Positions 1-64,000 of a stretch of 64,000 nt of DNA are shown piece after piece (within the stretch, counting starts at the first letter, position 1; each line of letters opens with the position of its first letter). Under the pieces are notes generated by a model. It searched no databases. It was given only the letters and a program-made list of their open reading frames with translations, and was not told the origin of the DNA. The stretch is taken from positions 3,286,001-3,350,000 of the forward strand of contig NZ_CP107575.1 in assembly GCF_025854375.1 (NCBI RefSeq), written 5' to 3'. The DNA is from Glutamicibacter sp. JL.03c (GTDB taxonomy: Bacteria > Actinomycetota > Actinomycetes > Actinomycetales > Micrococcaceae). The position numbers and the translations under genes are program-made.

Positions 1-132
1 TGACCGGACGGGCCACTATTCTAAGGGGCTCGTGCAACCTGTGTGTTTCCTGGACGAAGTAGTGAGCTTTACCCGCACTTCGACCACGATGACTAGGGTA
101 AATACTTGTATAACTGAAAAATTGCCTTTTCG

Positions 133-176
133 CACTAATGCGCCTCGCAGTCATCGCGGGGTGCATTAGTGTTTTT
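133..176 (+). terminator. Rho-independent terminator
   Basis: Arms CACTAATGC (133-141) and GCATTAGTG (163-171) pair perfectly and are followed by TTTTT at 172-176. It reads rightward, so it should end a plus-strand gene lying left of the window. I see no gene in bases 1-402 besides this hairpin. Confidence 0.75.
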
Positions 177-402
177 GCTGGTGGAACCTCGCAAATAGTC
201 GACGGATCACCTGACACTAGCAGTCACAAAAGTTCCCCGGATCTCGTGATGCCAAGTCCACGACCCAAATCCTGCTCGGCATCAAACGCTACGATGGCGG
301 CTGTGCGCATTTGCAGATTGCGGCTCGTCGAATGGCTCACGGTGCCAGCGCCAAGAGGCCAGCGGGTTCTGGCAGCTTGAAGTCCAGCGAGCGTGGCTCA
401 GG

Positions 403-1125
403 CTATCCAACACCATCGCGATTCGCCGATGAGTCGGCAATCAAATCTGCAGCGGTCACGAGACCAGCATCGCTGGCAATAAGAGTCAACTGCACCCTTT
501 TCGAAATACCCAAATCGAGGCACATATCCGTCAAGTACCGTTTCACAGCTCCCTCGCTGATAAATACTTTTTCAGCGATTTGTGAATTTGTCATTCCCAA
601 AGCCACACACCGCAGGAGCTGCTGTTTCAGCGGGTCCAAAGCTCGAATGTACTTCTTGTATCGTGATTCAAGGCCGGAGCAACGACCCTTTGGAGCGCCG
701 GATTCGGGGCGGATGAAAACCCAATAGCCTTGGATCATCGCTCTCACATAATGAGCCAGCTGTGCCGTCCCAACTCTCTTAGAAATCACACCAGCTATTC
801 CCATTTCATAGGCATCATCCAATGACTGCATCGACGGGTTTGCCGCCAGCAGTGCGATCTTGCTCTGTGGCAGATGATTTATGGCTTGACCTATTGACTG
901 GTTTTCCAGCAGCTCAGCATCCGCTGTATTGATCAGCACCATATCTGGTGCCGGAAAATCCTTTTGCGAAAGCGCAGTGTCAATATTTACGAAAGAAGCC
1001 TCGACCTTCAAATCACTCGCCGCATTGAGCTGGCTTAAGATCGCAGTTCTCGAAAACTCATCGGAATCCACGAGGTGAATTCGAGCTCTGAGGTGACACG
1101 AGTTTCGGGAATCATCGCTAGACAT
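403..1125 (-). CDS. LuxR/NarL-type response regulator with degenerate receiver domain
   Basis: 240 residues. The N-terminal ~120 residues have the fold pattern of a receiver domain (acidic cluster VDSDE near residue 20, conserved Lys in GVISKRV). The C-terminal ~65 residues are a LuxR helix-turn-helix (GMTNSQIAEKVFISEGAVKR), so it should bind DNA. The segment that normally carries the phospho-acceptor Asp reads PDMVLIN, with Asn in its place, and the following Ser/Thr is Ala (ALLAANP). Activity is therefore probably not controlled by ordinary phosphorylation. No histidine kinase gene is adjacent; it is an orphan. A GAAAGGCG ribosome site lies 7 bases before the ATG. Target genes are unknown. 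Confidence 0.8.
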   Translation of the reverse strand: MSSDDSRNSCHLRARIHLVDSDEFSRTAILSQLNAASDLKVEASFVNIDTALSQKDFPAPDMVLINTADAELLENQSIGQAINHLPQSKIALLAANPSMQSLDDAYEMGIAGVISKRVGTAQLAHYVRAMIQGYWVFIRPESGAPKGRCSGLESRYKKYIRALDPLKQQLLRCVALGMTNSQIAEKVFISEGAVKRYLTDMCLDLGISKRVQLTLIASDAGLVTAADLIADSSANRDGVG

Positions 1126-2342
1126 TCCGTGGCGCCTTTCGCATTGGTTTTAGTAAATTGACTTCTCCTTTGTAGTAAATATAGAACACCCCAAGGAACA
1201 CAGGCAGTACAACTAATGCGCGTTGAGTCGAAAAAATGCGTTTTATATTGTTGCCCGCAGGTTCCGTGAGCGCAGTTTCACATTCGATCAAAAGCCCGTT
1301 GCTTCAGGATTGCAGGCACCCACAGGTTACTCGGGAAACAATGAACCAAGCGGACCCAATCTCCCTAGCCAGAAGGCCCGGGACGCCGCACCGTGCATAC
1401 CGCGCTGCTGGATCACAGCCCAAGGGAGTAATGCCAAGAAGCTTGGGTCAAATTTGCGTGGTGGACATCAGATGCGCGGCAGGTGCGCTACCCTAGATTC
1501 GAGCGCGGTCAGGGCTTCGACCTGCACCTCGCTCTGTGTGGATCGAGCGTTTCACCTCACTCATCCACGCGGGAACCCCTAGCGAATGGCCGGGTGCCGC
1601 AGCGGGCGTCTGGCCATTCGTGCCCATAGGGCGTCCGTGCTCCTCAGTGGATGCGGAAGAGCCCGGGCATATCTGCGCCCCGGAAGGCGATGAGCGAATC
1701 CAGCGCAAGGAGTAGCGGCTGCACTTGTTTCAGCTTGCAGACATTTCCTTGGAGCACCAGAAACGCTCTGCAAACTTGCGCACGGCCACCTCTGGCCAAC
1801 CCGTCCTCAATGCGCCCACGACTCATCTCCAGAGCGCAAACTGGGCACAAGGCTCACCCTAAGGAACGCTCCTGATCACAGGTGCCAGATGGCGTTCGAC
1901 GCTCAAAGCGCAGTGCGGGGCTGGAGGCCAAATTGCTGTAGCGAGCAGAACGGCAACAAGAACCAGCACGCACTAGCAGCTACCGTTAAGCCAAGTGCCA
2001 TGTTGCCGGCTACCGGGTTTGCCTGTGCTGGCAATCCTGGATGAGAACGAAGTCACCCATGATCAGCGCGAAGAGCCTTGAGCCCTGTCGGAATGCTCGT
2101 TCCGGAATAGGGCGCGCAAGTCGAGCGCCAGCAAGCGAACCGGGAAGGTCAGCCAAAGCGGCGCAGATAGCCGCCACTCAGTCGCGGGATACAGTCGTCA
2201 AGTAACCACCCAGACCTGCGTCAAGCCCCGGTTTGCAGAGGCTCGGTATCTTGTTTTTCCTCGGCTATTGCACGCGAGCTAGATGTCGTCCCGGGACGTT
2301 GTGAACACTGGAACTTGAAGTAGACCTCCGGCAGGATGCGAG
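1126..2342. other. Non-coding or decayed stretch
   Basis: About 1.2 kb with only short overlapping open frames on both strands and no ribosome sites or recognisable domains. A minus-strand frame around 1644-1850 has a protein-like composition (VLQGNVCKLKQVQPLLLALD) but no start context and no family I recognise. Together with the broken transposase that follows, the stretch looks like degraded accessory DNA. Confidence 0.5.
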
Positions 2343-3182
2343 GTGCCGCATTCACCATTCCGCGCGGGGTCCTTCACGTCCCGCGCTAACGCACCTCCGC
2401 GCCACAAGGAAGACATGCTTCAAGGAAGACCATTTTCGGCTTCTTGGATCATCGATAGCCACTGGCCCATCCGCCGCGCCGCCGAAAAGTTCAGGTTTCA
2501 CCGGCCACGTCCTCGAAATGGGTGGGCCGATACCTCTCCGACGAGACCCTCGACGGCCGCTCTTCGCGCCCCAGTACAGTCCGGCACTGCTACGCCGCGG
2601 CTGCGGACACCGCATCATTTCCTTGCGATGCAACCGCCAATGGGGACCGGCACCGAACCAGCTACCGCCATGGCGTTCCCCGCAGCACCGTCGATCGCAT
2701 CCCGGACGGCTACCGGATGCCGAAGCTGGCCCATCTGGACCGGGCCAGCTGGCTGCCGGTGCGCACGCCGATCAATGTGCACTACGAGAGGCAGGGACCT
2801 GGCGCGCTGGTTCCTGTGGACATCCCGGAGGGCGGAGGGTATCGCGTCCACGGACGAGAAGTTAGTACAAGACCGCCCGGCCAGCAACGGACCGAACCGC
2901 GTGGCAGGCCTGGGCGCCTCGAATTCACGGGGCGACCTGTTCCCGCATCACGCGGTCGATGTCTATTCGAGGTTGGACTATTGCGAGATTCCCATAACAA
3001 GAAGAAGGAAACCGGGGCACGCTTTGGGGAACGAGCCCGAGGTTTCCATGCGGCAGCGGGGAAGCCTGGGCCGCAGCCTGCAGCGCCTGGCTTCCCCACT
3101 CTCATCGCCGTCGACCCCACACCGGGATCGGTGGCCTTGTCCCGTCCGTTCGTGTTCACAACCTCGCAAGGAACACAGCTAA
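2343..3182 (+). pseudogene. Decayed IS481-family transposase
   Basis: Pieces of an IS481-type DDE transposase can be followed across alternating frames. The helix-turn-helix part (WPIRRAAEKF, then GRYLSDETLDGRSSRP) is followed by the linker RMPKLAHLDRASWLPVR, the segment VPVDIPEGGGYRVHGR (family: HVDIKKLG..PDGGGWRxHGR), the next catalytic block HHAVDVYSRLDYCEI in another frame, and a tail VHNLARNT. Several frameshifts and a missing stretch before the tail rule out function. Boundaries are approximate and no terminal inverted repeats were found. Confidence 0.7.
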
Positions 3183-3194
3183 TGGGGTGAGAAT

Positions 3195-3614
3195 TCAGTT
3201 ATCTACTGTTGCTGAGATTTCCGTCAACGCTGCTTGAAGCCTGGCGTCGGCTTCGTTGGCGACTTCGCGTGTCGCATCGCTTTGGCTGAGCTTGACCATG
3301 GTCTGCGGGTCGATGGCCTCAACGGTGGTTTCTGCAGCGGTGGGAGCGCGACGTATGACGACGTTGCACGGGAGTAGCGCTCCCAGCTGTGGCTCCGCAG
3401 CAATGCCTCGTTGGGCCAGTTGGGGGTTGCATGCCCCGAGAATCAGGTAGTCCCCCACGTAGTCCCCGGACTCCTGTCCCAGCTTTTGGGTGAAGGTCGC
3501 CCTGACATCGATTTCTGTCAGAACGCCGAATCCATGTTTTGCCAGGGCACTACGTGTCAGTTTGACGCTCTCTTCCCAGGACGATGGGATGGTGATGGTG
3601 TGGGTGTAGGCCAT
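3195..3614 (-). CDS. DUF302 family protein
   Basis: 139 residues, about the normal length for a DUF302 protein. The family pattern is visible: an N-terminal beta-alpha segment (ESVKLTRSALAKHGFGVLTEI), then GDYLILGACNPQLA and LLPCNVVIRR. The function of DUF302 is unknown; these proteins often sit beside rhodaneses, TauE exporters and metal or sulfur stress genes, as here. The ribosome site GAGGTGA precedes the ATG. It is the last gene of the minus-strand sulfur cluster, 88 bases after the MFS pseudogene, and is probably co-transcribed with it. Confidence 0.85.
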   Translation of the reverse strand: MAYTHTITIPSSWEESVKLTRSALAKHGFGVLTEIDVRATFTQKLGQESGDYVGDYLILGACNPQLAQRGIAAEPQLGALLPCNVVIRRAPTAAETTVEAIDPQTMVKLSQSDATREVANEADARLQAALTEISATVDN

Positions 3615-3702
3615 GGTGGTTCACCTCGGGTTGTGGTGTGGAGGCATGCCGAGTGCAGATAGCAGCTACGCCGCTGCACGGGGCCTCGGTGTCGAGACCA
3701 TG

Positions 3703-5023
3703 CTACTGGCTGGTGTGCTCGCGCGGTAGTGCTGGCGGGGCTTGATCCGCCGAGATCGGCCGGGGGCGCGGCGGGTGTGTTTCATACTTGCGGGTAGCGA
3801 CGATCAGCCCTGCGGCCATGCTGAGTGCGGCTGCCATCAAGATGCTGGCGTTGAGCCCGAAGAGATCGGCGACGATCCCTCCCAGGATCGCACCGGCGGC
3901 ATATCGAGGTCACGCCAGACGCGGAAGATTCCCACGGCGCGTGCTCTCCATGCGGGATGGGCGACGTCACCCACCGCCGCCAGCATTGTGGGGTAGACCA
4001 TGGCGGTTCCCGCGCCGAGCAATACGCTTCCCGAGGCCCAGGCGCCAAAGCCGCCCCCGATCGCGATGATCGACAGGCCGGCGGCCTGGACCAGCATGCC
4101 GGTGCTAATCAGGTGTTTGCGTCCTATCCGGTCAGAAAGGGCACCGGTCGCGATTTGGCCTATTCCCCAGACTCCTGGATAGAGGGCGAAAATTAGGCTG
4201 GTCTGGCCCAAGTCGAGATCCGCGGTGGCGAATAGCAGGGGAAACAAGACCCAGGAGAGCCCAAAGTTCAGGTTGTTCACCAGACCGGCCAAGCTCGCTG
4301 AGGACAAGGCAGGTTCCCGGAAGCTGGTCAGGGAAAAGATCTGCTTGTTGGTGAGCTTGGCATCCAGGCCATGTCCAGCGGAGGCGCCCTGGCTCTTCAT
4401 GTTTCCGGCATCCAGGAGGGCGTGAGGGCGGGTCTCGCGAATGAAAAGACTCGACAGCAGAAGTGCCAAGGAGGTGTAGGCGAGGCCCAAGAGGAAGGGA
4501 GCCGGACGCAGTCCGTACTGTTCGGCAAGGTATCCGGCCAGCAGGGACGTGACGGCCACGGCACCGTAGCCCGCTGCCTCGTTCAGGCCCATGGCCAGGC
4601 CGCGCTGTGCCGGGCCCACCAGATCGATCTTCATGATGACTGTGGTCGACCAGGTCAGGCCCTGGTTGATGCCCAGCAGAACGTTCGCGGCAACGATCCG
4701 GCTCCAGTCTTCGGCAAAAATGAGCATGAGCGGCACGGGGATGGCGAAGAGCCAGCCGGCCAGCAGCACGGGCTTTCGTCCGTAATGCTCGGAGAAGGTT
4801 CCGGCAATCCAGTTGGAGGTCGCTTTAGCGATCCCGAAAGCCGCCACGTAGGCAAACAAGAACGTGTACCCACTCACACCGATGAGGTATGGGCGAGCAG
4901 TGGCAGGACGGCTTGCTGCTGCCCGACCATTCCCCCGACCAGCGCGTTGATCGCGACGAGCAAGATGAACTGCGCTGCATTGGCGCGCAGCCCCAAGAGC
5001 GGGCCGGGGGCGGATTGTTTCAT
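3703..5023 (-). pseudogene. MFS transporter with two frameshifts
   Basis: The coding stretch starts at ATG 5023 behind GAGGAG and runs MKQSAPGPLLGLRANAAQ; near 4893 the frame breaks after QQQAVLPLL and resumes as YLIGVSGYTFLFAYVAAFG. Near 3933 it breaks again after VWRDL and resumes as YAAGAILGGIVADLFGLN, ending at 3703. Total length (about 440 codons) and 10-12 hydrophobic segments fit a complete major facilitator transporter. Both breaks are single-base changes; either the gene is dead or the assembly has two errors. It lies between the TauE exporter and DUF302 genes, suggesting a former role in sulfur-compound export. The middle part (346 codons) is open. Confidence 0.75.
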
Positions 5024-5077
5024 ATGCGGGCTCCTCGCAACACGGGATGGGAAAACTGGCTCGTAAGAGACCCGCGG

Positions 5078-5974
5078 CTAGTGTGACTCGGTCGTCGAAG
5101 CGGCAACAGGAGGTGTTAGCGATTTACGTCGCAGTGGACATGCGGGAATCGCAAACCAGCACAGAGTCGCGGCTGCGGCGATTGCGGTGGCCGCGAGGCC
5201 CATGACGATATTGGCTGGGGAGGGTAGTTCCTGGACAAGCACGAAGATTCCCATGGCCAGGACGAAGAAGCCGAACCCCTTGCGCAGGGCGGCTTCTGGA
5301 ATGCGGCCGGCCAACCTGGCGCCCAGGAAGGAGCCGAGGATCGCGGTGGCTGTGACTGCACCGACAAGTGTCCAGTCAAGAGTGACAGTAGTAAGGTAGC
5401 CGCCAAGTCCGGCGAAGGACTTCATGGCGATGACGACCAGCGACGTTCCGACGGCGACGGGCATCGACAGGCCGCCGAGCAGGGCGAGTGCCGGGACGAC
5501 GAGGAAGCCACCGCCGGCACCAACCAATCCGGTGACCAGGCCCACGACCAGTCCCTCGGCAATGACCTTGAATACCGGCAGTTCGTTTTCGCGGTGGGTG
5601 CCGGCATGGTTCTTGCGGCCGCGGATCATGGCTAGGGAGGTGGCAACCATCATGAGGGCGAAGGCGATCATGAGGATGAATCCGGGGATGAATCCACCGA
5701 GCAGGCCGCCACCGAAGGCCCCGGCCATGCCGGCTGCGCCGAAGACGAGTCCGGTGCGCCACTGCACATGCCTATTGCGGGCATGGGTCACGGCACTGAC
5801 GACGGAGGTCGCTCCCACCACGAACAGCGAGGCAGCAATGGCTTCTTTGGGGTTCATGCCCGCGACGTAGGTGAGTATTGGGACGGTGAGGATGGACCCG
5901 CCCCCACCGAGCAATCCGAGGGAGATCCCGATCAGCACCGAAAGCAAGAGGGTCAGCACGAGGGTAAATGTCAT
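5078..5974 (-). CDS. TauE/SafE family sulfite/anion exporter
   Basis: About 298 residues from the ATG at 5974. It has the duplicated TauE/SafE architecture: an N-terminal GLLGGGGSILTVPILTYVAG and a second-half copy GLVGAGGGFLVVPALALLGG, each in a run of membrane helices (8 or so in total). Family members export sulfite, sulfoacetate or other organic anions across the membrane. Beside an MBL-rhodanese and rhodaneses, a role in removing sulfite or thiosulfate made by persulfide oxidation is the likely one. The upstream in-frame start at 6055 would overlap the rhodanese gene and is less likely. Confidence 0.85.
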   Translation of the reverse strand: MTFTLVLTLLLSVLIGISLGLLGGGGSILTVPILTYVAGMNPKEAIAASLFVVGATSVVSAVTHARNRHVQWRTGLVFGAAGMAGAFGGGLLGGFIPGFILMIAFALMMVATSLAMIRGRKNHAGTHRENELPVFKVIAEGLVVGLVTGLVGAGGGFLVVPALALLGGLSMPVAVGTSLVVIAMKSFAGLGGYLTTVTLDWTLVGAVTATAILGSFLGARLAGRIPEAALRKGFGFFVLAMGIFVLVQELPSPANIVMGLAATAIAAAATLCWFAIPACPLRRKSLTPPVAASTTESH

Positions 5975-6032
5975 GGAAGGGGGCCTTGTCTGGGGAAGAA
6001 GTTCGCGGGCGGGGTGGCATTGGTGCGTGGCT

Positions 6033-6329
6033 TTAGTCGACGGGCAGGCCGGCACGTTGCCAGGCGGTCATGCCGCCAGCCATGGTGTCGGCGGTGAAGC
6101 CAGCGCCGGTGAGTGCTTCGGCGACGCGGGCGCTGCGGTTGCCGCTGCGGCAGACGACGACGATGGGGCGGTTTATGTCGATTTCGTCCAGGCGGGTGTT
6201 GAGCTCTCCCATGGGAATATGGATGGCTCCGGGGATCATGCCCTCGGTGATTTCGAAGTCTTCGCGGACGTCAAGGATTTGGTCCGTGGCAGGTCGGCGG
6301 TTGGTGTCGGTGATGGTGATTTCGGGCAT
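6033..6329 (-). CDS. Single-domain rhodanese
   Basis: 98 residues, one rhodanese domain. The active-site loop CRSGNRS has the catalytic Cys at residue 60, and the domain starts with the DVRE motif (residues 20-23). Rhodaneses carry sulfane sulfur as a Cys persulfide and pass it to an acceptor. It is cytoplasmic and lies in the sulfur cluster between the DUF2892-rhodanese and the TauE exporter. Confidence 0.9.
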   Translation of the reverse strand: MPEITITDTNRRPATDQILDVREDFEITEGMIPGAIHIPMGELNTRLDEIDINRPIVVVCRSGNRSARVAEALTGAGFTADTMAGGMTAWQRAGLPVD

Positions 6330-6447
6330 GGTGTGCTCCTTTGGGTGAGTTCAAGCGGCATGTGGGTGCTTTCCGGGCCCGAAGCAATACGATCCGGGCC
6401 TGGAAACCGGGAGAAATCCGGTGGGCGGCAGCCCAGCAGGGTGTGTT

Positions 6448-7032
6448 CTAGGGCTTCTTGGAGGGAAGCTGGGCGAAGACCGACGCGCGGGTCGGTTCGT
6501 TGGCGGTCCTGTTCCACGGCATCTTGGACAGGGCTTTGCCCATGGCGCAGGTGTTGGTGGCCGCTGAGAAGGTCAACCCGGCCCCGATGACCCCTGCAAC
6601 GGTCCGGATCTGCGGGGAAAGGAACCTGCCCCCGGCCAGTCCGGCGATTACCAGGGAACCGGCGGCCATGCGCACCTGGCGTTCCAGATCCCAGCGCTTG
6701 GAGCCTTCAACGATCCGGCCGCCGGCTTGCTTGTAGGCCGGGACGCCGCCGGCTAGGACGTGGGCGTTGCTGAATCCGGCTGACGCGAGGTTGGTCTTGG
6801 CTTCGGTGGCGCGCACGCCGGATTGGCAGACCAGCACCACTTTGGTGTCGAGCTTCGATGCGAGTTCTTCGGTGTGCTCGGCCAGCAACGGGAGGGGAAC
6901 GTTGTAGGAGCCCTTGATATGCAGGGATTCGAATTCGGCGGCGGATCGCACATCCAGCACCACGACGTCGGTGCCGGCATTGATCCAATCCTTGAGTTCT
7001 TCGGGGCTGGTGGTCTGGGGGATGGTGTTCAT
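6448..7032 (-). CDS. Rhodanese-DUF2892 membrane protein (YgaP-like)
   Basis: 194 residues. Residues 1-105 are a rhodanese domain with active-site loop CQSGVRA (Cys 69). The rest (about 115-194) is a DUF2892-type region with hydrophobic segments AAGSLVIAGLAGG and VAGVIGAGLTFSAATN ending in a CAMGKALSKMPWNR motif. E. coli YgaP has the same layout and is a membrane-anchored sulfurtransferase. Start chosen at ATG 7032; longer readings extend into the neighbouring gene without a ribosome site. Confidence 0.88.
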   Translation of the reverse strand: MNTIPQTTSPEELKDWINAGTDVVVLDVRSAAEFESLHIKGSYNVPLPLLAEHTEELASKLDTKVVLVCQSGVRATEAKTNLASAGFSNAHVLAGGVPAYKQAGGRIVEGSKRWDLERQVRMAAGSLVIAGLAGGRFLSPQIRTVAGVIGAGLTFSAATNTCAMGKALSKMPWNRTANEPTRASVFAQLPSKKP

Positions 7033-7147
7033 AGGGGTGTGGGCCTTTCTGCCAGGCGTATCGCCCGGCCGGTCCCGCATCGGGAAAAGCGATGAGGGAC
7101 CGGGGAATACGTGGAATTTTCTTATTGAGAGCTGCGCGCAGGAGAAC

Positions 7148-8545
7148 TTACGCGTTCTGCATTTGCTTCCAGTCCGCCCAGCCCGCGTAGCTGCCCTCGA
7201 GTTCGACCACGTCGAACCCTGCACGGCGCAGCGCGGCGGCGGCCACTGAGTTGCGGACTCCGGACTGGCAGTAGCTAACGATGACTCCGTCGGACGGAAG
7301 CTGATCGGTGTGCCAAAGCACCCGTCCTGCATTGAGCTGGGCGGAGCCAGGCACGTGCCCGGAGCTGTGCTCGGTCTTGTTGCGAACGTCCAAGACCATG
7401 GCTGCCTCAAAGCCTGCCAGATCGGCGGGGGCGATCGTCGGGGGAACATAGACCGGCAGGTTGTCCAGGGACGTGATGAATCCGGCGACCTTGTCGATGC
7501 CCACGCGGATGAGATGGTCCCACATCTCCATGGCGCTTCCGTTGTCCGGAGCCAAGAGCACCAGCGGGCGCTGGTCTGTTTCCGGGTCAACGGCCCAGGC
7601 GCCGAAGCTTGCGGCCTTGTTACCTGCCGGGATGTTCAATGCTCCGGCGGCGGTGCCCTGATGAACCTCGCAGTGGTGGCGGGTGTCCACCACGCCGATT
7701 TCGTCAGCGGCCAAGCTGGCGGCTACATCCGCGGCGTCCAGTTGAACCAGCGGTGCGCGGTCGCCCAGCACCACCGGACCCTGACGGTTCTCGCGCTTCA
7801 TTCGTCCAAAGTAGGCGTGGGCGTCCGGCTGCCCGTCAAGCAATGCCTGGATGAATCCTTCTTCGTCGTTCGCCTTGAGGTAGGGCCCCCACCAGGCGAA
7901 GTTGCGCTCGTATCCGACAGTGGAAGAAGGGATCGCGCCCAGCGCCTTGCCACAGGCACTGCCAGCCCCGTGCCCTGGATAGACCTGCACGTAATCGGGC
8001 AGAGTCAGGAACTTGGTTTGCAGCGAAACGAACAGGTCGTGGGCCCCGGCAAAACGGGTGTCGATACCGCCGGCAGCCTCGTCAAGCAAGTCAGGTCGGC
8101 CTAGATCACCGGAAAAGACGAAATCACCCGAGAGCAGGAAACCCGGCTCGTCGCTGAAGGCGCCGTCGGTCACCAGGAAGGAGAGGTGCTCGGGAGTATG
8201 CCCGGGGGTGTGCAGAGCGGTGACGATGATGTTTCCCAGGGTGATGCTGGATTGGTCAAGGAGGCGTTCGGCCTCGAATTCGTATTGCCAGTCCGGCCCG
8301 CCCTCGCCCGAAACGTAAATCGCCGCGTTTGTGGCGGCAGCCAGCTCGCGGGTTCCGGAGAGGTAGTCTGCGTGGATGTGGGTCTCGGTGACAGCCACAA
8401 TGTTCATGCCGTTTTTCGCTGCAAGGTCCTGATAGACCTGGATGTCGCGGCGGGCGTCCACCACTAGCGCCTCGCCCTTTGCCTGACAGCCGATGAAGTA
8501 GCTGGCCTGCGCCAGGTCCTCGTCATAGATCCGTTCGAGAAGCAT
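7148..8545 (-). CDS. cstB: MBL-fold persulfide dioxygenase-rhodanese (CstB-like)
   Basis: 465 residues with three parts. Residues ~1-240 are a metallo-beta-lactamase domain (THIHADYLSG, HTPGHTPEHLSF, SGDFVFSGDLGR, YPGHGAGSACGK). Next comes a rhodanese-like domain without a catalytic Cys (DTRHHCEVHQGTAAGALNIP), then a C-terminal active rhodanese with CQSGVRN. This is the arrangement of staphylococcal CstB, which oxidises low-molecular-weight persulfide to thiosulfate. The AAGGAGAA ribosome site precedes ATG 8545. Its promoter carries CstR-type operators, so it is the first gene of the sulfur operon. The symbol is by analogy of architecture and context. Confidence 0.87.
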   Translation of the reverse strand: MLLERIYDEDLAQASYFIGCQAKGEALVVDARRDIQVYQDLAAKNGMNIVAVTETHIHADYLSGTRELAAATNAAIYVSGEGGPDWQYEFEAERLLDQSSITLGNIIVTALHTPGHTPEHLSFLVTDGAFSDEPGFLLSGDFVFSGDLGRPDLLDEAAGGIDTRFAGAHDLFVSLQTKFLTLPDYVQVYPGHGAGSACGKALGAIPSSTVGYERNFAWWGPYLKANDEEGFIQALLDGQPDAHAYFGRMKRENRQGPVVLGDRAPLVQLDAADVAASLAADEIGVVDTRHHCEVHQGTAAGALNIPAGNKAASFGAWAVDPETDQRPLVLLAPDNGSAMEMWDHLIRVGIDKVAGFITSLDNLPVYVPPTIAPADLAGFEAAMVLDVRNKTEHSSGHVPGSAQLNAGRVLWHTDQLPSDGVIVSYCQSGVRNSVAAAALRRAGFDVVELEGSYAGWADWKQMQNA

Positions 8546-8578
8546 TGATTCTCCTTGTGCTTTGCTAATTTACCTTCG

Positions 8579-8637
8579 ATACCCCCAGGGGTATCTATTT
8601 CACAACCAACAGTAATACCCCCGAGGGTATGTGTCAA
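8579..8637 (-). promoter_or_regulatory. cstB promoter with two CsoR/CstR operators
   Basis: On the minus strand a consensus -35 TTGACA (8637-8632) and a -10 TACTGT (8614-8609) are 17 bases apart. The spacer is filled by the palindrome ATACCCCCGAGGGTAT (8615-8630), so a bound repressor would block RNA polymerase. A second copy, ATACCCCCAGGGGTAT (8579-8594), lies just downstream. Both have the AT-flanked C-tract/G-tract form typical of CsoR-family operators. Confidence 0.85.
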
Positions 8638-8654
8638 CCCATTCTGAAATGCGT

Positions 8655-8699
8655 AAAAAAGCGGCGATCCGCACCACGGGAAGTGGTACGGATCGCCGC
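8655..8699 (-). terminator. Rho-independent terminator of the Cys-rich mini-protein gene
   Basis: A 17-base stem (8661-8677 with 8683-8699, one mismatch, loop GGGAA) is followed on the minus strand by six T residues (complement of 8655-8660). It separates the mini-protein transcript from the cstB promoter. Confidence 0.85.
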
Positions 8700-8719
8700 G
8701 GGCGAAAGCGAGGTCGAGC

Positions 8720-8896
8720 CTAACGACCCAGGAGACGCGCCAAGAGGCCGCCTTTACCGACCGGCACCTTCTGGGCATTCTGACCACAGGAGCAACGCTC
8801 GTTCCGCGGCACATGGGCCATGACTTGCTTGACATGCTGGCCGCACCCGGCCCAGGTGATTTTCTGGCACTTGCAGCATTTGGTCGTGCGGCACAT
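8720..8896 (-). CDS. Cys-rich small protein, possible zinc or sulfur binder
   Basis: 58 residues starting MCRTTKCCKCQK behind a strong AAGGAG site, stop at 8720, followed at once by a terminator. Six or seven Cys occur in CxxxxxCCxC, GCGQHV and RCSCGQ settings, together with a His, which resembles a small zinc-ribbon. The tail is basic (GKGGLLARLLGR). Similar short Cys proteins are found in actinobacterial genomes as hypothetical proteins; I know of no assigned function. A CsoR/CstR-type operator in its promoter puts it in the persulfide regulon. Confidence 0.75.
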   Translation of the reverse strand: MCRTTKCCKCQKITWAGCGQHVKQVMAHVPRNERCSCGQNAQKVPVGKGGLLARLLGR

Positions 8897-8962
8897 ACGG
8901 CAACTCCTTGCATCTAAGGCATCAACGGAGGGCTGAGCACCCCCTGCACTCGAGTATGCCAT

Positions 8963-9028
8963 ATACCCATAGGGGTATCGAGAATCACTTGGCCAGCACT
9001 GCCATGGAAACCCCTCGGGGTATATAAT
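8963..9028. promoter_or_regulatory. Divergent promoter region with two CsoR/CstR operators
   Basis: ATACCCATAGGGGTAT (8963-8978) lies in the promoter of the minus-strand mini-protein gene. AAACCCCTCGGGGTAT (9008-9023) touches a perfect -10 TATAAT (9023-9028) for the plus-strand repressor gene; a weak -35 CTGCCA (8999-9004) is 18 bases upstream. The repressor should therefore control itself and its neighbour. Confidence 0.8.
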
Positions 9029-9059
9029 CGAAGAGACTAACTCCTCGAAAGGACCCACA

Positions 9060-9317
9060 ATGCAACTTGAAGCGGAATCCATGAGGCCGGCCATTAACAG
9101 GCTTAAGCGCGCCCAGGGTCAGCTGAACGCCGTGATCCGCATGCTGGAGGAGGGCAGTGACTGCCGGGCGGTCGTCACCCAGCTATCCGCTGCATCCAAA
9201 GCCATCGATCGCGCCGGGTTCTCCATCATCTCCACCGGCCTCGAACAGTGCCTGCAAAGCGAGGATCCCACGGCCGACCGCGCAGATATGGAAAAGCTCT
9301 TCCTCTCGCTTGCCTAG
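9060..9317 (+). CDS. cstR: CsoR-family repressor, CstR-like persulfide sensor
   Basis: 85 residues, the usual size of the DUF156/CsoR family of four-helix DNA-binding proteins (RLKRAQGQLNAVIRMLEEG at the N-terminus). The two sensing Cys are present (Cys35 in DCRAVV, Cys64 in LEQC). The position of the copper-ligand His of CsoR, four residues before the second Cys, is Gly. A Cys-Cys pair without that His is the signature of CstR-type sensors that form polysulfide cross-links rather than bind Cu(I). The surrounding persulfide genes and four matching operators support this. Ribosome site GAAAGGACC before the ATG. Confidence 0.88.
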   Translation: MQLEAESMRPAINRLKRAQGQLNAVIRMLEEGSDCRAVVTQLSAASKAIDRAGFSIISTGLEQCLQSEDPTADRADMEKLFLSLA

Positions 9318-10029
9318 CTGGAAACGGGCATCTTGAGAACCAACCATGGATATCGCTACATCCTGAATGCCGCTTGTAGCGGTACATTTTCCTAAAGAGC
9401 AAGGCCAATTGGCCAGGGAAAGCTCTCAGATTGAGGGGAGCTCGGCGCGTAGGTCATTTGTCCTTCGAATCTGCGTCAGGAAACTAACCTGGAAATTCGC
9501 ATATCTTTAGGAACATGGCTCGCAGATCAACCGTCATGAAAGAGATCCACGACGGTGCGGGTCGGTAAGTCGACGCGTGTAGCGCTTCTACCACCAAAGC
9601 CTCCATCGCCGAAGACCAAAACGCGCTTCTCGTTATCCATAGTGCGAATCTTTTGGCAGGTTCATGCATTGTCCAGGCCGAGCACCCGAACCAGTCCAGA
9701 TGATCACCAGGGTTTCGTCCGGCGCACGCATCGGCAGCGTTAGCCAGTCCTGGTCTTTCGGTCCGTGTTTAGGACTGGCAATGACCGATATGAAGTCATC
9801 GCAGTGTACGAAGGCAGCGAGCAGGACTCATGTTCGCCGGCCAGCGTCCTGGGCTTTGGTGAATAGGCTGACACAGCCAACCAGTTAGGCCACCGAGCCG
9901 TAGAACGTGTCTCGCAACTGCTGCTATGGATACGATTTCATTTCATCGCTTCTGACGCGAAGTCGTGAGAATTCTCCACAACTGAGTTCCCTCGATTTTC
10001 ATGATCGGCGAGCGATACACAGTGAGTCG
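9318..10029. other. Non-coding stretch with short degraded frames
   Basis: No convincing gene. A 12-base perfect palindrome GGCCAATTGGCC occurs at 9403-9414. Short minus-strand frames near 9520-9890 read like pieces of a real protein (VLVFGDGGFGG, RVDLPTRTVVDLFHDG) interrupted by stops, but I cannot name the family. This is the left edge of the mobile-element-rich island. Confidence 0.45.
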
Positions 10030-10464
10030 TCTTGGAATGTGCCGGTGAGAACAAGGCAATTCCCGAGCGCTTATGCTGCCGGTTGTACCGCGGCACATAT
10101 TCCGCCAGATAGGTGCGGGGCATCTTCGAAGATGGCGAAGACTTTCGGGTACCCATGACGATACCTCCTGGTGCGGAATCCGGACTCGCTGAAGGAATTG
10201 CCGTTGGACACATAGGGCCTGTTATGGCCTAACTGGACGCCATGGGCTTCCAGCGCATTCTTCACCGCGTTGGACTTCATTGCTGCCCCCCGGATCGGCG
10301 TGCACGAAGATGGGCGCACCGAAATCCTTGAACGCCTGCTCGAACATCTGCGCGGCCGGATGGCCAGCTTCGCGCTCCTCCACCCGGTATAACACGATCT
10401 GCCGGGAGAAAATATCAATGATCGATACGGCCTTGAACGCCTTGTTCTTGTAAGGCGAGCACAT
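10030..10464 (-). pseudogene. Remnant of an IS3-type transposase (integrase core)
   Basis: The C-terminal half of an rve/DDE transposase is readable in shifting frames: SIIDIFSRQIVLYRVEERE, then FGAPIFVHADPGG, a frame change to RPYVSNGNSFSESGFRTRRY, and another change to YVPRYNRQHKRSGIALFSP. The order matches IS3-family OrfB, with the catalytic Asp blocks and the SES Glu block. At least two frameshifts are present and the N-terminal part is absent, so it is dead. No ends identified. Confidence 0.75.
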
Positions 10465-10711
10465 ATGAGATCGCGCTGTTATTAAGAGGCGTACGACACG
10501 GCCAATTTTTCAAATGTACTCAGTCACTTCAGCATGTGAAGACCGTGTTCTGGGCAGCCGAAAGTCCGTATTTCAGGGAAAGCGTTGGATTGCACAAACT
10601 ATCAAGGGCGTTCGTTTCACTTTGTACCTAGTTCCGTGCTTGCTCAGTCAGCAGTAAATTGGCTGCCAGGAAATAAGGACGGGTTTGGTCGCAGATGAGA
10701 ATCAGAGCAGA

Positions 10712-11101
10712 TCATTCTTTTAGGAATGCGATGGCATCATCAAATTTAGTGACGTATTTTGTGATCTTAGCGTTAGAGAGGTCAGCCATCAGAAAACCAG
10801 AAAGCACCTGATCGACATGGCTGCTCCCAAAGAGCGCCAAACGAGTCGATTCTGGTGCCGCGCTCAGGCGCGCAGCCACATCAGGACACACGTCTACTAG
10901 TCCACCTAAATGCACGATTACACGGATGCGGTCATCTTGATGTTGCCTACGATATTGGCTATCGATTTCGTCGAGCATGAAGCAATCGAGCGTAGTGCCT
11001 TGGGTGAAATTAATTTCATAAAATTCTGAATCACCGCGATTCATTGTCCATTGAGGTTCTACGATCGGTGTTGACGGTGAATCTAGCGGCTGGATGATCA
11101 T
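10712..11101 (-). CDS. Small STAS/SpoIIAA-like (DUF7793-type) protein
   Basis: About 129 residues from ATG 11101, which has a good AGGAT..GGGGAA ribosome region; the longer GTG start at 11131 is less likely. The pattern is that of SpoIIAA/STAS-like proteins: beta-strand, helix, then VIVHLGGLVDVCPDVAARLS, a RLALFGSSHVDQVLSGFLM core and a final KYVTKFDDAIAFLKE (compare the F.....ALAWL tail of this group). Such proteins are usually regulators or anti-anti-sigma-like; the exact family is uncertain. It lies 111 bases downstream of the GGDEF-EAL gene on the same strand and may share its transcript. Confidence 0.65.
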   Translation of the reverse strand: MIIQPLDSPSTPIVEPQWTMNRGDSEFYEINFTQGTTLDCFMLDEIDSQYRRQHQDDRIRVIVHLGGLVDVCPDVAARLSAAPESTRLALFGSSHVDQVLSGFLMADLSNAKITKYVTKFDDAIAFLKE

Positions 11102-11212
11102 TGTTCCCCATATCCTGATCGCTGAAATCACCGAAGTAGCTTGTTTTGGAAGCTGAGGCGAATGTCACTTTATATTTTATGGAAACAGCCTACCCTACGG
11201 TTAGTGAACTTA

Positions 11213-12739
11213 TCAGGACCGTTCCAAGGGAGGTATATAAAAGCCAGGTTTTCCGTAGAGGTAGCCTTGGAAATAAGTGGCTCCAATATCATGCAGTGCA
11301 GCTTCCTGCCCCTGGGTTTCCACGCCTTCCACAATGCAATCTAGTTCGCATGCTCGTCCTAAATCCAGCACAGAACGCAATATAGACCGTTGCATTGCAC
11401 TGGTATCTATTTCGGTTATCAGTGAACGGTCAATCTTCACTCCGGCGATCGGAAGCTTGTCAAGATAACCAAAAGCGGAGTACCCGGCCCCGAAATCGTC
11501 AATGTAGACCTTAACGCCCATGCTCTGGAGCCCTCTGAGTGAATATAGTTCAAGGCTTCCACCTGAAATGTATTCGTTCTCAGTGAGCTCAATGGCTAGA
11601 GAAGAGGCGGGTATCTGATACTCCCGCAACTGACTTTTCACGATGTCAGGAAATGCCAGATTATTCAGTTCTGAAGGCGTGACGTTTATATGCATGCGAA
11701 ATTCTTCAGTGACACTTCCATTGGCTCGCCACTTAGCCAGATCGGCAAGAGCTCCAGAAAGGATCCGCTCAGTCAATCTATGGTCCAACCCCGCACTGGT
11801 TGCCAATGGCAGAAAATCACTTGGTGGCAGAATTCCTAAACTCGGATGAGACCATCGAGCCAATGCTTCTACACCTACATGCTTATCGGTAGCCGAGCTA
11901 ACGATCGGTTGGTAGATCGGATAGATCTCTTTACGTTCTAGAGCTGTGCGCAATTCGGAACTGAGCGTAGCTTTATATTGTCGTTCATGGAGCATGTACT
12001 CTTCGAACTGTTGAACTTTACTGATATTTCTGCGTTTGGCGACATACATCGCTGTATCGGCTTGTTCTATCCATTGTTCGAAGTGCTGGGACGGTGCACA
12101 TGCACTGAAACCGATACTTCCACCAGGTGTAATGACCGATGAACCGATGTTCATTGGCTCATGCAGCGCGTTGAGGATCCGATGCCCCATTGTTTCCGCT
12201 GCAGCGACATCAGTGTGTGCCAGGATAGCAAATTCGTCGCCACCTAAACGGGCCGCAACATCTCCTGGGCGAATATTCTTCTTCAAGCGCTTCGCGACTT
12301 CCTTGAGAACTAAGTCGCCGGCATTATGGCCCTGGGTGTCATTGATGTGCTTAAAGGAATCGAGATCCAAAAGAAAGAGGACCGCTGAAGGCTCACCTCG
12401 ACCCAGAGCAGCTAAGTGGGCATCAAGTTTACGCAGAATTGCAGCGCGATTATCCAGTCCGGTCAATGCATCGGTAAATGCGAGAACCTCAAGGTCGCGT
12501 CGGGCCACTTCCAATAATTCAGTTCGTTGCCGGACTCGCTGTTCTAAAGCATCGTAGGTTGCTTCCAGCCTTACCGACATAGCCTTAATGCCGACGATGA
12601 TTGCATCCACCTCGTCACGTAGTGGACTTGGAGATAGTGAGACTGAAAAGTCGCCAGCGGAGATCTTGACTATTGATTCAACGATCTCTTGGATGCGTGG
12701 ATCAGAATCCGCCAGTGACATTCTCTCTCGATTCATCAT
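11213..12739 (-). CDS. Cytoplasmic GGDEF-EAL protein (c-di-GMP cyclase/phosphodiesterase)
   Basis: About 508 residues. The N-terminal ~60 residues resemble a HAMP-like helical linker plus coiled coil (ALEQRVRQRTELLEVARRDL). A GGDEF domain follows with an intact GGDEF motif (AARLGGDEFAIL) and LDLDSFKHIND. The EAL domain keeps GVEALARW, NVTPSEL, ELTEN, IDDFGAGYS, VKIDRSL, EGVET and QGYLYGKP, so both activities could be real. No membrane segment, signal peptide or PAS domain is visible, so its input must come from a partner. The start is ambiguous (12739, 12736 or 12721); all overlap the end of the TPR gene, implying translational coupling. Confidence 0.9.
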   Translation of the reverse strand: MMNRERMSLADSDPRIQEIVESIVKISAGDFSVSLSPSPLRDEVDAIIVGIKAMSVRLEATYDALEQRVRQRTELLEVARRDLEVLAFTDALTGLDNRAAILRKLDAHLAALGRGEPSAVLFLLDLDSFKHINDTQGHNAGDLVLKEVAKRLKKNIRPGDVAARLGGDEFAILAHTDVAAAETMGHRILNALHEPMNIGSSVITPGGSIGFSACAPSQHFEQWIEQADTAMYVAKRRNISKVQQFEEYMLHERQYKATLSSELRTALERKEIYPIYQPIVSSATDKHVGVEALARWSHPSLGILPPSDFLPLATSAGLDHRLTERILSGALADLAKWRANGSVTEEFRMHINVTPSELNNLAFPDIVKSQLREYQIPASSLAIELTENEYISGGSLELYSLRGLQSMGVKVYIDDFGAGYSAFGYLDKLPIAGVKIDRSLITEIDTSAMQRSILRSVLDLGRACELDCIVEGVETQGQEAALHDIGATYFQGYLYGKPGFYIPPLERS

Positions 12740-13712
12740 TCTTCTCGTGGACAATTTGTGTGATGTACTTCTGTTTTTCGTCCGCAAGCTCGGGTTGATC
12801 CGTGAGGGCCAGCAATTCTGACCGGCACCGGTACAACGGGATGAGGTGTTCAGAAGAACCCGAATAGTCAGCACTAAATTCCTCGAGCATCTTCAGTCCT
12901 AGAATAGGGTCTCCGCCTAAGGCTACGAACCGGGACTTAGTCATGCACAATCCCACCCGGTCTAATTCTCCGGGCTGGACCAGCCCGAAAGCGATCTCGG
13001 CTCTACTAAGGCAATCGCTGGTGGCGGGTTCGAGCAGGCCCGCTTGCAATCTGAGCTCTGCTGAAGCTCTATTGAAACGTGCCCAAAGCAGCATGTCTTT
13101 CGTCGGGCTAAGCAGTGTCGCCGCCCTGTCATGATAACGCATGCCCAGAATGGACTCTGAAACCAAGAACGCCAGATTTCCCAACGTCCAGTAGGCCTTA
13201 CCCTGTTCATGTAGATCAGCGATCAGGTGAAGCGAGCTATCTAGCAAATTGTGCAGTTTCCATGCCTCATGTAGCTGGCCAGTTTCTACTAGGGCGGCCA
13301 GAAGGACTTGGAGAACTTGAACGCGCAATGGGGAACTATCGGGAAAATTAGCAGCCTGTACACGCGCGTCTTCAGCTAGGTCCAGCGCTGCGCCTCCATC
13401 ACCTAAGCATCTTTTGGCCGTCGAAGATTTACACAAAGCCATGATATGCAGGTCAGGACGGTCCATGAGATGTGCGGTATGCAGCAACTCTTCAGCGAGG
13501 GTATTCATCAGTTCGTAGTTGTCTGTCTCGTGCGCGGCAGTACAGATAGCTTCCTGTACAAGCCATACTGTTGAAGGATCCGTGTTTGGCGACATCTGAC
13601 TAAGCATACTTTTGCCCAGAATAATCACCGCATCGTGGTCTTTAAGTCGCACGTTACTCAGCAGCTTAGAGACCAGCAACTGGAAAGAGGCTGAAGGGAG
13701 TGTTGGGTTCAT
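12702..13712 (-). CDS. TPR-repeat protein, candidate peptide receptor or regulator
   Basis: 336 residues made almost wholly of paired helices of TPR type (repeated W/L..A..L..G..A/Y patterns, e.g. KAYWTLGNLAFLVSESILGMRYHDRA in the middle and LLEPATSDCLSRAEIAFGLV later). No helix-turn-helix or enzyme motif is seen, which recalls the Rap branch of the RRNPP peptide receptors rather than the DNA-binding branch. It overlaps the downstream GGDEF-EAL gene and is divergent from a small exported-peptide gene 134 bases away. No Shine-Dalgarno is visible before ATG 13712 and an A/T-rich -10-like ATACTA lies just upstream, so the mRNA may be leaderless. The receptor role is inference from context. Confidence 0.7.
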   Translation of the reverse strand: MNPTLPSASFQLLVSKLLSNVRLKDHDAVIILGKSMLSQMSPNTDPSTVWLVQEAICTAAHETDNYELMNTLAEELLHTAHLMDRPDLHIMALCKSSTAKRCLGDGGAALDLAEDARVQAANFPDSSPLRVQVLQVLLAALVETGQLHEAWKLHNLLDSSLHLIADLHEQGKAYWTLGNLAFLVSESILGMRYHDRAATLLSPTKDMLLWARFNRASAELRLQAGLLEPATSDCLSRAEIAFGLVQPGELDRVGLCMTKSRFVALGGDPILGLKMLEEFSADYSGSSEHLIPLYRCRSELLALTDQPELADEKQKYITQIVHEKNDESRENVTGGF

Positions 13713-13846
13713 GTATGTAGTATTTCATTGTCGACCCAAGCAGTTGTCGGGAGTCTGGGCATTCACTAAAATTAGGCACGACGCTCACTATGTTCTCAGT
13801 GCGTCGTGTCGCATAGCAGCTTTTTACAATTGAAGGACGCACACCC
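13713..13846. promoter_or_regulatory. Divergent promoter region with perfect inverted repeat
   Basis: Arms CACGACGC (13777-13784) and GCGTCGTG (13801-13808) form a perfect 8-base inverted repeat with a 16-base spacer, placed between the TPR gene and the peptide gene. A -10-like TACAAT lies at 13825-13830 and a TATGTT at 13789-13794, so a protein bound here would cover one or both promoters. It could instead form an RNA hairpin. Confidence 0.5.
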
Positions 13847-14011
13847 ATGATGAAGAAGTTCAAGAAGTTACTAGTTTTGGCGGCAGCAGTCGTGGCGTTG
13901 CTGGTTGGTGTAACCGTCAATGCTCCAACACAAGGTGATACTGATGCCGGTGGATTGTGGCCTTATAAAGCCTCCGTTACAAATCCAGCAGGTGGGCTCT
14001 GGCCATACTAA
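13847..14011 (+). CDS. Small exported peptide with two AGGLWPY repeats
   Basis: 54 residues, ribosome site GAAGGAC 8 bases before ATG 13847. Residues 1-26 are a classic signal peptide: MMKKFKK, hydrophobic core LLVLAAAVVALLVGVTV, then VNA as a possible cleavage site (the Pro that follows is unusual for signal peptidase). The remaining 28 residues contain AGGLWPY twice (34-40 and 48-54), the second copy forming the exact C-terminus. The two copies use different codons for five of their seven residues (GCC/GCA, GGA/GGG, TTG/CTC, CCT/CCA, TAT/TAC), so the amino acids rather than the DNA are conserved. A strong terminator follows. I read it as a pro-peptide giving a short secreted signal; a structural or antimicrobial peptide is possible. 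Confidence 0.8.
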   Translation: MMKKFKKLLVLAAAVVALLVGVTVNAPTQGDTDAGGLWPYKASVTNPAGGLWPY

Positions 14012-14154
14012 GAGTGCTTTGCTCGCTTCTTTGATTTACCCGTCGTAAATCGATTCAATCCCGAGTACGCCATGGACCTTGTCTAGTAACTTCAGTAGCC
14101 GGGAGGCAACTCTCCGCGTCGACGTATCTACCGATTGAGGTCCGTGCAGTCAAT

Positions 14155-14205
14155 TGCTCCCTGAAAGTTGGGCTGTAAAAGTCAACAACTTTCGGGGAGC
14201 ATTTT
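14155..14205 (+). terminator. Rho-independent terminator after the peptide gene
   Basis: TGCTCCCTGAAAGTTG (14155-14170) pairs with CAACTTTCGGGGAGCA (14186-14201), one G-T pair, and is followed by TTTT. It lies 144 bases after the peptide stop; that spacer holds no open frame I can support. Confidence 0.85.
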
Positions 14206-14301
14206 CATGCGTGCCCGAAGCACACTATCCGAGTACCAATTTGTGAACTTCTGAGTTGGTCAAGTTTCTAGGACACGATCTTTGATCTTTTCTAAATATT
14301 C

Positions 14302-15258
14302 TCAAGCCGCCAAGGCTAAAGAAATTCTCTCCTGGTACGAGTCCAGAATCGCCTGGGGACTGACCCCGCCATTAGCGGTATGCGGGCGCTTCCGGTTGTA
14401 CCAAACCTCGATGAACTCCATCACCGCGGTACGCGCTGCCACCCTGCTAGTGAAAGCCCGGTGGTGATACATTTCGTTCTTGATCGTCGAGAAGGCTGAC
14501 TTGACTCTGCGACAGAATTGTCCCAGCACACCCCCGTGCGGCCCATGGACTGGCGCACGCCATGCGCAGCGCACCACCTCTGGAACGCGTCGGAGGTGTA
14601 TTGCGTGCCCCGGTCGTTATGGAACACGCTGCCAGGCTGGATGAAGCCTCGCGACGCGGCAAGCTCCATCGCATCAATGACCAGCTGCGTCTGCATATGC
14701 TCAGCCATAGACCAGCCCACGATCTGACGTGAATACAAGTCGATCACCGTGGCCAAGTACAGCCATCCCTCACCGGTGCGCAGATAGGTGATGTCACCGA
14801 CCAGTTTCGTTCCGGGCCGGGACGAACGGAAGTCGCGCCGGCCGAGCTTGTCGACCATGTGGTTCTTGATATGCGCTGTTCGCGCTTGGTGGTCACGCAC
14901 CGTCGTGGTTTTGAAGGCGCTCATTCGTTTGGCCTGGATTCCTAGTTCTTTCATGACCGAGAGAACTGTGGATTTCGGTATCCGAATGTTGTGGTTGTTA
15001 AGCAGCAGATCCACCAATTGGCCGGCGCCAGCGACCTGGTTGGATGCGGCGAACTCGGTTTGGACCAGTTCGGTACGGCGGATCCTCAGAGCTTTGGCTT
15101 CGCTAAGGTCCTTTGGCGGGTTCACCCATCGGTAGTACGAGGCGCGGGAAACGCTGAGTTTCTGGCACATCCAGTTCACCGGGTACTGGTTTCTGTGTTC
15201 TTTGATGAAGGTGAAGACTGCGCTTATTTCTTGCTGTTCGAGGCGAAATAGGCGCTGA
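14302..15258 (-). pseudogene. IS3 OrfB transposase, frameshifted
   Basis: Integrase-core transposase with HTH_21-like N-terminus (YPVNWMCQKLSVSRASYYRW), catalytic blocks VGDITYLRTGEGWLYLATVID, VFHNDRGTQYTS and CWDNSVAES. After VAES the frame is lost and the tail (STIKNEMYHHRAFTS to the ISLALAA end) continues in another frame. The cause is visible: a tandem TGACTTGACT at 14497-14506, a five-base duplication; removing one copy restores AESAFSTIKNE. Expression would normally need a frameshift from OrfA near 15250. Confidence 0.85.
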
Positions 15259-15517
15259 CATCTTTTAAAAAGTCGTTCTCCCGTTTCACCTCCAGCAGTT
15301 CTTTTCTCAGCTTCTCGTATTGGGCCCATTCCACTGGTCCGCGTTCCTCTGTTTCAGCTTCAGGATGCTCGGCGCGGTAGGAACGGACCCAGTTGCCCAA
15401 GGTCCGTTCGTTGATGCCCAGGGATGCTGCGACTTCGATCAGGCTTTTCTGGGATGAGATCACCAGTTCAACTGCTTCGGCGCGGAATTCCGGGGTGAAT
15501 TTCTGACGTTTGGACAT
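15224..15517 (-). CDS. IS3 OrfA (HTH/leucine-zipper) protein
   Basis: 97 residues, intact: HTH_Tnp_1 pattern (QKFTPEFRAEAVELV, ASLGINERTLGNWVR) followed by a coiled coil (YEKLRKELLEVKRENDFLKD). It binds the IS ends and is made alone or fused to OrfB by frameshifting. It overlaps OrfB, which is broken, so the element cannot move on its own. Confidence 0.9.
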   Translation of the reverse strand: MSKRQKFTPEFRAEAVELVISSQKSLIEVAASLGINERTLGNWVRSYRAEHPEAETEERGPVEWAQYEKLRKELLEVKRENDFLKDVSAYFASNSKK

Positions 15518-15710
15518 GCACTCATTCTCCTACGAACGCGTGTCTCACAACATCTCTAATGGTTCTTGGCAGGTCTGGGACCCGCTGGCAAGATAGATGC
15601 CACCCACCACGATGTGACTCATCACAACATTGTCTTCACAAGTGAGTGGATGACTTGGACATGACCTGTCCGTCAGGGTGGGGGCACCAATCCGGCCACT
15701 TGATATGGCT

Positions 15711-16895
15711 TCATAGAAGGTTGTCCACTCCCTGACTGGGCGTGTGACTCATTAGAGATCCGCCTGTCAAGTACTTCTCCCGGACCGGTGCCAACCGTAA
15801 CGGCCACACACCGCAGAAGGAGGCGAAACCGTCATGACCATCGTTGTAGAAAAATACGATTACGTCATCGGAATCGATACTCACGCACGAACCCACACCT
15901 ACGCCATTATCAATACCCGCACCGGCAGCAGGGAAGCTTGCCAGACCTTCCCCGTCAGTGCCCCGGGGATGAACGGAGCCGTCGCCTGGATCCAGCGCAA
16001 TACGGAAGGTCGGTGTATCGCCGCAGTCGAAGGAACCCGATCCCACGGGGCGACGATCACCCACGCCCTGACCGAGCACAAGGTAGCAGTCGTCGAGGCG
16101 AAACCGCCACGGAGAAAAGACCAAGCCGGCCGAGGAAAATCAGACCAAATCGACGCGACCGCCGCAGCCCTGAGTTTGCTACCGAAAGACATCACCAAGC
16201 TGCTGCAACCACGTGATGAAGGTGCCAGAGCGGCCCTGAGCATCCTCTCGGCTAGCCGCGCACGGATCGATGCCCAACGAACCGTGAACCGCAACTCGCT
16301 CTCAGCGCTCATGCGTACCTACGACTTGGGAATTGATGCGCGAAAGCCATTGAGCGCAGCCCAGATCAAGCAGATCAGCAGTTGGAGAGAGCATGAGGCT
16401 GACACGATAGAGCAAAAGTTCGCCCGGGACGAAGCGAAATTCCTGGCGGCAAGCGTCATGACCGCTGACCAGATGCTGAAGGAGAACAGCCGAGCTATGT
16501 CTGAGCTCGATGAGCAACTCGCGCCGGCACTGCAGCAGGACTTCGGCTTAGGACCTATGACTACAGCATGGATTCTCATGGCTTATTCTCACCGTGGGCG
16601 TGTTCATTCTGAAGCCGCGTTTGCCGCTCTGGCTGGTGTTGCTCCGTTGCAGGCTTCGTCGGGAAACCATGAACGCCATCGCCTGAACCGTCATGGAGAT
16701 CGCAATTGAACCAGGCGTTGGACGTGGTCGCGCGGACGCGGATGGGGCATGACGCCGCGACGAAACGCTATGTTGAGAAACGTACGGCTGAAGGCTTGAG
16801 TCCGAAAGAAATCAAACGGATCCTCAAGCGCTATATCGCCCGCAGCATCTATCGGAAGTTGGAGGTTCTTATGGCTTGACAGTAGTCATAGAAGG
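15711..16895 (+). mobile_element. IS110-family element (putative limits)
   Basis: The ten-base direct repeat TCATAGAAGG occurs at 15711-15720 and 16886-16895, flanking the transposase. IS110 elements lack inverted repeats and have short direct core repeats at their ends, so these may mark the limits. The 113-base leader before the transposase would be the place for a bridge-type guide RNA, though it is short for one. Confidence 0.5.
15834..16879 (+). pseudogene. IS110-family DEDD transposase, frameshifted
   Basis: The N-terminal RuvC-like DEDD domain is clear (GIDTHARTHTYAIINTRTG, VEGTRSHG, AGRGKSDQIDATAA). The C-terminal Transposase_20 domain begins at FGLGPMTTAWILMAY. The open frame stops at 16709 after HGDRN, but the normal continuation QLNQALDVVARTRMGHD runs on in the next frame to a stop at 16879 (KLEVLMA). 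One missing base (CGCAATTG where CGCCAATTG would keep the frame) explains it. Likely inactive unless the sequence has an error here. Confidence 0.85.
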
Positions 16896-17770
16896 GTCAT
16901 GACAGCTCATTTGGAGCGCGGTCCAAGAATTTCTGGTGAAGCACGCCCGAAGCGCAGCGAGTGGCTTGGGGGTTTGGAGGTGGCCCGTACACTCCGAAGG
17001 ACAGCAGCAAAAACAGGAAAAGAGCAGTCGCCAGACCGGTCCACAGCCGGCCGCGCCAGCGGACGCCCGCTTCCTGCACAACCACAGCAGGCCGGACCAA
17101 CACAACCACACCTTGCCAGGCTCATCCGTTGCCAAGCCACATCTCAGTCCTGCACCCACTGCACGACAAAAACATCTCGCACTGCCGCCATCTGAGGAAG
17201 AAGCACCCCACCTGCCCCAAGGATCGACTGACCTGGCAGAAACTAGACACCACGCAATAAGAGCCCGAGTGCTGACAGTCGATCAAAGCCACTGCGTTTA
17301 GACCGATCAATTGCAGGCATTACAACAATCATCAAATTGAATTCTCTGAACGGACAGGGAACACCTTTCCTGAGGGACATGGCGCGCTTCAGATTTCCCG
17401 ATTCAAAAGCCTGAAACGAAACCGGAGAAATACTGATTGACCACTGATCACGAGTCGAAGCAATTCTCAGATCCGCGAACGGGCTCCAGGCATAAGATCA
17501 AACTCCTGCTACATCAAATAGCTAAAGATAGCAAATCTTTTCCATCGCAAGACCGCTAAAAATCAAATTAATAACGTGTCAAAGGTCAATTTCTAACGTT
17601 CCGGTAACGAATTCAATGATTTCTATTTTTATTCTCAATCATACGACTAGAGTAATTTCTTAAATTGTCGATAGATAGATTCGTGCTAAGCCATTCACTT
17701 TTCTAAGCCAGCAGGACTTCTGATCGCTGCAATGAAGCAAGCGACCCCACACACGCTTAAGGAGATTCAC
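16896..17770. other. Long intergenic stretch, AT-rich on the right
   Basis: About 870 bases. Open frames on both strands at 16900-17300 are low-complexity and shadow one another, with no ribosome sites. From about 17300 the base composition becomes clearly AT-rich relative to the window, as expected for the promoter region of the secreted-protein gene; I cannot assign -35/-10 boxes with confidence. Confidence 0.5.
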
Positions 17771-18961
17771 ATGCCCCTTCTTTCAAAGACTGGATCAATC
17801 GTTCTCGCATCGGTTGCCACTTTGAGCCTCTGCGCAAGTACGGCAGTAGCATCCACTGTGCCCCAACCCCCTACGAACTCCCACGTGGCAGAGAAAGCAA
17901 GCTTCACGATTCAAAATATAGCGACACAAAAAATCAAAGCACCAACAGCCTCATACCAATCCTTGAAAGCCGCGCAAAACATTGCCAGCGAAGCCGCGGA
18001 TATACAAATTCTCAGATCTTCAGACAGCTACGCCGTCGCCGACCTCACGATGGCAAATGCCGATAGAGAAAAAGGGCGCGCGATGTGGGCAGCCGCGCCA
18101 GACTTCGTGGATCTGTCATGGCAACTTCCGCGGGGAGCTACTGGAGCAGTAATCTTCAAGAACAACTTAGAGATTGCATCTGTCGATTCGGATAACTTCC
18201 GCGATACAGACGTCGTGCCTGGCGAACTCGCTTCCTACCGTGTCGAAACTGTCGGTAACGATTCTGCGGAGACCGCTACGTGGGGATTGGAAGTCACAGT
18301 ACCGGAAGGAAGCGGGAGCCAATCCAGCATCTCTTCCGCTGCTTCTGACATTTCGGTTGCTGCTGCCGCTCGTACTACGTCTGCAGTAAGACATCAAACA
18401 TTTATCCCTATGGCAAAGGTTAATGCACCACCAGCAGGCTGCGGACAGTACAGTGGCTCAAAGTTCGAATTCGATGGAAATAATCGCTCATGGAATCCCA
18501 CAGGAAGCTATAAAACCCGCGTAACAGCCGGGATCGACTGGACACAAAATGGAAAACTGACATCAGCCACAAAGGGTGTTTCTTCGACCAAGGTTTACAA
18601 CAAATCGACGAAGAAGCTACTGGCAACCAAAACAGCAAGCTCAGCAAACATCTCCGTCTCTCGCCTTTCACTGAGCAACAGCAAAGAAGTCGATCTTCGA
18701 TTCAAGGTACATGCAGGAAATCCCTTCTGCACTGGTGTGCCCAATGCAATTGAAGCCGCATTCACCATGACCGTGACACGAGCAGGCAGCTGGTCCATCA
18801 TCTCCGGCGAACACCGACAGATGCCAAACCATGAAATTGCCATTCACGGAGGCAACGGAGCGTTCCGGAACGTCTACACTCGTGCATATAAAGATGCCAC
18901 CTGCCTGGTGCGATTTGTCTGCCCAGTGGTCAAGCTTGCAGGATACCGTGGAGGGTACTAG
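17771..18961 (+). CDS. Secreted protein of unknown function with FnIII-like segment
   Basis: 396 residues from ATG 17771 (AAGGAG site; an in-frame ATG at 17732 lacks one). A signal peptide is evident (MPLLSKTGSIVLASVATLSLC, AVAS cleavage region). Residues ~105-175 look like a fibronectin-III-type fold (VDLSWQLPRGATGAVIFKN, DTDVVPGELASYRVETV). The C-terminal half has paired Cys and ends HGGNGAFRNVYTRAYKD..CPVVKLAGYRGGY. No enzyme motif. Seven bases after its stop a membrane protein begins, so the two are co-transcribed. Its codon use and AT content differ from the core genes, suggesting acquisition. A secreted toxin or bacteriocin is one possibility. Confidence 0.75.
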   Translation: MPLLSKTGSIVLASVATLSLCASTAVASTVPQPPTNSHVAEKASFTIQNIATQKIKAPTASYQSLKAAQNIASEAADIQILRSSDSYAVADLTMANADREKGRAMWAAAPDFVDLSWQLPRGATGAVIFKNNLEIASVDSDNFRDTDVVPGELASYRVETVGNDSAETATWGLEVTVPEGSGSQSSISSAASDISVAAAARTTSAVRHQTFIPMAKVNAPPAGCGQYSGSKFEFDGNNRSWNPTGSYKTRVTAGIDWTQNGKLTSATKGVSSTKVYNKSTKKLLATKTASSANISVSRLSLSNSKEVDLRFKVHAGNPFCTGVPNAIEAAFTMTVTRAGSWSIISGEHRQMPNHEIAIHGGNGAFRNVYTRAYKDATCLVRFVCPVVKLAGYRGGY

Positions 18962-18967
18962 GTTACG

Positions 18968-19474
18968 ATGAAAACATCCCAATCGATACTGAAGGTACCG
19001 ATTTACGCAGCACTACTAGGCCTTCTCCTAATTGTTCCAATCCTTCCTTCTTACATCGCATCAACTGGACTCGTGAACGAAGCGATTCACAACAAACTCA
19101 CCTTTGTCGATCAAACGCTTCTCGATCCCTGGCGCTGGGTTGGTTCACTCCTGGTATTAGCTCTCGTCCTAGGGGGCACACGCATACGGACCATGTCACC
19201 CATCAAATGGGCAATCTTCTTCTGCGTTGCCATGGTTGCCTACTCGACACCCATCCTAATCTCAGCAGGCAACTGGACTGGATATCCGCTTAACGAAGTA
19301 TTGAATTGGATTATAGTCTTTGCAATGTCCGATCTCGCAACCCTACATGGACCTCTCGCAGGACTACTCTCCATAGGCGCACTCGGAATACTCAGAAGAA
19401 TAAAATCTCCCCAAACAAAGCCGAACCATACTTCAACAGATAACGGGTTCTCCCACAGTGCCCGGTACCGCTAA
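18968..19474 (+). CDS. Small polytopic membrane protein
   Basis: 168 residues with four hydrophobic segments (IYAALLGLLLIVPILPSYIA; WVGSLLVLALVLGG; WAIFFCVAMVAYSTPILI; VLNWIIVFAM to GLLSIGALGIL) and a short basic tail. No family recognised. It follows the secreted protein gene by 6 bases and shares a terminator with it. Size and topology would fit an immunity protein, exporter partner or anchor for the secreted protein; none is shown by sequence alone. Confidence 0.7.
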   Translation: MKTSQSILKVPIYAALLGLLLIVPILPSYIASTGLVNEAIHNKLTFVDQTLLDPWRWVGSLLVLALVLGGTRIRTMSPIKWAIFFCVAMVAYSTPILISAGNWTGYPLNEVLNWIIVFAMSDLATLHGPLAGLLSIGALGILRRIKSPQTKPNHTSTDNGFSHSARYR

Positions 19475-19527
19475 CCTTGCAGAAATTTATACCGAAATAA
19501 CTCATAGGCATACACACAACTAAATAA

Positions 19528-19574
19528 AGAAAGCTCGTTCACATCACACAAATTGCGAAGTGAACGAACTTTCT
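19528..19574 (+). terminator. Hairpin terminator after the secreted/membrane pair
   Basis: AGAAAGCTCGTTCAC (19528-19542) pairs with GTGAACGAACTTTCT (19560-19574), one mismatch, 17-base loop. A-rich and T-rich flanks on the two sides allow it to work in both directions. Confidence 0.7.
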
Positions 19575-19703
19575 ATTTCTCCAACCCCATGAACCAACGA
19601 CACCACACAACGCACTACGACACGAACACACCCACCACCGTGATTCTTCGTTGTGAATCGTCCCGGGTTTTATGCCGTTTTCTTATGAGAGAGAATGGAA
19701 AGC

Positions 19704-20015
19704 ATGCCCAAGCAGTACACCCCAGAAGTCAAAGCCCGCGCAGTGGCCTACGCCCTGGAACGCCTTGACCGATACAAGTCGGTCTATGCCGCGTGCGCTG
19801 ACATGGCACCGAAGCTGAATGTCGGTAAAGAGACCCTGCGCCGCTGGGTCCTCCAAACGCAAGTTGATGCGGGTGAACGTTCTGGGCCGACTAGCGAGGA
19901 ACTCGCTGAAATCAAAGCACTCAAAGCTAAGGTCCGGGACCTTGAAGAAGCCAATGACATTTTGAAAGCGTCAGCAATTTTCTTCGCGAGGGAGCTGGCC
20001 CCTCGCCGACACTAA
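19704..20015 (+). CDS. IS3 OrfA protein
   Basis: 103 residues (or 106 from an ATG at 19695). It begins MPKQYTPEVKARAVAYALE and carries a helix-turn-helix (LNVGKETLRRWVLQ) and a C-terminal coiled coil (EIKALKAKVRDLEEANDILK) ending FFARELAPRRH, all typical of OrfA in this group. Intact, but its partner OrfB is truncated. Confidence 0.88.
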   Translation: MPKQYTPEVKARAVAYALERLDRYKSVYAACADMAPKLNVGKETLRRWVLQTQVDAGERSGPTSEELAEIKALKAKVRDLEEANDILKASAIFFARELAPRRH

Positions 20016-20555
20016 TCACCGAGTTCATTGACCAGCAACGCGAGCACGGCCACGCAGTCCAGCAGATCTGTCAGGCCCTGAATACTCAGGGTTTGAAGGT
20101 TTCTGCGCGCACGTATCGCAGCTGGAAGAGGAAGGAGCCGGCACCACCAGTCGTCACGGACGCAATTGTTTTGAATGCCCTGCATGATCTGCAACAGCCT
20201 GATGAGAAGACCGGCAGGCCGAAGCCTGAGGTGCTGTATGGTCGACGGAAAATGCGGGCCTGGTTGCAGCGCAACGGGTTCCCTGATGTTTCGAAGCACG
20301 CCGTGGACCGGCTGATGCGCGTCGCTGGGATGAAGGGTCTGGTGCGGGGCCGGAGAACGACGACGACGATCCGTTCAAAGGATAAGATCAGGGCGAAGGA
20401 CCTGTTGAATCGGAACTTCTCTACTGATGCCCCTAACAAGGCTTGGGTCACCGATTTTACCTATGTTCCGATTCGGGGCGGGTTTGCTTACGTGTCCTTC
20501 GTGATCGACTTGTTCTCCCGCAGAATCTTGTCCTGGGCTTCGTCAACCTCGCATC
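20012..20555 (+). pseudogene. IS3 OrfB transposase, truncated
   Basis: Starts as LITEFIDQQREHGHAVQQIC overlapping the OrfA stop, and reads through HTH_21 (VLYGRRKMRAWLQRNG, VDRLMRVAGMKGLVRGR) to the first catalytic block WVTDFTYVPIRGGFAYVSFV and IDLFSRRILSW. After that the reading is unrelated sequence, so the second and third catalytic residues are missing. Confidence 0.85.
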
Positions 20556-20833
20556 TCCCCTGGCGGCCTAGGCATACACCTTCAACACGATGTGACCCTC
20601 GAAACCAGAAAATACGATTGATCATTGCAAAGTACGCCACAAAAACAGCGCTTTTCAAACTGATCACTGCGAATGCCATTTCGAGGAGATGGACTTCGAC
20701 GTCCGAATGCTGACGCTCTTTACCCGACTTTAGCAAACCCGAAGTGCAGAAGTACCGCTGCGCCCCGGAATGATCGGAGACTCAGCGGTCATTAATCAAA
20801 CGATGATATATCTGGGTTAGGAGGTTAGAACGC
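20556..20833. other. Intergenic remnant
   Basis: The 280 bases between the truncated transposase and the end of the ATPase gene. No gene, hairpin or repeat that I can support; presumably the joint of past rearrangements. Confidence 0.4.
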
Positions 20834-22480
20834 TCAATGGTCTATGTCATCAATGATCAGGTCCGCGACTTCGTGTCGCAGGTCAGCAATTAATTTGGGG
20901 GTCTGCGCAATCACGCGCCGCGCAACATTTTGGTACTGTTCTTTAGAACTCGCGCCCAAAGCGGTAGTCACTTTGTCACGGAATGCGGAATCGCGAATTG
21001 AAGCGAGCCGGACAAGTTCCTCATAATTGTTGTTTGTACAAAATTTCTCCAACTTTGCTTTGATTTCCGTATATGTAGATGGGAGACTGAAAGTAATCAC
21101 AGGATCCGTAATCTCAGACGGAACAGTAGTGACAAGATTTCGCCAAACCTCATCTGTGGCCAGCTTCTTGGCTATACGGTGCAATCCCTGATTCGCAGCG
21201 AGTGCAGTGACGCCGGCCGCCTTGGCTGCGCTCACACGATTTTCCACATTTCCGCCATCTAACTCGGCGAGCTTGGTGGCCACAGCCTCGAGAACAGCCG
21301 GCATGTAGTAAAGGCTCTCGACTTCGCTCACTTTGATGGGGTGAACGCCCTTGGATTTCAGCGCCTCGCGTTCTTGTTCTGAACGTCCGTCACCATCCAC
21401 TATCCCTGCAGCATAAACCCAATGGTGATTTTTTGTGTTTCGGATTCCTTCAACACTGCGGATAACCCATTCGCAGTTACCGCTAGCAGAGAGCGTCCAC
21501 TCAGGAAAAAGGAGACTGTAGAGGGCATAATCGAGGCTACTGGCTGTTCCTTCAATGAATAAAATGCGTCTGCGCCCACCCAGTATGGCTCGGCGGGCGG
21601 CCTCTGTCAGGTTAGCTTCTGTAGTGAGCTCTTTAACATCCCAACGGACTGGCACATTCTCAGACCACTCAACACCTAAAGCAGCAAGCACCATTCCGGG
21701 ACGAGTGCTCAGGCCGAGCGCGAGATCGAGGTCATGAGTCAAGACAACAAACGAGCAGTCTGCTCGCGCGTCAACCAATGCCTCAACCAATCCTGCAGAT
21801 ATGGAACGGTGCAGGTGACGCTCTGGTTCGTCCAGCAAAATGATGCAGTTGTCAGGTGCTACCAAGATCTCTGCGGCCAGAAGCAACGCGCTCCTCTCTC
21901 CATCTGACATCTGTGCGATCGGATACTCAATGCCCAATTCCCGATGAAAAGCGTTAAACGTCTGCCTGTCGGTAGTTTTCACTTGGATGACAAGCCCAGC
22001 CTTTTCGAGCACCGAGTTTAGGACGTCGAAAAGTCGGGTACCGATGATTTCATCGATTTCTTCCGGCGAACGACGCTCAGTTTGAGACAGCTCGGCGATG
22101 CGATGGTCCTCTGCAGAGATTTTTCCGAGCAGATCGAACAATGCAATATCAGTTCGCTGTGCGTCGGCATGATCCATGAAACGTGAGTCACTTGAGATGT
22201 TCCAGTGCTCAATAGTCCCCGTTAGTTGTTCACGACGGGAGGCGCTAATGTTTGGGCCTGAGTTTGCAAACCAAATCTTCCGCTGCGCGAGCACACGGTG
22301 AATTTTGTCTCGCGGGGCTGTTGCTGCAAGATGCGTAGCGAGAGCGGACTTGCCTGTCCCATTCGCCCCAACGATGGTGATGACTTGACCAACGGCAGCG
22401 TCGAAATTTAGAGGATCTCCGTTAACGCGAGGGATAGTCCACGAAGTGATCGTGGCTTCGGAAAGTAATTCATCGCTCAT
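20834..22480 (-). CDS. P-loop ATPase fused to TOPRIM/DUF4435-like domain (PARIS-like)
   Basis: 548 residues. Residues 1-~270 are an ABC/AAA-type ATPase: Walker A GANGTGKS (38-45), signature-like MSDGERSALLLAAE, Walker B CIILLDEPERHLH and H-loop VVLTHD. From ~310 a TOPRIM-like fold follows: ILFIEGTASSLDYALY (acidic residue), then GIVDGDGRS (DxD) and KVSEVESLYYMP, the layout of DUF4435/OLD-type nucleases. In the PARIS anti-phage system an AriA ATPase and an AriB DUF4435 effector are separate or fused. This single gene in a mobile-element-rich island fits a fused form or a related defence ATPase-nuclease. It is monocistronic; the ATG follows no strong ribosome site. Confidence 0.75.
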   Translation of the reverse strand: MSDELLSEATITSWTIPRVNGDPLNFDAAVGQVITIVGANGTGKSALATHLAATAPRDKIHRVLAQRKIWFANSGPNISASRREQLTGTIEHWNISSDSRFMDHADAQRTDIALFDLLGKISAEDHRIAELSQTERRSPEEIDEIIGTRLFDVLNSVLEKAGLVIQVKTTDRQTFNAFHRELGIEYPIAQMSDGERSALLLAAEILVAPDNCIILLDEPERHLHRSISAGLVEALVDARADCSFVVLTHDLDLALGLSTRPGMVLAALGVEWSENVPVRWDVKELTTEANLTEAARRAILGGRRRILFIEGTASSLDYALYSLLFPEWTLSASGNCEWVIRSVEGIRNTKNHHWVYAAGIVDGDGRSEQEREALKSKGVHPIKVSEVESLYYMPAVLEAVATKLAELDGGNVENRVSAAKAAGVTALAANQGLHRIAKKLATDEVWRNLVTTVPSEITDPVITFSLPSTYTEIKAKLEKFCTNNNYEELVRLASIRDSAFRDKVTTALGASSKEQYQNVARRVIAQTPKLIADLRHEVADLIIDDIDH

Positions 22481-23270
22481 ACACGCAATCCTAGTTCTCG
22501 CCAGCCTCTTCCTCTCCGTCGCCCACGCCTATATAACGTTTCTTCGAAGCAATGCCTATTAGGGAAGGACGGCACACGAATGCCTCATCTCTCAATAACA
22601 AGGACTTCGCTCACACTCCCGAACGTCAGGCAGAAAATCGTCTCGCAACCCATAGGTTGCAAGACGTCTCGTCGACATTCACTCCCCCAACGAAAAATCC
22701 GCGGAAACTCAATGGGCAAAAATTCTTACATCTATGTGTCGCAACCGATGACATGGAATCGTAACTGCGCCACTAGCTGCGAGACATTCTCGACGACCGG
22801 AAGGCCACCAGAATCGGCTTTGGTCGCATGTCAATCAGAACCCATGAAGCCGATCGCCGGAACCAAGACCTTTTCGTCTCTGAGGACTGCGCGATGGCTC
22901 TTACATCGGCCGCAAACCCTCCGAATCGCTCTCCGCACAACGCCACGGATAAGGAGCTCGTTGCACTGCAGGCATGCAGCAGCTTCGTGAAGGCTGCTTT
23001 GGGGTAATTCGATCCCTCCCCCCTCAATCTCCTCGAACTTTGGATCCCGAACTGAGTGCGTTACCACGCATGGCCAGTCTGCCGCCGGTCATGAACCCCG
23101 CCGGACGGGACATGGCACCATTGGCATCTTGGGCAACGCCTTCTTCGCCCGGGGGCCTTCGATGCCGCCACCACGTAATCGCGGGATCGAGGCAGGTGAT
23201 TTCATATTAACCAGGGCAAATAATGGCCAGTCCATTGATTTTTCTACAGATCACGTGAAGAGTCGACTTC
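22481..23270. other. Long intergenic stretch
   Basis: About 790 bases with overlapping frames on both strands, none with a convincing start. A plus-strand frame ending in a stop at about 23007 (reading ILDDRKATRIGFGRMSIRT and ending FVKAALG) has natural-looking composition but no ATG upstream of its first third and a TAG just before it; it may be the tail of a lost gene. Confidence 0.45.
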
Positions 23271-23465
23271 ATGCCCACCTACATGATTGTCATCCCCAGC
23301 GTCATAGTCGCCTTTGCCGCCAATGTGGCGCTGGATATTCTGACCGATATCCCGATGCTTCTTCGATGGCTCCTGGCCATCGCCGCCAGCTTGGTCGTGA
23401 CCTATGTGCTCAGTACCATTGCAAACCGCAGGCAACGGTCAATCAATAGCGATCAGGCGAAGTAG
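23271..23465 (+). CDS. Small membrane protein, hypothetical
   Basis: 64 residues with two hydrophobic stretches (YMIVIPSVIVAFAANVALDI and LLRWLLAIAASLVVTYVLS) and a short basic tail. The ribosome site is weak (GAAGAG). It is convergent with the polysaccharide synthase gene and no family is recognised; it could be a chance frame. Confidence 0.4.
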   Translation: MPTYMIVIPSVIVAFAANVALDILTDIPMLLRWLLAIAASLVVTYVLSTIANRRQRSINSDQAK

Positions 23466-23500
23466 CACCTCCATCACCGCAAGCCACGGCAGCACAGGGC

Positions 23501-25459
23501 TCAAGGTTCTCCAAGCGTCGTGGAATGCTGGGCCTTCGCCCTTGGCAGGGCAAAGCCTTCCTCCTCATCGAGCCCATGCGGGGTTTTCTCCCAGACATGC
23601 GGAGTGCGTGCCATCTGGTACGCCGCACGCCAAGCGGCGATGGAGTGCAAGACCCAATAGGCCGGGTTGAGCACCGCGAAAACGGCCACCCTGGCTCCGT
23701 AGCGGCGCCAGGACACCAGCCCCGAAACCAGAATCATCATGGCATTTCCAAAGAGCATGGTCGCCCAGCCCAGACCCAGCAAACCCGTGGGAAGTTGCAG
23801 CCCGATAAACCGGACACCGACATAGGTGAAGATCGTGAACCCGAGAACCAGCGGGTAGGACAAGAACGCCAGCGGAGTCCCGGCAATCAGGCCGATCATG
23901 CCCACGGCTCCCCCGAGTCCGGTGCGCTGCACGAATCGCAGGGGACGACGCATGTTAACGGCGGCCGTGATCATGTAGCCCTTGATCCACCGGGTGCGCT
24001 GCTTGATCCACGCCGGAACCTTGGAACAGGCTTCCTCCCAGGTCGTCGAGTCGATGATCCCCACACGGAATCCCCGCACGCTGGCGCGCAGTCCCAGATC
24101 CGCGTCCTCGGTGACGTTCCACGGATCCCAACCGCCGAGCTCACGCAGCTGCGCAGAGCGGAAATGATTCGACGTGCCGCCCAGCGGCAGCGGGATGCCG
24201 GTGCCCTCCATGCCCGGCAGCATGGAATCGAACCAGTGCGAGTATTCCACAGCGAACATCCTGGTGAGCACATTGTGCTCGGCATTGAAGTAATTCAAGG
24301 CCGCCTGGACGCACACCAGCGGTCGGGCGGTGGGATCCACGTCGCGCCGGATTCTTTCATCCTCGCGGAAAGCAGCAATGGCCAGTCGCAGCTGGTCCGG
24401 TTCGGGGCGGTCCTCGGCATCGTAGATCACGCAGAACTCGCCGCTGGACAGCGCCAGCCCGTAATTGCAGGCGCGGGGCTTGGTTTGCGGCACGCCTCGG
24501 GGCACCACCAGGATCCGCACGTTCATTGGCGGAGCTGCGGCCTTGGCGGCCGCGATCGTTTCCGCGTCATCCTCCTCCAGCAGCAGCAGGACTTCGAGCT
24601 TGGAGCGGGGGTAGTCCAGCGCCCCGATATTATCCAGCAGCTTCGCGATGATATTGGCCTCATGGAAGGCCGGGATCAAGATGGTGTAGACCGGCAATTC
24701 ATCATCCGGGATGCGTCCACCGCTATCGACGGCGACCCCCAGATCCTTCCGCCACCGCTGTAGCAGCCGCGCGCCCAGGCGTTCGCGGGCCCGCTGGATC
24801 GGGGCGTTGACGCTGGCCAGCGTCTTGAACAGGATGCTGGAGGCAAAACTGATATTCGCGATGAACAGCACAACGATCAGCGTAAGCCGCACGTCGAGGA
24901 GCAAACCGGCGGCCAGCGCCGCGGCCAGCAGCACCGGCAGCACTTTCTGCCAAGTGGTCAGCGCCACGCGCGCTGACGCCGAGGGCTCCTCGGCGGAGAG
25001 CTTATCGGAGGCGTCATAGAGCATTTCTCGGCGGAACGCGGACTGCAGCGCCTGCTGCATGTCCCAGTCGGTGGCCGCCACAACCCGCACCGGTGTGCCC
25101 AGGCGCTCTTCGGCTTCGGCCAGCATCAGCTCGGTCGGACGCTCGCAGGTGACGATGACCGTGCTCTCGCCCTCGCAACGGTAGGGCAGCCATGTGGAGG
25201 ACAGTGCCCAGGTGTGGTCGAGTTGCACCAGCAGATCCAGTTGCGGCGGATCTGCCACCAGGTCCACCAATTCGGTCTGCCATTGCGCGGCAAGCACCCG
25301 GTACATCGCGCGGCGGTCGACCGAGCCATTGAGCAGCAGGTGGCGGCCCAGCCGGCCGCCTTCGCGGCGCTGGTCCGCCAGGGCTTGCTCGATCGCCGCT
25401 TGATCCACCAGACCATGCTCGATCAGCAGCTGCCCCAGGGGCATGGAGGGAGTATTCAT
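23501..25459 (-). CDS. GT2 polysaccharide synthase with N-terminal MshEN c-di-GMP domain
   Basis: 652 residues. Residues ~5-62 hold two tandem MshEN/GspE-N motifs (PLGQLLIEHGLVDQAAIEQA, then RLGRHLLLNGSVDRRAMYRV), the form that binds c-di-GMP. Two membrane segments near 170-210 follow. The GT2 catalytic core then has IPAFHEANII, YDAEDRPEP (DxD-like), VTEDADLGLRA (TED) and QRTRW (QxxRW), which together mark a processive BcsA/NfrB-like synthase; C-terminal membrane segments form the export path. Its ATG overlaps the previous stop (TGATG), giving a tight operon with the PMT-like and BcsB-like genes. The polymer cannot be told from sequence. Confidence 0.87.
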   Translation of the reverse strand: MNTPSMPLGQLLIEHGLVDQAAIEQALADQRREGGRLGRHLLLNGSVDRRAMYRVLAAQWQTELVDLVADPPQLDLLVQLDHTWALSSTWLPYRCEGESTVIVTCERPTELMLAEAEERLGTPVRVVAATDWDMQQALQSAFRREMLYDASDKLSAEEPSASARVALTTWQKVLPVLLAAALAAGLLLDVRLTLIVVLFIANISFASSILFKTLASVNAPIQRARERLGARLLQRWRKDLGVAVDSGGRIPDDELPVYTILIPAFHEANIIAKLLDNIGALDYPRSKLEVLLLLEEDDAETIAAAKAAAPPMNVRILVVPRGVPQTKPRACNYGLALSSGEFCVIYDAEDRPEPDQLRLAIAAFREDERIRRDVDPTARPLVCVQAALNYFNAEHNVLTRMFAVEYSHWFDSMLPGMEGTGIPLPLGGTSNHFRSAQLRELGGWDPWNVTEDADLGLRASVRGFRVGIIDSTTWEEACSKVPAWIKQRTRWIKGYMITAAVNMRRPLRFVQRTGLGGAVGMIGLIAGTPLAFLSYPLVLGFTIFTYVGVRFIGLQLPTGLLGLGWATMLFGNAMMILVSGLVSWRRYGARVAVFAVLNPAYWVLHSIAAWRAAYQMARTPHVWEKTPHGLDEEEGFALPRAKAQHSTTLGEP

Positions 25460-27147
25460 CAGTCGTTCCTTTGCAACACGGCATGCGTGGGTGAGCTGTA
25501 GACGGTGTGGTATTGCGCCCGGACTGCCGGCAGCCTGGTCAACGCCTGATCCACAAGATCCACCGGGCCCGAGTTGATGGCGGATCCTTCCTCCTCGACG
25601 TTCAGCAGTATCCAGCGTGCGTGCGCTGCCGGATTGGCCAGGGCCCGGTCGAACAAATCACCCGAGGCCCGCAGGTAGATCTGCGAGATGTCGATCCCCA
25701 GCAGTGGAATGACCGAATTGCCGCGCGCGCTCTCATCGATCAGCACCGACCCGCCGTCGTAGTGCTCGGAGAGCCAGCGCGCGGCCTCGCTGGAGTAGCG
25801 GGTCGAGTCCCGGCTCATCTGCGCCTCGGCCAACACGGGGACACGAGCTAGCGGCCCATTGGCCCACCAGTTGGCCTGCAGCACGGTCGCGACCAGCAGC
25901 ATCCCGGCCAGCACCGCCCTTGCCCGGTGCGCCGGAAAGCGCGCGAATACCCGATCCACGGCCAGCGCGGCGGCCACCAGATACAGCGGCATGGCGGTCA
26001 TCGCAAAGCGGTTATTCCACCAGGTGCTCGGCAAGGAGTGGGCGTTGTTGATGGCGGTCTGGCCCATGTACATGCTGAATACCGCGAAGACGTAGGCGCT
26101 GGCGGTCAGCCAGAATACCAGTCCGGCCGTGGACAAGCGCCAGCGGTATGCGGCCAGGAGCAATCCGGCTCCCGCCAAGACCAGCAGCAGCGTCCCCGCG
26201 GTTCCCAGCACCGAGGCATGGAAGGTCACCAGGGTCAATCCGAGGTTTCCCTTGGTGGGCAGCAGGCCGCTGCCGCTAATGGAGGACTGCTGCGCGCTGG
26301 CCGAATACTGGCCGAACATGAACTCCAGCGGATCGCCATAAATGCCCCAGTTGTAGGCCAGCCACCACAGCACCGACAATGCCGGGATCCAGGCGAATCC
26401 GGCGCCCATGATCATGACCTGGCGCATCGAGCGGGTGCGCCTGATGGTCACCAGGATCACGAAAATGGTCCCGGTCAGCGCCAGCATCCACCCCTCGTAG
26501 CGGGAGAGCATGGCCGCGGCCGTCGGCAGGCCAGCGAAGATGGCCAGCTCCCCTGCACTCATGCGCCGCGCGCCCAGCGCCCACCGGGTGAGACCGGCGA
26601 GCGCCGCGACGAGAAAGATCAGGAGCACCGGTTCGGTGAGCGCGGTGGTGTACAGATACAGCACGCTGGGGTTGGCGACGAGCATCAGGACCATGGCCAG
26701 CCGCCCGGCACGCCCGATACCGAGCCTGGCCACAATGCGGTAGAGGCCGGCCGCGGTGCCAGCCAGCGAGAAGCTGCCCAGCAGCGCGGCGGCCCACCCC
26801 GAATGGAACAGCGGATCGAGCTGGACCAGCGGCACCAGCAGCAGGTGCGGCACCGGGAGCCACACGGTGCCCAGCTGGGCGAAGCCCGGAGCCATGGAAT
26901 CAACGATGCGCCGGGCGATCGTCAGGTGGCTCTGCGCATCCGAATAGGCCAGCGCCCAGCCGGTGCTGACGGTATATACGCTGGCCCCAAGGGATACTGC
27001 CAGCGCGAAGCCGGCGATCAGCAGGGTGCCGGGGACCTTGCGGTCCTCCGGCGGCGCATCCAGCAGCTGCCAGGCGCGTCGCCAGCCGCGCAGTGCGGGC
27101 CGAACTGGCGCCACCGGTGCGGTGGCCGCCGCGGAACTAGAGCTCAT
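25459..27147 (-). CDS. Polytopic membrane glycosyltransferase (PMT/ArnT-like)
   Basis: About 562 residues from ATG 27147, with around ten membrane helices. The first extracytoplasmic loop contains YSDAQSHLTIARRIVDS, an acidic-loop pattern of GT39/GT83-like enzymes that use polyprenyl-linked sugars; a C-terminal soluble part follows (YSSEAARWLSEHYDGGSVLI). In this operon it may modify the polymer or supply a lipid-linked sugar. The start overlaps the BcsB-like gene by 11 bases and the stop overlaps the synthase start. A longer start at 27243 would run far into the upstream gene. Confidence 0.75.
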   Translation of the reverse strand: MSSSSAAATAPVAPVRPALRGWRRAWQLLDAPPEDRKVPGTLLIAGFALAVSLGASVYTVSTGWALAYSDAQSHLTIARRIVDSMAPGFAQLGTVWLPVPHLLLVPLVQLDPLFHSGWAAALLGSFSLAGTAAGLYRIVARLGIGRAGRLAMVLMLVANPSVLYLYTTALTEPVLLIFLVAALAGLTRWALGARRMSAGELAIFAGLPTAAAMLSRYEGWMLALTGTIFVILVTIRRTRSMRQVMIMGAGFAWIPALSVLWWLAYNWGIYGDPLEFMFGQYSASAQQSSISGSGLLPTKGNLGLTLVTFHASVLGTAGTLLLVLAGAGLLLAAYRWRLSTAGLVFWLTASAYVFAVFSMYMGQTAINNAHSLPSTWWNNRFAMTAMPLYLVAAALAVDRVFARFPAHRARAVLAGMLLVATVLQANWWANGPLARVPVLAEAQMSRDSTRYSSEAARWLSEHYDGGSVLIDESARGNSVIPLLGIDISQIYLRASGDLFDRALANPAAHARWILLNVEEEGSAINSGPVDLVDQALTRLPAVRAQYHTVYSSPTHAVLQRND

Positions 27148-29086
27148 CGTGGGCAGCAGATGGGGCGGCGGCCTTCGCCTCGGCTTCTGCCTGCGCCCGC
27201 GCCTTGCGGTTGGTGCGCCGGTATGCCAGGGCGCCAGCAGCACCGAGTGCTACCAGCACGGCCAGTCCGCCGACGGCCCACCACCCATAAATCCGATAGT
27301 CATCGGTGCGCGATGGCTGGGGCACGACGGAATTGCTTTCCAGCAGTACCGGTTCGGCATTCGGCTGGGCGATGAGCAGATTGCGCGAGAGCGCGGACCA
27401 TCCGCCTTCGGACGCGAGCACCTGGTGGGCCAGGTCGGCGTAGAGCGAGCTGCCACCGGTCCGCGACGCCTCGGCCGCGCCGGTGGCATCACCCGGGGCC
27501 CAGCCACCGGCGGCCAGGATGGTGCGCGAGTTGCTGGTAAATGCCTGCAGTGCCGCGTATGGCGCCTCGGTGCCGACCCCGGCAGAGAGCATCTGCGCGT
27601 CGATGGTGCGCATTGCCTCCAGGCGCAGTGGCGCACCCAGCTCATTGATGGTGTCCGCCGAGGCCCCGACGACAACAGCGCTGAGTGGGGAGGACGCCAC
27701 CTCCTCTTCCGGCAGCAGCGTGACCTGCAGCGGAACACCACTGGCCTGCTGCAGGGAGGCCAAGAGACCCGTGGCCAGCAGGTAGGCGTCGGATGGTTCC
27801 GCGGACTGGCCAAGTGCCAGGCCGATCTGGCCCGAAGCGGCCTGGGGCAGCATCTCGAAGCCTTGGGTCGTGCCGGTGCCGTAGGCCGGGGTGATCGAGC
27901 TGGCCGCGCCGTCAAGGTGCACCTGGACCGGCAGCGATCCGGCCGTGCGGCATTCGGCTCCGACGGCCGCGGCATCCAGCTGGATCCGCAGGCCGTTGCG
28001 CCCCTTCACCAGGCTTTCGGGCACGGCTATATCGGTGTTGATGGAGGTGTCCTGCGCATCCAGCACAGAGGAACCCACCAGGCTGTCGTTCCAGTACACG
28101 TTCAATGCCGCCTCAGCGCTGCTCGGGAGCGCGCTGTGCGTTCCCGCGAGGTGGATCTGCACGCTGTGCATGCTGGCGCCGAAGTCGGCTTCGTCAACCC
28201 CGGTATACAGCGAGGACTGCCCGTAGCCTTCCAACCGGGGATTCTCAAGCCCCAGATCCTTCAGGCTCAATTCCTCGGGTGGCGCCCATCGCACCGGCTC
28301 GTCCGGCGTGACTTCGGCGGTGGTCTCGGTGCCGGTGGCAAGGCTAATGGCCTCCGTGCGCAGCACCGAGTCCAACCCCGCAAATTCCTGTGCATCCCCG
28401 GACACGGTCAGGGTCGTGCCCGCCCGGTCCAGCTTCAGCTTCAGTTTCCCGCCAGCCGCGTCGAAGCGAACCGTCAGATCAGGGTTCTTGGCTTCCCAGG
28501 ACACATCGGCATCGCTGAATGCCGTGGCGATCGCCGGGACAGCGGTCATCGCGGCCGCTGCGGACTGGTCGGTGGCCTGGATGGCAACGCGCTTCGGGGA
28601 CATGGCGAAGAACTGGGCGATCGACTGCGGGGCGGCCGCCTCGCCCTCGACCTTGATGCGCAGGCCGGATAGGCTGACCTCTTCGGGTTGCGCTGCCAGG
28701 CAACGCCCGGCAGCGTCCTCCGGGACCCATCTTGCGCCCACGCTCAGGCGGCCGTCGCTTTCCCCGTCCGCCAGCAACGTGCGCGCCGGCTCATCCAGGT
28801 CGATCGCGAACTCTCCTGCCTGCTGCGCTGGGAAGGTCTTGAGAATCTTCTGGCCGACACGCAGCTGGATTTCTCCACTGCTGGCGGTGGTCTCGATCAG
28901 CCCCTGTACCGAACGCGGGCTTTGCCCTTCGGGAATAGCCACGGAACTCGAAGCCCACGCCCCGGTATCACTGGTGGATGCCGGGTTGGAAACGGTCAAT
29001 GTTTCGTCGGCTGCAGCTGGTCCCAGCGGTTGCAAGACGAGGAGGGCGCTGGCGGCCAGGGCCAGCGCGTAATGGGAACGGGGCAA
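27137..29086 (-). CDS. BcsB-like exported polysaccharide synthase subunit
   Basis: 649 residues: signal peptide (MPRSHYALALAASALLVLQP, then AAADE), a long extracytoplasmic beta-rich region and one C-terminal membrane helix (WWAVGGLAVLVALGAAGALAY) with an Ala/Lys-rich cytoplasmic tail. The ordering of segments (GRNGLRIQLDAAAVGAEC near 385, EAMRTIDAQ later) fits BcsB/YngB-type cellulose synthase partner proteins, which thread the chain out and anchor the synthase. It is the first gene of the three-gene operon. Confidence 0.75.
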   Translation of the reverse strand: MPRSHYALALAASALLVLQPLGPAAADETLTVSNPASTSDTGAWASSSVAIPEGQSPRSVQGLIETTASSGEIQLRVGQKILKTFPAQQAGEFAIDLDEPARTLLADGESDGRLSVGARWVPEDAAGRCLAAQPEEVSLSGLRIKVEGEAAAPQSIAQFFAMSPKRVAIQATDQSAAAAMTAVPAIATAFSDADVSWEAKNPDLTVRFDAAGGKLKLKLDRAGTTLTVSGDAQEFAGLDSVLRTEAISLATGTETTAEVTPDEPVRWAPPEELSLKDLGLENPRLEGYGQSSLYTGVDEADFGASMHSVQIHLAGTHSALPSSAEAALNVYWNDSLVGSSVLDAQDTSINTDIAVPESLVKGRNGLRIQLDAAAVGAECRTAGSLPVQVHLDGAASSITPAYGTGTTQGFEMLPQAASGQIGLALGQSAEPSDAYLLATGLLASLQQASGVPLQVTLLPEEEVASSPLSAVVVGASADTINELGAPLRLEAMRTIDAQMLSAGVGTEAPYAALQAFTSNSRTILAAGGWAPGDATGAAEASRTGGSSLYADLAHQVLASEGGWSALSRNLLIAQPNAEPVLLESNSVVPQPSRTDDYRIYGWWAVGGLAVLVALGAAGALAYRRTNRKARAQAEAEAKAAAPSAAHDEL

Positions 29087-29533
29087 AGCTACTCCTGGGT
29101 TTTCTGCCCGAGCGCCTAGGCCCGGGCTGGCAGAGGGGTCCTGGGCGAAGGGTCGGTATTCAAGCGCGCAGGCAAACGTTGCTTGTCGTCATTTTGAGGC
29201 GCGACAAGAGTGTTGAGGGTCGAGCAAAGGTAGTTCGTAGCTTCCTTGATCAAGGAGGCAGCAGGACCCTGGCTCCAGAACAGTGCTGTGGTCAGCGACT
29301 CGCGTTGGGTCTGCGATTTCATCCTACCCTAGTCAACAGCCCATCCATGCCCAGCCAGCGCGAGCGACCGGAGGGGTGCCACCGATTGTGGGGTGTAGCC
29401 GCCGAGCAGATTGCGCCATCTCCTGGGCAGGAATGTCATTCCTTCCTATTGACTCATCGGGATTCGACTCATAGCCTTGTCATGAACTATTGATATATCA
29501 GTTGTCTGCAATTCGTACATTAGGGAGAAATCG
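29087..29533. other. Divergent intergenic region between bcsB-like gene and glyA
   Basis: About 450 bases containing the promoters for the polysaccharide operon (minus) and glyA (plus). A 68-codon minus-strand frame (29116-29322) has no recognisable family and I do not call it. The operator-like palindrome at 29489 is listed separately. Confidence 0.5.
29489..29504 (+). promoter_or_regulatory. Operator-like palindrome upstream of glyA
   Basis: ATTGATATATCAGTTG contains the perfect palindrome TGATATATCA (29491-29500), 33 bases before the glyA start. A near-identical element (CTTGGTATATCAGTTT) lies upstream of the folD-fchA operon. The form resembles FadR/VanR-type GntR operators; no GntR gene is in the window. 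Confidence 0.55.
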
Positions 29534-30850
29534 TTGATCAGCACCCAGGATCTATCCATCAGCTCATTGACCGAAACCCTCGGCACACTGGACCCGGAGG
29601 TGGCGCAGCGCATCGACGCCGAACTGGCCCGCCAGCAGCGCGGCCTGGAAATGATCGCCTCGGAGAACCACACCGCCCAAGCCGTCATGCAGGCCCAGGG
29701 CTCGGTACTGACCAACAAGTACGCCGAAGGCTACCCGGGCCGCCGCTACTACGGCGGCTGCGAAGAAGTCGACGTCATCGAGACCCTGGCCATCGAGCGC
29801 ATCAAGGAACTGTTCGGCGCGAACTTCGCCAACGTCCAGCCGCACTCCGGCGCCCAGGCCAACGCCTCGGTCTACCACGCACTGGTCCGCCCCGGCGACA
29901 CCGTGCTCGGATTGAACCTGGCCCACGGCGGACACCTGACCCACGGCATGAAGATCAACTTCTCCGGCCGCCTGTTCAACATCGTTCCCTACGGCGTGAA
30001 CGAGGAAACCAACGTGGTGGACGTGGACGAGGTCGAGCGCCTCGCTGTGGAGCACCAGCCGAAGATGATCGTGGCCGGCTGGTCGGCCTACCCGCGCCAG
30101 CTGGACTTCAAGCGCTTCCGCGAAATCGCTGACAAGGTCGGCGCATACCTGTTCGTGGACATGGCCCACTTCGCTGGCCTGGTCGCAGCAGGCCTGCACC
30201 CATCTCCGGTGCCGCACGCCCACGTGGTCACCTCGACCACCCACAAGACTTTGGCTGGTCCTCGTGGCGGCATCATCCTGTCCAACGATGCCGAGATCGC
30301 GAAGAAGCTGAACTCCGCAGTGTTCCCGGGCCAGCAGGGCGGCCCGCTGGAGCACGTGATCGCGGGCAAGGCCGTGGCCTTCAAGATCGCCGCGTCCGAA
30401 GAGTTCAAGGAGCGCCAGCAACGCACCCTGGCTGGTGCCAGGATCCTGGCCGAGCGCCTGACCCAGGACGATGTGGCGGCCAAGGGCATCAGCGTGCTGA
30501 CCGGCGGCACCGACGTGCACCTGGTCCTGGTGGACCTGCGCAACTCGGAGCTCGACGGGCAGCAGGCCGAAGATCTGCTGGCGCAGGTGGAGATCACGGT
30601 GAACCGCAACGCGGTGCCATTCGATCCACGCCCGCCGATGACCACCTCGGGTCTGCGCATCGGCACCCCGGCGCTGGCAACCCGCGGCTTCTCTCAGGCA
30701 GCGTTCGCTGAAGTTGCCGAGATCATCGCCCAGGCGTTGATCGCTGGCGCTGATGGCAATACTTCGGTCTTGCCAGAGCTGAAGGACCGTGTTCTGAAGC
30801 TTGCTGAAGCCCATCCGCTGTACCCGGATCTGGCCAAGGTTTCCGAGTAG
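29534..30850 (+). CDS. glyA: Serine hydroxymethyltransferase
   Basis: 438 residues, a normal length. It interconverts serine plus THF with glycine plus methylene-THF. Conserved blocks are visible: [59 protein letters not shown] and the PLP-lysine segment [16 protein letters not shown] 29534 is preferred as the start because AGGGAGAAA lies just upstream. It heads a plus-strand run with an aminotransferase and hydroxypyruvate reductase, so it probably serves a glycine-serine-glycerate route rather than being the only housekeeping copy. Confidence 0.95.
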
Positions 30851-30869
30851 CACCGTCTTGTGACGATGG

Positions 30870-30903
30870 GGCCCGGAAGGCGGAAACATTCGCTTTTCGG
30901 GCC
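30870..30903 (+). terminator. Hairpin between glyA and the aminotransferase gene
   Basis: GGCCCGGAAGGCG (30870-30882) pairs with CGCTTTTCGGGCC (30891-30903) through two G-T pairs. There is no T run, so it may be an attenuator or RNA-stability element within the operon instead of a full stop. Confidence 0.5.
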
Positions 30904-30965
30904 GTCGTCCATGGAATCCGCGCAGCAGCCCTGCGCCCACTCCCAACCAACGAAGGATCTACACT

Positions 30966-32162
30966 ATGCAACAACTGGCACAACGCCTTGACCGGCTTGG
31001 CACCGAGACGGCATTCAGCGTGGCACAGGCCGCCGCGGCTTGGAAAGCCAAGGGCAACCGCGTCTACCCATTCCACCTGGGCGACATCAACATCCCCACC
31101 GCGCCGCACATTGTCGACGCCATGAGCCAGGCCATTTCCGAGGGCTACACCGGCTACTGCCCAGGCCCCGGCATCCCGCAGCTGCGAGAAGCCCTGGCCC
31201 ATGACATCGGCTCCCGGCGCGGCATGGACTTCACCGCCGACAACGTGGTGGTCATGACCGGCGGCAAGCCGGTGATCACCAAGTTCCTGCAGGCAGTGAT
31301 GGATCCGGGACAGGACGTGCTGTACCCGAACCCCGGATTCCCGATCTACGAATCCCAGATCGAGTACCTCGGCGGCACCGCAGTGCCCTATAACTACGTG
31401 CCCACCGAGTCGGGCTTCGCCATCGACCTGGAGCAAGTGCGCGCCTCGATCACCGAGAACACCACGGCGATCATCTACAACGACCTGCAGAACCCGATTT
31501 CCGCCGAATCCACGGCCGCCGAACGCGAAGCCGTGGCCCAGCTGGCGATCGAGCACGACCTCTGGGTGCTCTCCGACGAGGCCTACTTCGAAACCCGCTA
31601 CGAGGGAGCGTCCAGCTCCATCGCCGCGCTTCCGGGAATGGCAGAGCGCACCGTCATCCTCTACACCTTCAGCAAGAAGTTCGCGATGACCGGCTCCCGC
31701 CTGGGCTGCGCCGTGGCACCGCTTGAGATCGCCCAGGTGATGAGCAAGCTGAACACCAACGACGAGTCCTGCACCACCCACTATGTGCAGTGGGCGGGCA
31801 TCGCCGCGCTGACCGGGCCGCAAGAACCGGTCCAGGAAATGCTCGACACCCTCAAGGAACGCCGCGACGTCGCCTGCGAGATCGTGAACTCGATCCCGGG
31901 CTTCAGCGTCGCCGTGCCGCAGTCCACCTTCTATCTGTTCCCGGATGTCACCGAGGCCATGGAGCGCAAGGGATTCACCGACGTCGGCGACTTCGCCACC
32001 GCAGCCCTGGAGAACACCGGCGTCTCCTTCTGCACCCGCGAGCACTTCGGCCGCCGCCTGCCCGGCGAGAAGCGCCAGTACATCCGCTTGGCCTACTCGG
32101 GCATTGAAACCGAGGACATCCGCGAGGGCCTGGGCCGGCTGCGCGAATGGATCGCGGCGTAA
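30966..32162 (+). CDS. Class I/II PLP aminotransferase
   Basis: 398 residues, aspartate-aminotransferase fold type I. Visible are GDINIPTAPHI (substrate arm), GYTGYCPGPGIPQLREALA, NPGFPIYES, the DLQNPI segment (family NPxNPTG, here altered), SDEAYFE and the PLP lysine in TFSKKFAMTGSRLG. Between glyA and hydroxypyruvate reductase, serine or glycine with glyoxylate or pyruvate are likely substrates, giving hydroxypyruvate. The stop overlaps the next start (TAATG). Confidence 0.88.
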   Translation: MQQLAQRLDRLGTETAFSVAQAAAAWKAKGNRVYPFHLGDINIPTAPHIVDAMSQAISEGYTGYCPGPGIPQLREALAHDIGSRRGMDFTADNVVVMTGGKPVITKFLQAVMDPGQDVLYPNPGFPIYESQIEYLGGTAVPYNYVPTESGFAIDLEQVRASITENTTAIIYNDLQNPISAESTAAEREAVAQLAIEHDLWVLSDEAYFETRYEGASSSIAALPGMAERTVILYTFSKKFAMTGSRLGCAVAPLEIAQVMSKLNTNDESCTTHYVQWAGIAALTGPQEPVQEMLDTLKERRDVACEIVNSIPGFSVAVPQSTFYLFPDVTEAMERKGFTDVGDFATAALENTGVSFCTREHFGRRLPGEKRQYIRLAYSGIETEDIREGLGRLREWIAA

Positions 32163-33121
32163 TGGCGAAGGTAGTCGTCACCGGGCGGATCCCGGAAGCC
32201 GCGCTGGACAAGCTGCGCGCCGAGCACGAGGTCGACGCGTGGGACGGCGAGCAGTCGATCTCCCGCGAAGAGCTGCTGGCCAAGGTGTCGGGGGCCGATG
32301 CCCTGGTCACCCTGCTGACCGAGCGCGTGGATGCGGAACTGCTGGACGCCGCCGGCGCGCAGCTGAAGGTGGTCTCCAATGTCGCCGTTGGCTACGACAA
32401 CATTGTCGTGGCCGACTGCACCGCCCGGGGCGTGCGCGCCACCAACACCCCGGGAGTGCTGACCGAGGCCACCGCGGATATCGCCTTCGGCCTGATCCTC
32501 ATGGCCACCCGGCGCTTGGGCGAAGGCGAACGCCTGATCCGCTCCGGAACCCCGTGGAAATGGGGCATGTTCTTCCTGCTCGGCTCCAGCCTGCAGGGCA
32601 AGACCCTGGGCGTGGTGGGCATGGGCGGCATCGGCCAGGCCACCGCCCGCCGGGCCAAGGCCTTCGGCATGGAGGTGGTCTACCAGTCGCGCAGCGAAAT
32701 CGATCCGGCGATCGCCGCCGAACTGGGTGCGCGGAAGGTGGAGCTCGATGAGCTGCTGGCCACCTCCGATGTCGTCTCGCTGCACTGCCCCTACGGCCCG
32801 AACACCCATCACCTGATCGGGGCGGAGCAGCTGGCGGCGATGAAGCCGGAAGCCTATCTGGTCAACACCGCCCGCGGCCCGATCGTGGACGAAGCAGCGC
32901 TGGCCCAGGCCCTGCGCGACGGCGTTATCGCCGGCGCCGGGCTGGACGTCTTCGAGAAGGAGCCAGCGGTCCACCCGGACCTGCTGGAACTGGAGAACGT
33001 TGCCCTGGTGCCGCACCTGGGCTCCTCGACCATAGAAACGCGAACCGCGATGGCGGTGCTTGCCTGCGAGAACACGCTGGCGGTGCTGCGCGGCGAGGAT
33101 CCTGCCACCCCGGTGAACTAG
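32162..33121 (+). CDS. Hydroxypyruvate/glyoxylate reductase (D-2-hydroxyacid dehydrogenase)
   Basis: 319 residues. NAD(P)-binding motif GVVGMGGIGQATARRA, then LHCPYGPNTHHLIG, the catalytic Arg in NTARGPIVDEAAL, Glu in GLDVFEKEP and His in VPHLGSST: the full D-2-hydroxyacid dehydrogenase set. It should reduce hydroxypyruvate to D-glycerate or glyoxylate to glycolate. ATG 32162 overlaps the aminotransferase stop; the earlier in-frame start lacks a ribosome site. Confidence 0.9.
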   Translation: MAKVVVTGRIPEAALDKLRAEHEVDAWDGEQSISREELLAKVSGADALVTLLTERVDAELLDAAGAQLKVVSNVAVGYDNIVVADCTARGVRATNTPGVLTEATADIAFGLILMATRRLGEGERLIRSGTPWKWGMFFLLGSSLQGKTLGVVGMGGIGQATARRAKAFGMEVVYQSRSEIDPAIAAELGARKVELDELLATSDVVSLHCPYGPNTHHLIGAEQLAAMKPEAYLVNTARGPIVDEAALAQALRDGVIAGAGLDVFEKEPAVHPDLLELENVALVPHLGSSTIETRTAMAVLACENTLAVLRGEDPATPVN

Positions 33122-33153
33122 GCGCCGTCCCGCACGGGACAGCACGGCGGAAC

Positions 33154-33192
33154 AAAGCTTGAGGACATCGATTGTCGATGTCCTCAAGCTTT
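33154..33192 (+). terminator. Rho-independent terminator of the glyA cluster
   Basis: Eighteen-base perfect stem, AAAGCTTGAGGACATCGA (33154-33171) with its complement at 33175-33192, three-base loop, ending in T residues. Confidence 0.9.
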
Positions 33193-33319
33193 TAAGCGGG
33201 CACCGTGACGGTTCTCCCAGCCCTGGTTCCGCATTGCACCAAGTCCGTGGCCCGGAACAGGTACGCTGGCCAATCGGCGGGTGCGTAAATCCGGGCCAGC
33301 CCAGCGTCAAGACAGCGAA

Positions 33320-33361
33320 AACCGCCGCATCATTAATCCTCAGATCAATGATGCGGCGGTT
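33320..33361 (-). terminator. Terminator-like hairpin downstream of folD
   Basis: AACCGCCGCATCATT (33320-33334) pairs perfectly with 33347-33361. On the minus strand it lies about 160 bases beyond the folD stop and is followed by T-rich sequence. The ~400 bases from 33122 to 33518 hold no gene, only these two hairpins. Confidence 0.65.
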
Positions 33362-33518
33362 GTCCGGGCCGTATCCGTTCAACAGATCCCCTGTCATCAC
33401 GCTCTCGGAACGACCCGTGTCGTATCATCGCTGCGCCTGGCACCGGCCGTTCCAGCACCCTTCGCGGCCCGGCGGACTGGATTGCCCGCCAGGGCAGAAC
33501 CCGGACGCTGGCGTACTG

Positions 33519-34406
33519 CTACCGGCGTGTGGCCATGGGCTCTCCTCTCCACATGATCGACTCGCAAACTTTCGCGGCGGCCTGCACGGTATGCCAGATC
33601 AGCAGGGATGTGGTCACGGTTCCGACGCCTCCGGGGACCGGGCTGAGCGCGCGCACTTTGGGCTGCACCGAGGCCGCGTGCACGTCCCCGACCAGCTGGC
33701 CTTCTTCGTCCACATTCGTGCCCACATCGATGACTACCGAACAGTCGGCCACCTCTTCCGCGGTGAGCAGGTTGGCACGGCCGACGGCCATGACGGTGAT
33801 GGCAGCGGCCTTGGTGAAATCGGCCAGCTTGGGGGTTCTGGAATGGCAGATGCTCACGGTCGCATCGCGCTGCAGCAGCAGCTGGGCCAGGGGCTTGCCC
33901 ACCACGGCAGAGCGCCCTACCACGGCCACATGCTGGCCGGAGAGCGGAATCCGGTAATGCTCGAGGATCTCAAGCACCGAACGCGCGGTGGCCGGGGCAA
34001 AAGCCGGTTGGCCCACGCTGAGCCGGCCGAGGCTCAGCGGATTGGCTCCATCGATATCTTTGGCCGGGTCGATCAGCTGCACCAGGACTGCGGTATCCAC
34101 GCCTTCAGGCAAGGGGGTCTGGAGGATGATTCCGTGCACTGATTCGTCGTTATTCAGCGCCGTGATTGCCGCCGCCAGCTGGTCCTGGCTGGCTTCAGGC
34201 ATCTGAAGCACCTGGCAGTCGACGCCCTGCTGCGCCGCCGCGCGCTCAATGGAGCGCACGTACCAGGCGGTCGCTTCGTTCCCGGTGGCCATCACCACAG
34301 CCAGCTTGGCGGTGAAGCCGTCGCGGTTCAGGTCCTGAACCAGGTGAGCGGTTCTCGCGCGGATCTCCTCGGCCACCGGCTTGCCGCCCAGGCGCCGGGC
34401 CGTCAT
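33519..34406 (-). CDS. folD: FolD-type methylene-THF dehydrogenase lacking the cyclohydrolase lysine
   Basis: 295 residues, full FolD length. NADP-binding VVGRSAVVGKPLAQLLLQRD, PVPGGVGTVTTSLL, the Gln of IILQTPLPEG and the Asp of PAKDIDGANP are all present. The active-site motif YxxxK, which in E. coli FolD reads YVASK, here reads YVRSI, so the lysine needed for cyclohydrolase chemistry is Ile. The next upstream gene, overlapping by four bases, encodes a separate cyclohydrolase-family protein. The likely role is dehydrogenase only, interconverting methylene-THF and methenyl-THF. Confidence 0.92.
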   Translation of the reverse strand: MTARRLGGKPVAEEIRARTAHLVQDLNRDGFTAKLAVVMATGNEATAWYVRSIERAAAQQGVDCQVLQMPEASQDQLAAAITALNNDESVHGIILQTPLPEGVDTAVLVQLIDPAKDIDGANPLSLGRLSVGQPAFAPATARSVLEILEHYRIPLSGQHVAVVGRSAVVGKPLAQLLLQRDATVSICHSRTPKLADFTKAAAITVMAVGRANLLTAEEVADCSVVIDVGTNVDEEGQLVGDVHAASVQPKVRALSPVPGGVGTVTTSLLIWHTVQAAAKVCESIMWRGEPMATRR

Positions 34407-35026
34407 GCCGACACCGCCGAACGGACCGAAGCGGTCATTGTTTCGGCTTCTCCGATCATCTCGGCTGCTCGTCCGGTCGCACGGCTCAGCTGTTCGCGTT
34501 GCGCTTGATCCTTGATGGCGGCGATGTTCATCTCCAGGGTGACCAGCGCGGTGCCCAGGGCGGCGCGGGCGGCTTCGGCCGCGGCGGCCACATCGCTGGA
34601 GACCGAGCGGTTGCCGATGGGCAATAGCTCCTGGGCCAGCCTGATGACTCCGGACGCTACTTCGACGGTGGCTACCAGCGGGGCCGCGGCATCGATGGTG
34701 GCGCGGTTGATGGCCTCGCGGCGGCTGGCCTTCTGCTCCTCGGTATCTTTGGGCAGGGCATAGGCCGTACTGAGCAGCCCGAAAAGACGCTCATCCTCTT
34801 GGGCCGCGAACAGTGCTTCGCGCATCTGCTTCTTTGCTTCTTCCGCGATGCCCGCAGCTTGCGCCTGTACCTCGGCATAGCGCGGGCCGGAGGTGAATTC
34901 AGCGACCATGGACACCAGTGCCGCCGCCTGGGCGGCGTGCAGTGCACCGGCGGCCCCTCCCCCGGGTGCGGGCGCTCGCGAGGCGAGACGCTCAAGATAG
35001 TTGGTGACGGTTTCTGTGGAGATCAT
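34403..35026 (-). CDS. fchA: Cyclodeaminase/cyclohydrolase family protein (FchA-like)
   Basis: About 207 residues from ATG 35026 (GAGGAAAA site); longer starts lack support. It is the FTCD_C/PF04961 all-helical fold, with LASRAPAPGGGAAGALHAAQ near the N-terminus, the motif that binds the folate substrate. Stand-alone members are methenyl-THF cyclohydrolases (Fch/FchA) or formimino-THF cyclodeaminases. Without a formiminotransferase domain or histidine genes nearby, and coupled to a FolD without the cyclohydrolase Lys, the cyclohydrolase role is the better guess. Confidence 0.88.
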   Translation of the reverse strand: MISTETVTNYLERLASRAPAPGGGAAGALHAAQAAALVSMVAEFTSGPRYAEVQAQAAGIAEEAKKQMREALFAAQEDERLFGLLSTAYALPKDTEEQKASRREAINRATIDAAAPLVATVEVASGVIRLAQELLPIGNRSVSSDVAAAAEAARAALGTALVTLEMNIAAIKDQAQREQLSRATGRAAEMIGEAETMTASVRSAVSA

Positions 35027-35156
35027 GGAATTTTCCTCGCTCAGCATGCACGGCAAGACACTCCTGAATTCAAGTGGATCCGGCGGAATGCAGCGCATTT
35101 CAACCGGAAAGCGGGGCACGGAAAAAACGCCGTGAAGCTCGTCGGCTTAATATCCA

Positions 35157-35172
35157 CTTGGTATATCAGTTT
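35157..35172 (-). promoter_or_regulatory. Operator-like element upstream of fchA-folD
   Basis: CTTGGTATATCAGTTT shares TATATCAGTT and 9 of 10 bases of the TGATATATCA palindrome with the site in front of glyA. It lies about 130 bases upstream of the fchA start, so the promoter should be nearby. The rest of 35027-35523 shows no gene. Confidence 0.5.
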
Positions 35173-35523
35173 ACTGTGAAGCCTAGAACACCTCTCCGGG
35201 CGGGTCAAGGTTTTTCTTCCGCGCAGCAGGGTGCGCTCGTTGCGCCGGCACGGCCGCCTGGGCCCGGTTTCCCCCATCCGGCCATCGGTGGACCCTGGCA
35301 TCATCCACCGCGCGGGACAGGAGCTGCGCCAAGTCAAATGCCAAGCCATTCAAAGCGCGCCCGGGAGCTTTCGAGTCTCGACATGCCAGACTACCGGCAA
35401 GCGCACACCTCGCCACCAGTTTCCGGCTCAATGGCACACATGGCGACCAGCCATCCCGGACGAGCCACACCCTGTCCCCCTGGATCCTCAGAACTCTCGC
35501 TCGGTGCCCTGGGATCTTCAGCA

Positions 35524-35537
35524 AACTTGTACAAGTT
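35524..35537. promoter_or_regulatory. Palindromic operator of the MarR gene
   Basis: AACTTGTACAAGTT is a perfect 14-base palindrome, 17 bases before the marR ATG and just upstream of a -10-like TATTCT (35543-35548). The placement fits autorepression by the MarR protein; the -10 to ATG distance suggests a leaderless mRNA. Confidence 0.7.
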
Positions 35538-35554
35538 AATTGTATTCTATAGCT

Positions 35555-35989
35555 ATGCAATATTCTTCGGAGGATGACGGCCTACCCCAGCTTCTCTTTG
35601 ACGCGATCTTCCCGATGTTGGGAATCGTGCACTCAGCGCGAACCATTTCTCCCGGGAAAATCGGCATCCTCCGGGCTCTCGCGGCAGAAGAACACGTCAG
35701 CGCCACGCAACTGAGCCACGCCATCGGCGTCAGCCAACAAGCGATCTCGCTGAGCACCAAGGAACTGGAATCGCTCGGATTCATCGAACGCCACAAGGAT
35801 GAATTGGACCGCCGCAAGCTCTGGTTCCGCCTCACCGAGGCCGGGCGCCAGAAGTTGCAGGCCGAAATCGCCCTCGGGCGCCAAGCACTCAAAGATGCCA
35901 TCGGCAATGAACTCAGTGGAGCAGAGTTGAAGCTGGTCCGCGACGCCATCCCGGCCCTGGCGAAAATCCGGACGGTGGTGCACGCATGA
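35555..35989 (+). CDS. MarR-family transcriptional regulator
   Basis: About 144 residues from ATG 35555 (a TTG at 35540 is the alternative). The winged-helix core is clear: SATQLSHAIGVSQQAISLS (recognition helix) and DELDRRKLWFRLTEAGRQ (wing with the DxRR motif). Four-base overlap with the MFS exporter gene (ATGA) indicates one operon. Such pairs usually respond to a toxic small molecule exported by the transporter. Confidence 0.9.
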   Translation: MQYSSEDDGLPQLLFDAIFPMLGIVHSARTISPGKIGILRALAAEEHVSATQLSHAIGVSQQAISLSTKELESLGFIERHKDELDRRKLWFRLTEAGRQKLQAEIALGRQALKDAIGNELSGAELKLVRDAIPALAKIRTVVHA

Positions 35990-37398
35990 ACCCGCCCAAT
36001 CAAAAAGCGCTGCTGCCCGCTTTGGTCTTCGCCGCCTTGTCCACAGCCATCGTCTCCTCGCTGGGCATGCTGCTGGTCCCCTCGATTGCTTTGCAGTTCG
36101 ATGTCGACGTGGCCACCGCGCAATGGATGCTGACGGTCAACCTGCTCGCCGGCGCCATCGCCACGCCGATCCTGGGCCGCCTGAGCGACGGGCCGCACAA
36201 GAAACGCCTGCTGATGGTTTCCCTGGGCATCATGTTCGTTGGCTCCGTCCTGGCAGCAGCGGCGCCGAACTTCTCGCTGTTCCTCACCGGCCGCGCCTTG
36301 CAGGGCCTGTCGTACGGCATCGTGCCCATCACGATTTCCATCGCCCGAAGGTACATCGAGCAGGGCAAGGTCCAGCCCGCGATCTCCTCGCTGTCCGTGA
36401 CGGTCTCCTCCGGCATTGGCATCGGCTACCCGCTCACCGGCATCATCGCCGGACTGTTCGACTACAGCTTCGCTTTCTGGTTTGGCGCACTCTTCGTTCT
36501 TGCCACTATCATCGTTGCCTGGAAGGTCCTGCCCTCGGGGCCGGATACCCAGGCCGCCTCCCACCGGTTCGACTATCTGGGGACAGTCCTGCTGGCCCTT
36601 GGCCTGGGGTCCCTGCTCTTGGCCATTTCGGAGGGGCCGAAATGGGGCTGGGGTTCGCTGCCGATCCTGGTGCTCCTGGTCGTTGCGGCCGTCATCCTGG
36701 CCGTCTGGGTGCCGGTTGAAAACAAACTGGATCACCCGCTGATCAACCTGCGCACGCTCAAGCAGGGCGATGTCCTGCTGGCCAACATTTCTGCCATCGC
36801 GCTCGGCGCGGCACTGTACATCGGCATGTCGGTGGCCTCCCTGGTGGCCCAAGCCGAAGAATCCACGGGATATGGCCTGAGCCTTCCGGTGCTCTGGGCC
36901 GGGTTTGTCATCTTCCCGCTGTCCGTCGGAAGCTTCACGGCCAACCGGGTCGTCCGGGTCTTGGCCAAGAAGGTGGGCATCCAGATCATGCTGCCTCTTG
37001 GCGCGATCATCATGTCCCTGGCCGGCACCCTGCTGTGGCTAGTGCACTCGCAGCTGTGGGAAATCCTCGTGAGCATGCTGGTCTTCGGCCTTGGCATGGG
37101 CGCCAGCTACGCGGCGATGCCTGCGCTGATTGCCCGCAGCGTCGCGACCCAGGAATTGGGCAGCTCGGTCAGCTTCAACCAGGTGCTGCGCACCGTTGGC
37201 TCTTCCTTCGGCACCGCGATTTCGGCCGCCATCATCGCCACCCATGCCGGGGTTCATGGGGCTGCCACCCCTGCGGGCATCAATATGACGTTCATGATCG
37301 GCGCGATCTTGTGCATCATCCTGGGCGTGGCACTGGTGGCCCATTCGGCCCACCGTGCCTCACAGCCCACCAGCCCGGCACCTATGCGCGTCGACTGA
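35986..37398 (+). CDS. MFS drug/metabolite exporter (DHA2-like)
   Basis: 470 residues, about 14 membrane helices, as in the DHA2 proton antiporters. MFS motif A (GRLSDGPHKKRLLMVSL) follows helix 2 and a motif-C-like stretch (VSSGIGIGYPLTGIIAG) lies in helix 5. It should export a drug or toxic metabolite under control of the MarR gene before it. A very strong terminator follows. Confidence 0.9.
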   Translation: MNPPNQKALLPALVFAALSTAIVSSLGMLLVPSIALQFDVDVATAQWMLTVNLLAGAIATPILGRLSDGPHKKRLLMVSLGIMFVGSVLAAAAPNFSLFLTGRALQGLSYGIVPITISIARRYIEQGKVQPAISSLSVTVSSGIGIGYPLTGIIAGLFDYSFAFWFGALFVLATIIVAWKVLPSGPDTQAASHRFDYLGTVLLALGLGSLLLAISEGPKWGWGSLPILVLLVVAAVILAVWVPVENKLDHPLINLRTLKQGDVLLANISAIALGAALYIGMSVASLVAQAEESTGYGLSLPVLWAGFVIFPLSVGSFTANRVVRVLAKKVGIQIMLPLGAIIMSLAGTLLWLVHSQLWEILVSMLVFGLGMGASYAAMPALIARSVATQELGSSVSFNQVLRTVGSSFGTAISAAIIATHAGVHGAATPAGINMTFMIGAILCIILGVALVAHSAHRASQPTSPAPMRVD

Positions 37399-37407
37399 TT
37401 GCCACTC

Positions 37408-37458
37408 ATGCAGGGCGGGGCGGGAAGATCCGCTGGATCTTCCCGCCCCGCCCTGCAT
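37408..37458. terminator. Strong bidirectional terminator
   Basis: A 24-base perfect GC-rich stem (37408-37431 with 37435-37458) and three-base loop, between the converging MFS and haem-oxygenase genes. It ends both transcripts. Confidence 0.9.
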
Positions 37459-37469
37459 GTCAGCTCGCC

Positions 37470-37766
37470 TTAGAGCTCAACGATGTCGAATTCCATCAAG
37501 TCCGCACCGTGGGCAACAGGCCGCTTCGCCTCGCCGCCGGCATGGGCGGCGTCCGCGCGCTGCTCTCGCCAGTTCTCGAAGTCCTCTCGCGTAGCCCACT
37601 GCGTGTAGACGAAATAGCGGTCTTCACCACTGACCGGGCGGAGCAATTTGAAGCCTTCAAAGCCGGGCGAGGAATCCACCGAATGCTTGCGGGCCGCGAA
37701 GCGCTTCTCCAGCTCCTCGCCGGCTTCTGCGGGAACCGATAGGGCATTGATGACGACAATCGACAT
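37470..37766 (-). CDS. mhuD: MhuD-like haem-degrading monooxygenase (ABM fold)
   Basis: 98 residues. It closely parallels mycobacterial MhuD: INALSVPAEAGEELEKRFA at the start with Asn7, then SPGFEGFKLLRPVSGEDRYF, THW-like TQWATREDFENW, and the haem-ligand His in DAAHAGG. MhuD/IsdG enzymes open haem to release iron in the cytoplasm. ATG 37766 is used; the longer reading from 37862 has no ribosome site. Confidence 0.87.
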   Translation of the reverse strand: MSIVVINALSVPAEAGEELEKRFAARKHSVDSSPGFEGFKLLRPVSGEDRYFVYTQWATREDFENWREQRADAAHAGGEAKRPVAHGADLMEFDIVEL

Positions 37767-37883
37767 ATTCGACCTTCCGTGATTGCGCTTCACCTGATTG
37801 GAAGCTTTCAAGCCCAGCCTACGCCCGAATTCCGTGGCCGCGCAGTTCATGGCCGAGTGCATCCTGCCGCGGGCAGGCCGCTG

Positions 37884-38414
37884 CTAGCCGGCGAACCGTG
37901 CAGGCCAGCAGATTTCAAATCTCTCCAGGATCAGCTCGCCACCGGGCAACCGCGTATCCTCCGGCGACCAGTCACGCCCCATGGCTTTCTGGGTTCGACG
38001 CCAAAACTTCTCATGTTCGCGCTGCCACGAAGCCAAGCTCAGATCCCCCTCGCCTTCCGCCGCGGCGAACTGCGCGTCCACCTCGAAGAAACTGGCGCGA
38101 TCCACGCTGATGATCCGCAGGATGGCCCGCGGCTCCCCTGCCCCGTCGCAAATGATGCAATGGTCCTCCGGCCGGGGCACACGCTCGTTGCAGTCGTCGT
38201 AGTCGCAGGCCAGCGAGGACGTGGCCCGCTTGGTTCCGTGCAGAATTTCATTCAAGAGCTCATCAGCCAGCGCCGGATGATCGCCAAAGGATTCGGCAAC
38301 ATGATGTGGGGCGTTCTGGGCATCGATGCTTCGGCTGGCCAAATAGTCCGCCCACATTGTTGCGGCCGCTTCGGCATTGACCGGGGGCAATGGCTGCATG
38401 GTATTTTCTGCCAT
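37884..38414 (-). CDS. ASCH-domain protein
   Basis: 176 residues. The ASCH signature GTKRATSSLACDYD lies near residue 60, and the beta-barrel continues through GEPRAILRIISVDRASFFEVD and a C-terminal FEICWPARF. ASCH proteins are small PUA-like folds that bind RNA or modified nucleosides; several hydrolyse N4-acetylcytidine-type substrates. It is a single gene with no informative neighbour. Confidence 0.88.
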   Translation of the reverse strand: MAENTMQPLPPVNAEAAATMWADYLASRSIDAQNAPHHVAESFGDHPALADELLNEILHGTKRATSSLACDYDDCNERVPRPEDHCIICDGAGEPRAILRIISVDRASFFEVDAQFAAAEGEGDLSLASWQREHEKFWRRTQKAMGRDWSPEDTRLPGGELILERFEICWPARFAG

Positions 38415-38501
38415 GCCCTGATCCTACGGTGCGACCGCCCGGATCCGGCATTCCGGCAGGCCGTGGCAAGGACCGGCCGCTGCGCTGAGGGAAAAATTGA
38501 T

Positions 38502-38822
38502 TCAGCTGCCGTTTTCGATTCTGCTCAGGGCCGGCTCGACGGCACGCAGGCCATCAGGCGGCGAAGGCCGCTGGCGGGTCGAGGCACCGCGGACCGCGCC
38601 TGGGTGGACGGGCTGGCTGCTGGGCGGCACGGCGGCTGCTGTTTCTTCGGCCTCGGCGTTGGCCGGTGCTGATTTCCGCTGATGAAGATAGGTCTTGATG
38701 CCGAAACCGAGCAGCACCGCGAAGAGGACGCCGGCAAGGACCAGCGAAATCAGCCACATTTCGCCCTGGGACAGATCATTGATTTCTTTGGTCAGCAATG
38801 AGGGTGCAGAGCTCGTATCCAT
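38502..38822 (-). CDS. Small single-pass membrane protein
   Basis: About 106 residues from ATG 38822 (AGGAACAGG site). One hydrophobic helix (MWLISLVLAGVLFAVLLGFG) near residue 25 is followed by a basic stretch and a Pro/Ala-rich tail likely to be unstructured in the cytoplasm. No family recognised. Confidence 0.65.
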   Translation of the reverse strand: MDTSSAPSLLTKEINDLSQGEMWLISLVLAGVLFAVLLGFGIKTYLHQRKSAPANAEAEETAAAVPPSSQPVHPGAVRGASTRQRPSPPDGLRAVEPALSRIENGS

Positions 38823-39054
38823 ACCTGTTCCTGTAGTCGAAAGAAACCGCCACGTTGTCCCCATAGGAGTCCAGCCTAGAACGCGGGCCGCGGAATCTTC
38901 CGGTTTCTCAGGTAATTGATATGGGTTCGTTACGCGGGGCGCGCCCGATCACGATCAGATCCCCGAATCCTGCCGTGGACCCCCTCGTGGCCGGCTCGCC
39001 CAGAAGCGGCTGCGGGTTGCCGCGCAGGGCACCGGCGGGCGCGGCATTCCCCGG

Positions 39055-40485
39055 CTACAGCAGCACTTCGCGCCGCTTGGAGAGCAGCACCCTCGCGACC
39101 ATGCCGGCCACGAGCAGGGCCAGCACACCGATGGAGAACGGCCCGTAGCCGTCCTCGCCGACAAGGCTTGGAAGATTCACCAGAATGATGCCCAGGAAGC
39201 CGAGCAGGCCCGCCAGCCCGAGGGCCGGAGCCACCTGCCGGCCCCACTTCGGCCCTCCGGGCTGCTTGCGGGAAAAGAAGGCCAGGACCGCGATGGATGT
39301 CAACGTCAGCAGCAGGACCACTCCCACCGATGAGATCCCTCCGAGCCAGGTATAGAACTGGTTGATTGGCTCGAGCTGGAGCACTACGGCGAGCAGCACC
39401 AGCACGCCCGTGACGGCAGAGGTGAGTACCGATGCCTTGGCCGGGGAGCCCAGGGTCGGATGCGCCTGCCCCAAGGAGGCAGGCAAGACCTGCCGCACCC
39501 CCAGCTGGAAGAAATAGCGCGAGGATATATTGTGGAACGACAGGATGCAGGCAAAGAGGCTGGTCACGAACAACAGCTGGACAATATGCCCGCCGACGGA
39601 GCCCAGATAGGCTTCGGTCGTGCTTTGCAGGATGGTCCCGGAGTTCTCGCTGGCCTTGGCCACGATGCCGCTTTGGCCGTTGGCGCTGATCAGAACCCAA
39701 CTGGACACGGTGTAGAAGACGCCAATGGCGATCAAGGAAATGTAGGTTGCGCGCGGGATGGTGCGGTCCGGGTCCTTGGCTTCATCGCGGAACACCGCAG
39801 TCGCCTCGAATCCCACAAAGGACAAGATGGCAAAGAGTATTCCTATTCCCGGCGCACCGGACACAATTTCCGCTGGGGTCACGATTCCCCGGGAGAATCC
39901 TTCCGGGCCGCCTCCGGAGAAGATCACCACGGCGTCCAGCGCAACGACGATGGCCACCTCGGCAATCAGCAGCACGGCCAGCAGTTTCCCCGACAGCTCG
40001 ATATTCCGGTAGCCCAGGACCGCGACCACTGCGAAGCAGGCGGCTGCCCAAACCCACCACGGCAGCTCGGGACCGCCGTAGGCTTCGACCAGCTCGCCCA
40101 GTCCCGGCCCGAAGAGCCCGAACACCCCCGCTTCCAGGGCAAGGTACGCCAGCAGTGCGATGAATGCGGCGCCCAGGCCCACTGCGCGCCCGAGCCCGGC
40201 ACCGATGTAGGCGTAGAACGCGCCGGCATGGGGAACAAACCGCGTCATCTGGGTGAACCCCACGGAGAACAGCAGCAGCACGAGCGTGGCGATCACGAAG
40301 GAGAAGGGGAAGCCAGCGCCATTGCCCGAGGCAATGCCCAACGGGACAGGGCCGCCGATCACGCCCAGCGGAGACGCCGCGGCGACGACAATGAAGACGA
40401 TGGAAGCCACCGAGAGGTTTCCGCGCAGCGAGCCGGATGGCTGGGCTTTGGTGGCAGGTAGTGCAGTGCTGGGGGCTTGGGCCAT
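39055..40485 (-). CDS. APC-family amino acid permease
   Basis: 476 residues with about 12 membrane helices. The APC helix-1 motif is visible (GGPVPLGIASGNGAG) and FVGFEATAVFRDEAKDPDRTIPRA in the helix-6/7 region is a classic amino acid permease sequence. It takes up amino acids or amines; the substrate is not evident. GGAGAA ribosome site before ATG 40485. Its place beside the glyoxylate cluster could indicate glycine or a related amine, but this is a guess. Confidence 0.9.
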   Translation of the reverse strand: MAQAPSTALPATKAQPSGSLRGNLSVASIVFIVVAAASPLGVIGGPVPLGIASGNGAGFPFSFVIATLVLLLFSVGFTQMTRFVPHAGAFYAYIGAGLGRAVGLGAAFIALLAYLALEAGVFGLFGPGLGELVEAYGGPELPWWVWAAACFAVVAVLGYRNIELSGKLLAVLLIAEVAIVVALDAVVIFSGGGPEGFSRGIVTPAEIVSGAPGIGILFAILSFVGFEATAVFRDEAKDPDRTIPRATYISLIAIGVFYTVSSWVLISANGQSGIVAKASENSGTILQSTTEAYLGSVGGHIVQLLFVTSLFACILSFHNISSRYFFQLGVRQVLPASLGQAHPTLGSPAKASVLTSAVTGVLVLLAVVLQLEPINQFYTWLGGISSVGVVLLLTLTSIAVLAFFSRKQPGGPKWGRQVAPALGLAGLLGFLGIILVNLPSLVGEDGYGPFSIGVLALLVAGMVARVLLSKRREVLL

Positions 40486-40790
40486 CTGGGGTTCTCCATT
40501 GAAACGGCGGCGGGATTGCCTCCACTTTAAGAGCCGCGGCCCCAGCCCATCGATTGGCGGAAATGAATAGTCACACTAAGTAACCCAGGCGCCTTGGATG
40601 CCGTCATATTCGGCCGGCAGCCGCTCTCGCACGGCAATCGTGCGTCATAAACCGTCATTCAGCAGGCGCCCTGCGGCCCAGCAGCCGGGCGCCACGTTCA
40701 ATGGCCAGTGCGCGGGGCACACCCGAAATATGGTGAACCGGTGCCCCGCGCCCTGGCAGTTGTGCGTGTCCAGGTAGTGACGACTAGCCT
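40486..40790. other. Intergenic region between APC permease and gcl
   Basis: About 300 bases. It holds the APC promoter region and a terminator-like hairpin (40709-40750) for gcl; I see no gene. Confidence 0.5.
40709..40750 (-). terminator. Hairpin terminator downstream of gcl
   Basis: GCGCGGGGCAC (40709-40719) and GTGCCCCGCGC (40740-40750) form a perfect 11-base GC-rich stem 40 bases after the gcl stop. There is no T tract. Confidence 0.65.
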
Positions 40791-42584
<1,794 letters not shown>

Positions 42585-42874
42585 GGCAAACACGTCCTTT
42601 GGGAAGAACAATCAAGCTGTTCATGGATAGCGGGGAAGAAGTGAAAAGGAACCTACGGCGGGCAGCACGGCGCATGAGTCACCACAACGCCTGCCCCTTG
42701 AGCACCAGATCCCGGGAACGGACCGGAACGAAGTCCTCGCGCCCCACCGGCGGTGCCGGCCGCGGTGAACCGTGTACGCAAACCGCAACCGGCGTCCGCG
42801 CTGCTGGTGAAGGGTGCCGTGATCTGAGGTGCAGGCGCTACCGGCAACGCCCGCCGTAGGAAGATGTGTGGGCC

Positions 42875-43774
42875 CTAGGCCGGAACCGGGGCTTCAACCG
42901 TGCCGGAGAAGCGCTGCACGCCGCGGAAGAGGCCCGAGTGGTCCAGTGCCCCGTCCCCACAGGCCACGGTGGAGGTGACCAGCTGCGCCACGAGGGCGCC
43001 CAGCGGCAGGACCACGCCGGCTTCGCGGGCCGCCGAGGTCACGATGCCCATGTCCTTGTTGTGCAAGGCCAGGCGGAAGCCCGGGGCGAATTCGCGGTCC
43101 AGGATCTTCTGGGCTTTCTGGTCCAGCACCTTGGAGCCGGCCAGCCCGCCGCCGAGCACCTTGATGGCTGCATCGGTATCCACGCCATAGGCTTCCAGGA
43201 AGACGACGGCTTCGCTCAGCGCCTGGATGTTGGCGGCGACGATCAGCTGGTTGGCGGCCTTCACGGTCTGGCCCGAGCCCGAGGGGCCCACCAGCACGAT
43301 GGTCTTGCCCACGGCGTTGAGCACGCCCTGCGCGGCCTCGAAATCTGCCGGCTCGCCGCCGACCATGATGGACAGCACCCCTTCGATGGCTCCCGCTTCG
43401 CCGCCGGAGACCGGGGCGTCCAGCGGGCGCAGTCCGGCGGCGCGGGCCGCCTGGGCCAGATCCACCGAGACATCCGGGCGGATCGAGGAGTTGTCGACCC
43501 ACAACGCTCCGGCCTTGGCGTGGGCGAAGACGCCGTCCTCGCCGGTGACCACGGCTTCGACGTCCGGGGAATCAGGGACCATGGTGATGACCACGTCGGC
43601 GTCCTTGACAGCTTCGGCGATCGAGTTGGCGCCCTGCCCGCCAGCGGCGACCAGGTCGTCGATGGCTTTCTGGCTGCGGTTGAAACCGGTGACGGCGAAA
43701 CCGGCATTGACCAGGTTCTTCGCCATTGGCAGGCCCATGATGCCAAGGCCGATGAATGCAACGTTCTGCGACAT
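42875..43774 (-). CDS. glxR: Tartronate semialdehyde reductase (2-hydroxy-3-oxopropionate reductase)
   Basis: 299 residues. N-terminal NAD-binding GLGIMGLPMAKNLVNAGF, the DAPVSGGEAGAIEG motif, catalytic Lys in GSGQTVKAANQLI and ALHNKDMGI: the beta-hydroxyacid dehydrogenase set, matching GarR/GlxR. It reduces tartronate semialdehyde to D-glycerate. GGAGAACAAC precedes ATG 43774. The 290 bases to gcl hold no gene. Confidence 0.9.
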   Translation of the reverse strand: MSQNVAFIGLGIMGLPMAKNLVNAGFAVTGFNRSQKAIDDLVAAGGQGANSIAEAVKDADVVITMVPDSPDVEAVVTGEDGVFAHAKAGALWVDNSSIRPDVSVDLAQAARAAGLRPLDAPVSGGEAGAIEGVLSIMVGGEPADFEAAQGVLNAVGKTIVLVGPSGSGQTVKAANQLIVAANIQALSEAVVFLEAYGVDTDAAIKVLGGGLAGSKVLDQKAQKILDREFAPGFRLALHNKDMGIVTSAAREAGVVLPLGALVAQLVTSTVACGDGALDHSGLFRGVQRFSGTVEAPVPA

Positions 43775-43807
43775 GTTGTTCTCCAAAATCTCAGGTATGG
43801 GGGTGCT

Positions 43808-44605
43808 CTAGGCGCTGGCGGAGGCGGTCTTGAGCCACTCGAAGGCGGTGGCCTGATCCTGCTTGTATTCCAGGGCGACCTTGCCGATGTAGCCCAGCTC
43901 GCGCGAGCGGCTGATCCAGTCGAACAGCGGCAGGTTGCCGGTGCCCGGGGCTCCGCGGCCCGGCGCGTCGGCGATCTGGATGTGCCCGAAGTCCTTGGCG
44001 TGGTCCTCGATCACGGCGGCGACATCGTCGCCGTTGACGGCCAGGTGGTAGAAGTCGGCCAGCAGCGCGATATTGCCCTGGCCTTCTGCCTTGACGGCGT
44101 CGACGATCGCCAGCGCATCGGCGGCGGTCTTCAACGGGTAGGCCTCGGTCCCGGAGACCGGTTCGATCAGCACGGTGCCGCCGATCCCCGCGACGCCTTC
44201 GGCGGCCACGACCAGGTTCTCCAGCCCCAGCTCATCCTGCTCCTCAGGGGTGTAGTCCGCAAGGCGGTTGCCATACAGGGCGTTGAAGGAGGTGCATCCG
44301 GTGGCTTCGCCGATGGCGGCCACGACGGCGACGTTGTCCGTGAACTCGGAACTGCGCCCCTTCCAGGACACCAGGCCGCGATCTCCTTCGGGCATATTGC
44401 CGGCGAAGAAGTTCAGTCCGTCGAGCTTCACGCCGGCGTTCTTGAGCGACGCGATGAATTCGTCCACCTGCCGGTCCCCGGGGACGGCCTCAGCAAAGGG
44501 CCACCAGAATTCGACGCTGTCGAACCCTGCCTGGCGCGCTGCCTCTGCGCGCTGCAGCAGTGGCAATTCAGTAAGAAGAATTGAGCAATTCAGAGTGTAG
44601 GACAC
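43808..44605 (-). CDS. hyi: Hydroxypyruvate isomerase
   Basis: 265 residues, TIM barrel of the xylose isomerase-like AP2EC family. Sequence pieces DSVEFWWPFAE, NFFAGNMPEGDRGLVSWKGR, LIEPVS, ALLADFYHLAVNGDD and HIQIADAPGRGAPGTGNL agree with Hyi, which interconverts hydroxypyruvate and tartronate semialdehyde. GTG 44605 is preferred: GGAGGGG lies six bases before it, while the upstream TTG reading is inside that site. First gene of the glyoxylate operon. Confidence 0.9.
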   Translation of the reverse strand: MSYTLNCSILLTELPLLQRAEAARQAGFDSVEFWWPFAEAVPGDRQVDEFIASLKNAGVKLDGLNFFAGNMPEGDRGLVSWKGRSSEFTDNVAVVAAIGEATGCTSFNALYGNRLADYTPEEQDELGLENLVVAAEGVAGIGGTVLIEPVSGTEAYPLKTAADALAIVDAVKAEGQGNIALLADFYHLAVNGDDVAAVIEDHAKDFGHIQIADAPGRGAPGTGNLPLFDWISRSRELGYIGKVALEYKQDQATAFEWLKTASASA

Positions 44606-44634
44606 CGGATTCCCCTCCAAGACCAGGTTTCAAG

Positions 44635-44651
44635 TTTCCGCTTTGTGGAAA
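44635..44651. promoter_or_regulatory. IclR-type operator upstream of hyi
   Basis: TTTCCGCTTTGTGGAAA, 17 bases with TTTCC/GGAAA arms, lies 30 bases upstream of the hyi start. It shares the pattern TTCCG-N5-(C/T)GGAA with the element before the allantoinase gene. A looser ATTTC-N8-GAAAT palindrome is at 44866-44883 before the small ORF and permease genes. IclR-family AllR repressors act on allantoin genes of this kind; the regulator gene itself is not in the window. Confidence 0.55.
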
Positions 44652-44983
44652 TTATGTTTTGCTTCATGAAAACACTACGACCCGGGCGGCTGACTGTCAA
44701 CCCCTGTGCACTCAACTTCTTGCAACCCTCCAGCACCTCCGGGCAAGGCCGCTGGCGCACGGCGAGAGGCAAGTAACTCTTGCTTAATATGCGAAACCTG
44801 TTTGTTAGAAATTGCGCTGGATCGAATGAACCACCCCATGGAGGTGGCGAATGAGTTGCGCCCATATTTCCGTCATATGAAATCAGTATTTTCTATTGCG
44901 GTAGGCGCGATCGGGGCTTACAGTTGACTGGAAGGTGATGCGGCACACATCTCGGAGTGCATGATACTGACTCAGGAGCAGCC

Positions 44984-45109
44984 ATGAGCGCACAATCCCT
45001 CGGGAGTTTACTCGGGCACCCAGACTGGCAGCAGGCCCTGACCGCCCAGCCAGTGGTAGGTACCCCATCGGAGTTCTACCAGAACTTCGGCCAGCCGATC
45101 TATCCGTAG
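44984..45109 (+). CDS. 41-residue ORF upstream of the allantoin permease
   Basis: ATG 44984 has a good AGGAGCAGCC site and the frame ends at TAG 45109 (MSAQSLGSLLGHPDWQQ ... FGQPIYP). It has two Trp/Tyr-rich stretches and no recognisable family. It may be a leader peptide, the first bases of a lost gene, or a real small protein; the 156 bases to the permease gene are otherwise empty. Bases 44652-44983 carry promoter-like AT-rich sequence. Confidence 0.45.
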   Translation: MSAQSLGSLLGHPDWQQALTAQPVVGTPSEFYQNFGQPIYP

Positions 45110-45265
45110 CCGGTGATCCCGTCCGCAGCGCGGACCCACGGCAAACCCACCACGAATAGATCAGCATGCCTTGCGCAGGCGGGCCGACAGCACACGAATT
45201 TCCCATCCCGGACACCGGGTGGCTTCGCCCTGCCTTCAGCATGCTCATGAGCAAAGGACCTCGCC

Positions 45266-46795
45266 ATGAGGCAAGAACTCTCGGAGCCAAGCTCCACCGA
45301 CGTACCACCGGTCGCCCCCAGCCACCAGGGGATCGACCGCTCCAATCCGCATGAACTCAGCCCCAGCCTGTACAACCAGGATCTGGCTCCAACCACCCGC
45401 AAGGGGCGCTCGTGGAATGCCTACAGCATCTTCACCCTCTGGGCCAACGACGTGCACTCGCTGGGGAATTACGCCTTCGCCATCGGCCTGTTCGCCCTGG
45501 GAATGAGCGCGGGACAGATCCTCGGTGCCCTTGCCATCGGCGCGGTGCTGCTCTTTGCCCTGCTGAATTTCTCTGGGTTCATGGGCGAAAAGACCGGCGT
45601 CCCGTTCCCGGTGATGAGCCGCATCGCCTTCGGAATCACCGGAGCCCAGATCCCGGCCCTGATCCGCGGCGCGGTGGCGATCGCCTGGTTCGGCATCCAG
45701 ACCTATCTGGCGTCCCAGGTCCTTTCGGTCATGGTGATCGCCGTCGCTCCCGCGGCATCCGGACTTGAGGATTCAAGCTTCCTGGGACTGAACACCCTGG
45801 GGTGGATCTGCTTCATAGTCCTTTGGGCCATTCAGCTCGTGATCGTCAGCTACGGCATGGAGATGATCCGCAAATACGAAGCCTTCGCCGGCCCGGTGAT
45901 CCTGGTGACCTTCTTGGCACTGGCCATCTGGATGCTTATCGAATCTGGCTTCAGCATCTCGTTGAGCACCGGCGAGACCAAGAGCGGTGGCGCAATGTGG
46001 GCGGCAATGTTCGGCGCTGCCGCGCTCTGGGTCTCCATTTACGGAACCTTCGTCCTGAACTTCTGCGACTTCACCCGCGGAGCGCAGTCGAAGAAATCCA
46101 TCGTCAAGGGCAACTTCTTCGGCATCCCGTTGAACATGCTCTTCTTCGGAGCCATCGTCGTGGTTCTCACCGGAACGCAGTTCTCCATCAACGGCAAGGT
46201 CATCACTTCGCCGTCGGATGTTGTCGGAGCGATTCCCAACACCTTGCTGTTGCTTCTCGCCTCCGCCGCGCTTCTGGTCCTGACCATCGCAGTGAACCTG
46301 ATGGCGAACTTCGTAGCTCCCACCTACGCGCTGACCAATCTCTTCCCGAAGAAACTGAACTTCCGCAGCGCCGCGATGATTTCCGGCGTGATCGGGCTGG
46401 TGATATTGCCGTGGAATCTTTACAACTCCCCGGAAATCATCAACTACTTCCTCGGCGGCCTGGGCGCATTGCTCGGCCCGCTCTTCGGCATCATCATGGC
46501 CGACTACTGGCTGATCCGCAAAGCGCGGATCAACGTCATGGACCTGTACCGCGACCACCCCGAAGGCACCTACTACTTCACCCGAGGCGTGAACTATCGC
46601 GCTGTTGGAGCTTTGGCGATCAGCTCCGCCATCGCCCTGGTGCTGGCCTTCGTTCCGGCGCTGCATGTTCTCGGGCCTTTCGCCTGGTTCCTCGGCTCCG
46701 GCGCCGGCGCGCTCGCCTACCTTGCCCTGGCCAAGCGCCAGCATGACCTGACCGACATCGACGGCGAGCCCATCGCCGTGGCTCCGACCCACTAG
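45266..46795 (+). CDS. NCS1-family permease (allantoin/hydantoin/purine type)
   Basis: 509 residues with 12 membrane helices. The N-terminus reads NQDLAPTTRKGRSWNAYSIFTLWANDVHSLGNYAFA, the W..WN..S..W...N pattern that starts NCS1 transporters such as PucI and Mhp1. FCDFTRGAQSKKSI (loop before helix 7) is also typical. Next to an allantoin-type racemase and allantoinase, the likely substrate is allantoin, taken up with Na+ or H+. It is followed after 6 bases by the racemase-like gene, so the two form an operon. Confidence 0.87.
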   Translation: MRQELSEPSSTDVPPVAPSHQGIDRSNPHELSPSLYNQDLAPTTRKGRSWNAYSIFTLWANDVHSLGNYAFAIGLFALGMSAGQILGALAIGAVLLFALLNFSGFMGEKTGVPFPVMSRIAFGITGAQIPALIRGAVAIAWFGIQTYLASQVLSVMVIAVAPAASGLEDSSFLGLNTLGWICFIVLWAIQLVIVSYGMEMIRKYEAFAGPVILVTFLALAIWMLIESGFSISLSTGETKSGGAMWAAMFGAAALWVSIYGTFVLNFCDFTRGAQSKKSIVKGNFFGIPLNMLFFGAIVVVLTGTQFSINGKVITSPSDVVGAIPNTLLLLLASAALLVLTIAVNLMANFVAPTYALTNLFPKKLNFRSAAMISGVIGLVILPWNLYNSPEIINYFLGGLGALLGPLFGIIMADYWLIRKARINVMDLYRDHPEGTYYFTRGVNYRAVGALAISSAIALVLAFVPALHVLGPFAWFLGSGAGALAYLALAKRQHDLTDIDGEPIAVAPTH

Positions 46796-46801
46796 GAACT
46801 C

Positions 46802-47539
46802 ATGCGAATTCTCATTCTGAACGTCAACACCACCGCGTCCATGACCCGGGCCATCGGCGATTCAGCCCGGCAGGCCGCTTCGCCAGGCACCGAAATCATC
46901 GAGCTCACCCCGGACTTCGGCGCGGACTCCTGCGAGAGCAACTTCGAGAGCTACCTCGCCGCCATCGCCGTCATGGACAAGGTGGTCCGCTACACGGAGC
47001 CTTATGACGCTGTCATCCAGGCCGGCTACGGCGAGCACGGACGTGAAGGGCTCCAGGAGCTGCTGGAGGTTCCGGTCGTGGACATCACCGAAGCCGCCGC
47101 TTCCACCGCACAGTTCCTGGGCCACAAGTACTCTGTGGTTACCACGCTGGACCGTACCGTGCCGCTGATCGAAGACCGGCTGAAGCTGGCCGGCTTGACC
47201 GATCGGCTGGCTTCCGTCCGGGCCAGCGGGCTGGGCGTACTGGAGCTGGAATCAGATCCCCAGCGCGCCGTGGCAGCCATCGTCGAGCAGTCCCGAATCG
47301 CCGTGGAGCAGGACAAGGCCGAAGTCATCTGCCTGGGCTGCGGCGGCATGGCCGAGCTGGAGGAACAGGTCCGGGAAGCCACCGGGGTGCCCATTGTCGA
47401 CGGCGTCCGCGCCGCGGTGGCCATCGCCGAATCGCTGGTGCGCCTGGGGCTGACGACCTCCAAGGTGCGTACCTACGCTCCGCCGCGGCCCAAGACCGTG
47501 ACCGGCTGGCCGCTGACCCAGGCGGTGGCCGCGCTCTAG
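46802..47539 (+). CDS. Asp/Glu/hydantoin racemase superfamily enzyme with one catalytic Cys
   Basis: 245 residues. Start RILILNVNTTASMTRAI, VPVVDITEAAASTAQFLG and ICLGCGGMAELEEQV are diagnostic of the family. Allantoin and hydantoin racemases use two Cys, one in an ACFGD-like motif and one in LGC. Here the second is present (GCGGM) but the first motif reads QAGYGEHG, with Gly at the Cys position. Arylmalonate decarboxylase, with Gly74 and Cys188, has the same single-Cys layout. Context favours allantoin racemase, while sequence suggests another activity. Confidence 0.8.
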   Translation: MRILILNVNTTASMTRAIGDSARQAASPGTEIIELTPDFGADSCESNFESYLAAIAVMDKVVRYTEPYDAVIQAGYGEHGREGLQELLEVPVVDITEAAASTAQFLGHKYSVVTTLDRTVPLIEDRLKLAGLTDRLASVRASGLGVLELESDPQRAVAAIVEQSRIAVEQDKAEVICLGCGGMAELEEQVREATGVPIVDGVRAAVAIAESLVRLGLTTSKVRTYAPPRPKTVTGWPLTQAVAAL

Positions 47540-47557
47540 CGCTACCCCGCCAAGGCC

Positions 47558-47602
47558 GAAGGTCCGCTTCATCCACACAGCATCAGGATGAAGCGGACCT
47601 TC
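47558..47602 (+). terminator. Rho-independent terminator after the racemase gene
   Basis: A 17-base perfect stem (47558-47574 with 47586-47602), 11-base loop, followed by TTTG. Ends the permease-racemase transcript. Confidence 0.85.
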
Positions 47603-48008
47603 CTTTGTCTCGATATCCAGGCCTGGGCAATAGCCGACGATGCCAACGGAGCGTGCGTTGTCATAGCGGGCAGCCGCTTTTTCGGCCCTGTCGAACCTGG
47701 CAGCGCCATGGCCGTTCTGCAGTCGGGTTGGGCACCGGCTGGCCCGACGCCGTTGGGCCAGCGGCCCCTGGAGATTGCGCAGGGCGCGGCTATCCGCCGG
47801 CAGCGCTCGAGGAAGTGCTCGAAGATGCATCGGCTTCCCTCCAGAGGGCCTGTTCCATGCCATCGTTTGGGACATGCGCCCCTCGGGCAGGATGCCAGTG
47901 GCGGATGCACTTGCGGGCACCGCGCCCTCCGGATTCCTCCAGAGCGCACGATGCCCGCAGACACCCGCTTCACATGCTTTTAATTCAATTGCGGAATCGC
48001 ACCCCGGT
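47603..48008. other. Gap without a supported gene
   Basis: About 400 bases between the racemase terminator and the end of the allantoinase gene. Long frames on both strands overlap one another, lack ribosome sites, and have Pro/Arg/Gly-rich compositions typical of shadow frames in GC-rich DNA. Confidence 0.5.
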
Positions 48009-48947
48009 TTAGCCGGCGGTGTTCTCCGGGTGGTGCTTATCATGCCAGTGGCGGGCGATGTCCACGCGGCGGGTGACCCAGATGTCCTCGTGCGACTTCA
48101 CGTATTCGAGGAAGCGGCGCAGTGCCGCGGCACGGCCTGGACGCCCGACCAACCGGCAGTGCAGGCCGATTGACATCATCTTCGGCGCACCGTCCTGTCC
48201 TTCTTGGTAGAGGGTATCGAAGGTGTCCTTGAGGTAGGAGAAGAACTGGTCTCCGGAGTTGAAGCCCTGGGCGCTGGCGAAGCGCATGTCATTGGCTTCA
48301 AGGGTGTACGGGATCATCAAGAAGGGCTTTCCCTCGTCCGTGGCAACCCAGTACGGGAGGTCATCTGCATAGCTGTCCGCCGAGTAGAGGAACCCGCCCT
48401 CCTCCTGGACCAGGCGCAAGGTATTGTCCGAGGGCTTACCCTGGTACATGCCATAGGGGCGTTCACCGGCGACCTCGGTGTGCAGGCGCACGGCCTCGCG
48501 GATGTGGGTGCGCTCGACTTCCTCGGGCACGTCCTTGTATTCCAGCCAGCGGTAGCCGTGGCTGGCAATTTCCCAGCCGGCCTCGTTCATCGCGGCAACG
48601 GCTTCGGGGTTGCGGGCCATGGCGGTGGTGACGCCGTAGACGGTGACCGGCAGATCCATCTGGGTGAACATGCGGTGCAGGCGCCAGAAGCCGGCACGTG
48701 AACCGTACTCGTAGATGGATTCGATATTCAGGTTGCGCTGGCCCTGCCAGGGTGCGGCGCCAACGATTTCCGAGAGCAGGCATTCCGAGGCGTCATCGCC
48801 ATCAAGGATGTTGCTTTCGCCGCCTTCTTCGTAATTCACCACGAACTGCACGGCGAGCTTTGCGCCCCCGGGCCACTGTGGATCCGGAGTATGGCGGCCG
48901 TAGCCGATCAAGTCACGGGGGCTGTCCAGGTCGATTACATCCTTCAT
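48009..48947 (-). CDS. puuE: PuuE-type allantoinase (polysaccharide-deacetylase fold)
   Basis: 312 residues, as in the metal-independent allantoinase PuuE of Pseudomonas. It hydrolyses allantoin to allantoate. Visible pieces are LIGYGRHTPDPQWPGGAKLA, NYEEGGE, EYGSRAGFWRL, MARNPEAVAAM, NEAGWEIASHGYRW, ERPYGMYQGKPSDNT and SIGLHCRLVGRPGRA, all matching PuuE. The NodB-type metal residues are partly retained (SHGYRW). It faces the permease-racemase pair across a gap and has its own IclR-like palindrome upstream. Confidence 0.92.
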   Translation of the reverse strand: MKDVIDLDSPRDLIGYGRHTPDPQWPGGAKLAVQFVVNYEEGGESNILDGDDASECLLSEIVGAAPWQGQRNLNIESIYEYGSRAGFWRLHRMFTQMDLPVTVYGVTTAMARNPEAVAAMNEAGWEIASHGYRWLEYKDVPEEVERTHIREAVRLHTEVAGERPYGMYQGKPSDNTLRLVQEEGGFLYSADSYADDLPYWVATDEGKPFLMIPYTLEANDMRFASAQGFNSGDQFFSYLKDTFDTLYQEGQDGAPKMMSIGLHCRLVGRPGRAAALRRFLEYVKSHEDIWVTRRVDIARHWHDKHHPENTAG

Positions 48948-49360
48948 GAAGACCAGATTCCTTTCAAACGATGAAACTTTAATTCCGTCAGTCGGAATAG
49001 TGCTCTACATCATAGGATATGGCCTCGTCGCCCTGGAGTCCACAATTCATCCGTTAATACGTGAGTTCTTTGAGCCTCGGGCGCGATAGGGCCTCATGGA
49101 GGGGGCAGCAAACGGGCACGCAAGACCCGCGCAAAGAACAGTTTTCCACCGACCAGGCGTGGGACAGCACGGCTGAAGAGTCCAATCAACGACCGGCGAT
49201 GCGGTCCCATGGCACGCTGCCGCGACCATGCCCATGATCCTGGGCCGCAAGCCGGTGGCCCCGGAGCGCATTCCCAAGTGAATGCGCAGGCGCATCCCAG
49301 TTAGCGCACAGGCTGCGCGCTTACAGTTATAAGTACCTCATGAAGGTGCGAGTGATGACA
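48948..49360. other. Promoter region of puuE and gap
   Basis: About 410 bases. The puuE promoter and the IclR-like palindrome (48982-48998) occupy the left part. The remainder shows no supported gene; a plus-strand tail near 49215-49280 (MILGRKPVAPERIPK) could be a scrap of something but is too short to name. Confidence 0.45.
48982..48998. promoter_or_regulatory. IclR-type operator upstream of puuE
   Basis: ATTCCGTCAGTCGGAAT, with ATTCCG and CGGAAT arms over five bases, lies 35 bases before the puuE start. It has the same length and spacing as the site upstream of hyi, so the allantoin and glyoxylate operons may share one repressor. Confidence 0.6.
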
Positions 49361-49403
49361 AAAGTTTGGTCCCGATGCCTCGGCATCGGGACCAAACTTT
49401 TTT
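49361..49403 (-). terminator. Rho-independent terminator of the YoaK-like gene
   Basis: A 19-base perfect stem (49361-49379 with 49382-49400) and tiny loop, with A and T runs on its flanks; it lies 4 bases beyond the gene stop and is active on either strand. Confidence 0.9.
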
Positions 49404-49406
49404 GCG

Positions 49407-50126
49407 CTACAACGACCGGGCCTGCACCAGCACTTCGGCCTGTTCCACCTGCCGGCGCGAGCGTTCCCCGACCAGGGCCACGGCAATCGCCAGCAGGCCG
49501 GTGAACAGCACACCCAAACCGATATGCACCTGCAATAACGCTGCGCCTGCCGCCGCGCCAAGCAGGATCAGCGCCACCGCCAGCAGCCGGCGCTCCCAGT
49601 ATTTGCCGCTGCCTCCGCCTAGCGGGGAATCGGCAGCGAGGCCGGTCAATGTGGAAGTCACCACCACCGTGGTCACGTCCTTGACGGCCAAATGCCGCGC
49701 GGTGCCCGCTTGGAGCCCCATGGCCGCGGCGATGAAGCCCGTCACGGACAGGGCGGCGCTCTGGGCGGCATGGTGCACGCCAGCAAACAGGGCGATGGCA
49801 GTCAGCACCAGGCAGGCGCCGACGACCGCGATCAGGGCCATTGTCCTCCTGCTCCAGCCTGCGGATTCATTTTTCAGGACTCGCCCGGCGATGGCCGCGC
49901 CCGCTACGAAGCCGACCAGGGCCACGGATGGCCCTAAGACCGGCAATCCGTCGGCGCCCATGAGCGCCATCCCGAGGATCACGACATTGCCGGTCATGTT
50001 TCCGGTGAAGACCCGGTCCAGGCCGAGATAGCCGACAGCGTCAATAATTCCGGTCGAGAAGGTCAGCACGAGCATCAGGATCAGATGCATTTTCGCTGGA
50101 TCATGGGGCTTGGAGGCGTGTGGCAT
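49407..50126 (-). CDS. DUF1275/YoaK-like membrane protein
   Basis: 239 residues with about six membrane helices. The N-terminal TFSTGIIDAVGYLGLDRVFTGNMTGNVVILGM is the signature of DUF1275 (YoaK). The function of the family is unknown. The gene is monocistronic, between two terminators. Confidence 0.88.
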   Translation of the reverse strand: MPHASKPHDPAKMHLILMLVLTFSTGIIDAVGYLGLDRVFTGNMTGNVVILGMALMGADGLPVLGPSVALVGFVAGAAIAGRVLKNESAGWSRRTMALIAVVGACLVLTAIALFAGVHHAAQSAALSVTGFIAAAMGLQAGTARHLAVKDVTTVVVTSTLTGLAADSPLGGGSGKYWERRLLAVALILLGAAAGAALLQVHIGLGVLFTGLLAIAVALVGERSRRQVEQAEVLVQARSL

Positions 50127-50246
50127 GGTGGTTGTTCTTTCGCTGTGGTGGGATCAGCCCTTAGCGTAGGCCACCACCGGCTTCTCCCCCGCGCATATTG
50201 CGAGCGCGCTTCACATCGGGATTTTCGTTACGCGCCGCAACATGGA

Positions 50247-50278
50247 AAATCCCTGCAACCATGCGGATGCAGGGATTT
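50247..50278 (-). terminator. Terminator downstream of the NmrA-like gene
   Basis: AAATCCCTGCA (50247-50257) pairs with TGCAGGGATTT (50268-50278), loop of ten bases. It lies 17 bases after the stop of the minus-strand gene. Confidence 0.7.
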
Positions 50279-50294
50279 CTTGTGTCGCGATTAT

Positions 50295-50981
50295 CTAGCT
50301 GATGGCCTCGGCGATTGCGGTGGAACCGTCGTAGAAGTTCACGGTCGAGCGTTGTGCCGCGTCGGTATCAACCACGTGGGTGATCACCTCGGCGACATTT
50401 TCACGGGAAACCTTGCCGTTTTCCGCCTCAGGAGCCTTGCCATCGATATTTCCGGTTTCATCGGCGATGGTGATCTTCTTGGTGGCAGGATCCAGCGTCA
50501 GGGCTCCGGGACCCAGAATGGTGTAGTCCAGGTCGCTCTCGCGCAAGACGGCATCCGCATCATGCTTGGCCTTGGCATAGGTGTAGAAGGAATGATCCGG
50601 GTCGAGGCGATCGACATCTACCAGGGCCCGCGAGTAGGAAACCATGACATAGCGGGACACGCCTGCTTGCTTGGCGGCTTCCATGGAGCGCACGGCGGCG
50701 TCGAAGTCCACGGCGCGGGTGCGTTCCTTGTTCCCGCCGCCCGCTCCGGCCGAGAAGACGATGGCGTGCGCACCCTTGAATGCTTCGGCGAGCTGCTGCG
50801 CCCCTGCGTTCTCGATATCAAGCACCACGGGGTTCGCTCCGGTCGCGGAGATTTCCGCGGAATGGTCTGGGTTGCGAATCAGCGAGTCGACGGCGAAGCC
50901 GCGTTCGACCAGTTTTGGCGCGGCCAGCAAGGCTACCTTGCCGTGGCCACCGATGAGGACTACTCGACGTACTTCAGACAT
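50295..50981 (-). CDS. NmrA/NAD(P)-binding Rossmann oxidoreductase-like protein
   Basis: 228 residues from ATG 50981 (GGAGCA site). Dinucleotide motif VVLIGGHGKVALLAAPKL (GGxGxx) and IVFSAGAGGGNKERTRAVDF, with MVSYSRALVDVDRLD and YAKAKHDADAVLRESDLDYTILGPG, which fit the atypical SDR/NmrA group that acts as redox sensors or flavin/biliverdin-type reductases. Lone gene; the substrate is unknown. Confidence 0.82.
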   Translation of the reverse strand: MSEVRRVVLIGGHGKVALLAAPKLVERGFAVDSLIRNPDHSAEISATGANPVVLDIENAGAQQLAEAFKGAHAIVFSAGAGGGNKERTRAVDFDAAVRSMEAAKQAGVSRYVMVSYSRALVDVDRLDPDHSFYTYAKAKHDADAVLRESDLDYTILGPGALTLDPATKKITIADETGNIDGKAPEAENGKVSRENVAEVITHVVDTDAAQRSTVNFYDGSTAIAEAIS

Positions 50982-51163
50982 GCATTGCTCCTTCTGATCG
51001 TTGTTCACATCGCTACCTTCGGCATAACGGTCGCACCCGCCACGATATTCCTGACCCAGTACACCCGTTAAAACTGATAGTCCGCTCCATGCCGGTTTCA
51101 ATCCGCATTTCGTGGGCGTAGCCTCGGCTCATCAACAGGCTCTCCGACACAGGACCAACGCTC

Positions 51164-51373
51164 ATGAAGCAGAAAACCCTGACCCTAGAACTCAGCAATG
51201 ATCAATTTGCAGACCTCGCCAATGCTCTGGAAGACCACCGCGATTACTTCAGGAAGCGTGCGAATGAGGCCATGCTCGGCTTCGGCCTGGATACCGGATA
51301 TTGGACTTCTCGATCCGAAGAGGTGCAGGAATTATTGGACCTGGTTCTGCACAACGCCAGGCAGAAGCGCTAA
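51164..51373 (+). CDS. Small soluble hypothetical protein
   Basis: 69 residues, largely helical and charged (LTLELSNDQFADLANALEDHR, then WTSRSEEVQELLDLVLHNAR). Weak AGGACC site. It converges with the GNAT gene, overlapping its stop by four bases. No family recognised; composition looks like a real protein. Confidence 0.6.
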   Translation: MKQKTLTLELSNDQFADLANALEDHRDYFRKRANEAMLGFGLDTGYWTSRSEEVQELLDLVLHNARQKR

Positions 51374-51960
51374 GGTTTTTCGACCCATTCTTCCTTGAGC
51401 ACCGCATAGGAATAGCTGTCCATCCACTGCCCGCTGCGATGCAGGGAATTGGCTTTTTCACAGCTTTCCCTGCGCATTCCCACGCGTTCCATCAGCCGCA
51501 CCGACGGTTCATTGGCGGCGAAGCATCCGGCAACGATTCTGCGTAGCCCCAGATCGTCGAAGCACAGTCGCATGGCGGCTTCCACCGCTTCGGTGGCGTA
51601 GCCTCGGCCCGCGAATTCCGGGTCAAAGCTCCATCCGAGTTCCGCTTCAACCGCCTTGGCTTGCTCTGCGACTTCACGCTGGCCCCACGCGTCCTTGATA
51701 TAGACCATGACGGTCCCGATCAAGCGGCTGCCGCCCTGCCCATCGCTGAGCTCGACAGCGATATCGCGGTTGATCTTCCCGGATTCAAGGAATTGCGCGC
51801 GATAGGTTTCAAAGTCCTTGGGGCCAGCGGTAATCCATTCGGTGACTTCCGGCAGCTTGCGATAGCTCCAGGTTGCTTCCAGATCATCCTCGGTCAAGCG
51901 ACGCAGCGTGAGCCTGTCGGTCGTGACCGGCCAAGCGATGAGATCCAGGGAAGCTGTCAT
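51370..51960 (-). CDS. GNAT-family N-acetyltransferase (RimJ/RimL type)
   Basis: 196 residues with the Acetyltransf_3 pattern: TDRLTLRRLTEDDLEATWSY at the start, SFDPEFAGRGYATEAVEAAM (acetyl-CoA loop), and GCFAANEPSVRLMERVGMR. It should acetylate a protein N-terminus or small amine; the substrate is not predictable. Confidence 0.9.
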   Translation of the reverse strand: MTASLDLIAWPVTTDRLTLRRLTEDDLEATWSYRKLPEVTEWITAGPKDFETYRAQFLESGKINRDIAVELSDGQGGSRLIGTVMVYIKDAWGQREVAEQAKAVEAELGWSFDPEFAGRGYATEAVEAAMRLCFDDLGLRRIVAGCFAANEPSVRLMERVGMRRESCEKANSLHRSGQWMDSYSYAVLKEEWVEKP

Positions 51961-52218
51961 GAGTGCATCCTATCGGACACCATTGCACGGCTAAATAAAG
52001 CACGGTTTTGATGGTTAATTTTCGCGATTACTGCCCAGTTCGCATGCACTCTGACTTGAATGGAAATTCATTCGCGAAGATCCTGATGCAAAAATGCTAC
52101 TCAAGGTGACATAGTCAACACCAACAATATTTGGCTTAATTTGATCAGCTAAGGCTAGGCTAATTACCAGATCATTCGCTCACGCAACCAAGGTAGGTTG
52201 CCATAACAAAAGGATGTC
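51961..52218. other. Promoter region of the siderophore operon
   Basis: About 260 AT-rich bases upstream of the iron-uptake operon. It contains the DtxR/IdeR-like box at 52150 and no gene. Confidence 0.6.
52150..52168 (+). promoter_or_regulatory. DtxR/IdeR-like iron box
   Basis: TAAGGCTAGGCTAATTACC agrees with the actinobacterial iron-repressor consensus at about 12 of 19 positions, including the central TAGGCTAA. It lies 51 bases before the first gene of the siderophore importer, where iron-dependent repression would act. Confidence 0.65.
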
Positions 52219-53205
52219 ATGGCCTCCATGAAGCTTCGCGCCGCTGCCCTTCTGGGCATCGCCGCCCTGTCCCTCACCGCTTGCGGTTCCAACACCGGCA
52301 CGGCCGCGGACGCCAATGCCCAGGACACCAAGACCGTGACCTTCACCGACAACGACGGTGAAAAGAGCGTCGCAGTGCCAGCCAAGTCCGTCGTCGCCAC
52401 CGACAACCGGACTTTTGAAACCCTGGATGCCTGGGGCATCAAGCTCAGCGCCGGCGCAGTTTCCCTGATGCCAGACACCATCTCCTACACCCAGGACAAG
52501 GACATCCTGGATCTCGGCAACCACAAGGAGCCAAACCTGGAATCCGTGGTGACCGTGGACCCCGATCTGATCATCAACGGCCAGCGCTTCACGCAGTACG
52601 CGGACAAGTTCAAGGAACTCGCCCCCAACGCCACCATCGTTTCGCTGGATCCCCGCGAAGGCGAGCCTTTCGACTCGGAGCTGGAACGCCAGGTCACCAC
52701 CCTGGGCGACATCTTCGAGAAGCAGGACGAAGCCAAGAAACTCGTCGACGACTTCGAAGCAGCCCAGAAGCGGGTGACCGATGCCTACGACAAGGATGAA
52801 ACCGTCATGGGCCTGATCGCTTCCGGCGGCGAGCTCGGCTACTCCGCCCCGAGCACCGGCCGCACCGTTGGCCCGATGTTCGACTTCCTGGGCCTGACCC
52901 CGGCCCTGGAACTGGAGGAATCCTCCACCGACCACGAAGGCGACGACGTCTCCGTCGAGGCCATCGCCAAGTCCAACCCGGACTGGATCATCGTCATGGA
53001 CCGCGACGCAGCCGTCGGCTCCGACGGGGAAGAGTACAAGCCTGCCAAGGAACTGCTGGAAAACTCCGAGGCGCTGCAGAATGTCACCGCGGCCAAGGAA
53101 GGCCACGTGGTGGTCATGCCAGCCGACACCTACACGAATGAGGGCATCCAGACCTACACCGAATTCCTCAACGAATTCGCTGACGCCCTGGAAGCTGCCA
53201 AGTAG
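52219..53205 (+). CDS. Siderophore ABC transporter substrate-binding lipoprotein
   Basis: 328 residues. A lipobox (LSLTAC) ends the signal peptide at Cys ~21. The remainder has the FatB/CeuE (cd01140-like) layout: RTFETLDAWGIKLSAGAVSLMP, GNHKEPNLESVVTVDPDLII, and a C-terminal lobe VEAIAKSNPDWIIVMDRDAA. It binds ferric-siderophore outside the membrane and delivers it to the two FecCD permeases. A hairpin separates it from the first permease, which would keep binding protein in excess. Confidence 0.88.
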   Translation: MASMKLRAAALLGIAALSLTACGSNTGTAADANAQDTKTVTFTDNDGEKSVAVPAKSVVATDNRTFETLDAWGIKLSAGAVSLMPDTISYTQDKDILDLGNHKEPNLESVVTVDPDLIINGQRFTQYADKFKELAPNATIVSLDPREGEPFDSELERQVTTLGDIFEKQDEAKKLVDDFEAAQKRVTDAYDKDETVMGLIASGGELGYSAPSTGRTVGPMFDFLGLTPALELEESSTDHEGDDVSVEAIAKSNPDWIIVMDRDAAVGSDGEEYKPAKELLENSEALQNVTAAKEGHVVVMPADTYTNEGIQTYTEFLNEFADALEAAK

Positions 53206-53227
53206 CCTCCACGCCTCTGACGCAGTC

Positions 53228-53262
53228 CTAGTGGCGAAGCCTTGCTTCGGCTTCGCCACTAG
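53228..53262 (+). terminator. Attenuator-like hairpin between binding protein and permease
   Basis: CTAGTGGCGAAGCC (53228-53241) pairs perfectly with GGCTTCGCCACTAG (53249-53262). No T run follows, so it probably protects the upstream message or ends only part of the transcripts. Confidence 0.65.
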
Positions 53263-53297
53263 AGCTGTCTTCCCACCACACTTTTCACGGCGGCACC

Positions 53298-54278
53298 ATG
53301 ACAATCACCACCACGCCCGTGCGGACGCAACCCAAGGTCTTCACCGGCAAACTCGCATTAGGCATCCTCGGGGTCCTGCTGCTCCTGGCCCTCTCGCTGT
53401 TCACCGGCGTCTATGACATTTTCGGCAAGGACGATGGCGCGCAGATGTTCGCCATCACCCGCATCCCCCGCACCATCGCCCTGGTGCTCGCCGGGGCGGC
53501 CATGTCCATGAGCGGATTGGTCATGCAACTGCTGACCCAGAACCGCTTCGTGGAACCGACCACCACCGGAACCACCGAATGGGCGGGCCTGGGATTGCTC
53601 ACCATGCTGGTGCTCTTCCCTACCGCGAGCCTGCTGGCAAAAATGGGCGTAGCCATCGCCTTCGCCTTCATCGGCACCATGGTCTTCTTCCTGTTCCTGC
53701 AGCGCGTATCACTCAAGGCCTCGCTCACCGTCCCGATTGTGGGCATCATGCTCGGATCCGTTGTGGGGGCATTCTCCACCTTCTTGGCGCTGTCCACCGA
53801 CAAGCTGCAATCGCTGGGCATCTGGATGGCAGGCTCCTTCACCTCGGTGATCCGCGGCCAATACGAAGTCCTGTGGATTGTTGCCCTGGTCGCCGTGGCC
53901 ATCTACATCGTGGCCGACCGCTTCACCGTGGCCGGGCTGGGCGAAGAGATCGCCACCAACGTCGGATTGAACTACCGCCGGGTGATGCTGCTGGGCACCG
54001 CGCTGATCGCCATCGCCACCGGCGTGGTCACCGTGGTCATCGGCAACCTGCCGTTCTTGGGACTGATCGTGCCGAATATCGTCTCGCTGATCCGCGGAGA
54101 CGACCTGCGCAGCAACCTGCCGTGGGTGTGCCTGCTGGGCATCGCCATCACCACGGTGTGCGACTTGATCGGCCGCACCATCATCATGCCCTTCGAAGTT
54201 CCGGTGTCCCTGATCCTGGGCGTGCTCGGCGCGATCGTATTCATTTTCCTTCTGCTGAGGCAGCGCAAAATTGGCTAA
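53298..54278 (+). CDS. Iron-siderophore ABC permease 1 (FecCD family)
   Basis: 326 residues, about nine or ten membrane helices. FecCD motifs RIPRTIALVLAGAAMSMSG, LLTQNRFVEPTTTG and NLPFLGLIVPNIVSLIRGDD (ATPase coupling loop) are visible. It forms the channel with the next gene product. Overlap with permease 2 by 8 bases. Confidence 0.9.
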   Translation: MTITTTPVRTQPKVFTGKLALGILGVLLLLALSLFTGVYDIFGKDDGAQMFAITRIPRTIALVLAGAAMSMSGLVMQLLTQNRFVEPTTTGTTEWAGLGLLTMLVLFPTASLLAKMGVAIAFAFIGTMVFFLFLQRVSLKASLTVPIVGIMLGSVVGAFSTFLALSTDKLQSLGIWMAGSFTSVIRGQYEVLWIVALVAVAIYIVADRFTVAGLGEEIATNVGLNYRRVMLLGTALIAIATGVVTVVIGNLPFLGLIVPNIVSLIRGDDLRSNLPWVCLLGIAITTVCDLIGRTIIMPFEVPVSLILGVLGAIVFIFLLLRQRKIG

Positions 54279-55317
54279 TCTCGTAACTTCCCCCGTCCTG
54301 CCGGCCCACCATCCCGGCCGCTCTTCAGGCCCCTTGCCCAGCGCCAAGGTCCGCAAGCGCTACTGGATCACCCTGGGCATCCTGATGGGCCTGGCCGTGC
54401 TCTTCGCCTTCGGCTTGCTGGCTTGGGACAACCCCATGCCGGTGGGCTCCACCGGGTTCTGGGTGATCGCGAAGCTGCGAGCTGGCAATATCCTGACCAT
54501 GCTGGTCGTGGCCGCCTGCCAGTCCATCGCGACCGTCGCGTTCCAGACGGTCACCAACAACCGCATCATCACCCCGTCCATCATGGGCTTCGAAGCCCTG
54601 TACCGGGTGGTGCAAACCGGGGCGGTGTTCTTCCTGGGCGTTGCCGGGATCACCTTCTTCACCGGGGTCAGCCAGTTCATCTTGCAGGTGGCCATCATGG
54701 TGGGCCTGTCGGTGGCGCTGTACGGGTGGCTGCTGTCGGGCAAGCTCGGCAATATCCAGATCATGCTGCTGGTGGGCATCATCATCGGCACCGGGCTGGG
54801 CTCGATCTCCAGCTTCATGCAGCGCCTGCTGACGCCCAGCGAATTCGATGTGCTCACTGCCCGGCTCTTCGGCTCCATGGCCAATGCGGATATGAGCTAC
54901 ATGCCCGTGGCCATCGGGCTGGTGGTGGTGGCCGGCGGCTGCCTGGTACTGGCTTCCCAGAAGATGAACATCCTGGCCCTGGGCAAGGAAACCACCATCA
55001 ATCTGGGGATCAACCACCGCAAGGAGGTCATGAAGACGCTGTTCTTCGTCTCCATCCTGATGGCCGTGACTACCGCCTTGGTGGGCCCGCTGACCTTCCT
55101 GGGCTTCCTCGTGGCCACCTTGGCCTACCAGCTGGCCGACACCTACGACCACCGCTACATCTACCCGATGTCATTCTTGATCGGCTTCGTCGTCCTGGCC
55201 GGCGCCTACTTCATCATGAAGAACGTCTTCTACGCCCAAGGCGTGGTGGGCATCATCATTGAAGCCGTCGGCGGCATCACCTTCCTGATCTTCATCCTGC
55301 GAAAGGGCCGACTGTGA
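54271..55317 (+). CDS. Iron-siderophore ABC permease 2 (FecCD family)
   Basis: 348 residues, TTG start inside the end of permease 1. FecCD pattern: QSIATVAFQTVTNNRIITP, MGFEALYR, GPLTFLGFLVATLAYQLAD. The N-terminal ~35 residues are an extra hydrophilic stretch. Second channel half. Its stop overlaps the ATPase start (ATGA-type). Confidence 0.88.
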   Translation: MANLVTSPVLPAHHPGRSSGPLPSAKVRKRYWITLGILMGLAVLFAFGLLAWDNPMPVGSTGFWVIAKLRAGNILTMLVVAACQSIATVAFQTVTNNRIITPSIMGFEALYRVVQTGAVFFLGVAGITFFTGVSQFILQVAIMVGLSVALYGWLLSGKLGNIQIMLLVGIIIGTGLGSISSFMQRLLTPSEFDVLTARLFGSMANADMSYMPVAIGLVVVAGGCLVLASQKMNILALGKETTINLGINHRKEVMKTLFFVSILMAVTTALVGPLTFLGFLVATLAYQLADTYDHRYIYPMSFLIGFVVLAGAYFIMKNVFYAQGVVGIIIEAVGGITFLIFILRKGRL

Positions 55318-56069
55318 TTACCCTCAACGCCGTCAGCAAGAACTACAGCTCCACCGTGGCCATCGGCCCGGTCACCCTTGAAATCCCCAGCGGCGGGCTC
55401 ACCGCCCTGGTCGGTCCCAATGGCGCCGGCAAGTCCACGATGCTCACCATGGTCGGACGCCTGCTGGGCATCGACGAGGGAAGCATCGAAGTCGCCGGCT
55501 ACGACGTCACCAAAACCAATTCCAAGGACCTGGCGAAGATCGTGTCGATCCTGCGCCAGGAAAACCACTTCGTCACCAGGCTGACGGTGCGCCAGCTGGT
55601 GGGTTTCGGCCGCTACCCGCACTCCAAGGGCCGGCTGAACCAGGCCGATGAGCAGATCATCTCGCGGTCCATCGACTTCCTGGACCTCGGCGAGCTGGAA
55701 GGCCGCTACCTCGATGAGCTCTCCGGCGGCCAGCGGCAGCGCGCCTACGTGGCCATGGTGCTGGCCCAGGATACCGATACGGTCCTGCTGGATGAGCCGC
55801 TGAACAACCTGGACATGAAGCATTCGGTCATCATGATGCAGCACCTGAAGCGCGCCGCTGCGGAACTGAATCGCACCATTGTCATCGTGCTGCATGACAT
55901 CAATTTCGCTGGGCACTATGCCGACTACATTTGCGCCATGAAGCACGGCAAGGTCGTGCAGTTCGGCACCCCCGGGCAGATCATGCAGGACGAGATCCTC
56001 ACCGAGGTGTTCGAGACCCCGGTGAGCGTCATCCCCGGCCCCAACGGACCGTTGGCGGTGTACTACTAG
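55314..56069 (+). CDS. Iron-siderophore ABC ATPase
   Basis: 251 residues. Walker A GPNGAGKST, signature LSGGQRQRAYVAMV, Walker B TVLLDEPLNNLD and H-loop VLHDINFA are all present. It powers the FecCD permeases. The stop (56069) overlaps the stop of the convergent SDR gene by four bases, so there is no room for a terminator between the two operons. Confidence 0.92.
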   Translation: MITLNAVSKNYSSTVAIGPVTLEIPSGGLTALVGPNGAGKSTMLTMVGRLLGIDEGSIEVAGYDVTKTNSKDLAKIVSILRQENHFVTRLTVRQLVGFGRYPHSKGRLNQADEQIISRSIDFLDLGELEGRYLDELSGGQRQRAYVAMVLAQDTDTVLLDEPLNNLDMKHSVIMMQHLKRAAAELNRTIVIVLHDINFAGHYADYICAMKHGKVVQFGTPGQIMQDEILTEVFETPVSVIPGPNGPLAVYY

Positions 56070-56746
56070 CCTTTCAGCGAGGCCCCGCCGCAGATGGTCA
56101 GGACCTGGCCGGTGATCGACTTGCCATGCGCCCCGCCGAGGAACAGCACCAGCGCGGCAACATCAGCCGGGTCCACCAGCGCGCCCAAGGGCGGGGTGAC
56201 CGGCGGGACTCCGGCACGACGCGGATCCACCATCATCGGGGTGTTGGTCGGCCCCGGCGCCACCACGTTGCAGGTGATGCCGCGAGGAGCCAGCTCCATG
56301 GCCCAGCTGCGCGAGAGCCCGGCGAGCGCCGACTTGGTGGCGGCATACTGGCTCTTTCCGGCCACACCGGTCATGGTGCGGCTGCCGATCAGGATGATCC
56401 GCGAGCCATCAGCCATCTTCGGCGCCAAGGCATTGACCAGCACCATCGGTGCCTGCACATGCACCGCATGCATCGCGGCCAGGTCGTCGGCCTTCAGCTC
56501 GCCCAGCGCACCGGTGGCCATGAACCCGGCGGCGTGCACGAATAGATCCGGGGCTTCGATCTGCTCCGCGGCTGCCTTCACCTGGGCCAGGTCGCCCAGG
56601 TCGATGCCGAGCCAGCTGAACCGGTTGTCCTCCAAGGACGGAGCACGGCGGCTGAGCCCCAGGACTTCAAATCCCGCATCCAGCAAGGCCTTGGCGATGG
56701 CTTCCCCGATGCCCGAGCTGACCCCGGTCACCAGCGCGCTAGGCAT
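56066..56746 (-). CDS. SDR-family oxidoreductase
   Basis: About 226 residues from ATG 56746 (AGGATGG site). The classical SDR motifs are TGVSSGIGEA (nucleotide loop), HAAG, and the catalytic set SRTM..YAATK. NAD(P)-dependent alcohol/ketone oxidoreductase. It is the last gene of the minus-strand operon with the sialidase-fold protein, aldolase and aldo-keto reductase, so a sugar-acid or deoxysugar substrate is likely. Confidence 0.88.
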   Translation of the reverse strand: MPSALVTGVSSGIGEAIAKALLDAGFEVLGLSRRAPSLEDNRFSWLGIDLGDLAQVKAAAEQIEAPDLFVHAAGFMATGALGELKADDLAAMHAVHVQAPMVLVNALAPKMADGSRIILIGSRTMTGVAGKSQYAATKSALAGLSRSWAMELAPRGITCNVVAPGPTNTPMMVDPRRAGVPPVTPPLGALVDPADVAALVLFLGGAHGKSITGQVLTICGGASLKG

Positions 56747-57974
56747 CGGCGCCGCCATCCTGGGCACCGACCCACGATGGGTCGATGCGCACATACTTGA
56801 TGGCTTGGCGGAAGTAGGTATAGGCCAAATGCAAGGCCCCATCCTGTCCTTCATGGATCGAAGGGTAGGAGAATTCCCGATTCAACCCTTCACGCGAATT
56901 GTTGGACAGGCAGTAGCCGTCGCCGACTTCCAGGTTGCGGCGCTCTGGCCAGCTGCGTCCCTGGTCCGAGGAGATCGCCACGGTCAACGGCGCACGCGGG
57001 GTGCCCCAGAAGGCCTTGCGCTCAGCGCCGTCCTGGGTGGGCACCGGTTCAAAGGCCACCGGTCCGTCCACCGAAGAATCCAGCCCCTCGTCATCGATCT
57101 CATCGTAGAGCGAGAGCCGGCGCTCGGTGTGCTCGTCGGCTTGCGAGTGGTTGTAGATCAGCGCCAGGCGTCCATCTCCCAGGGCAACGAACTGGATCGA
57201 GGAATTGTTGTTCGGCAGTTCGGTGGCCTCGGGAACACTCCAAGTCACCCCGCCATCTTCGGAACGCGATGCATAGATCCAGTCGGCCCAGCGGCTGCGG
57301 TACAAGGCCAGCAGGCTGCCATCGGCGAGCGCGGCGACATTCATGTGCACGCACCCGGTGGACCCCTCGATGATCTGCTCGCTCCAGGTCGCCCCGCCGT
57401 CTGTGGAGACCATCAGGGCGGAGTCATCAAAGTCCCCCACCCACTTCTGCCCGGGAACCGTGGCACAGCGGAAGATCGGAATCATCAGCCGCTCCCCCAC
57501 CTGCACCGGCGGCTGCCGGACGAAGACGCCGCCGTGCTCGGTGGCCGCGAAGAGGGTTTCGGGCTCGGACCAGTTCTGCCCGTCATCCGTTGAAATCCGG
57601 CGGCGCACCTCGGAGGTGTCCTGGTTGCCCGCATGCTGGGCGGTGTAGATCAGCCACAGTTCTTCGCCGTGGCGGTACAGGATGGGATTCTGCTCGGAGC
57701 GGGTCGAATCGGAGGACAGCTGCTGCGCTGTTGACCAGCTCCTGGCCCATTGCCCATCGGCCAGGCGCTGGAGGGTGGAAAAGTAGATGCTGATATCTGC
57801 CACCCCCTCCTGCGTTCCGCCGAACCAGACGCAGCCCAGGTCCCCGTTGCCCAGGGTCATCAGGTTGGCGGCGTGGGATTGCACGGTGGGCGCGGGCAGG
57901 TAGGCGTAGGCCAGCGAGCTGTCCTCGTGGACGTGCCCGTCCGGGGTGATGGTGGAAAATTCAGTCACCGACAT
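56739..57974 (-). CDS. Intracellular sialidase-fold (BNR/Asp-box) protein
   Basis: 411 residues without a signal peptide. Four Asp-box repeats (S-x-D-x-G-x-x-W) are visible: STDDGQNW, STDGGATW, SEDGGVTW, SSDQGRSW, in a six-bladed propeller. Sialidase catalysis needs Arg triad, Asp, Tyr and Glu; candidates exist (e.g. RQPPV, SRSEDGG, REFSYPSIHE) but I cannot assign them all. BNR_2 proteins in ABC-importer operons often hydrolyse imported oligosaccharides. Substrate could be a sialyl or other keto-sugar conjugate. Confidence 0.85.
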   Translation of the reverse strand: MSVTEFSTITPDGHVHEDSSLAYAYLPAPTVQSHAANLMTLGNGDLGCVWFGGTQEGVADISIYFSTLQRLADGQWARSWSTAQQLSSDSTRSEQNPILYRHGEELWLIYTAQHAGNQDTSEVRRRISTDDGQNWSEPETLFAATEHGGVFVRQPPVQVGERLMIPIFRCATVPGQKWVGDFDDSALMVSTDGGATWSEQIIEGSTGCVHMNVAALADGSLLALYRSRWADWIYASRSEDGGVTWSVPEATELPNNNSSIQFVALGDGRLALIYNHSQADEHTERRLSLYDEIDDEGLDSSVDGPVAFEPVPTQDGAERKAFWGTPRAPLTVAISSDQGRSWPERRNLEVGDGYCLSNNSREGLNREFSYPSIHEGQDGALHLAYTYFRQAIKYVRIDPSWVGAQDGGADA

Positions 57975-58002
57975 TCTCTGATTCCTTGCTCTTGAATGCT
58001 TG

Positions 58003-58773
58003 CTAGGAGCGAGCCTGCTGCAGGTGCGCAGCGGCCGTTGCTTCCAAATGGGTCAGGTCCGAGGCCACGGTGGCAAAGGTGTAGCCCTCGCCCAGCCGCT
58101 GGTTGGCCAGTTCACCGTTGGCGTTGTGGATGCCTGCGGCAATGCCGGCCTGCTGCGCGGCGGCACTGACGCGCTTGAGCGCTGCTTCGAATTCGTCCTT
58201 GATGGCCGGATCGCCGGGGAAGGCCGCTCCGATGGCCAAGGCGAGGTCGCTTGGTCCCACATAGAGCCCGTCCAGTCCTTCCACGGCCGCGATGTCCTCG
58301 ACGTTCTCCAGGCCGCCGGGGGTCTCGATCATGGCGAAGACCATGGTGGTGGCATCGGATTCTGCGGGCACCGGGCCCACGCGCAGCGCCGAACGCATGG
58401 GGCCGTAGGAGCGGATGCCGTGCGGTGGGTACTTGGCGGCCTTCACCGCTTCGGCCGCGTCTTGCGCGTTATTCACCAGGGGCACGATGACAGCCACCGC
58501 CCCGGCATCCAGCGCCTTGCCGATCGCGGTGGCGTTGTTGGCTTCTACACGGACCACGCCGGCGGCCTGGGCGGATGCGTCAATGGCCATCAGCCCGGTG
58601 AGCATCCCGTTGTATCCGAGCAGGCCATGCTGCGCGTCGAGGGCGACATAGTCATAGCCCAGGCGGGCGATGCGCTCGGTGGAGACCGGCGAGTCGAGCA
58701 CCACCCAGTAGCCGACGGCTGGTTCACGTTCACGGATCTTGCGGGCGAATTCGGTGGCAACTGCTGAAGTCAT
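58003..58773 (-). CDS. HpcH/HpaI family aldolase
   Basis: 256 residues. Metal-dependent class II aldolase of the HpaI/GarL/RhmA type: YVALDAQHGLLGY (His), VRVEANNATAIGKALDAGA (Arg), VIVPLVNN, FAMIETPGGLENVEDIAAV (Glu metal ligand) and LYVGPSDLALAIG (Asp). It splits 2-keto-3-deoxy sugar acids or similar to pyruvate plus an aldehyde. It follows the reductase gene by 21 bases. Confidence 0.9.
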   Translation of the reverse strand: MTSAVATEFARKIREREPAVGYWVVLDSPVSTERIARLGYDYVALDAQHGLLGYNGMLTGLMAIDASAQAAGVVRVEANNATAIGKALDAGAVAVIVPLVNNAQDAAEAVKAAKYPPHGIRSYGPMRSALRVGPVPAESDATTMVFAMIETPGGLENVEDIAAVEGLDGLYVGPSDLALAIGAAFPGDPAIKDEFEAALKRVSAAAQQAGIAAGIHNANGELANQRLGEGYTFATVASDLTHLEATAAAHLQQARS

Positions 58774-58794
58774 GGTGTGGGGATCTCTTTCTGG

Positions 58795-59751
58795 TTAGCG
58801 GTTGTAGGCGGGCATCGGGCCGTGCAGCGAGGCGGTGGCAGCGGCGGCCGCCTCGGCCAGTCCTTGCTCCAGCGGCCCCCTGTTGATGGCGGCAATGTTG
58901 GATTCGAGCTGGCTGGCCTTGGACCCGCCAAGCAGCAGCGCGTCGACTCCCTGATGGTAGGCCAGCCAGCGCAAGGACAGCTCGATCAGCGTGATGCCAG
59001 CCTCGTTGGCCAAGGTGCTCAGCGCTTCGATGCCCTTGAACAGCTCTTCGTCCCAGTAGCGTTCGGTGTACATGCTAGCCAGCCGGGAGCTGCCGAAGCG
59101 ACCTTCTGCCGGTTGCTGTCCGAAGCTGTGGCGCCCGGTGAGCAGGCCGCCGCCCAAGGGGTTGTACACCATGGTCTGCACGCCATTGGCTTGGGCAAAG
59201 GGCAGGTATTCGGTTTCGATGCGCCGTGCCACCAGGTTGTACAGCTGCTGGGCTACCACGGGCTTCGGCGCGCCGACGGCCTCGGCGATGTGGCTGGCCT
59301 GGGCCACCTGCCAGGCGGCGAAGTTGGAGACGCCCAGGGACAGGATCTTGCCTTCCTGGTGCAGCTTGGCTACTTCGCCCAGCGTGTCCTCCAATGAGGT
59401 GGAGTAGTCCGGCTGGTGCAGGTAGAACAGGTCCAAGCGGTCCGTCTTCAACCGGCGCAGCGACGCCTCAACGCTTCGGCGCACGGCTGCCGGCGAGAGC
59501 AGCGCGTCATCCCCGGCATCAGCGTGCGGCATGCCCGCCTTGGAAGCCAGGAACACCGAATCACGCTTGCCTTCCAATAAGGTGGCCAGCAGTTCTTCGG
59601 TGGCACCGGCCACATAGGCATTGGCCGTGTCGATATGGGTGATTCCCGCATCGAGTGCCGCATTCAGCATGGCCTCGCTGGCTTGGGCATCCGCGGTATC
59701 CCCGAAGGTCATGGTGCCCAGGACTAATTCGGCTGGCTTCTTCTGGTTCAT
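58795..59751 (-). CDS. Aldo-keto reductase
   Basis: 318 residues. AKR patterns are clear: GMTFG-like GTMTFGDTADAQ, HIDTANAYVAGATEELL (Asp, Tyr), KAGMPHAD (Lys), RLDLFYLHQPD (His), LGVSNFAAWQVAQ and the NADP tail LLLGGSKASQLESN. NADPH-dependent reduction of an aldehyde or ketosugar. It sits between the importer genes and the aldolase gene, so it likely acts on the imported sugar. Confidence 0.9.
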   Translation of the reverse strand: MNQKKPAELVLGTMTFGDTADAQASEAMLNAALDAGITHIDTANAYVAGATEELLATLLEGKRDSVFLASKAGMPHADAGDDALLSPAAVRRSVEASLRRLKTDRLDLFYLHQPDYSTSLEDTLGEVAKLHQEGKILSLGVSNFAAWQVAQASHIAEAVGAPKPVVAQQLYNLVARRIETEYLPFAQANGVQTMVYNPLGGGLLTGRHSFGQQPAEGRFGSSRLASMYTERYWDEELFKGIEALSTLANEAGITLIELSLRWLAYHQGVDALLLGGSKASQLESNIAAINRGPLEQGLAEAAAAATASLHGPMPAYNR

Positions 59752-59783
59752 TCTCTTCTATTCCTTGCTCGTCGTGTGCGTTG

Positions 59784-60608
59784 CTAGCTGGTGAGCCCAG
59801 CCAGAACATGGCGCGGTTTCACGCCGTCCATCACGCTGGGGTCCAGGGCTGCTCGGCGCAGTGTGCGCGTGTATTCTTCCACCGGCGTGGTCAGCACCTG
59901 TTCGGTGGTGCCGAATTCGACCAGTTTCCCGCGTTGCATCACCATCACCTGCCGACTGATTTCCTGCACCACACCGAGGTTGTGGGTGATGAAGACGTAG
60001 GAGATGCCGGTATCGGCCTGGATTTCGGCGAGCAGCTTGAGCACCTGGGCCTGCACCGAGACGTCCAAGGCGCTGGTGGCTTCGTCACAGACCAGCAGTT
60101 CGGGTTTCGAGGCCAGCGCCCGGGCGATGCCGATGCGTTGGCGCTGGCCCCCGGAGAATTCATTGGCGCGCTTGTGCAGCGCGCTCTCGGGCAACCCGAC
60201 CCGGTCCAGCAGCCGCTTGGCTTCCCGGGTGCGTTCGCGCGGTGTTCCCTCCTTGTGGATCCGCAGTGGCTCGGTGATGATCTGCTCGGCGCTATGGCTG
60301 GGATCCAGGGAACCGTAGGGGTCCTGGAAGACCATCTGGAACTTGCGCCGCAGGGGACGGAGCTGCTTTTCATTCAGCGACACCAAATCGGTGCCGTCAA
60401 GCAGGATCTGCCCCCGGGCGGGCTTGATCAGCCGCATGATGGACTTGGCGATGGTCGACTTGCCGCAGCCTGATTCGCCCACGACGGCCAGGGTCTGGCC
60501 ACGCTGCACGTCGAAGGACACATCATCGACGGCGCGGAACAGGCCATCACGGGTGGGGTATTCAACGGTCAGGTTCCTGACCGAGAGGAACGGTGCTTGC
60601 TGGTTCAT
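59784..60608 (-). CDS. Oligopeptide/dipeptide-type ABC ATPase (OppF/DppF-like)
   Basis: 274 residues from ATG 60608. Walker A GESGCGKSTIAK, signature EFSGGQRQRIGIARAL, Walker B LLVCDEATSALD, H-loop ITHNLG; the C-terminal extension of the Opp/Dpp ATPases (RTLRRAALDPSV) is present. Pairs with the preceding ATPase gene to drive the importer. It overlaps that gene by 4 bases. Confidence 0.92.
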   Translation of the reverse strand: MNQQAPFLSVRNLTVEYPTRDGLFRAVDDVSFDVQRGQTLAVVGESGCGKSTIAKSIMRLIKPARGQILLDGTDLVSLNEKQLRPLRRKFQMVFQDPYGSLDPSHSAEQIITEPLRIHKEGTPRERTREAKRLLDRVGLPESALHKRANEFSGGQRQRIGIARALASKPELLVCDEATSALDVSVQAQVLKLLAEIQADTGISYVFITHNLGVVQEISRQVMVMQRGKLVEFGTTEQVLTTPVEEYTRTLRRAALDPSVMDGVKPRHVLAGLTS

Positions 60609-61444
60609 GATGCTCCCTTGGATGCCAACGATGTTTCGTCCCACTCCCCGAGCCGCGGCACGGCCGCAAGCAGTGTGCGGGTGTATTCTTCGGCCGGCGC
60701 GTCAACGATTTGCGCTGCCGCGCCGGACTCGACGAACTGGCCGGACTTCATCACATGAATAGTGTCGGAAACCAGCCGTGCGACGCCAATGTCGTGCGTA
60801 ATCATCAGTACCGAAATCCCTCGGCGCTGCTGCAGTTCCAGCAGCAGATCCAGGATTCCCGCCTGGACTGTGACGTCCAAGGCGCTGGTGGGTTCGTCCG
60901 CGACCAGCAGTTCCGGCTCGCTGGCCAGCGCGATGGCAATGAGCACCCGCTGCAGCATGCCACCGGAGAGCTGGTGCGGGAACTTCTTCAGCTGCTCTTC
61001 CACCCGGGGGATGCGCACCTGCTCCAGTAGCTGAACGGCCTTGCTGTGCATCTGCTGCTTGCCGGTGATGCGCCCGGCCACCTTGATCGCTTCGCGCAGC
61101 TGCGAGCCGATGGTTGCCACCGGGTTCAGTGCGGTCATCGGATCCTGCGGGATCAGCGCCAGGCCGCGGCCGCGGAACTTGGTGATGGCTTTCGGGTTGG
61201 ACAGGATGTCCTCGCCCTTGATGGCTACCTGTCCGGAGAGCGCCGCCAAGCCTGGGGGCAACAGCTGCAGCAGGCCCATGGCGGTGGTGGATTTGCCGGA
61301 ACCGGATTCACCGATGATGGTCACGGTTTCTCCGTGGCCAATGCGGAAGCTGACGTTGTTGACCGCCTTGAACACGCCGTTGTCGGTCATGAGTTCAACG
61401 CTGAAGTTCTTCACTTCCAGCACTGCGGTGTTCTGTTCGCTCAT
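60605..61444 (-). CDS. Oligopeptide/dipeptide-type ABC ATPase (OppD/DppD-like)
   Basis: 279 residues from ATG 61444 (TGATG overlap with the permease stop; GGAAGG site). Walker A GESGSGKSTTA, signature QLSGGMLQRVLIAIAL, Walker B LLVADEPTSALDV, H-loop MITHD. Forms the second ATPase of the heterodimer; substrate specificity rests on the binding protein. Confidence 0.92.
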   Translation of the reverse strand: MSEQNTAVLEVKNFSVELMTDNGVFKAVNNVSFRIGHGETVTIIGESGSGKSTTAMGLLQLLPPGLAALSGQVAIKGEDILSNPKAITKFRGRGLALIPQDPMTALNPVATIGSQLREAIKVAGRITGKQQMHSKAVQLLEQVRIPRVEEQLKKFPHQLSGGMLQRVLIAIALASEPELLVADEPTSALDVTVQAGILDLLLELQQRRGISVLMITHDIGVARLVSDTIHVMKSGQFVESGAAAQIVDAPAEEYTRTLLAAVPRLGEWDETSLASKGAS

Positions 61445-62370
61445 CACTTGCCTTCCTTCCTTGGGGTGCGCCGCAGGTTGCCGTCGCGCAGGGCGTCACC
61501 GAGCAGGTTGACCCCGACCACGAGAACCACAATGAATAGGCCCGGCAGGGTCACCATCCACCATGAGGTGGTGATGTAGTCCTGGCCATCGGAGATCAGC
61601 CTGCCCCAGGTGGAGAAGGGACGCTGCGGTCCGGCGCCAAGGAAGGACAGGGCGCTTTCCAGCAGCACTGCCTGCGCCAGCAGGAGCAGGATGACCAGGC
61701 TGGCTTGCTTGAAGACGTTGGGGATCACGTGCTGGGCCAGGATGTGCAGCTTGGGCAGGCCCAGGGTCCTGGCCGCATCCACGTAGGGCTTTTCGCGTTC
61801 CACCAGCACCAGCGAACGGGTCAGGCGCGCCACTTCGGGCCACTGGGCAATGGCGATCACGCCGGTGATCACGGGAATCGAGGGGCCGAAGAGGGCCACG
61901 ACCAGCAGCAGCATCATCAGCAGCGGCAACGACAGCTGGGCTTCAAGCAGGCGGGAGATGATCACATCGGCCCATTTGCCGTAGAAGCCGGCAATGGATC
62001 CGAGGATCACGCCCACCGCACCGGAGACGACCACGGCGAGCACGCCGATCATCAGCGAGGTCTGTCCTCCGAACAGCACGCGGGAAAGCAGGTCGCGTCC
62101 CAATTGGTCGGTGCCGAACAGGTGCCCGTCAACCAGCGGAGCCAGGCGCCGCGCGCCCAGGTCCTGCATATTCGGGTCCGCGATGGGCAGCAGGTTGGCC
62201 AGGGCGATGGGCACGACCACCAGCAGTGTCAGGATGGTGCCCAACCAGAGCTTGATGCGCGTTGAGCGGGCTCGCCGGGCCGCCGATGACTTCCTGGCCA
62301 GCTCCTTGGTGACCGCCGAACGGCGGACCGGCTCCGGGGCTTGGGTGGGGTTCTGGATGGTGGTGCTCAT
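61444..62370 (-). CDS. ABC permease (DppC-like)
   Basis: 308 residues with about six membrane helices. The hydrophilic N-terminus and HLFGTDQLGRDLLSRVLFGG are the DppC signature; the EAA-loop region is ARTLGLPKLHILAQHVIPNV. Start overlaps the DppB stop. Confidence 0.92.
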   Translation of the reverse strand: MSTTIQNPTQAPEPVRRSAVTKELARKSSAARRARSTRIKLWLGTILTLLVVVPIALANLLPIADPNMQDLGARRLAPLVDGHLFGTDQLGRDLLSRVLFGGQTSLMIGVLAVVVSGAVGVILGSIAGFYGKWADVIISRLLEAQLSLPLLMMLLLVVALFGPSIPVITGVIAIAQWPEVARLTRSLVLVEREKPYVDAARTLGLPKLHILAQHVIPNVFKQASLVILLLLAQAVLLESALSFLGAGPQRPFSTWGRLISDGQDYITTSWWMVTLPGLFIVVLVVGVNLLGDALRDGNLRRTPRKEGK

Positions 62371-63302
62371 GCCGAAGCTGCCTTTCCGAGGCGGACCCGT
62401 GGGTCCAGCAGTGGGTAGGCCAGGTCGATCAGCAGCTGGACGGCAACGGCCAGCAGGGCGGTGATCAGCACGGTGGCCTGGATCAGGGGGTAATCGCGCG
62501 TTTCCAGCGCGCGGACAATCAGCGAACCGACGCCGGGCCAGCCGAAGACCACTTCGACAACCACCACGCCGTTGAGCATCGCCGCGAACCGGGTGCCCAG
62601 TGCGGTGAAGACCGGGATCCCCGCGTTGCCCAGTGCGTAGCGCCAGGTCAGCGTGCGTTCACTGACACCGCGGGAGCGGGCGATGGTGAGATACGGGGCG
62701 TTGAAGTTGGTGACCATCTCGCGTTTGACCATGCGTGAGACCAAGGCGATCTGCAAGATGGCGACAGTGATGGTCGGCAGGACCAGGCCACCCCAGGTGG
62801 TGAAGCCGGAGGCCGGGAACAGCGGGATGATCACGGAGAATCCGGTCAGCAGCATGATGCCGGTCCAGAAGTCGGGCATGGACTGCCCGGCGATGGTCAA
62901 CACGTTCACGCCCAGTTCAGCATCGGTATCCGCACGACGGGCCATCCACATGCCCAGCGGGATCGCGACCAGCGCTGCCAGCAGGATGGAGCTGGTGGCC
63001 AGGGTCAGGGTGTAGGGCAGGCGGTCCATGACCACCTGCACCGCCGGGGCCTGGAAGGAATAGGACTGGCCGAGGTGGCCGGTGAACAGCTGGCCGAGGA
63101 AAATCACGTACTGCTGCAATAGCGGCTTGTCCAAGCCGAACTGCTCACGCACAGCAGCCAGTTGCTCATTGGTGGCCAGCGGGCCGGCGAAGGAGGCCGC
63201 CGGGTCGCCCGGCGCCATGCGGATGAGCAGGAAGACGACGGAGACGGTGAGGAATACCGTCAGCAGTCCCTGACCGATACGCTTGGGTAGATAGGTCAAC
63301 AC
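62367..63302 (-). CDS. ABC permease (DppB-like)
   Basis: 311 residues, six membrane helices. The start YLPKRIGQGLLTVFLTVSVVFLL, then RMAPGDPA, is the DppB hallmark, and ARSRGVSERTLTWRYALGNA is the EAA loop. It follows the binding-protein stop by three bases. Confidence 0.92.
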   Translation of the reverse strand: MLTYLPKRIGQGLLTVFLTVSVVFLLIRMAPGDPAASFAGPLATNEQLAAVREQFGLDKPLLQQYVIFLGQLFTGHLGQSYSFQAPAVQVVMDRLPYTLTLATSSILLAALVAIPLGMWMARRADTDAELGVNVLTIAGQSMPDFWTGIMLLTGFSVIIPLFPASGFTTWGGLVLPTITVAILQIALVSRMVKREMVTNFNAPYLTIARSRGVSERTLTWRYALGNAGIPVFTALGTRFAAMLNGVVVVEVVFGWPGVGSLIVRALETRDYPLIQATVLITALLAVAVQLLIDLAYPLLDPRVRLGKAASA

Positions 63303-63305
63303 AGC

Positions 63306-64000
63306 TCAGCTCTCCAATCCAACACGAGCCAGCGGATAGGCGTTGGCGGCGGATAGTTCCAGGTTTTGCACGCGGTTGCGGCGGGCAAGAATTGATTTGG
63401 GGGTGAAGGCCCAGGCGCAGGGCCAGGTGTCCCAGACGGCTTTCTGAGCTTCTTCCAGGTAGGCGGTGCGCTTGGCTTCGTCGACTTCGGAGGCGGCGCG
63501 CACGATCTTGCGTTCGACGCTGGGAATGACGTAGCCCTGGTAGGTGTCGCGGGTCTTTTCCTTTTCCGCGGTCCCGGCGTACATGCCCTGCAGCATCGTG
63601 ATGGCCAGGCCGGTGGGGCTGGAGAAGCCGTTGCCGAGCAGGTCCCAATCCCCCTCCTTGCCCTGGCGCCACTGCAGGATGTTGCCACCGGGCTCGAATT
63701 GCTGCAGCTCGGTGGTCACGCCGATGTCGCCCAGCATCTGCACCAGGGCTTCCATGATGGCGGTATCCGAAGGGAATTCGCCGGTCTCCCAAATGATCTT
63801 GAGCTTCAGGTTCTCCACCCCCAGGTCCGAGAGCATCGACTTGGCCTTGCCCGGATCGTAGATGTAGTCGCCGGTCTTGGCGAACCCGGACAGGCTGGTC
63901 GCGGTGACCCCCTGGGCTTGCTCCACGGTGTCGATCAGCACATCGTGCACCAGGGACTTGCCGTCCACGGCGAAGGAGAGGGCCTGGCGCACCTTGGCAT
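63306..64000 (-). CDS. ABC substrate-binding protein, SBP_bac_5 family (partial)
   Basis: Only the C-terminal ~231 residues are in the window; the coding sequence continues past base 64000. The reading AKVRQALSFAVDGKSLVHDVL is the conserved middle of family-5 (Dpp/Opp/NikA) binding proteins, followed by LQWRQGKEGDWDLLGNGF. First gene of the importer-catabolism operon; the lipobox and promoter lie outside. Confidence 0.9.
   Translation of the reverse strand, partial: AKVRQALSFAVDGKSLVHDVLIDTVEQAQGVTATSLSGFAKTGDYIYDPGKAKSMLSDLGVENLKLKIIWETGEFPSDTAIMEALVQMLGDIGVTTELQQFEPGGNILQWRQGKEGDWDLLGNGFSSPTGLAITMLQGMYAGTAEKEKTRDTYQGYVIPSVERKIVRAASEVDEAKRTAYLEEAQKAVWDTWPCAWAFTPKSILARRNRVQNLELSAANAYPLARVGLES

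Follow-up and report, generated by a model that had tools for sequence, protein, structure and literature searches.

TPR receptors that read re-imported linear peptides are known in Firmicutes and in the mobile elements of these bacteria, and in the Rap proteins an N-terminal three-helix bundle binds a response regulator. In the sections of PMC10075063 that define the RRNPP signature, a pro-peptide of 10–100 aa with a Sec signal peptide (SignalP) is encoded adjacent to the gene for a receptor of ~250–500 aa that contains TPRs; these sections describe a survey that covered only Firmicutes and viruses, and they present signals in Actinobacteria as typically small molecules made by enzymes. Sections of PMC4748050 name cyclic or modified peptides and gamma-butyrolactones as the usual actinobacterial signals and list c-di-GMP among signals; the quorum sensing that they describe includes no linear peptide that is exported and paired with a TPR receptor, in which it differs from the system considered here. 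The word "actino" was not found in PMC9765709. A literature search (few subscription papers, no bioRxiv preprints) gave no actinobacterial peptide-TPR system among the matches listed, and for the peptide motifs reported below the matches listed contained one unrelated paper only. In the original prediction, an actinobacterial peptide-TPR-c-di-GMP circuit was likewise not known to be described.

We analyzed a 64,000-nucleotide stretch (hereafter the window) from the genome of Glutamicibacter sp. JL.03c, which is 3.59 Mb in one contig. On the forward strand at 13847–14011, an ORF encodes a 54-aa exported-like pre-peptide with orthologues in three other Glutamicibacter genomes. Its start (13847–13924) is basic and then hydrophobic by a charge and hydropathy rule, resembling a signal peptide with predicted cleavage after VNA, and an AAGGA lies nine bases 5' of the ATG. 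The heptapeptide AGGLWPY occurs twice, at 13946–13966 (residues 34–40) and at 13988–14008 (residues 48–54, the exact C-terminus). When recomputed, the two copies differ at six bases in five of seven codons, all silently. The signal-like start, the ribosome site, the two copies and their silent differences are thus as originally described. Across four Glutamicibacter genomes, eight AGGLWPY copies comprise seven distinct DNA sequences with at least 15 changes, all silent, against an expected silent share of 25% among random single changes. Between the window and G004 pre-peptides, six base differences fall in changed codons within the first 33 codons, and none in the remainder. The peptide residues are under purifying selection. 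A second GGLWPY match in the host genome lies in a frame with neither signal sequence nor repeat and was set aside as chance.

The divergent gene on the reverse strand (12702–13712) encodes a 336-aa TPR protein, the putative peptide receptor. Pfam and comparison of the loci revealed no HTH in it, and its AF2 model (pLDDT 90.7) consists of 16 helices in TPR-like hairpins. The window protein itself gave no Pfam match, and in an alignment of 14 HTH-less proteins that includes the window protein and omits one of the 15 loci, five matched TPR_2; these results uphold the earlier description of a TPR protein without DNA-binding domain. The model matched NprR and Rap proteins over its full length in a structure comparison in which non-bacterial TPR proteins scored higher, and it aligned from Rap residue 42 (4gyo), 38 (4i9c), 4 (3q15) and 9 (6t46). 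No AimR or PlcR chain was among the 50 structure matches listed, which is not evidence of difference. In a Foldseek comparison no Rap or NprR was among the 50 matches listed, and no sequence match to a Rap chain was found.

The TPR gene overlaps at its 3' end by 38 bp with a reverse-strand gene (11213–12739) for a soluble HAMP-GGDEF-EAL protein of likely 508 aa, the likely start being the ATG at 12739 (the longest ORF extends to 12874). Pfam E-values were 2e-40 (GGDEF) and 6e-65 (EAL), and the catalytic motifs are intact (RLGGDEF, EALARW, DDFGAG, VKIDR, EGVET, QGYLYGKP). Hydropathy revealed no membrane segment in the first 150 residues. The protein had been described as having no sensor domain, which we correct here: Pfam places a HAMP-like region at residues 60–105. 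Among the 15 complete GGDEF-EAL ORFs examined (13 distinct), all 15 carry RLGGDEF and all 15 EAL or EVL, and one lacks one further motif. The longest ORF of a small STAS/SpoIIAA-like (DUF7793-related) protein (10712–11131, reverse strand) begins 81 bp beyond the GGDEF-EAL gene; its Pfam match is weak (E 0.011, below cut-off), and homologous neighbor genes are found in relatives. It belongs to the TPR/GGDEF-EAL unit. A PADLOC run on four window proteins returned nothing.

The divergent spacer between the TPR and pre-peptide genes (13713–13846) measures 134 bp, as originally stated, and holds a promoter-like site on the forward strand (13744–13772) and an inverted repeat with 8-nt arms, CACGACGC/GCGTCGTG (13777–13808). 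The repeat noted earlier between the genes is thus real, and it is common to the closest relative, G004; an operator-like role is unsupported because G010 and G009 do not share it, and the repeat was rejected as an operator. The pre-peptide gene had also been credited with a terminator of its own: a terminator consensus scan found none there, and a strong hairpin on the forward strand at 14152–14204 (z -6.1 for 14140–14215) is terminator-like or associated with the insertion sequence close to it.

Compared with the published signature, the pre-peptide (54 aa) and receptor (336 aa) fall within the RRNPP sizes, the two genes are adjacent in a conserved divergent arrangement, and TPRs are indicated by the HTH-less relatives and the helical model. 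HTH-type RRNPP receptors (PlcR, Rgg, NprR) carry an N-terminal HTH, whereas the window protein has none. Its HTH-bearing relatives share with PlcR, NprR and ComR an XRE HTH, TPRs and a neighboring exported-like peptide, although the W-P cores set the actinobacterial peptides apart. With an HTH-TPR profile, PlcR followed three engineered TPR proteins (E 6.9e-10, over the HTH and first TPRs), and ComR (6e-5) was matched as well, as were 5w4m/5w4n, listed only as transcriptional regulator; much of the PlcR score reflects the common HTH, HTH-only proteins scoring nearly as high. In contrast to Rap-Phr of Bacillus, the window system is actinobacterial, its peptide gene is divergent and its neighbor is a c-di-GMP enzyme. 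The proposed peptide-TPR-c-di-GMP circuit is partly supported: its likeness to RRNPP systems gains from the HTH-bearing relatives, with their PlcR profile match, and from the NprR/Rap fold match, and it loses the operator-like repeat.

To examine co-occurrence in the genus, the GGxWPY-stop pattern and the TPR protein (E below 1e-100) were searched independently in 18 Glutamicibacter genomes. Both were present in the same four, and the pre-peptide orthologues adjoin the TPR gene in G004, G010 and G009. A fifth TPR match, in G013 (E 8e-8), is of the HTH type. The STAS-like gene was found in the four TPR/peptide genomes plus G003. The closest named receptor relatives, among the best 80 of 266 loci of a second collection, are in Glutamicibacter ardleyensis (60% identity) and G. 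creatinolyticus (52%). Across 395 family genomes a GGxWPY-TRR pattern matched in 35, mostly through TGG (Trp). Endings in TAA or TAG, which define the true GGxWPY-stop set (TGA-ended matches in G284, G166, G169 and G105 being left out), occurred in six genomes (G000, G004, G009, G010, G046 and G054), all beside TPR genes.

Homologues of the window TPR protein were present in 26 of 98 genomes, its own included, at 35 places, all of which were examined. A fixed rule, which asks for a divergent ORF of 35–150 aa no more than 1.3 kb away with a basic and hydrophobic start and W-P among its final 25 residues, identified a peptide beside 26 of the 35, compared with 0 of 35 in the same-strand control; these loci, like those of the other pairing counts, are related by descent and so are not independent events. 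By receptor type, the peptide accompanied 14 of the 15 HTH-less receptors and 12 of the 20 that carry an HTH. Among the 26, the L091 case is doubtful, and at three further loci (L086, L088 and L095) there are W-P ORFs that lack a recognised signal. In the second collection, nearly all Arthrobacter and Pseudarthrobacter with some Glutamicibacter, Paeniglutamicibacter and Zafaria, a peptide was present in all of the best 80 of 266 loci (same-strand control 0/80), and under a looser rule in 79 of these 80 (control 1/80). Control genes of the same loci gave 11 matches in 368, two of which are true second TPR-peptide pairs (L172 and L173). Of 106 peptides, 92 contain repeats of the core, and the cores are not all alike, with GGLWPY, GGNWPY, GNWPD, GDWPH (up to six copies), GWWPN, NNWPL and others. 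At 25 loci, peptide distances correlated with receptor distances (Mantel r 0.49, 0 of 5000 permutations), with r 0.23 among pairs below 50% identity; the correlation mostly reflects common descent and was rejected as evidence of binding. The prediction was to fall if related genomes did not keep the small ORF next to the TPR gene; the outcome favors it, as the pairing is kept in the family and takes another form beyond it.

Across the class, the HTH-TPR profile (E <= 1e-20) gave matches in 34 of 296 genomes; of the 37 places matched, 33 lie outside the family. A locus came with 27 of these 33, and 16 of the 27 contain a small secreted ORF, divergently oriented, that has W-P close to its end or terminates in CC; 14 of the 16 end in CC (e.g., DWPGMCC, NWPTMCC and HPPTCC). 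Controls gave 2 of 27 on the same strand and 4 of 54 downstream, two of the latter ending VWCC. The CC criterion was chosen after the data were seen, and the result therefore needs an independent sample. The HTH-TPR protein had no match in phages and 16 weak matches in plasmids, 14 of them in Streptomyces; no W-P peptide was seen by rule at three plasmid matches.

An N-terminal XRE-type HTH divides the 35 TPR loci into 20 with and 15 without it, and Pfam HTH_31 and HTH_3 were matched by 18 of 19 aligned HTH members. In stretches of 10–12 kb (15 kb for the window locus), a GGDEF-EAL gene was present at 14 of the 15 HTH-less loci, three of which contain it only in part (L066, L070 and L081), versus 0 of 20 HTH-bearing loci; for the STAS-like gene the counts were 12 of 15 versus 0 of 20. 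Closer limits gave GGDEF-EAL linkage at 11 of 15 HTH-less loci (Fisher p 3e-6), and a reading of the other four as free of the gene was wrong for three, where it lies farther out behind polysaccharide genes. Among the best 80 of 266 loci in the second collection, the linkage was 10 of 10 HTH-less versus 0 of 70 HTH-bearing, a few stretches being shorter and one of the 70 cut by a contig end. The HTH-less form and the GGDEF-EAL gene are exclusively linked in the loci examined. The GGDEF-EAL gene is next downstream, upstream beyond the peptide (L073 and L087) or farther downstream behind the polysaccharide genes. The HTH-less proteins fall on one side of a branch with weak support (48/55), so their linkage is probably a single old event, maintained through divergence to ~25% identity.

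A CBM5/12 protein and a glycosyltransferase 2 are clustered at 5 of the 15 HTH-less loci; one CBM5/12 protein has a weak GH18 match below cut-off, and the glycosyltransferase scores far below the cut-offs of the cellulose and PNAG synthase models that it matches. No CBM protein was found in the host genome of the window in a search run without a positive control. Polysaccharide synthesis is a likely output of the system. GC at third positions is 0.46–0.55 in the three larger genes of the window unit and 0.74–0.81 in five genes that lie upstream within 3837–9317; the window copy was probably acquired horizontally. Some other window genes are also low in third-position GC (0.51–0.52), and transposase-like ORFs, named by eye, lie on either side of the locus.

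The recurrence of the peptide/TPR/GGDEF-EAL arrangement in many relatives points to a peptide signaling system. We think it probable, though well short of certain, that the window encodes an RRNPP-like peptide-pheromone system in an HTH-less (Rap-like) form, with the TPR protein acting on the c-di-GMP enzyme. The pre-peptide would leave the cell, probably through Sec, and be trimmed to short peptides that contain the core GGLWPY; an oligopeptide permease would probably bring these back in, and the divergently encoded cytoplasmic TPR protein would bind them in its concave groove. This protein, having no DNA-binding domain, would contact the soluble HAMP-GGDEF-EAL protein directly, possibly with the STAS-like protein as a partner, and the contact would set the c-di-GMP level, which in some relatives may be tied to the cellulose/PNAG-synthase-like glycosyltransferase. 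Export, processing, re-import, binding, direct contact and the direction of effect are steps that we infer. The host genome contains ten SBP_bac_5 genes, which permits re-import and no more. We infer the link of peptide and TPR protein to c-di-GMP from a single kind of evidence, gene linkage.

Other explanations of the same genes were considered. The peptide might work outside the cell as an antimicrobial, matrix component or surface ligand, with the TPR protein serving separately and binding no peptide; the exported-like peptides and the polysaccharide genes at several loci would suit such a role. We regard it as unlikely, as the short, mostly repeated cores with a common W-P and variable flanks look more like ligand specificity, as do the different cores in four genomes that have two typed systems, and it is not evident how a TPR protein lacking an HTH would act on a promoter. 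It is quite unlikely, in our estimation, that the same parts serve self-sensing, in which the peptide would probe export and import capacity or the state of its own cell and carry no intercellular signal, although the anatomy would be that of a Phr-type export-import circuit and the present observations do not separate this from cell-to-cell signaling. That the TPR protein serves the GGDEF-EAL protein as a scaffold or as the sensor of a different ligand, with the peptide gene an unrelated neighbor, appears very improbable: G003 does have the GGDEF-EAL and STAS pair, with no TPR or peptide gene found in a 14 kb stretch, but the peptide accompanies the TPR protein in both branches, even where the stretch contains no GGDEF-EAL gene.

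For the RRNPP-like pheromone system, the best reading is that one branch lost its DNA-binding domain. On a broader scale, we lean slightly toward an old actinobacterial pheromone superfamily of W-P or CC peptides with divergent HTH-TPR proteins, in which the HTH-less Micrococcaceae branch would be a direct c-di-GMP/exopolysaccharide switch. If true, such an actinobacterial counterpart would add a set of new signals to a phylum for which we found no such linear peptide signaling described, and the HTH-less branch, with its c-di-GMP enzyme, would connect a peptide signal directly to the messenger of biofilm formation.

In the spacers between the peptide gene and the TPR gene of the HTH form, in which the receptor carries an N-terminal XRE-type HTH, alignment revealed a strongly conserved block of approximately 45 bp (TTGACA...TGTCAA). 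The alignment (loci L105–L181) covered 23 of the 68 spacers (126–144 bp), and their source genomes are close relatives. The block is a candidate for an operator or a promoter in these HTH-form loci.

Two loci, L172 and L173, each carry two TPR-peptide pairs in tandem, with peptide cores unlike each other (GNWPD type versus DDWPH type). In L203 and L204, small secreted ORFs with a VWCC end are positioned downstream of the HTH-TPR gene, on the receptor gene flank opposite to that used in other loci. An Arthrobacter-like locus with TPR, W-P peptide and GGDEF-EAL genes was found on a contig labeled Vibrio cholerae strain 35D (L125), the source assembly of which is probably contaminated or mislabeled.

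In the window, the locus is surrounded by transposase-like ORFs (10071–10464, 14302–16709 and 19695–20713), IS3-like and IS110-like by eye. The genes at 7148–9317 resemble a sulfide-handling operon; by eye, one product is of the metallo-beta-lactamase/rhodanese type and another is small and CsoR-like.

A GGDEF-EAL and STAS gene pair, with TPR and peptide genes absent within the 14 kb stretch, was present in G003, a genome of the same genus (L236; G003:C23:184886-186851). Since its GGDEF-EAL protein has KARARW at the EAL position, the phosphodiesterase half may be inactive.
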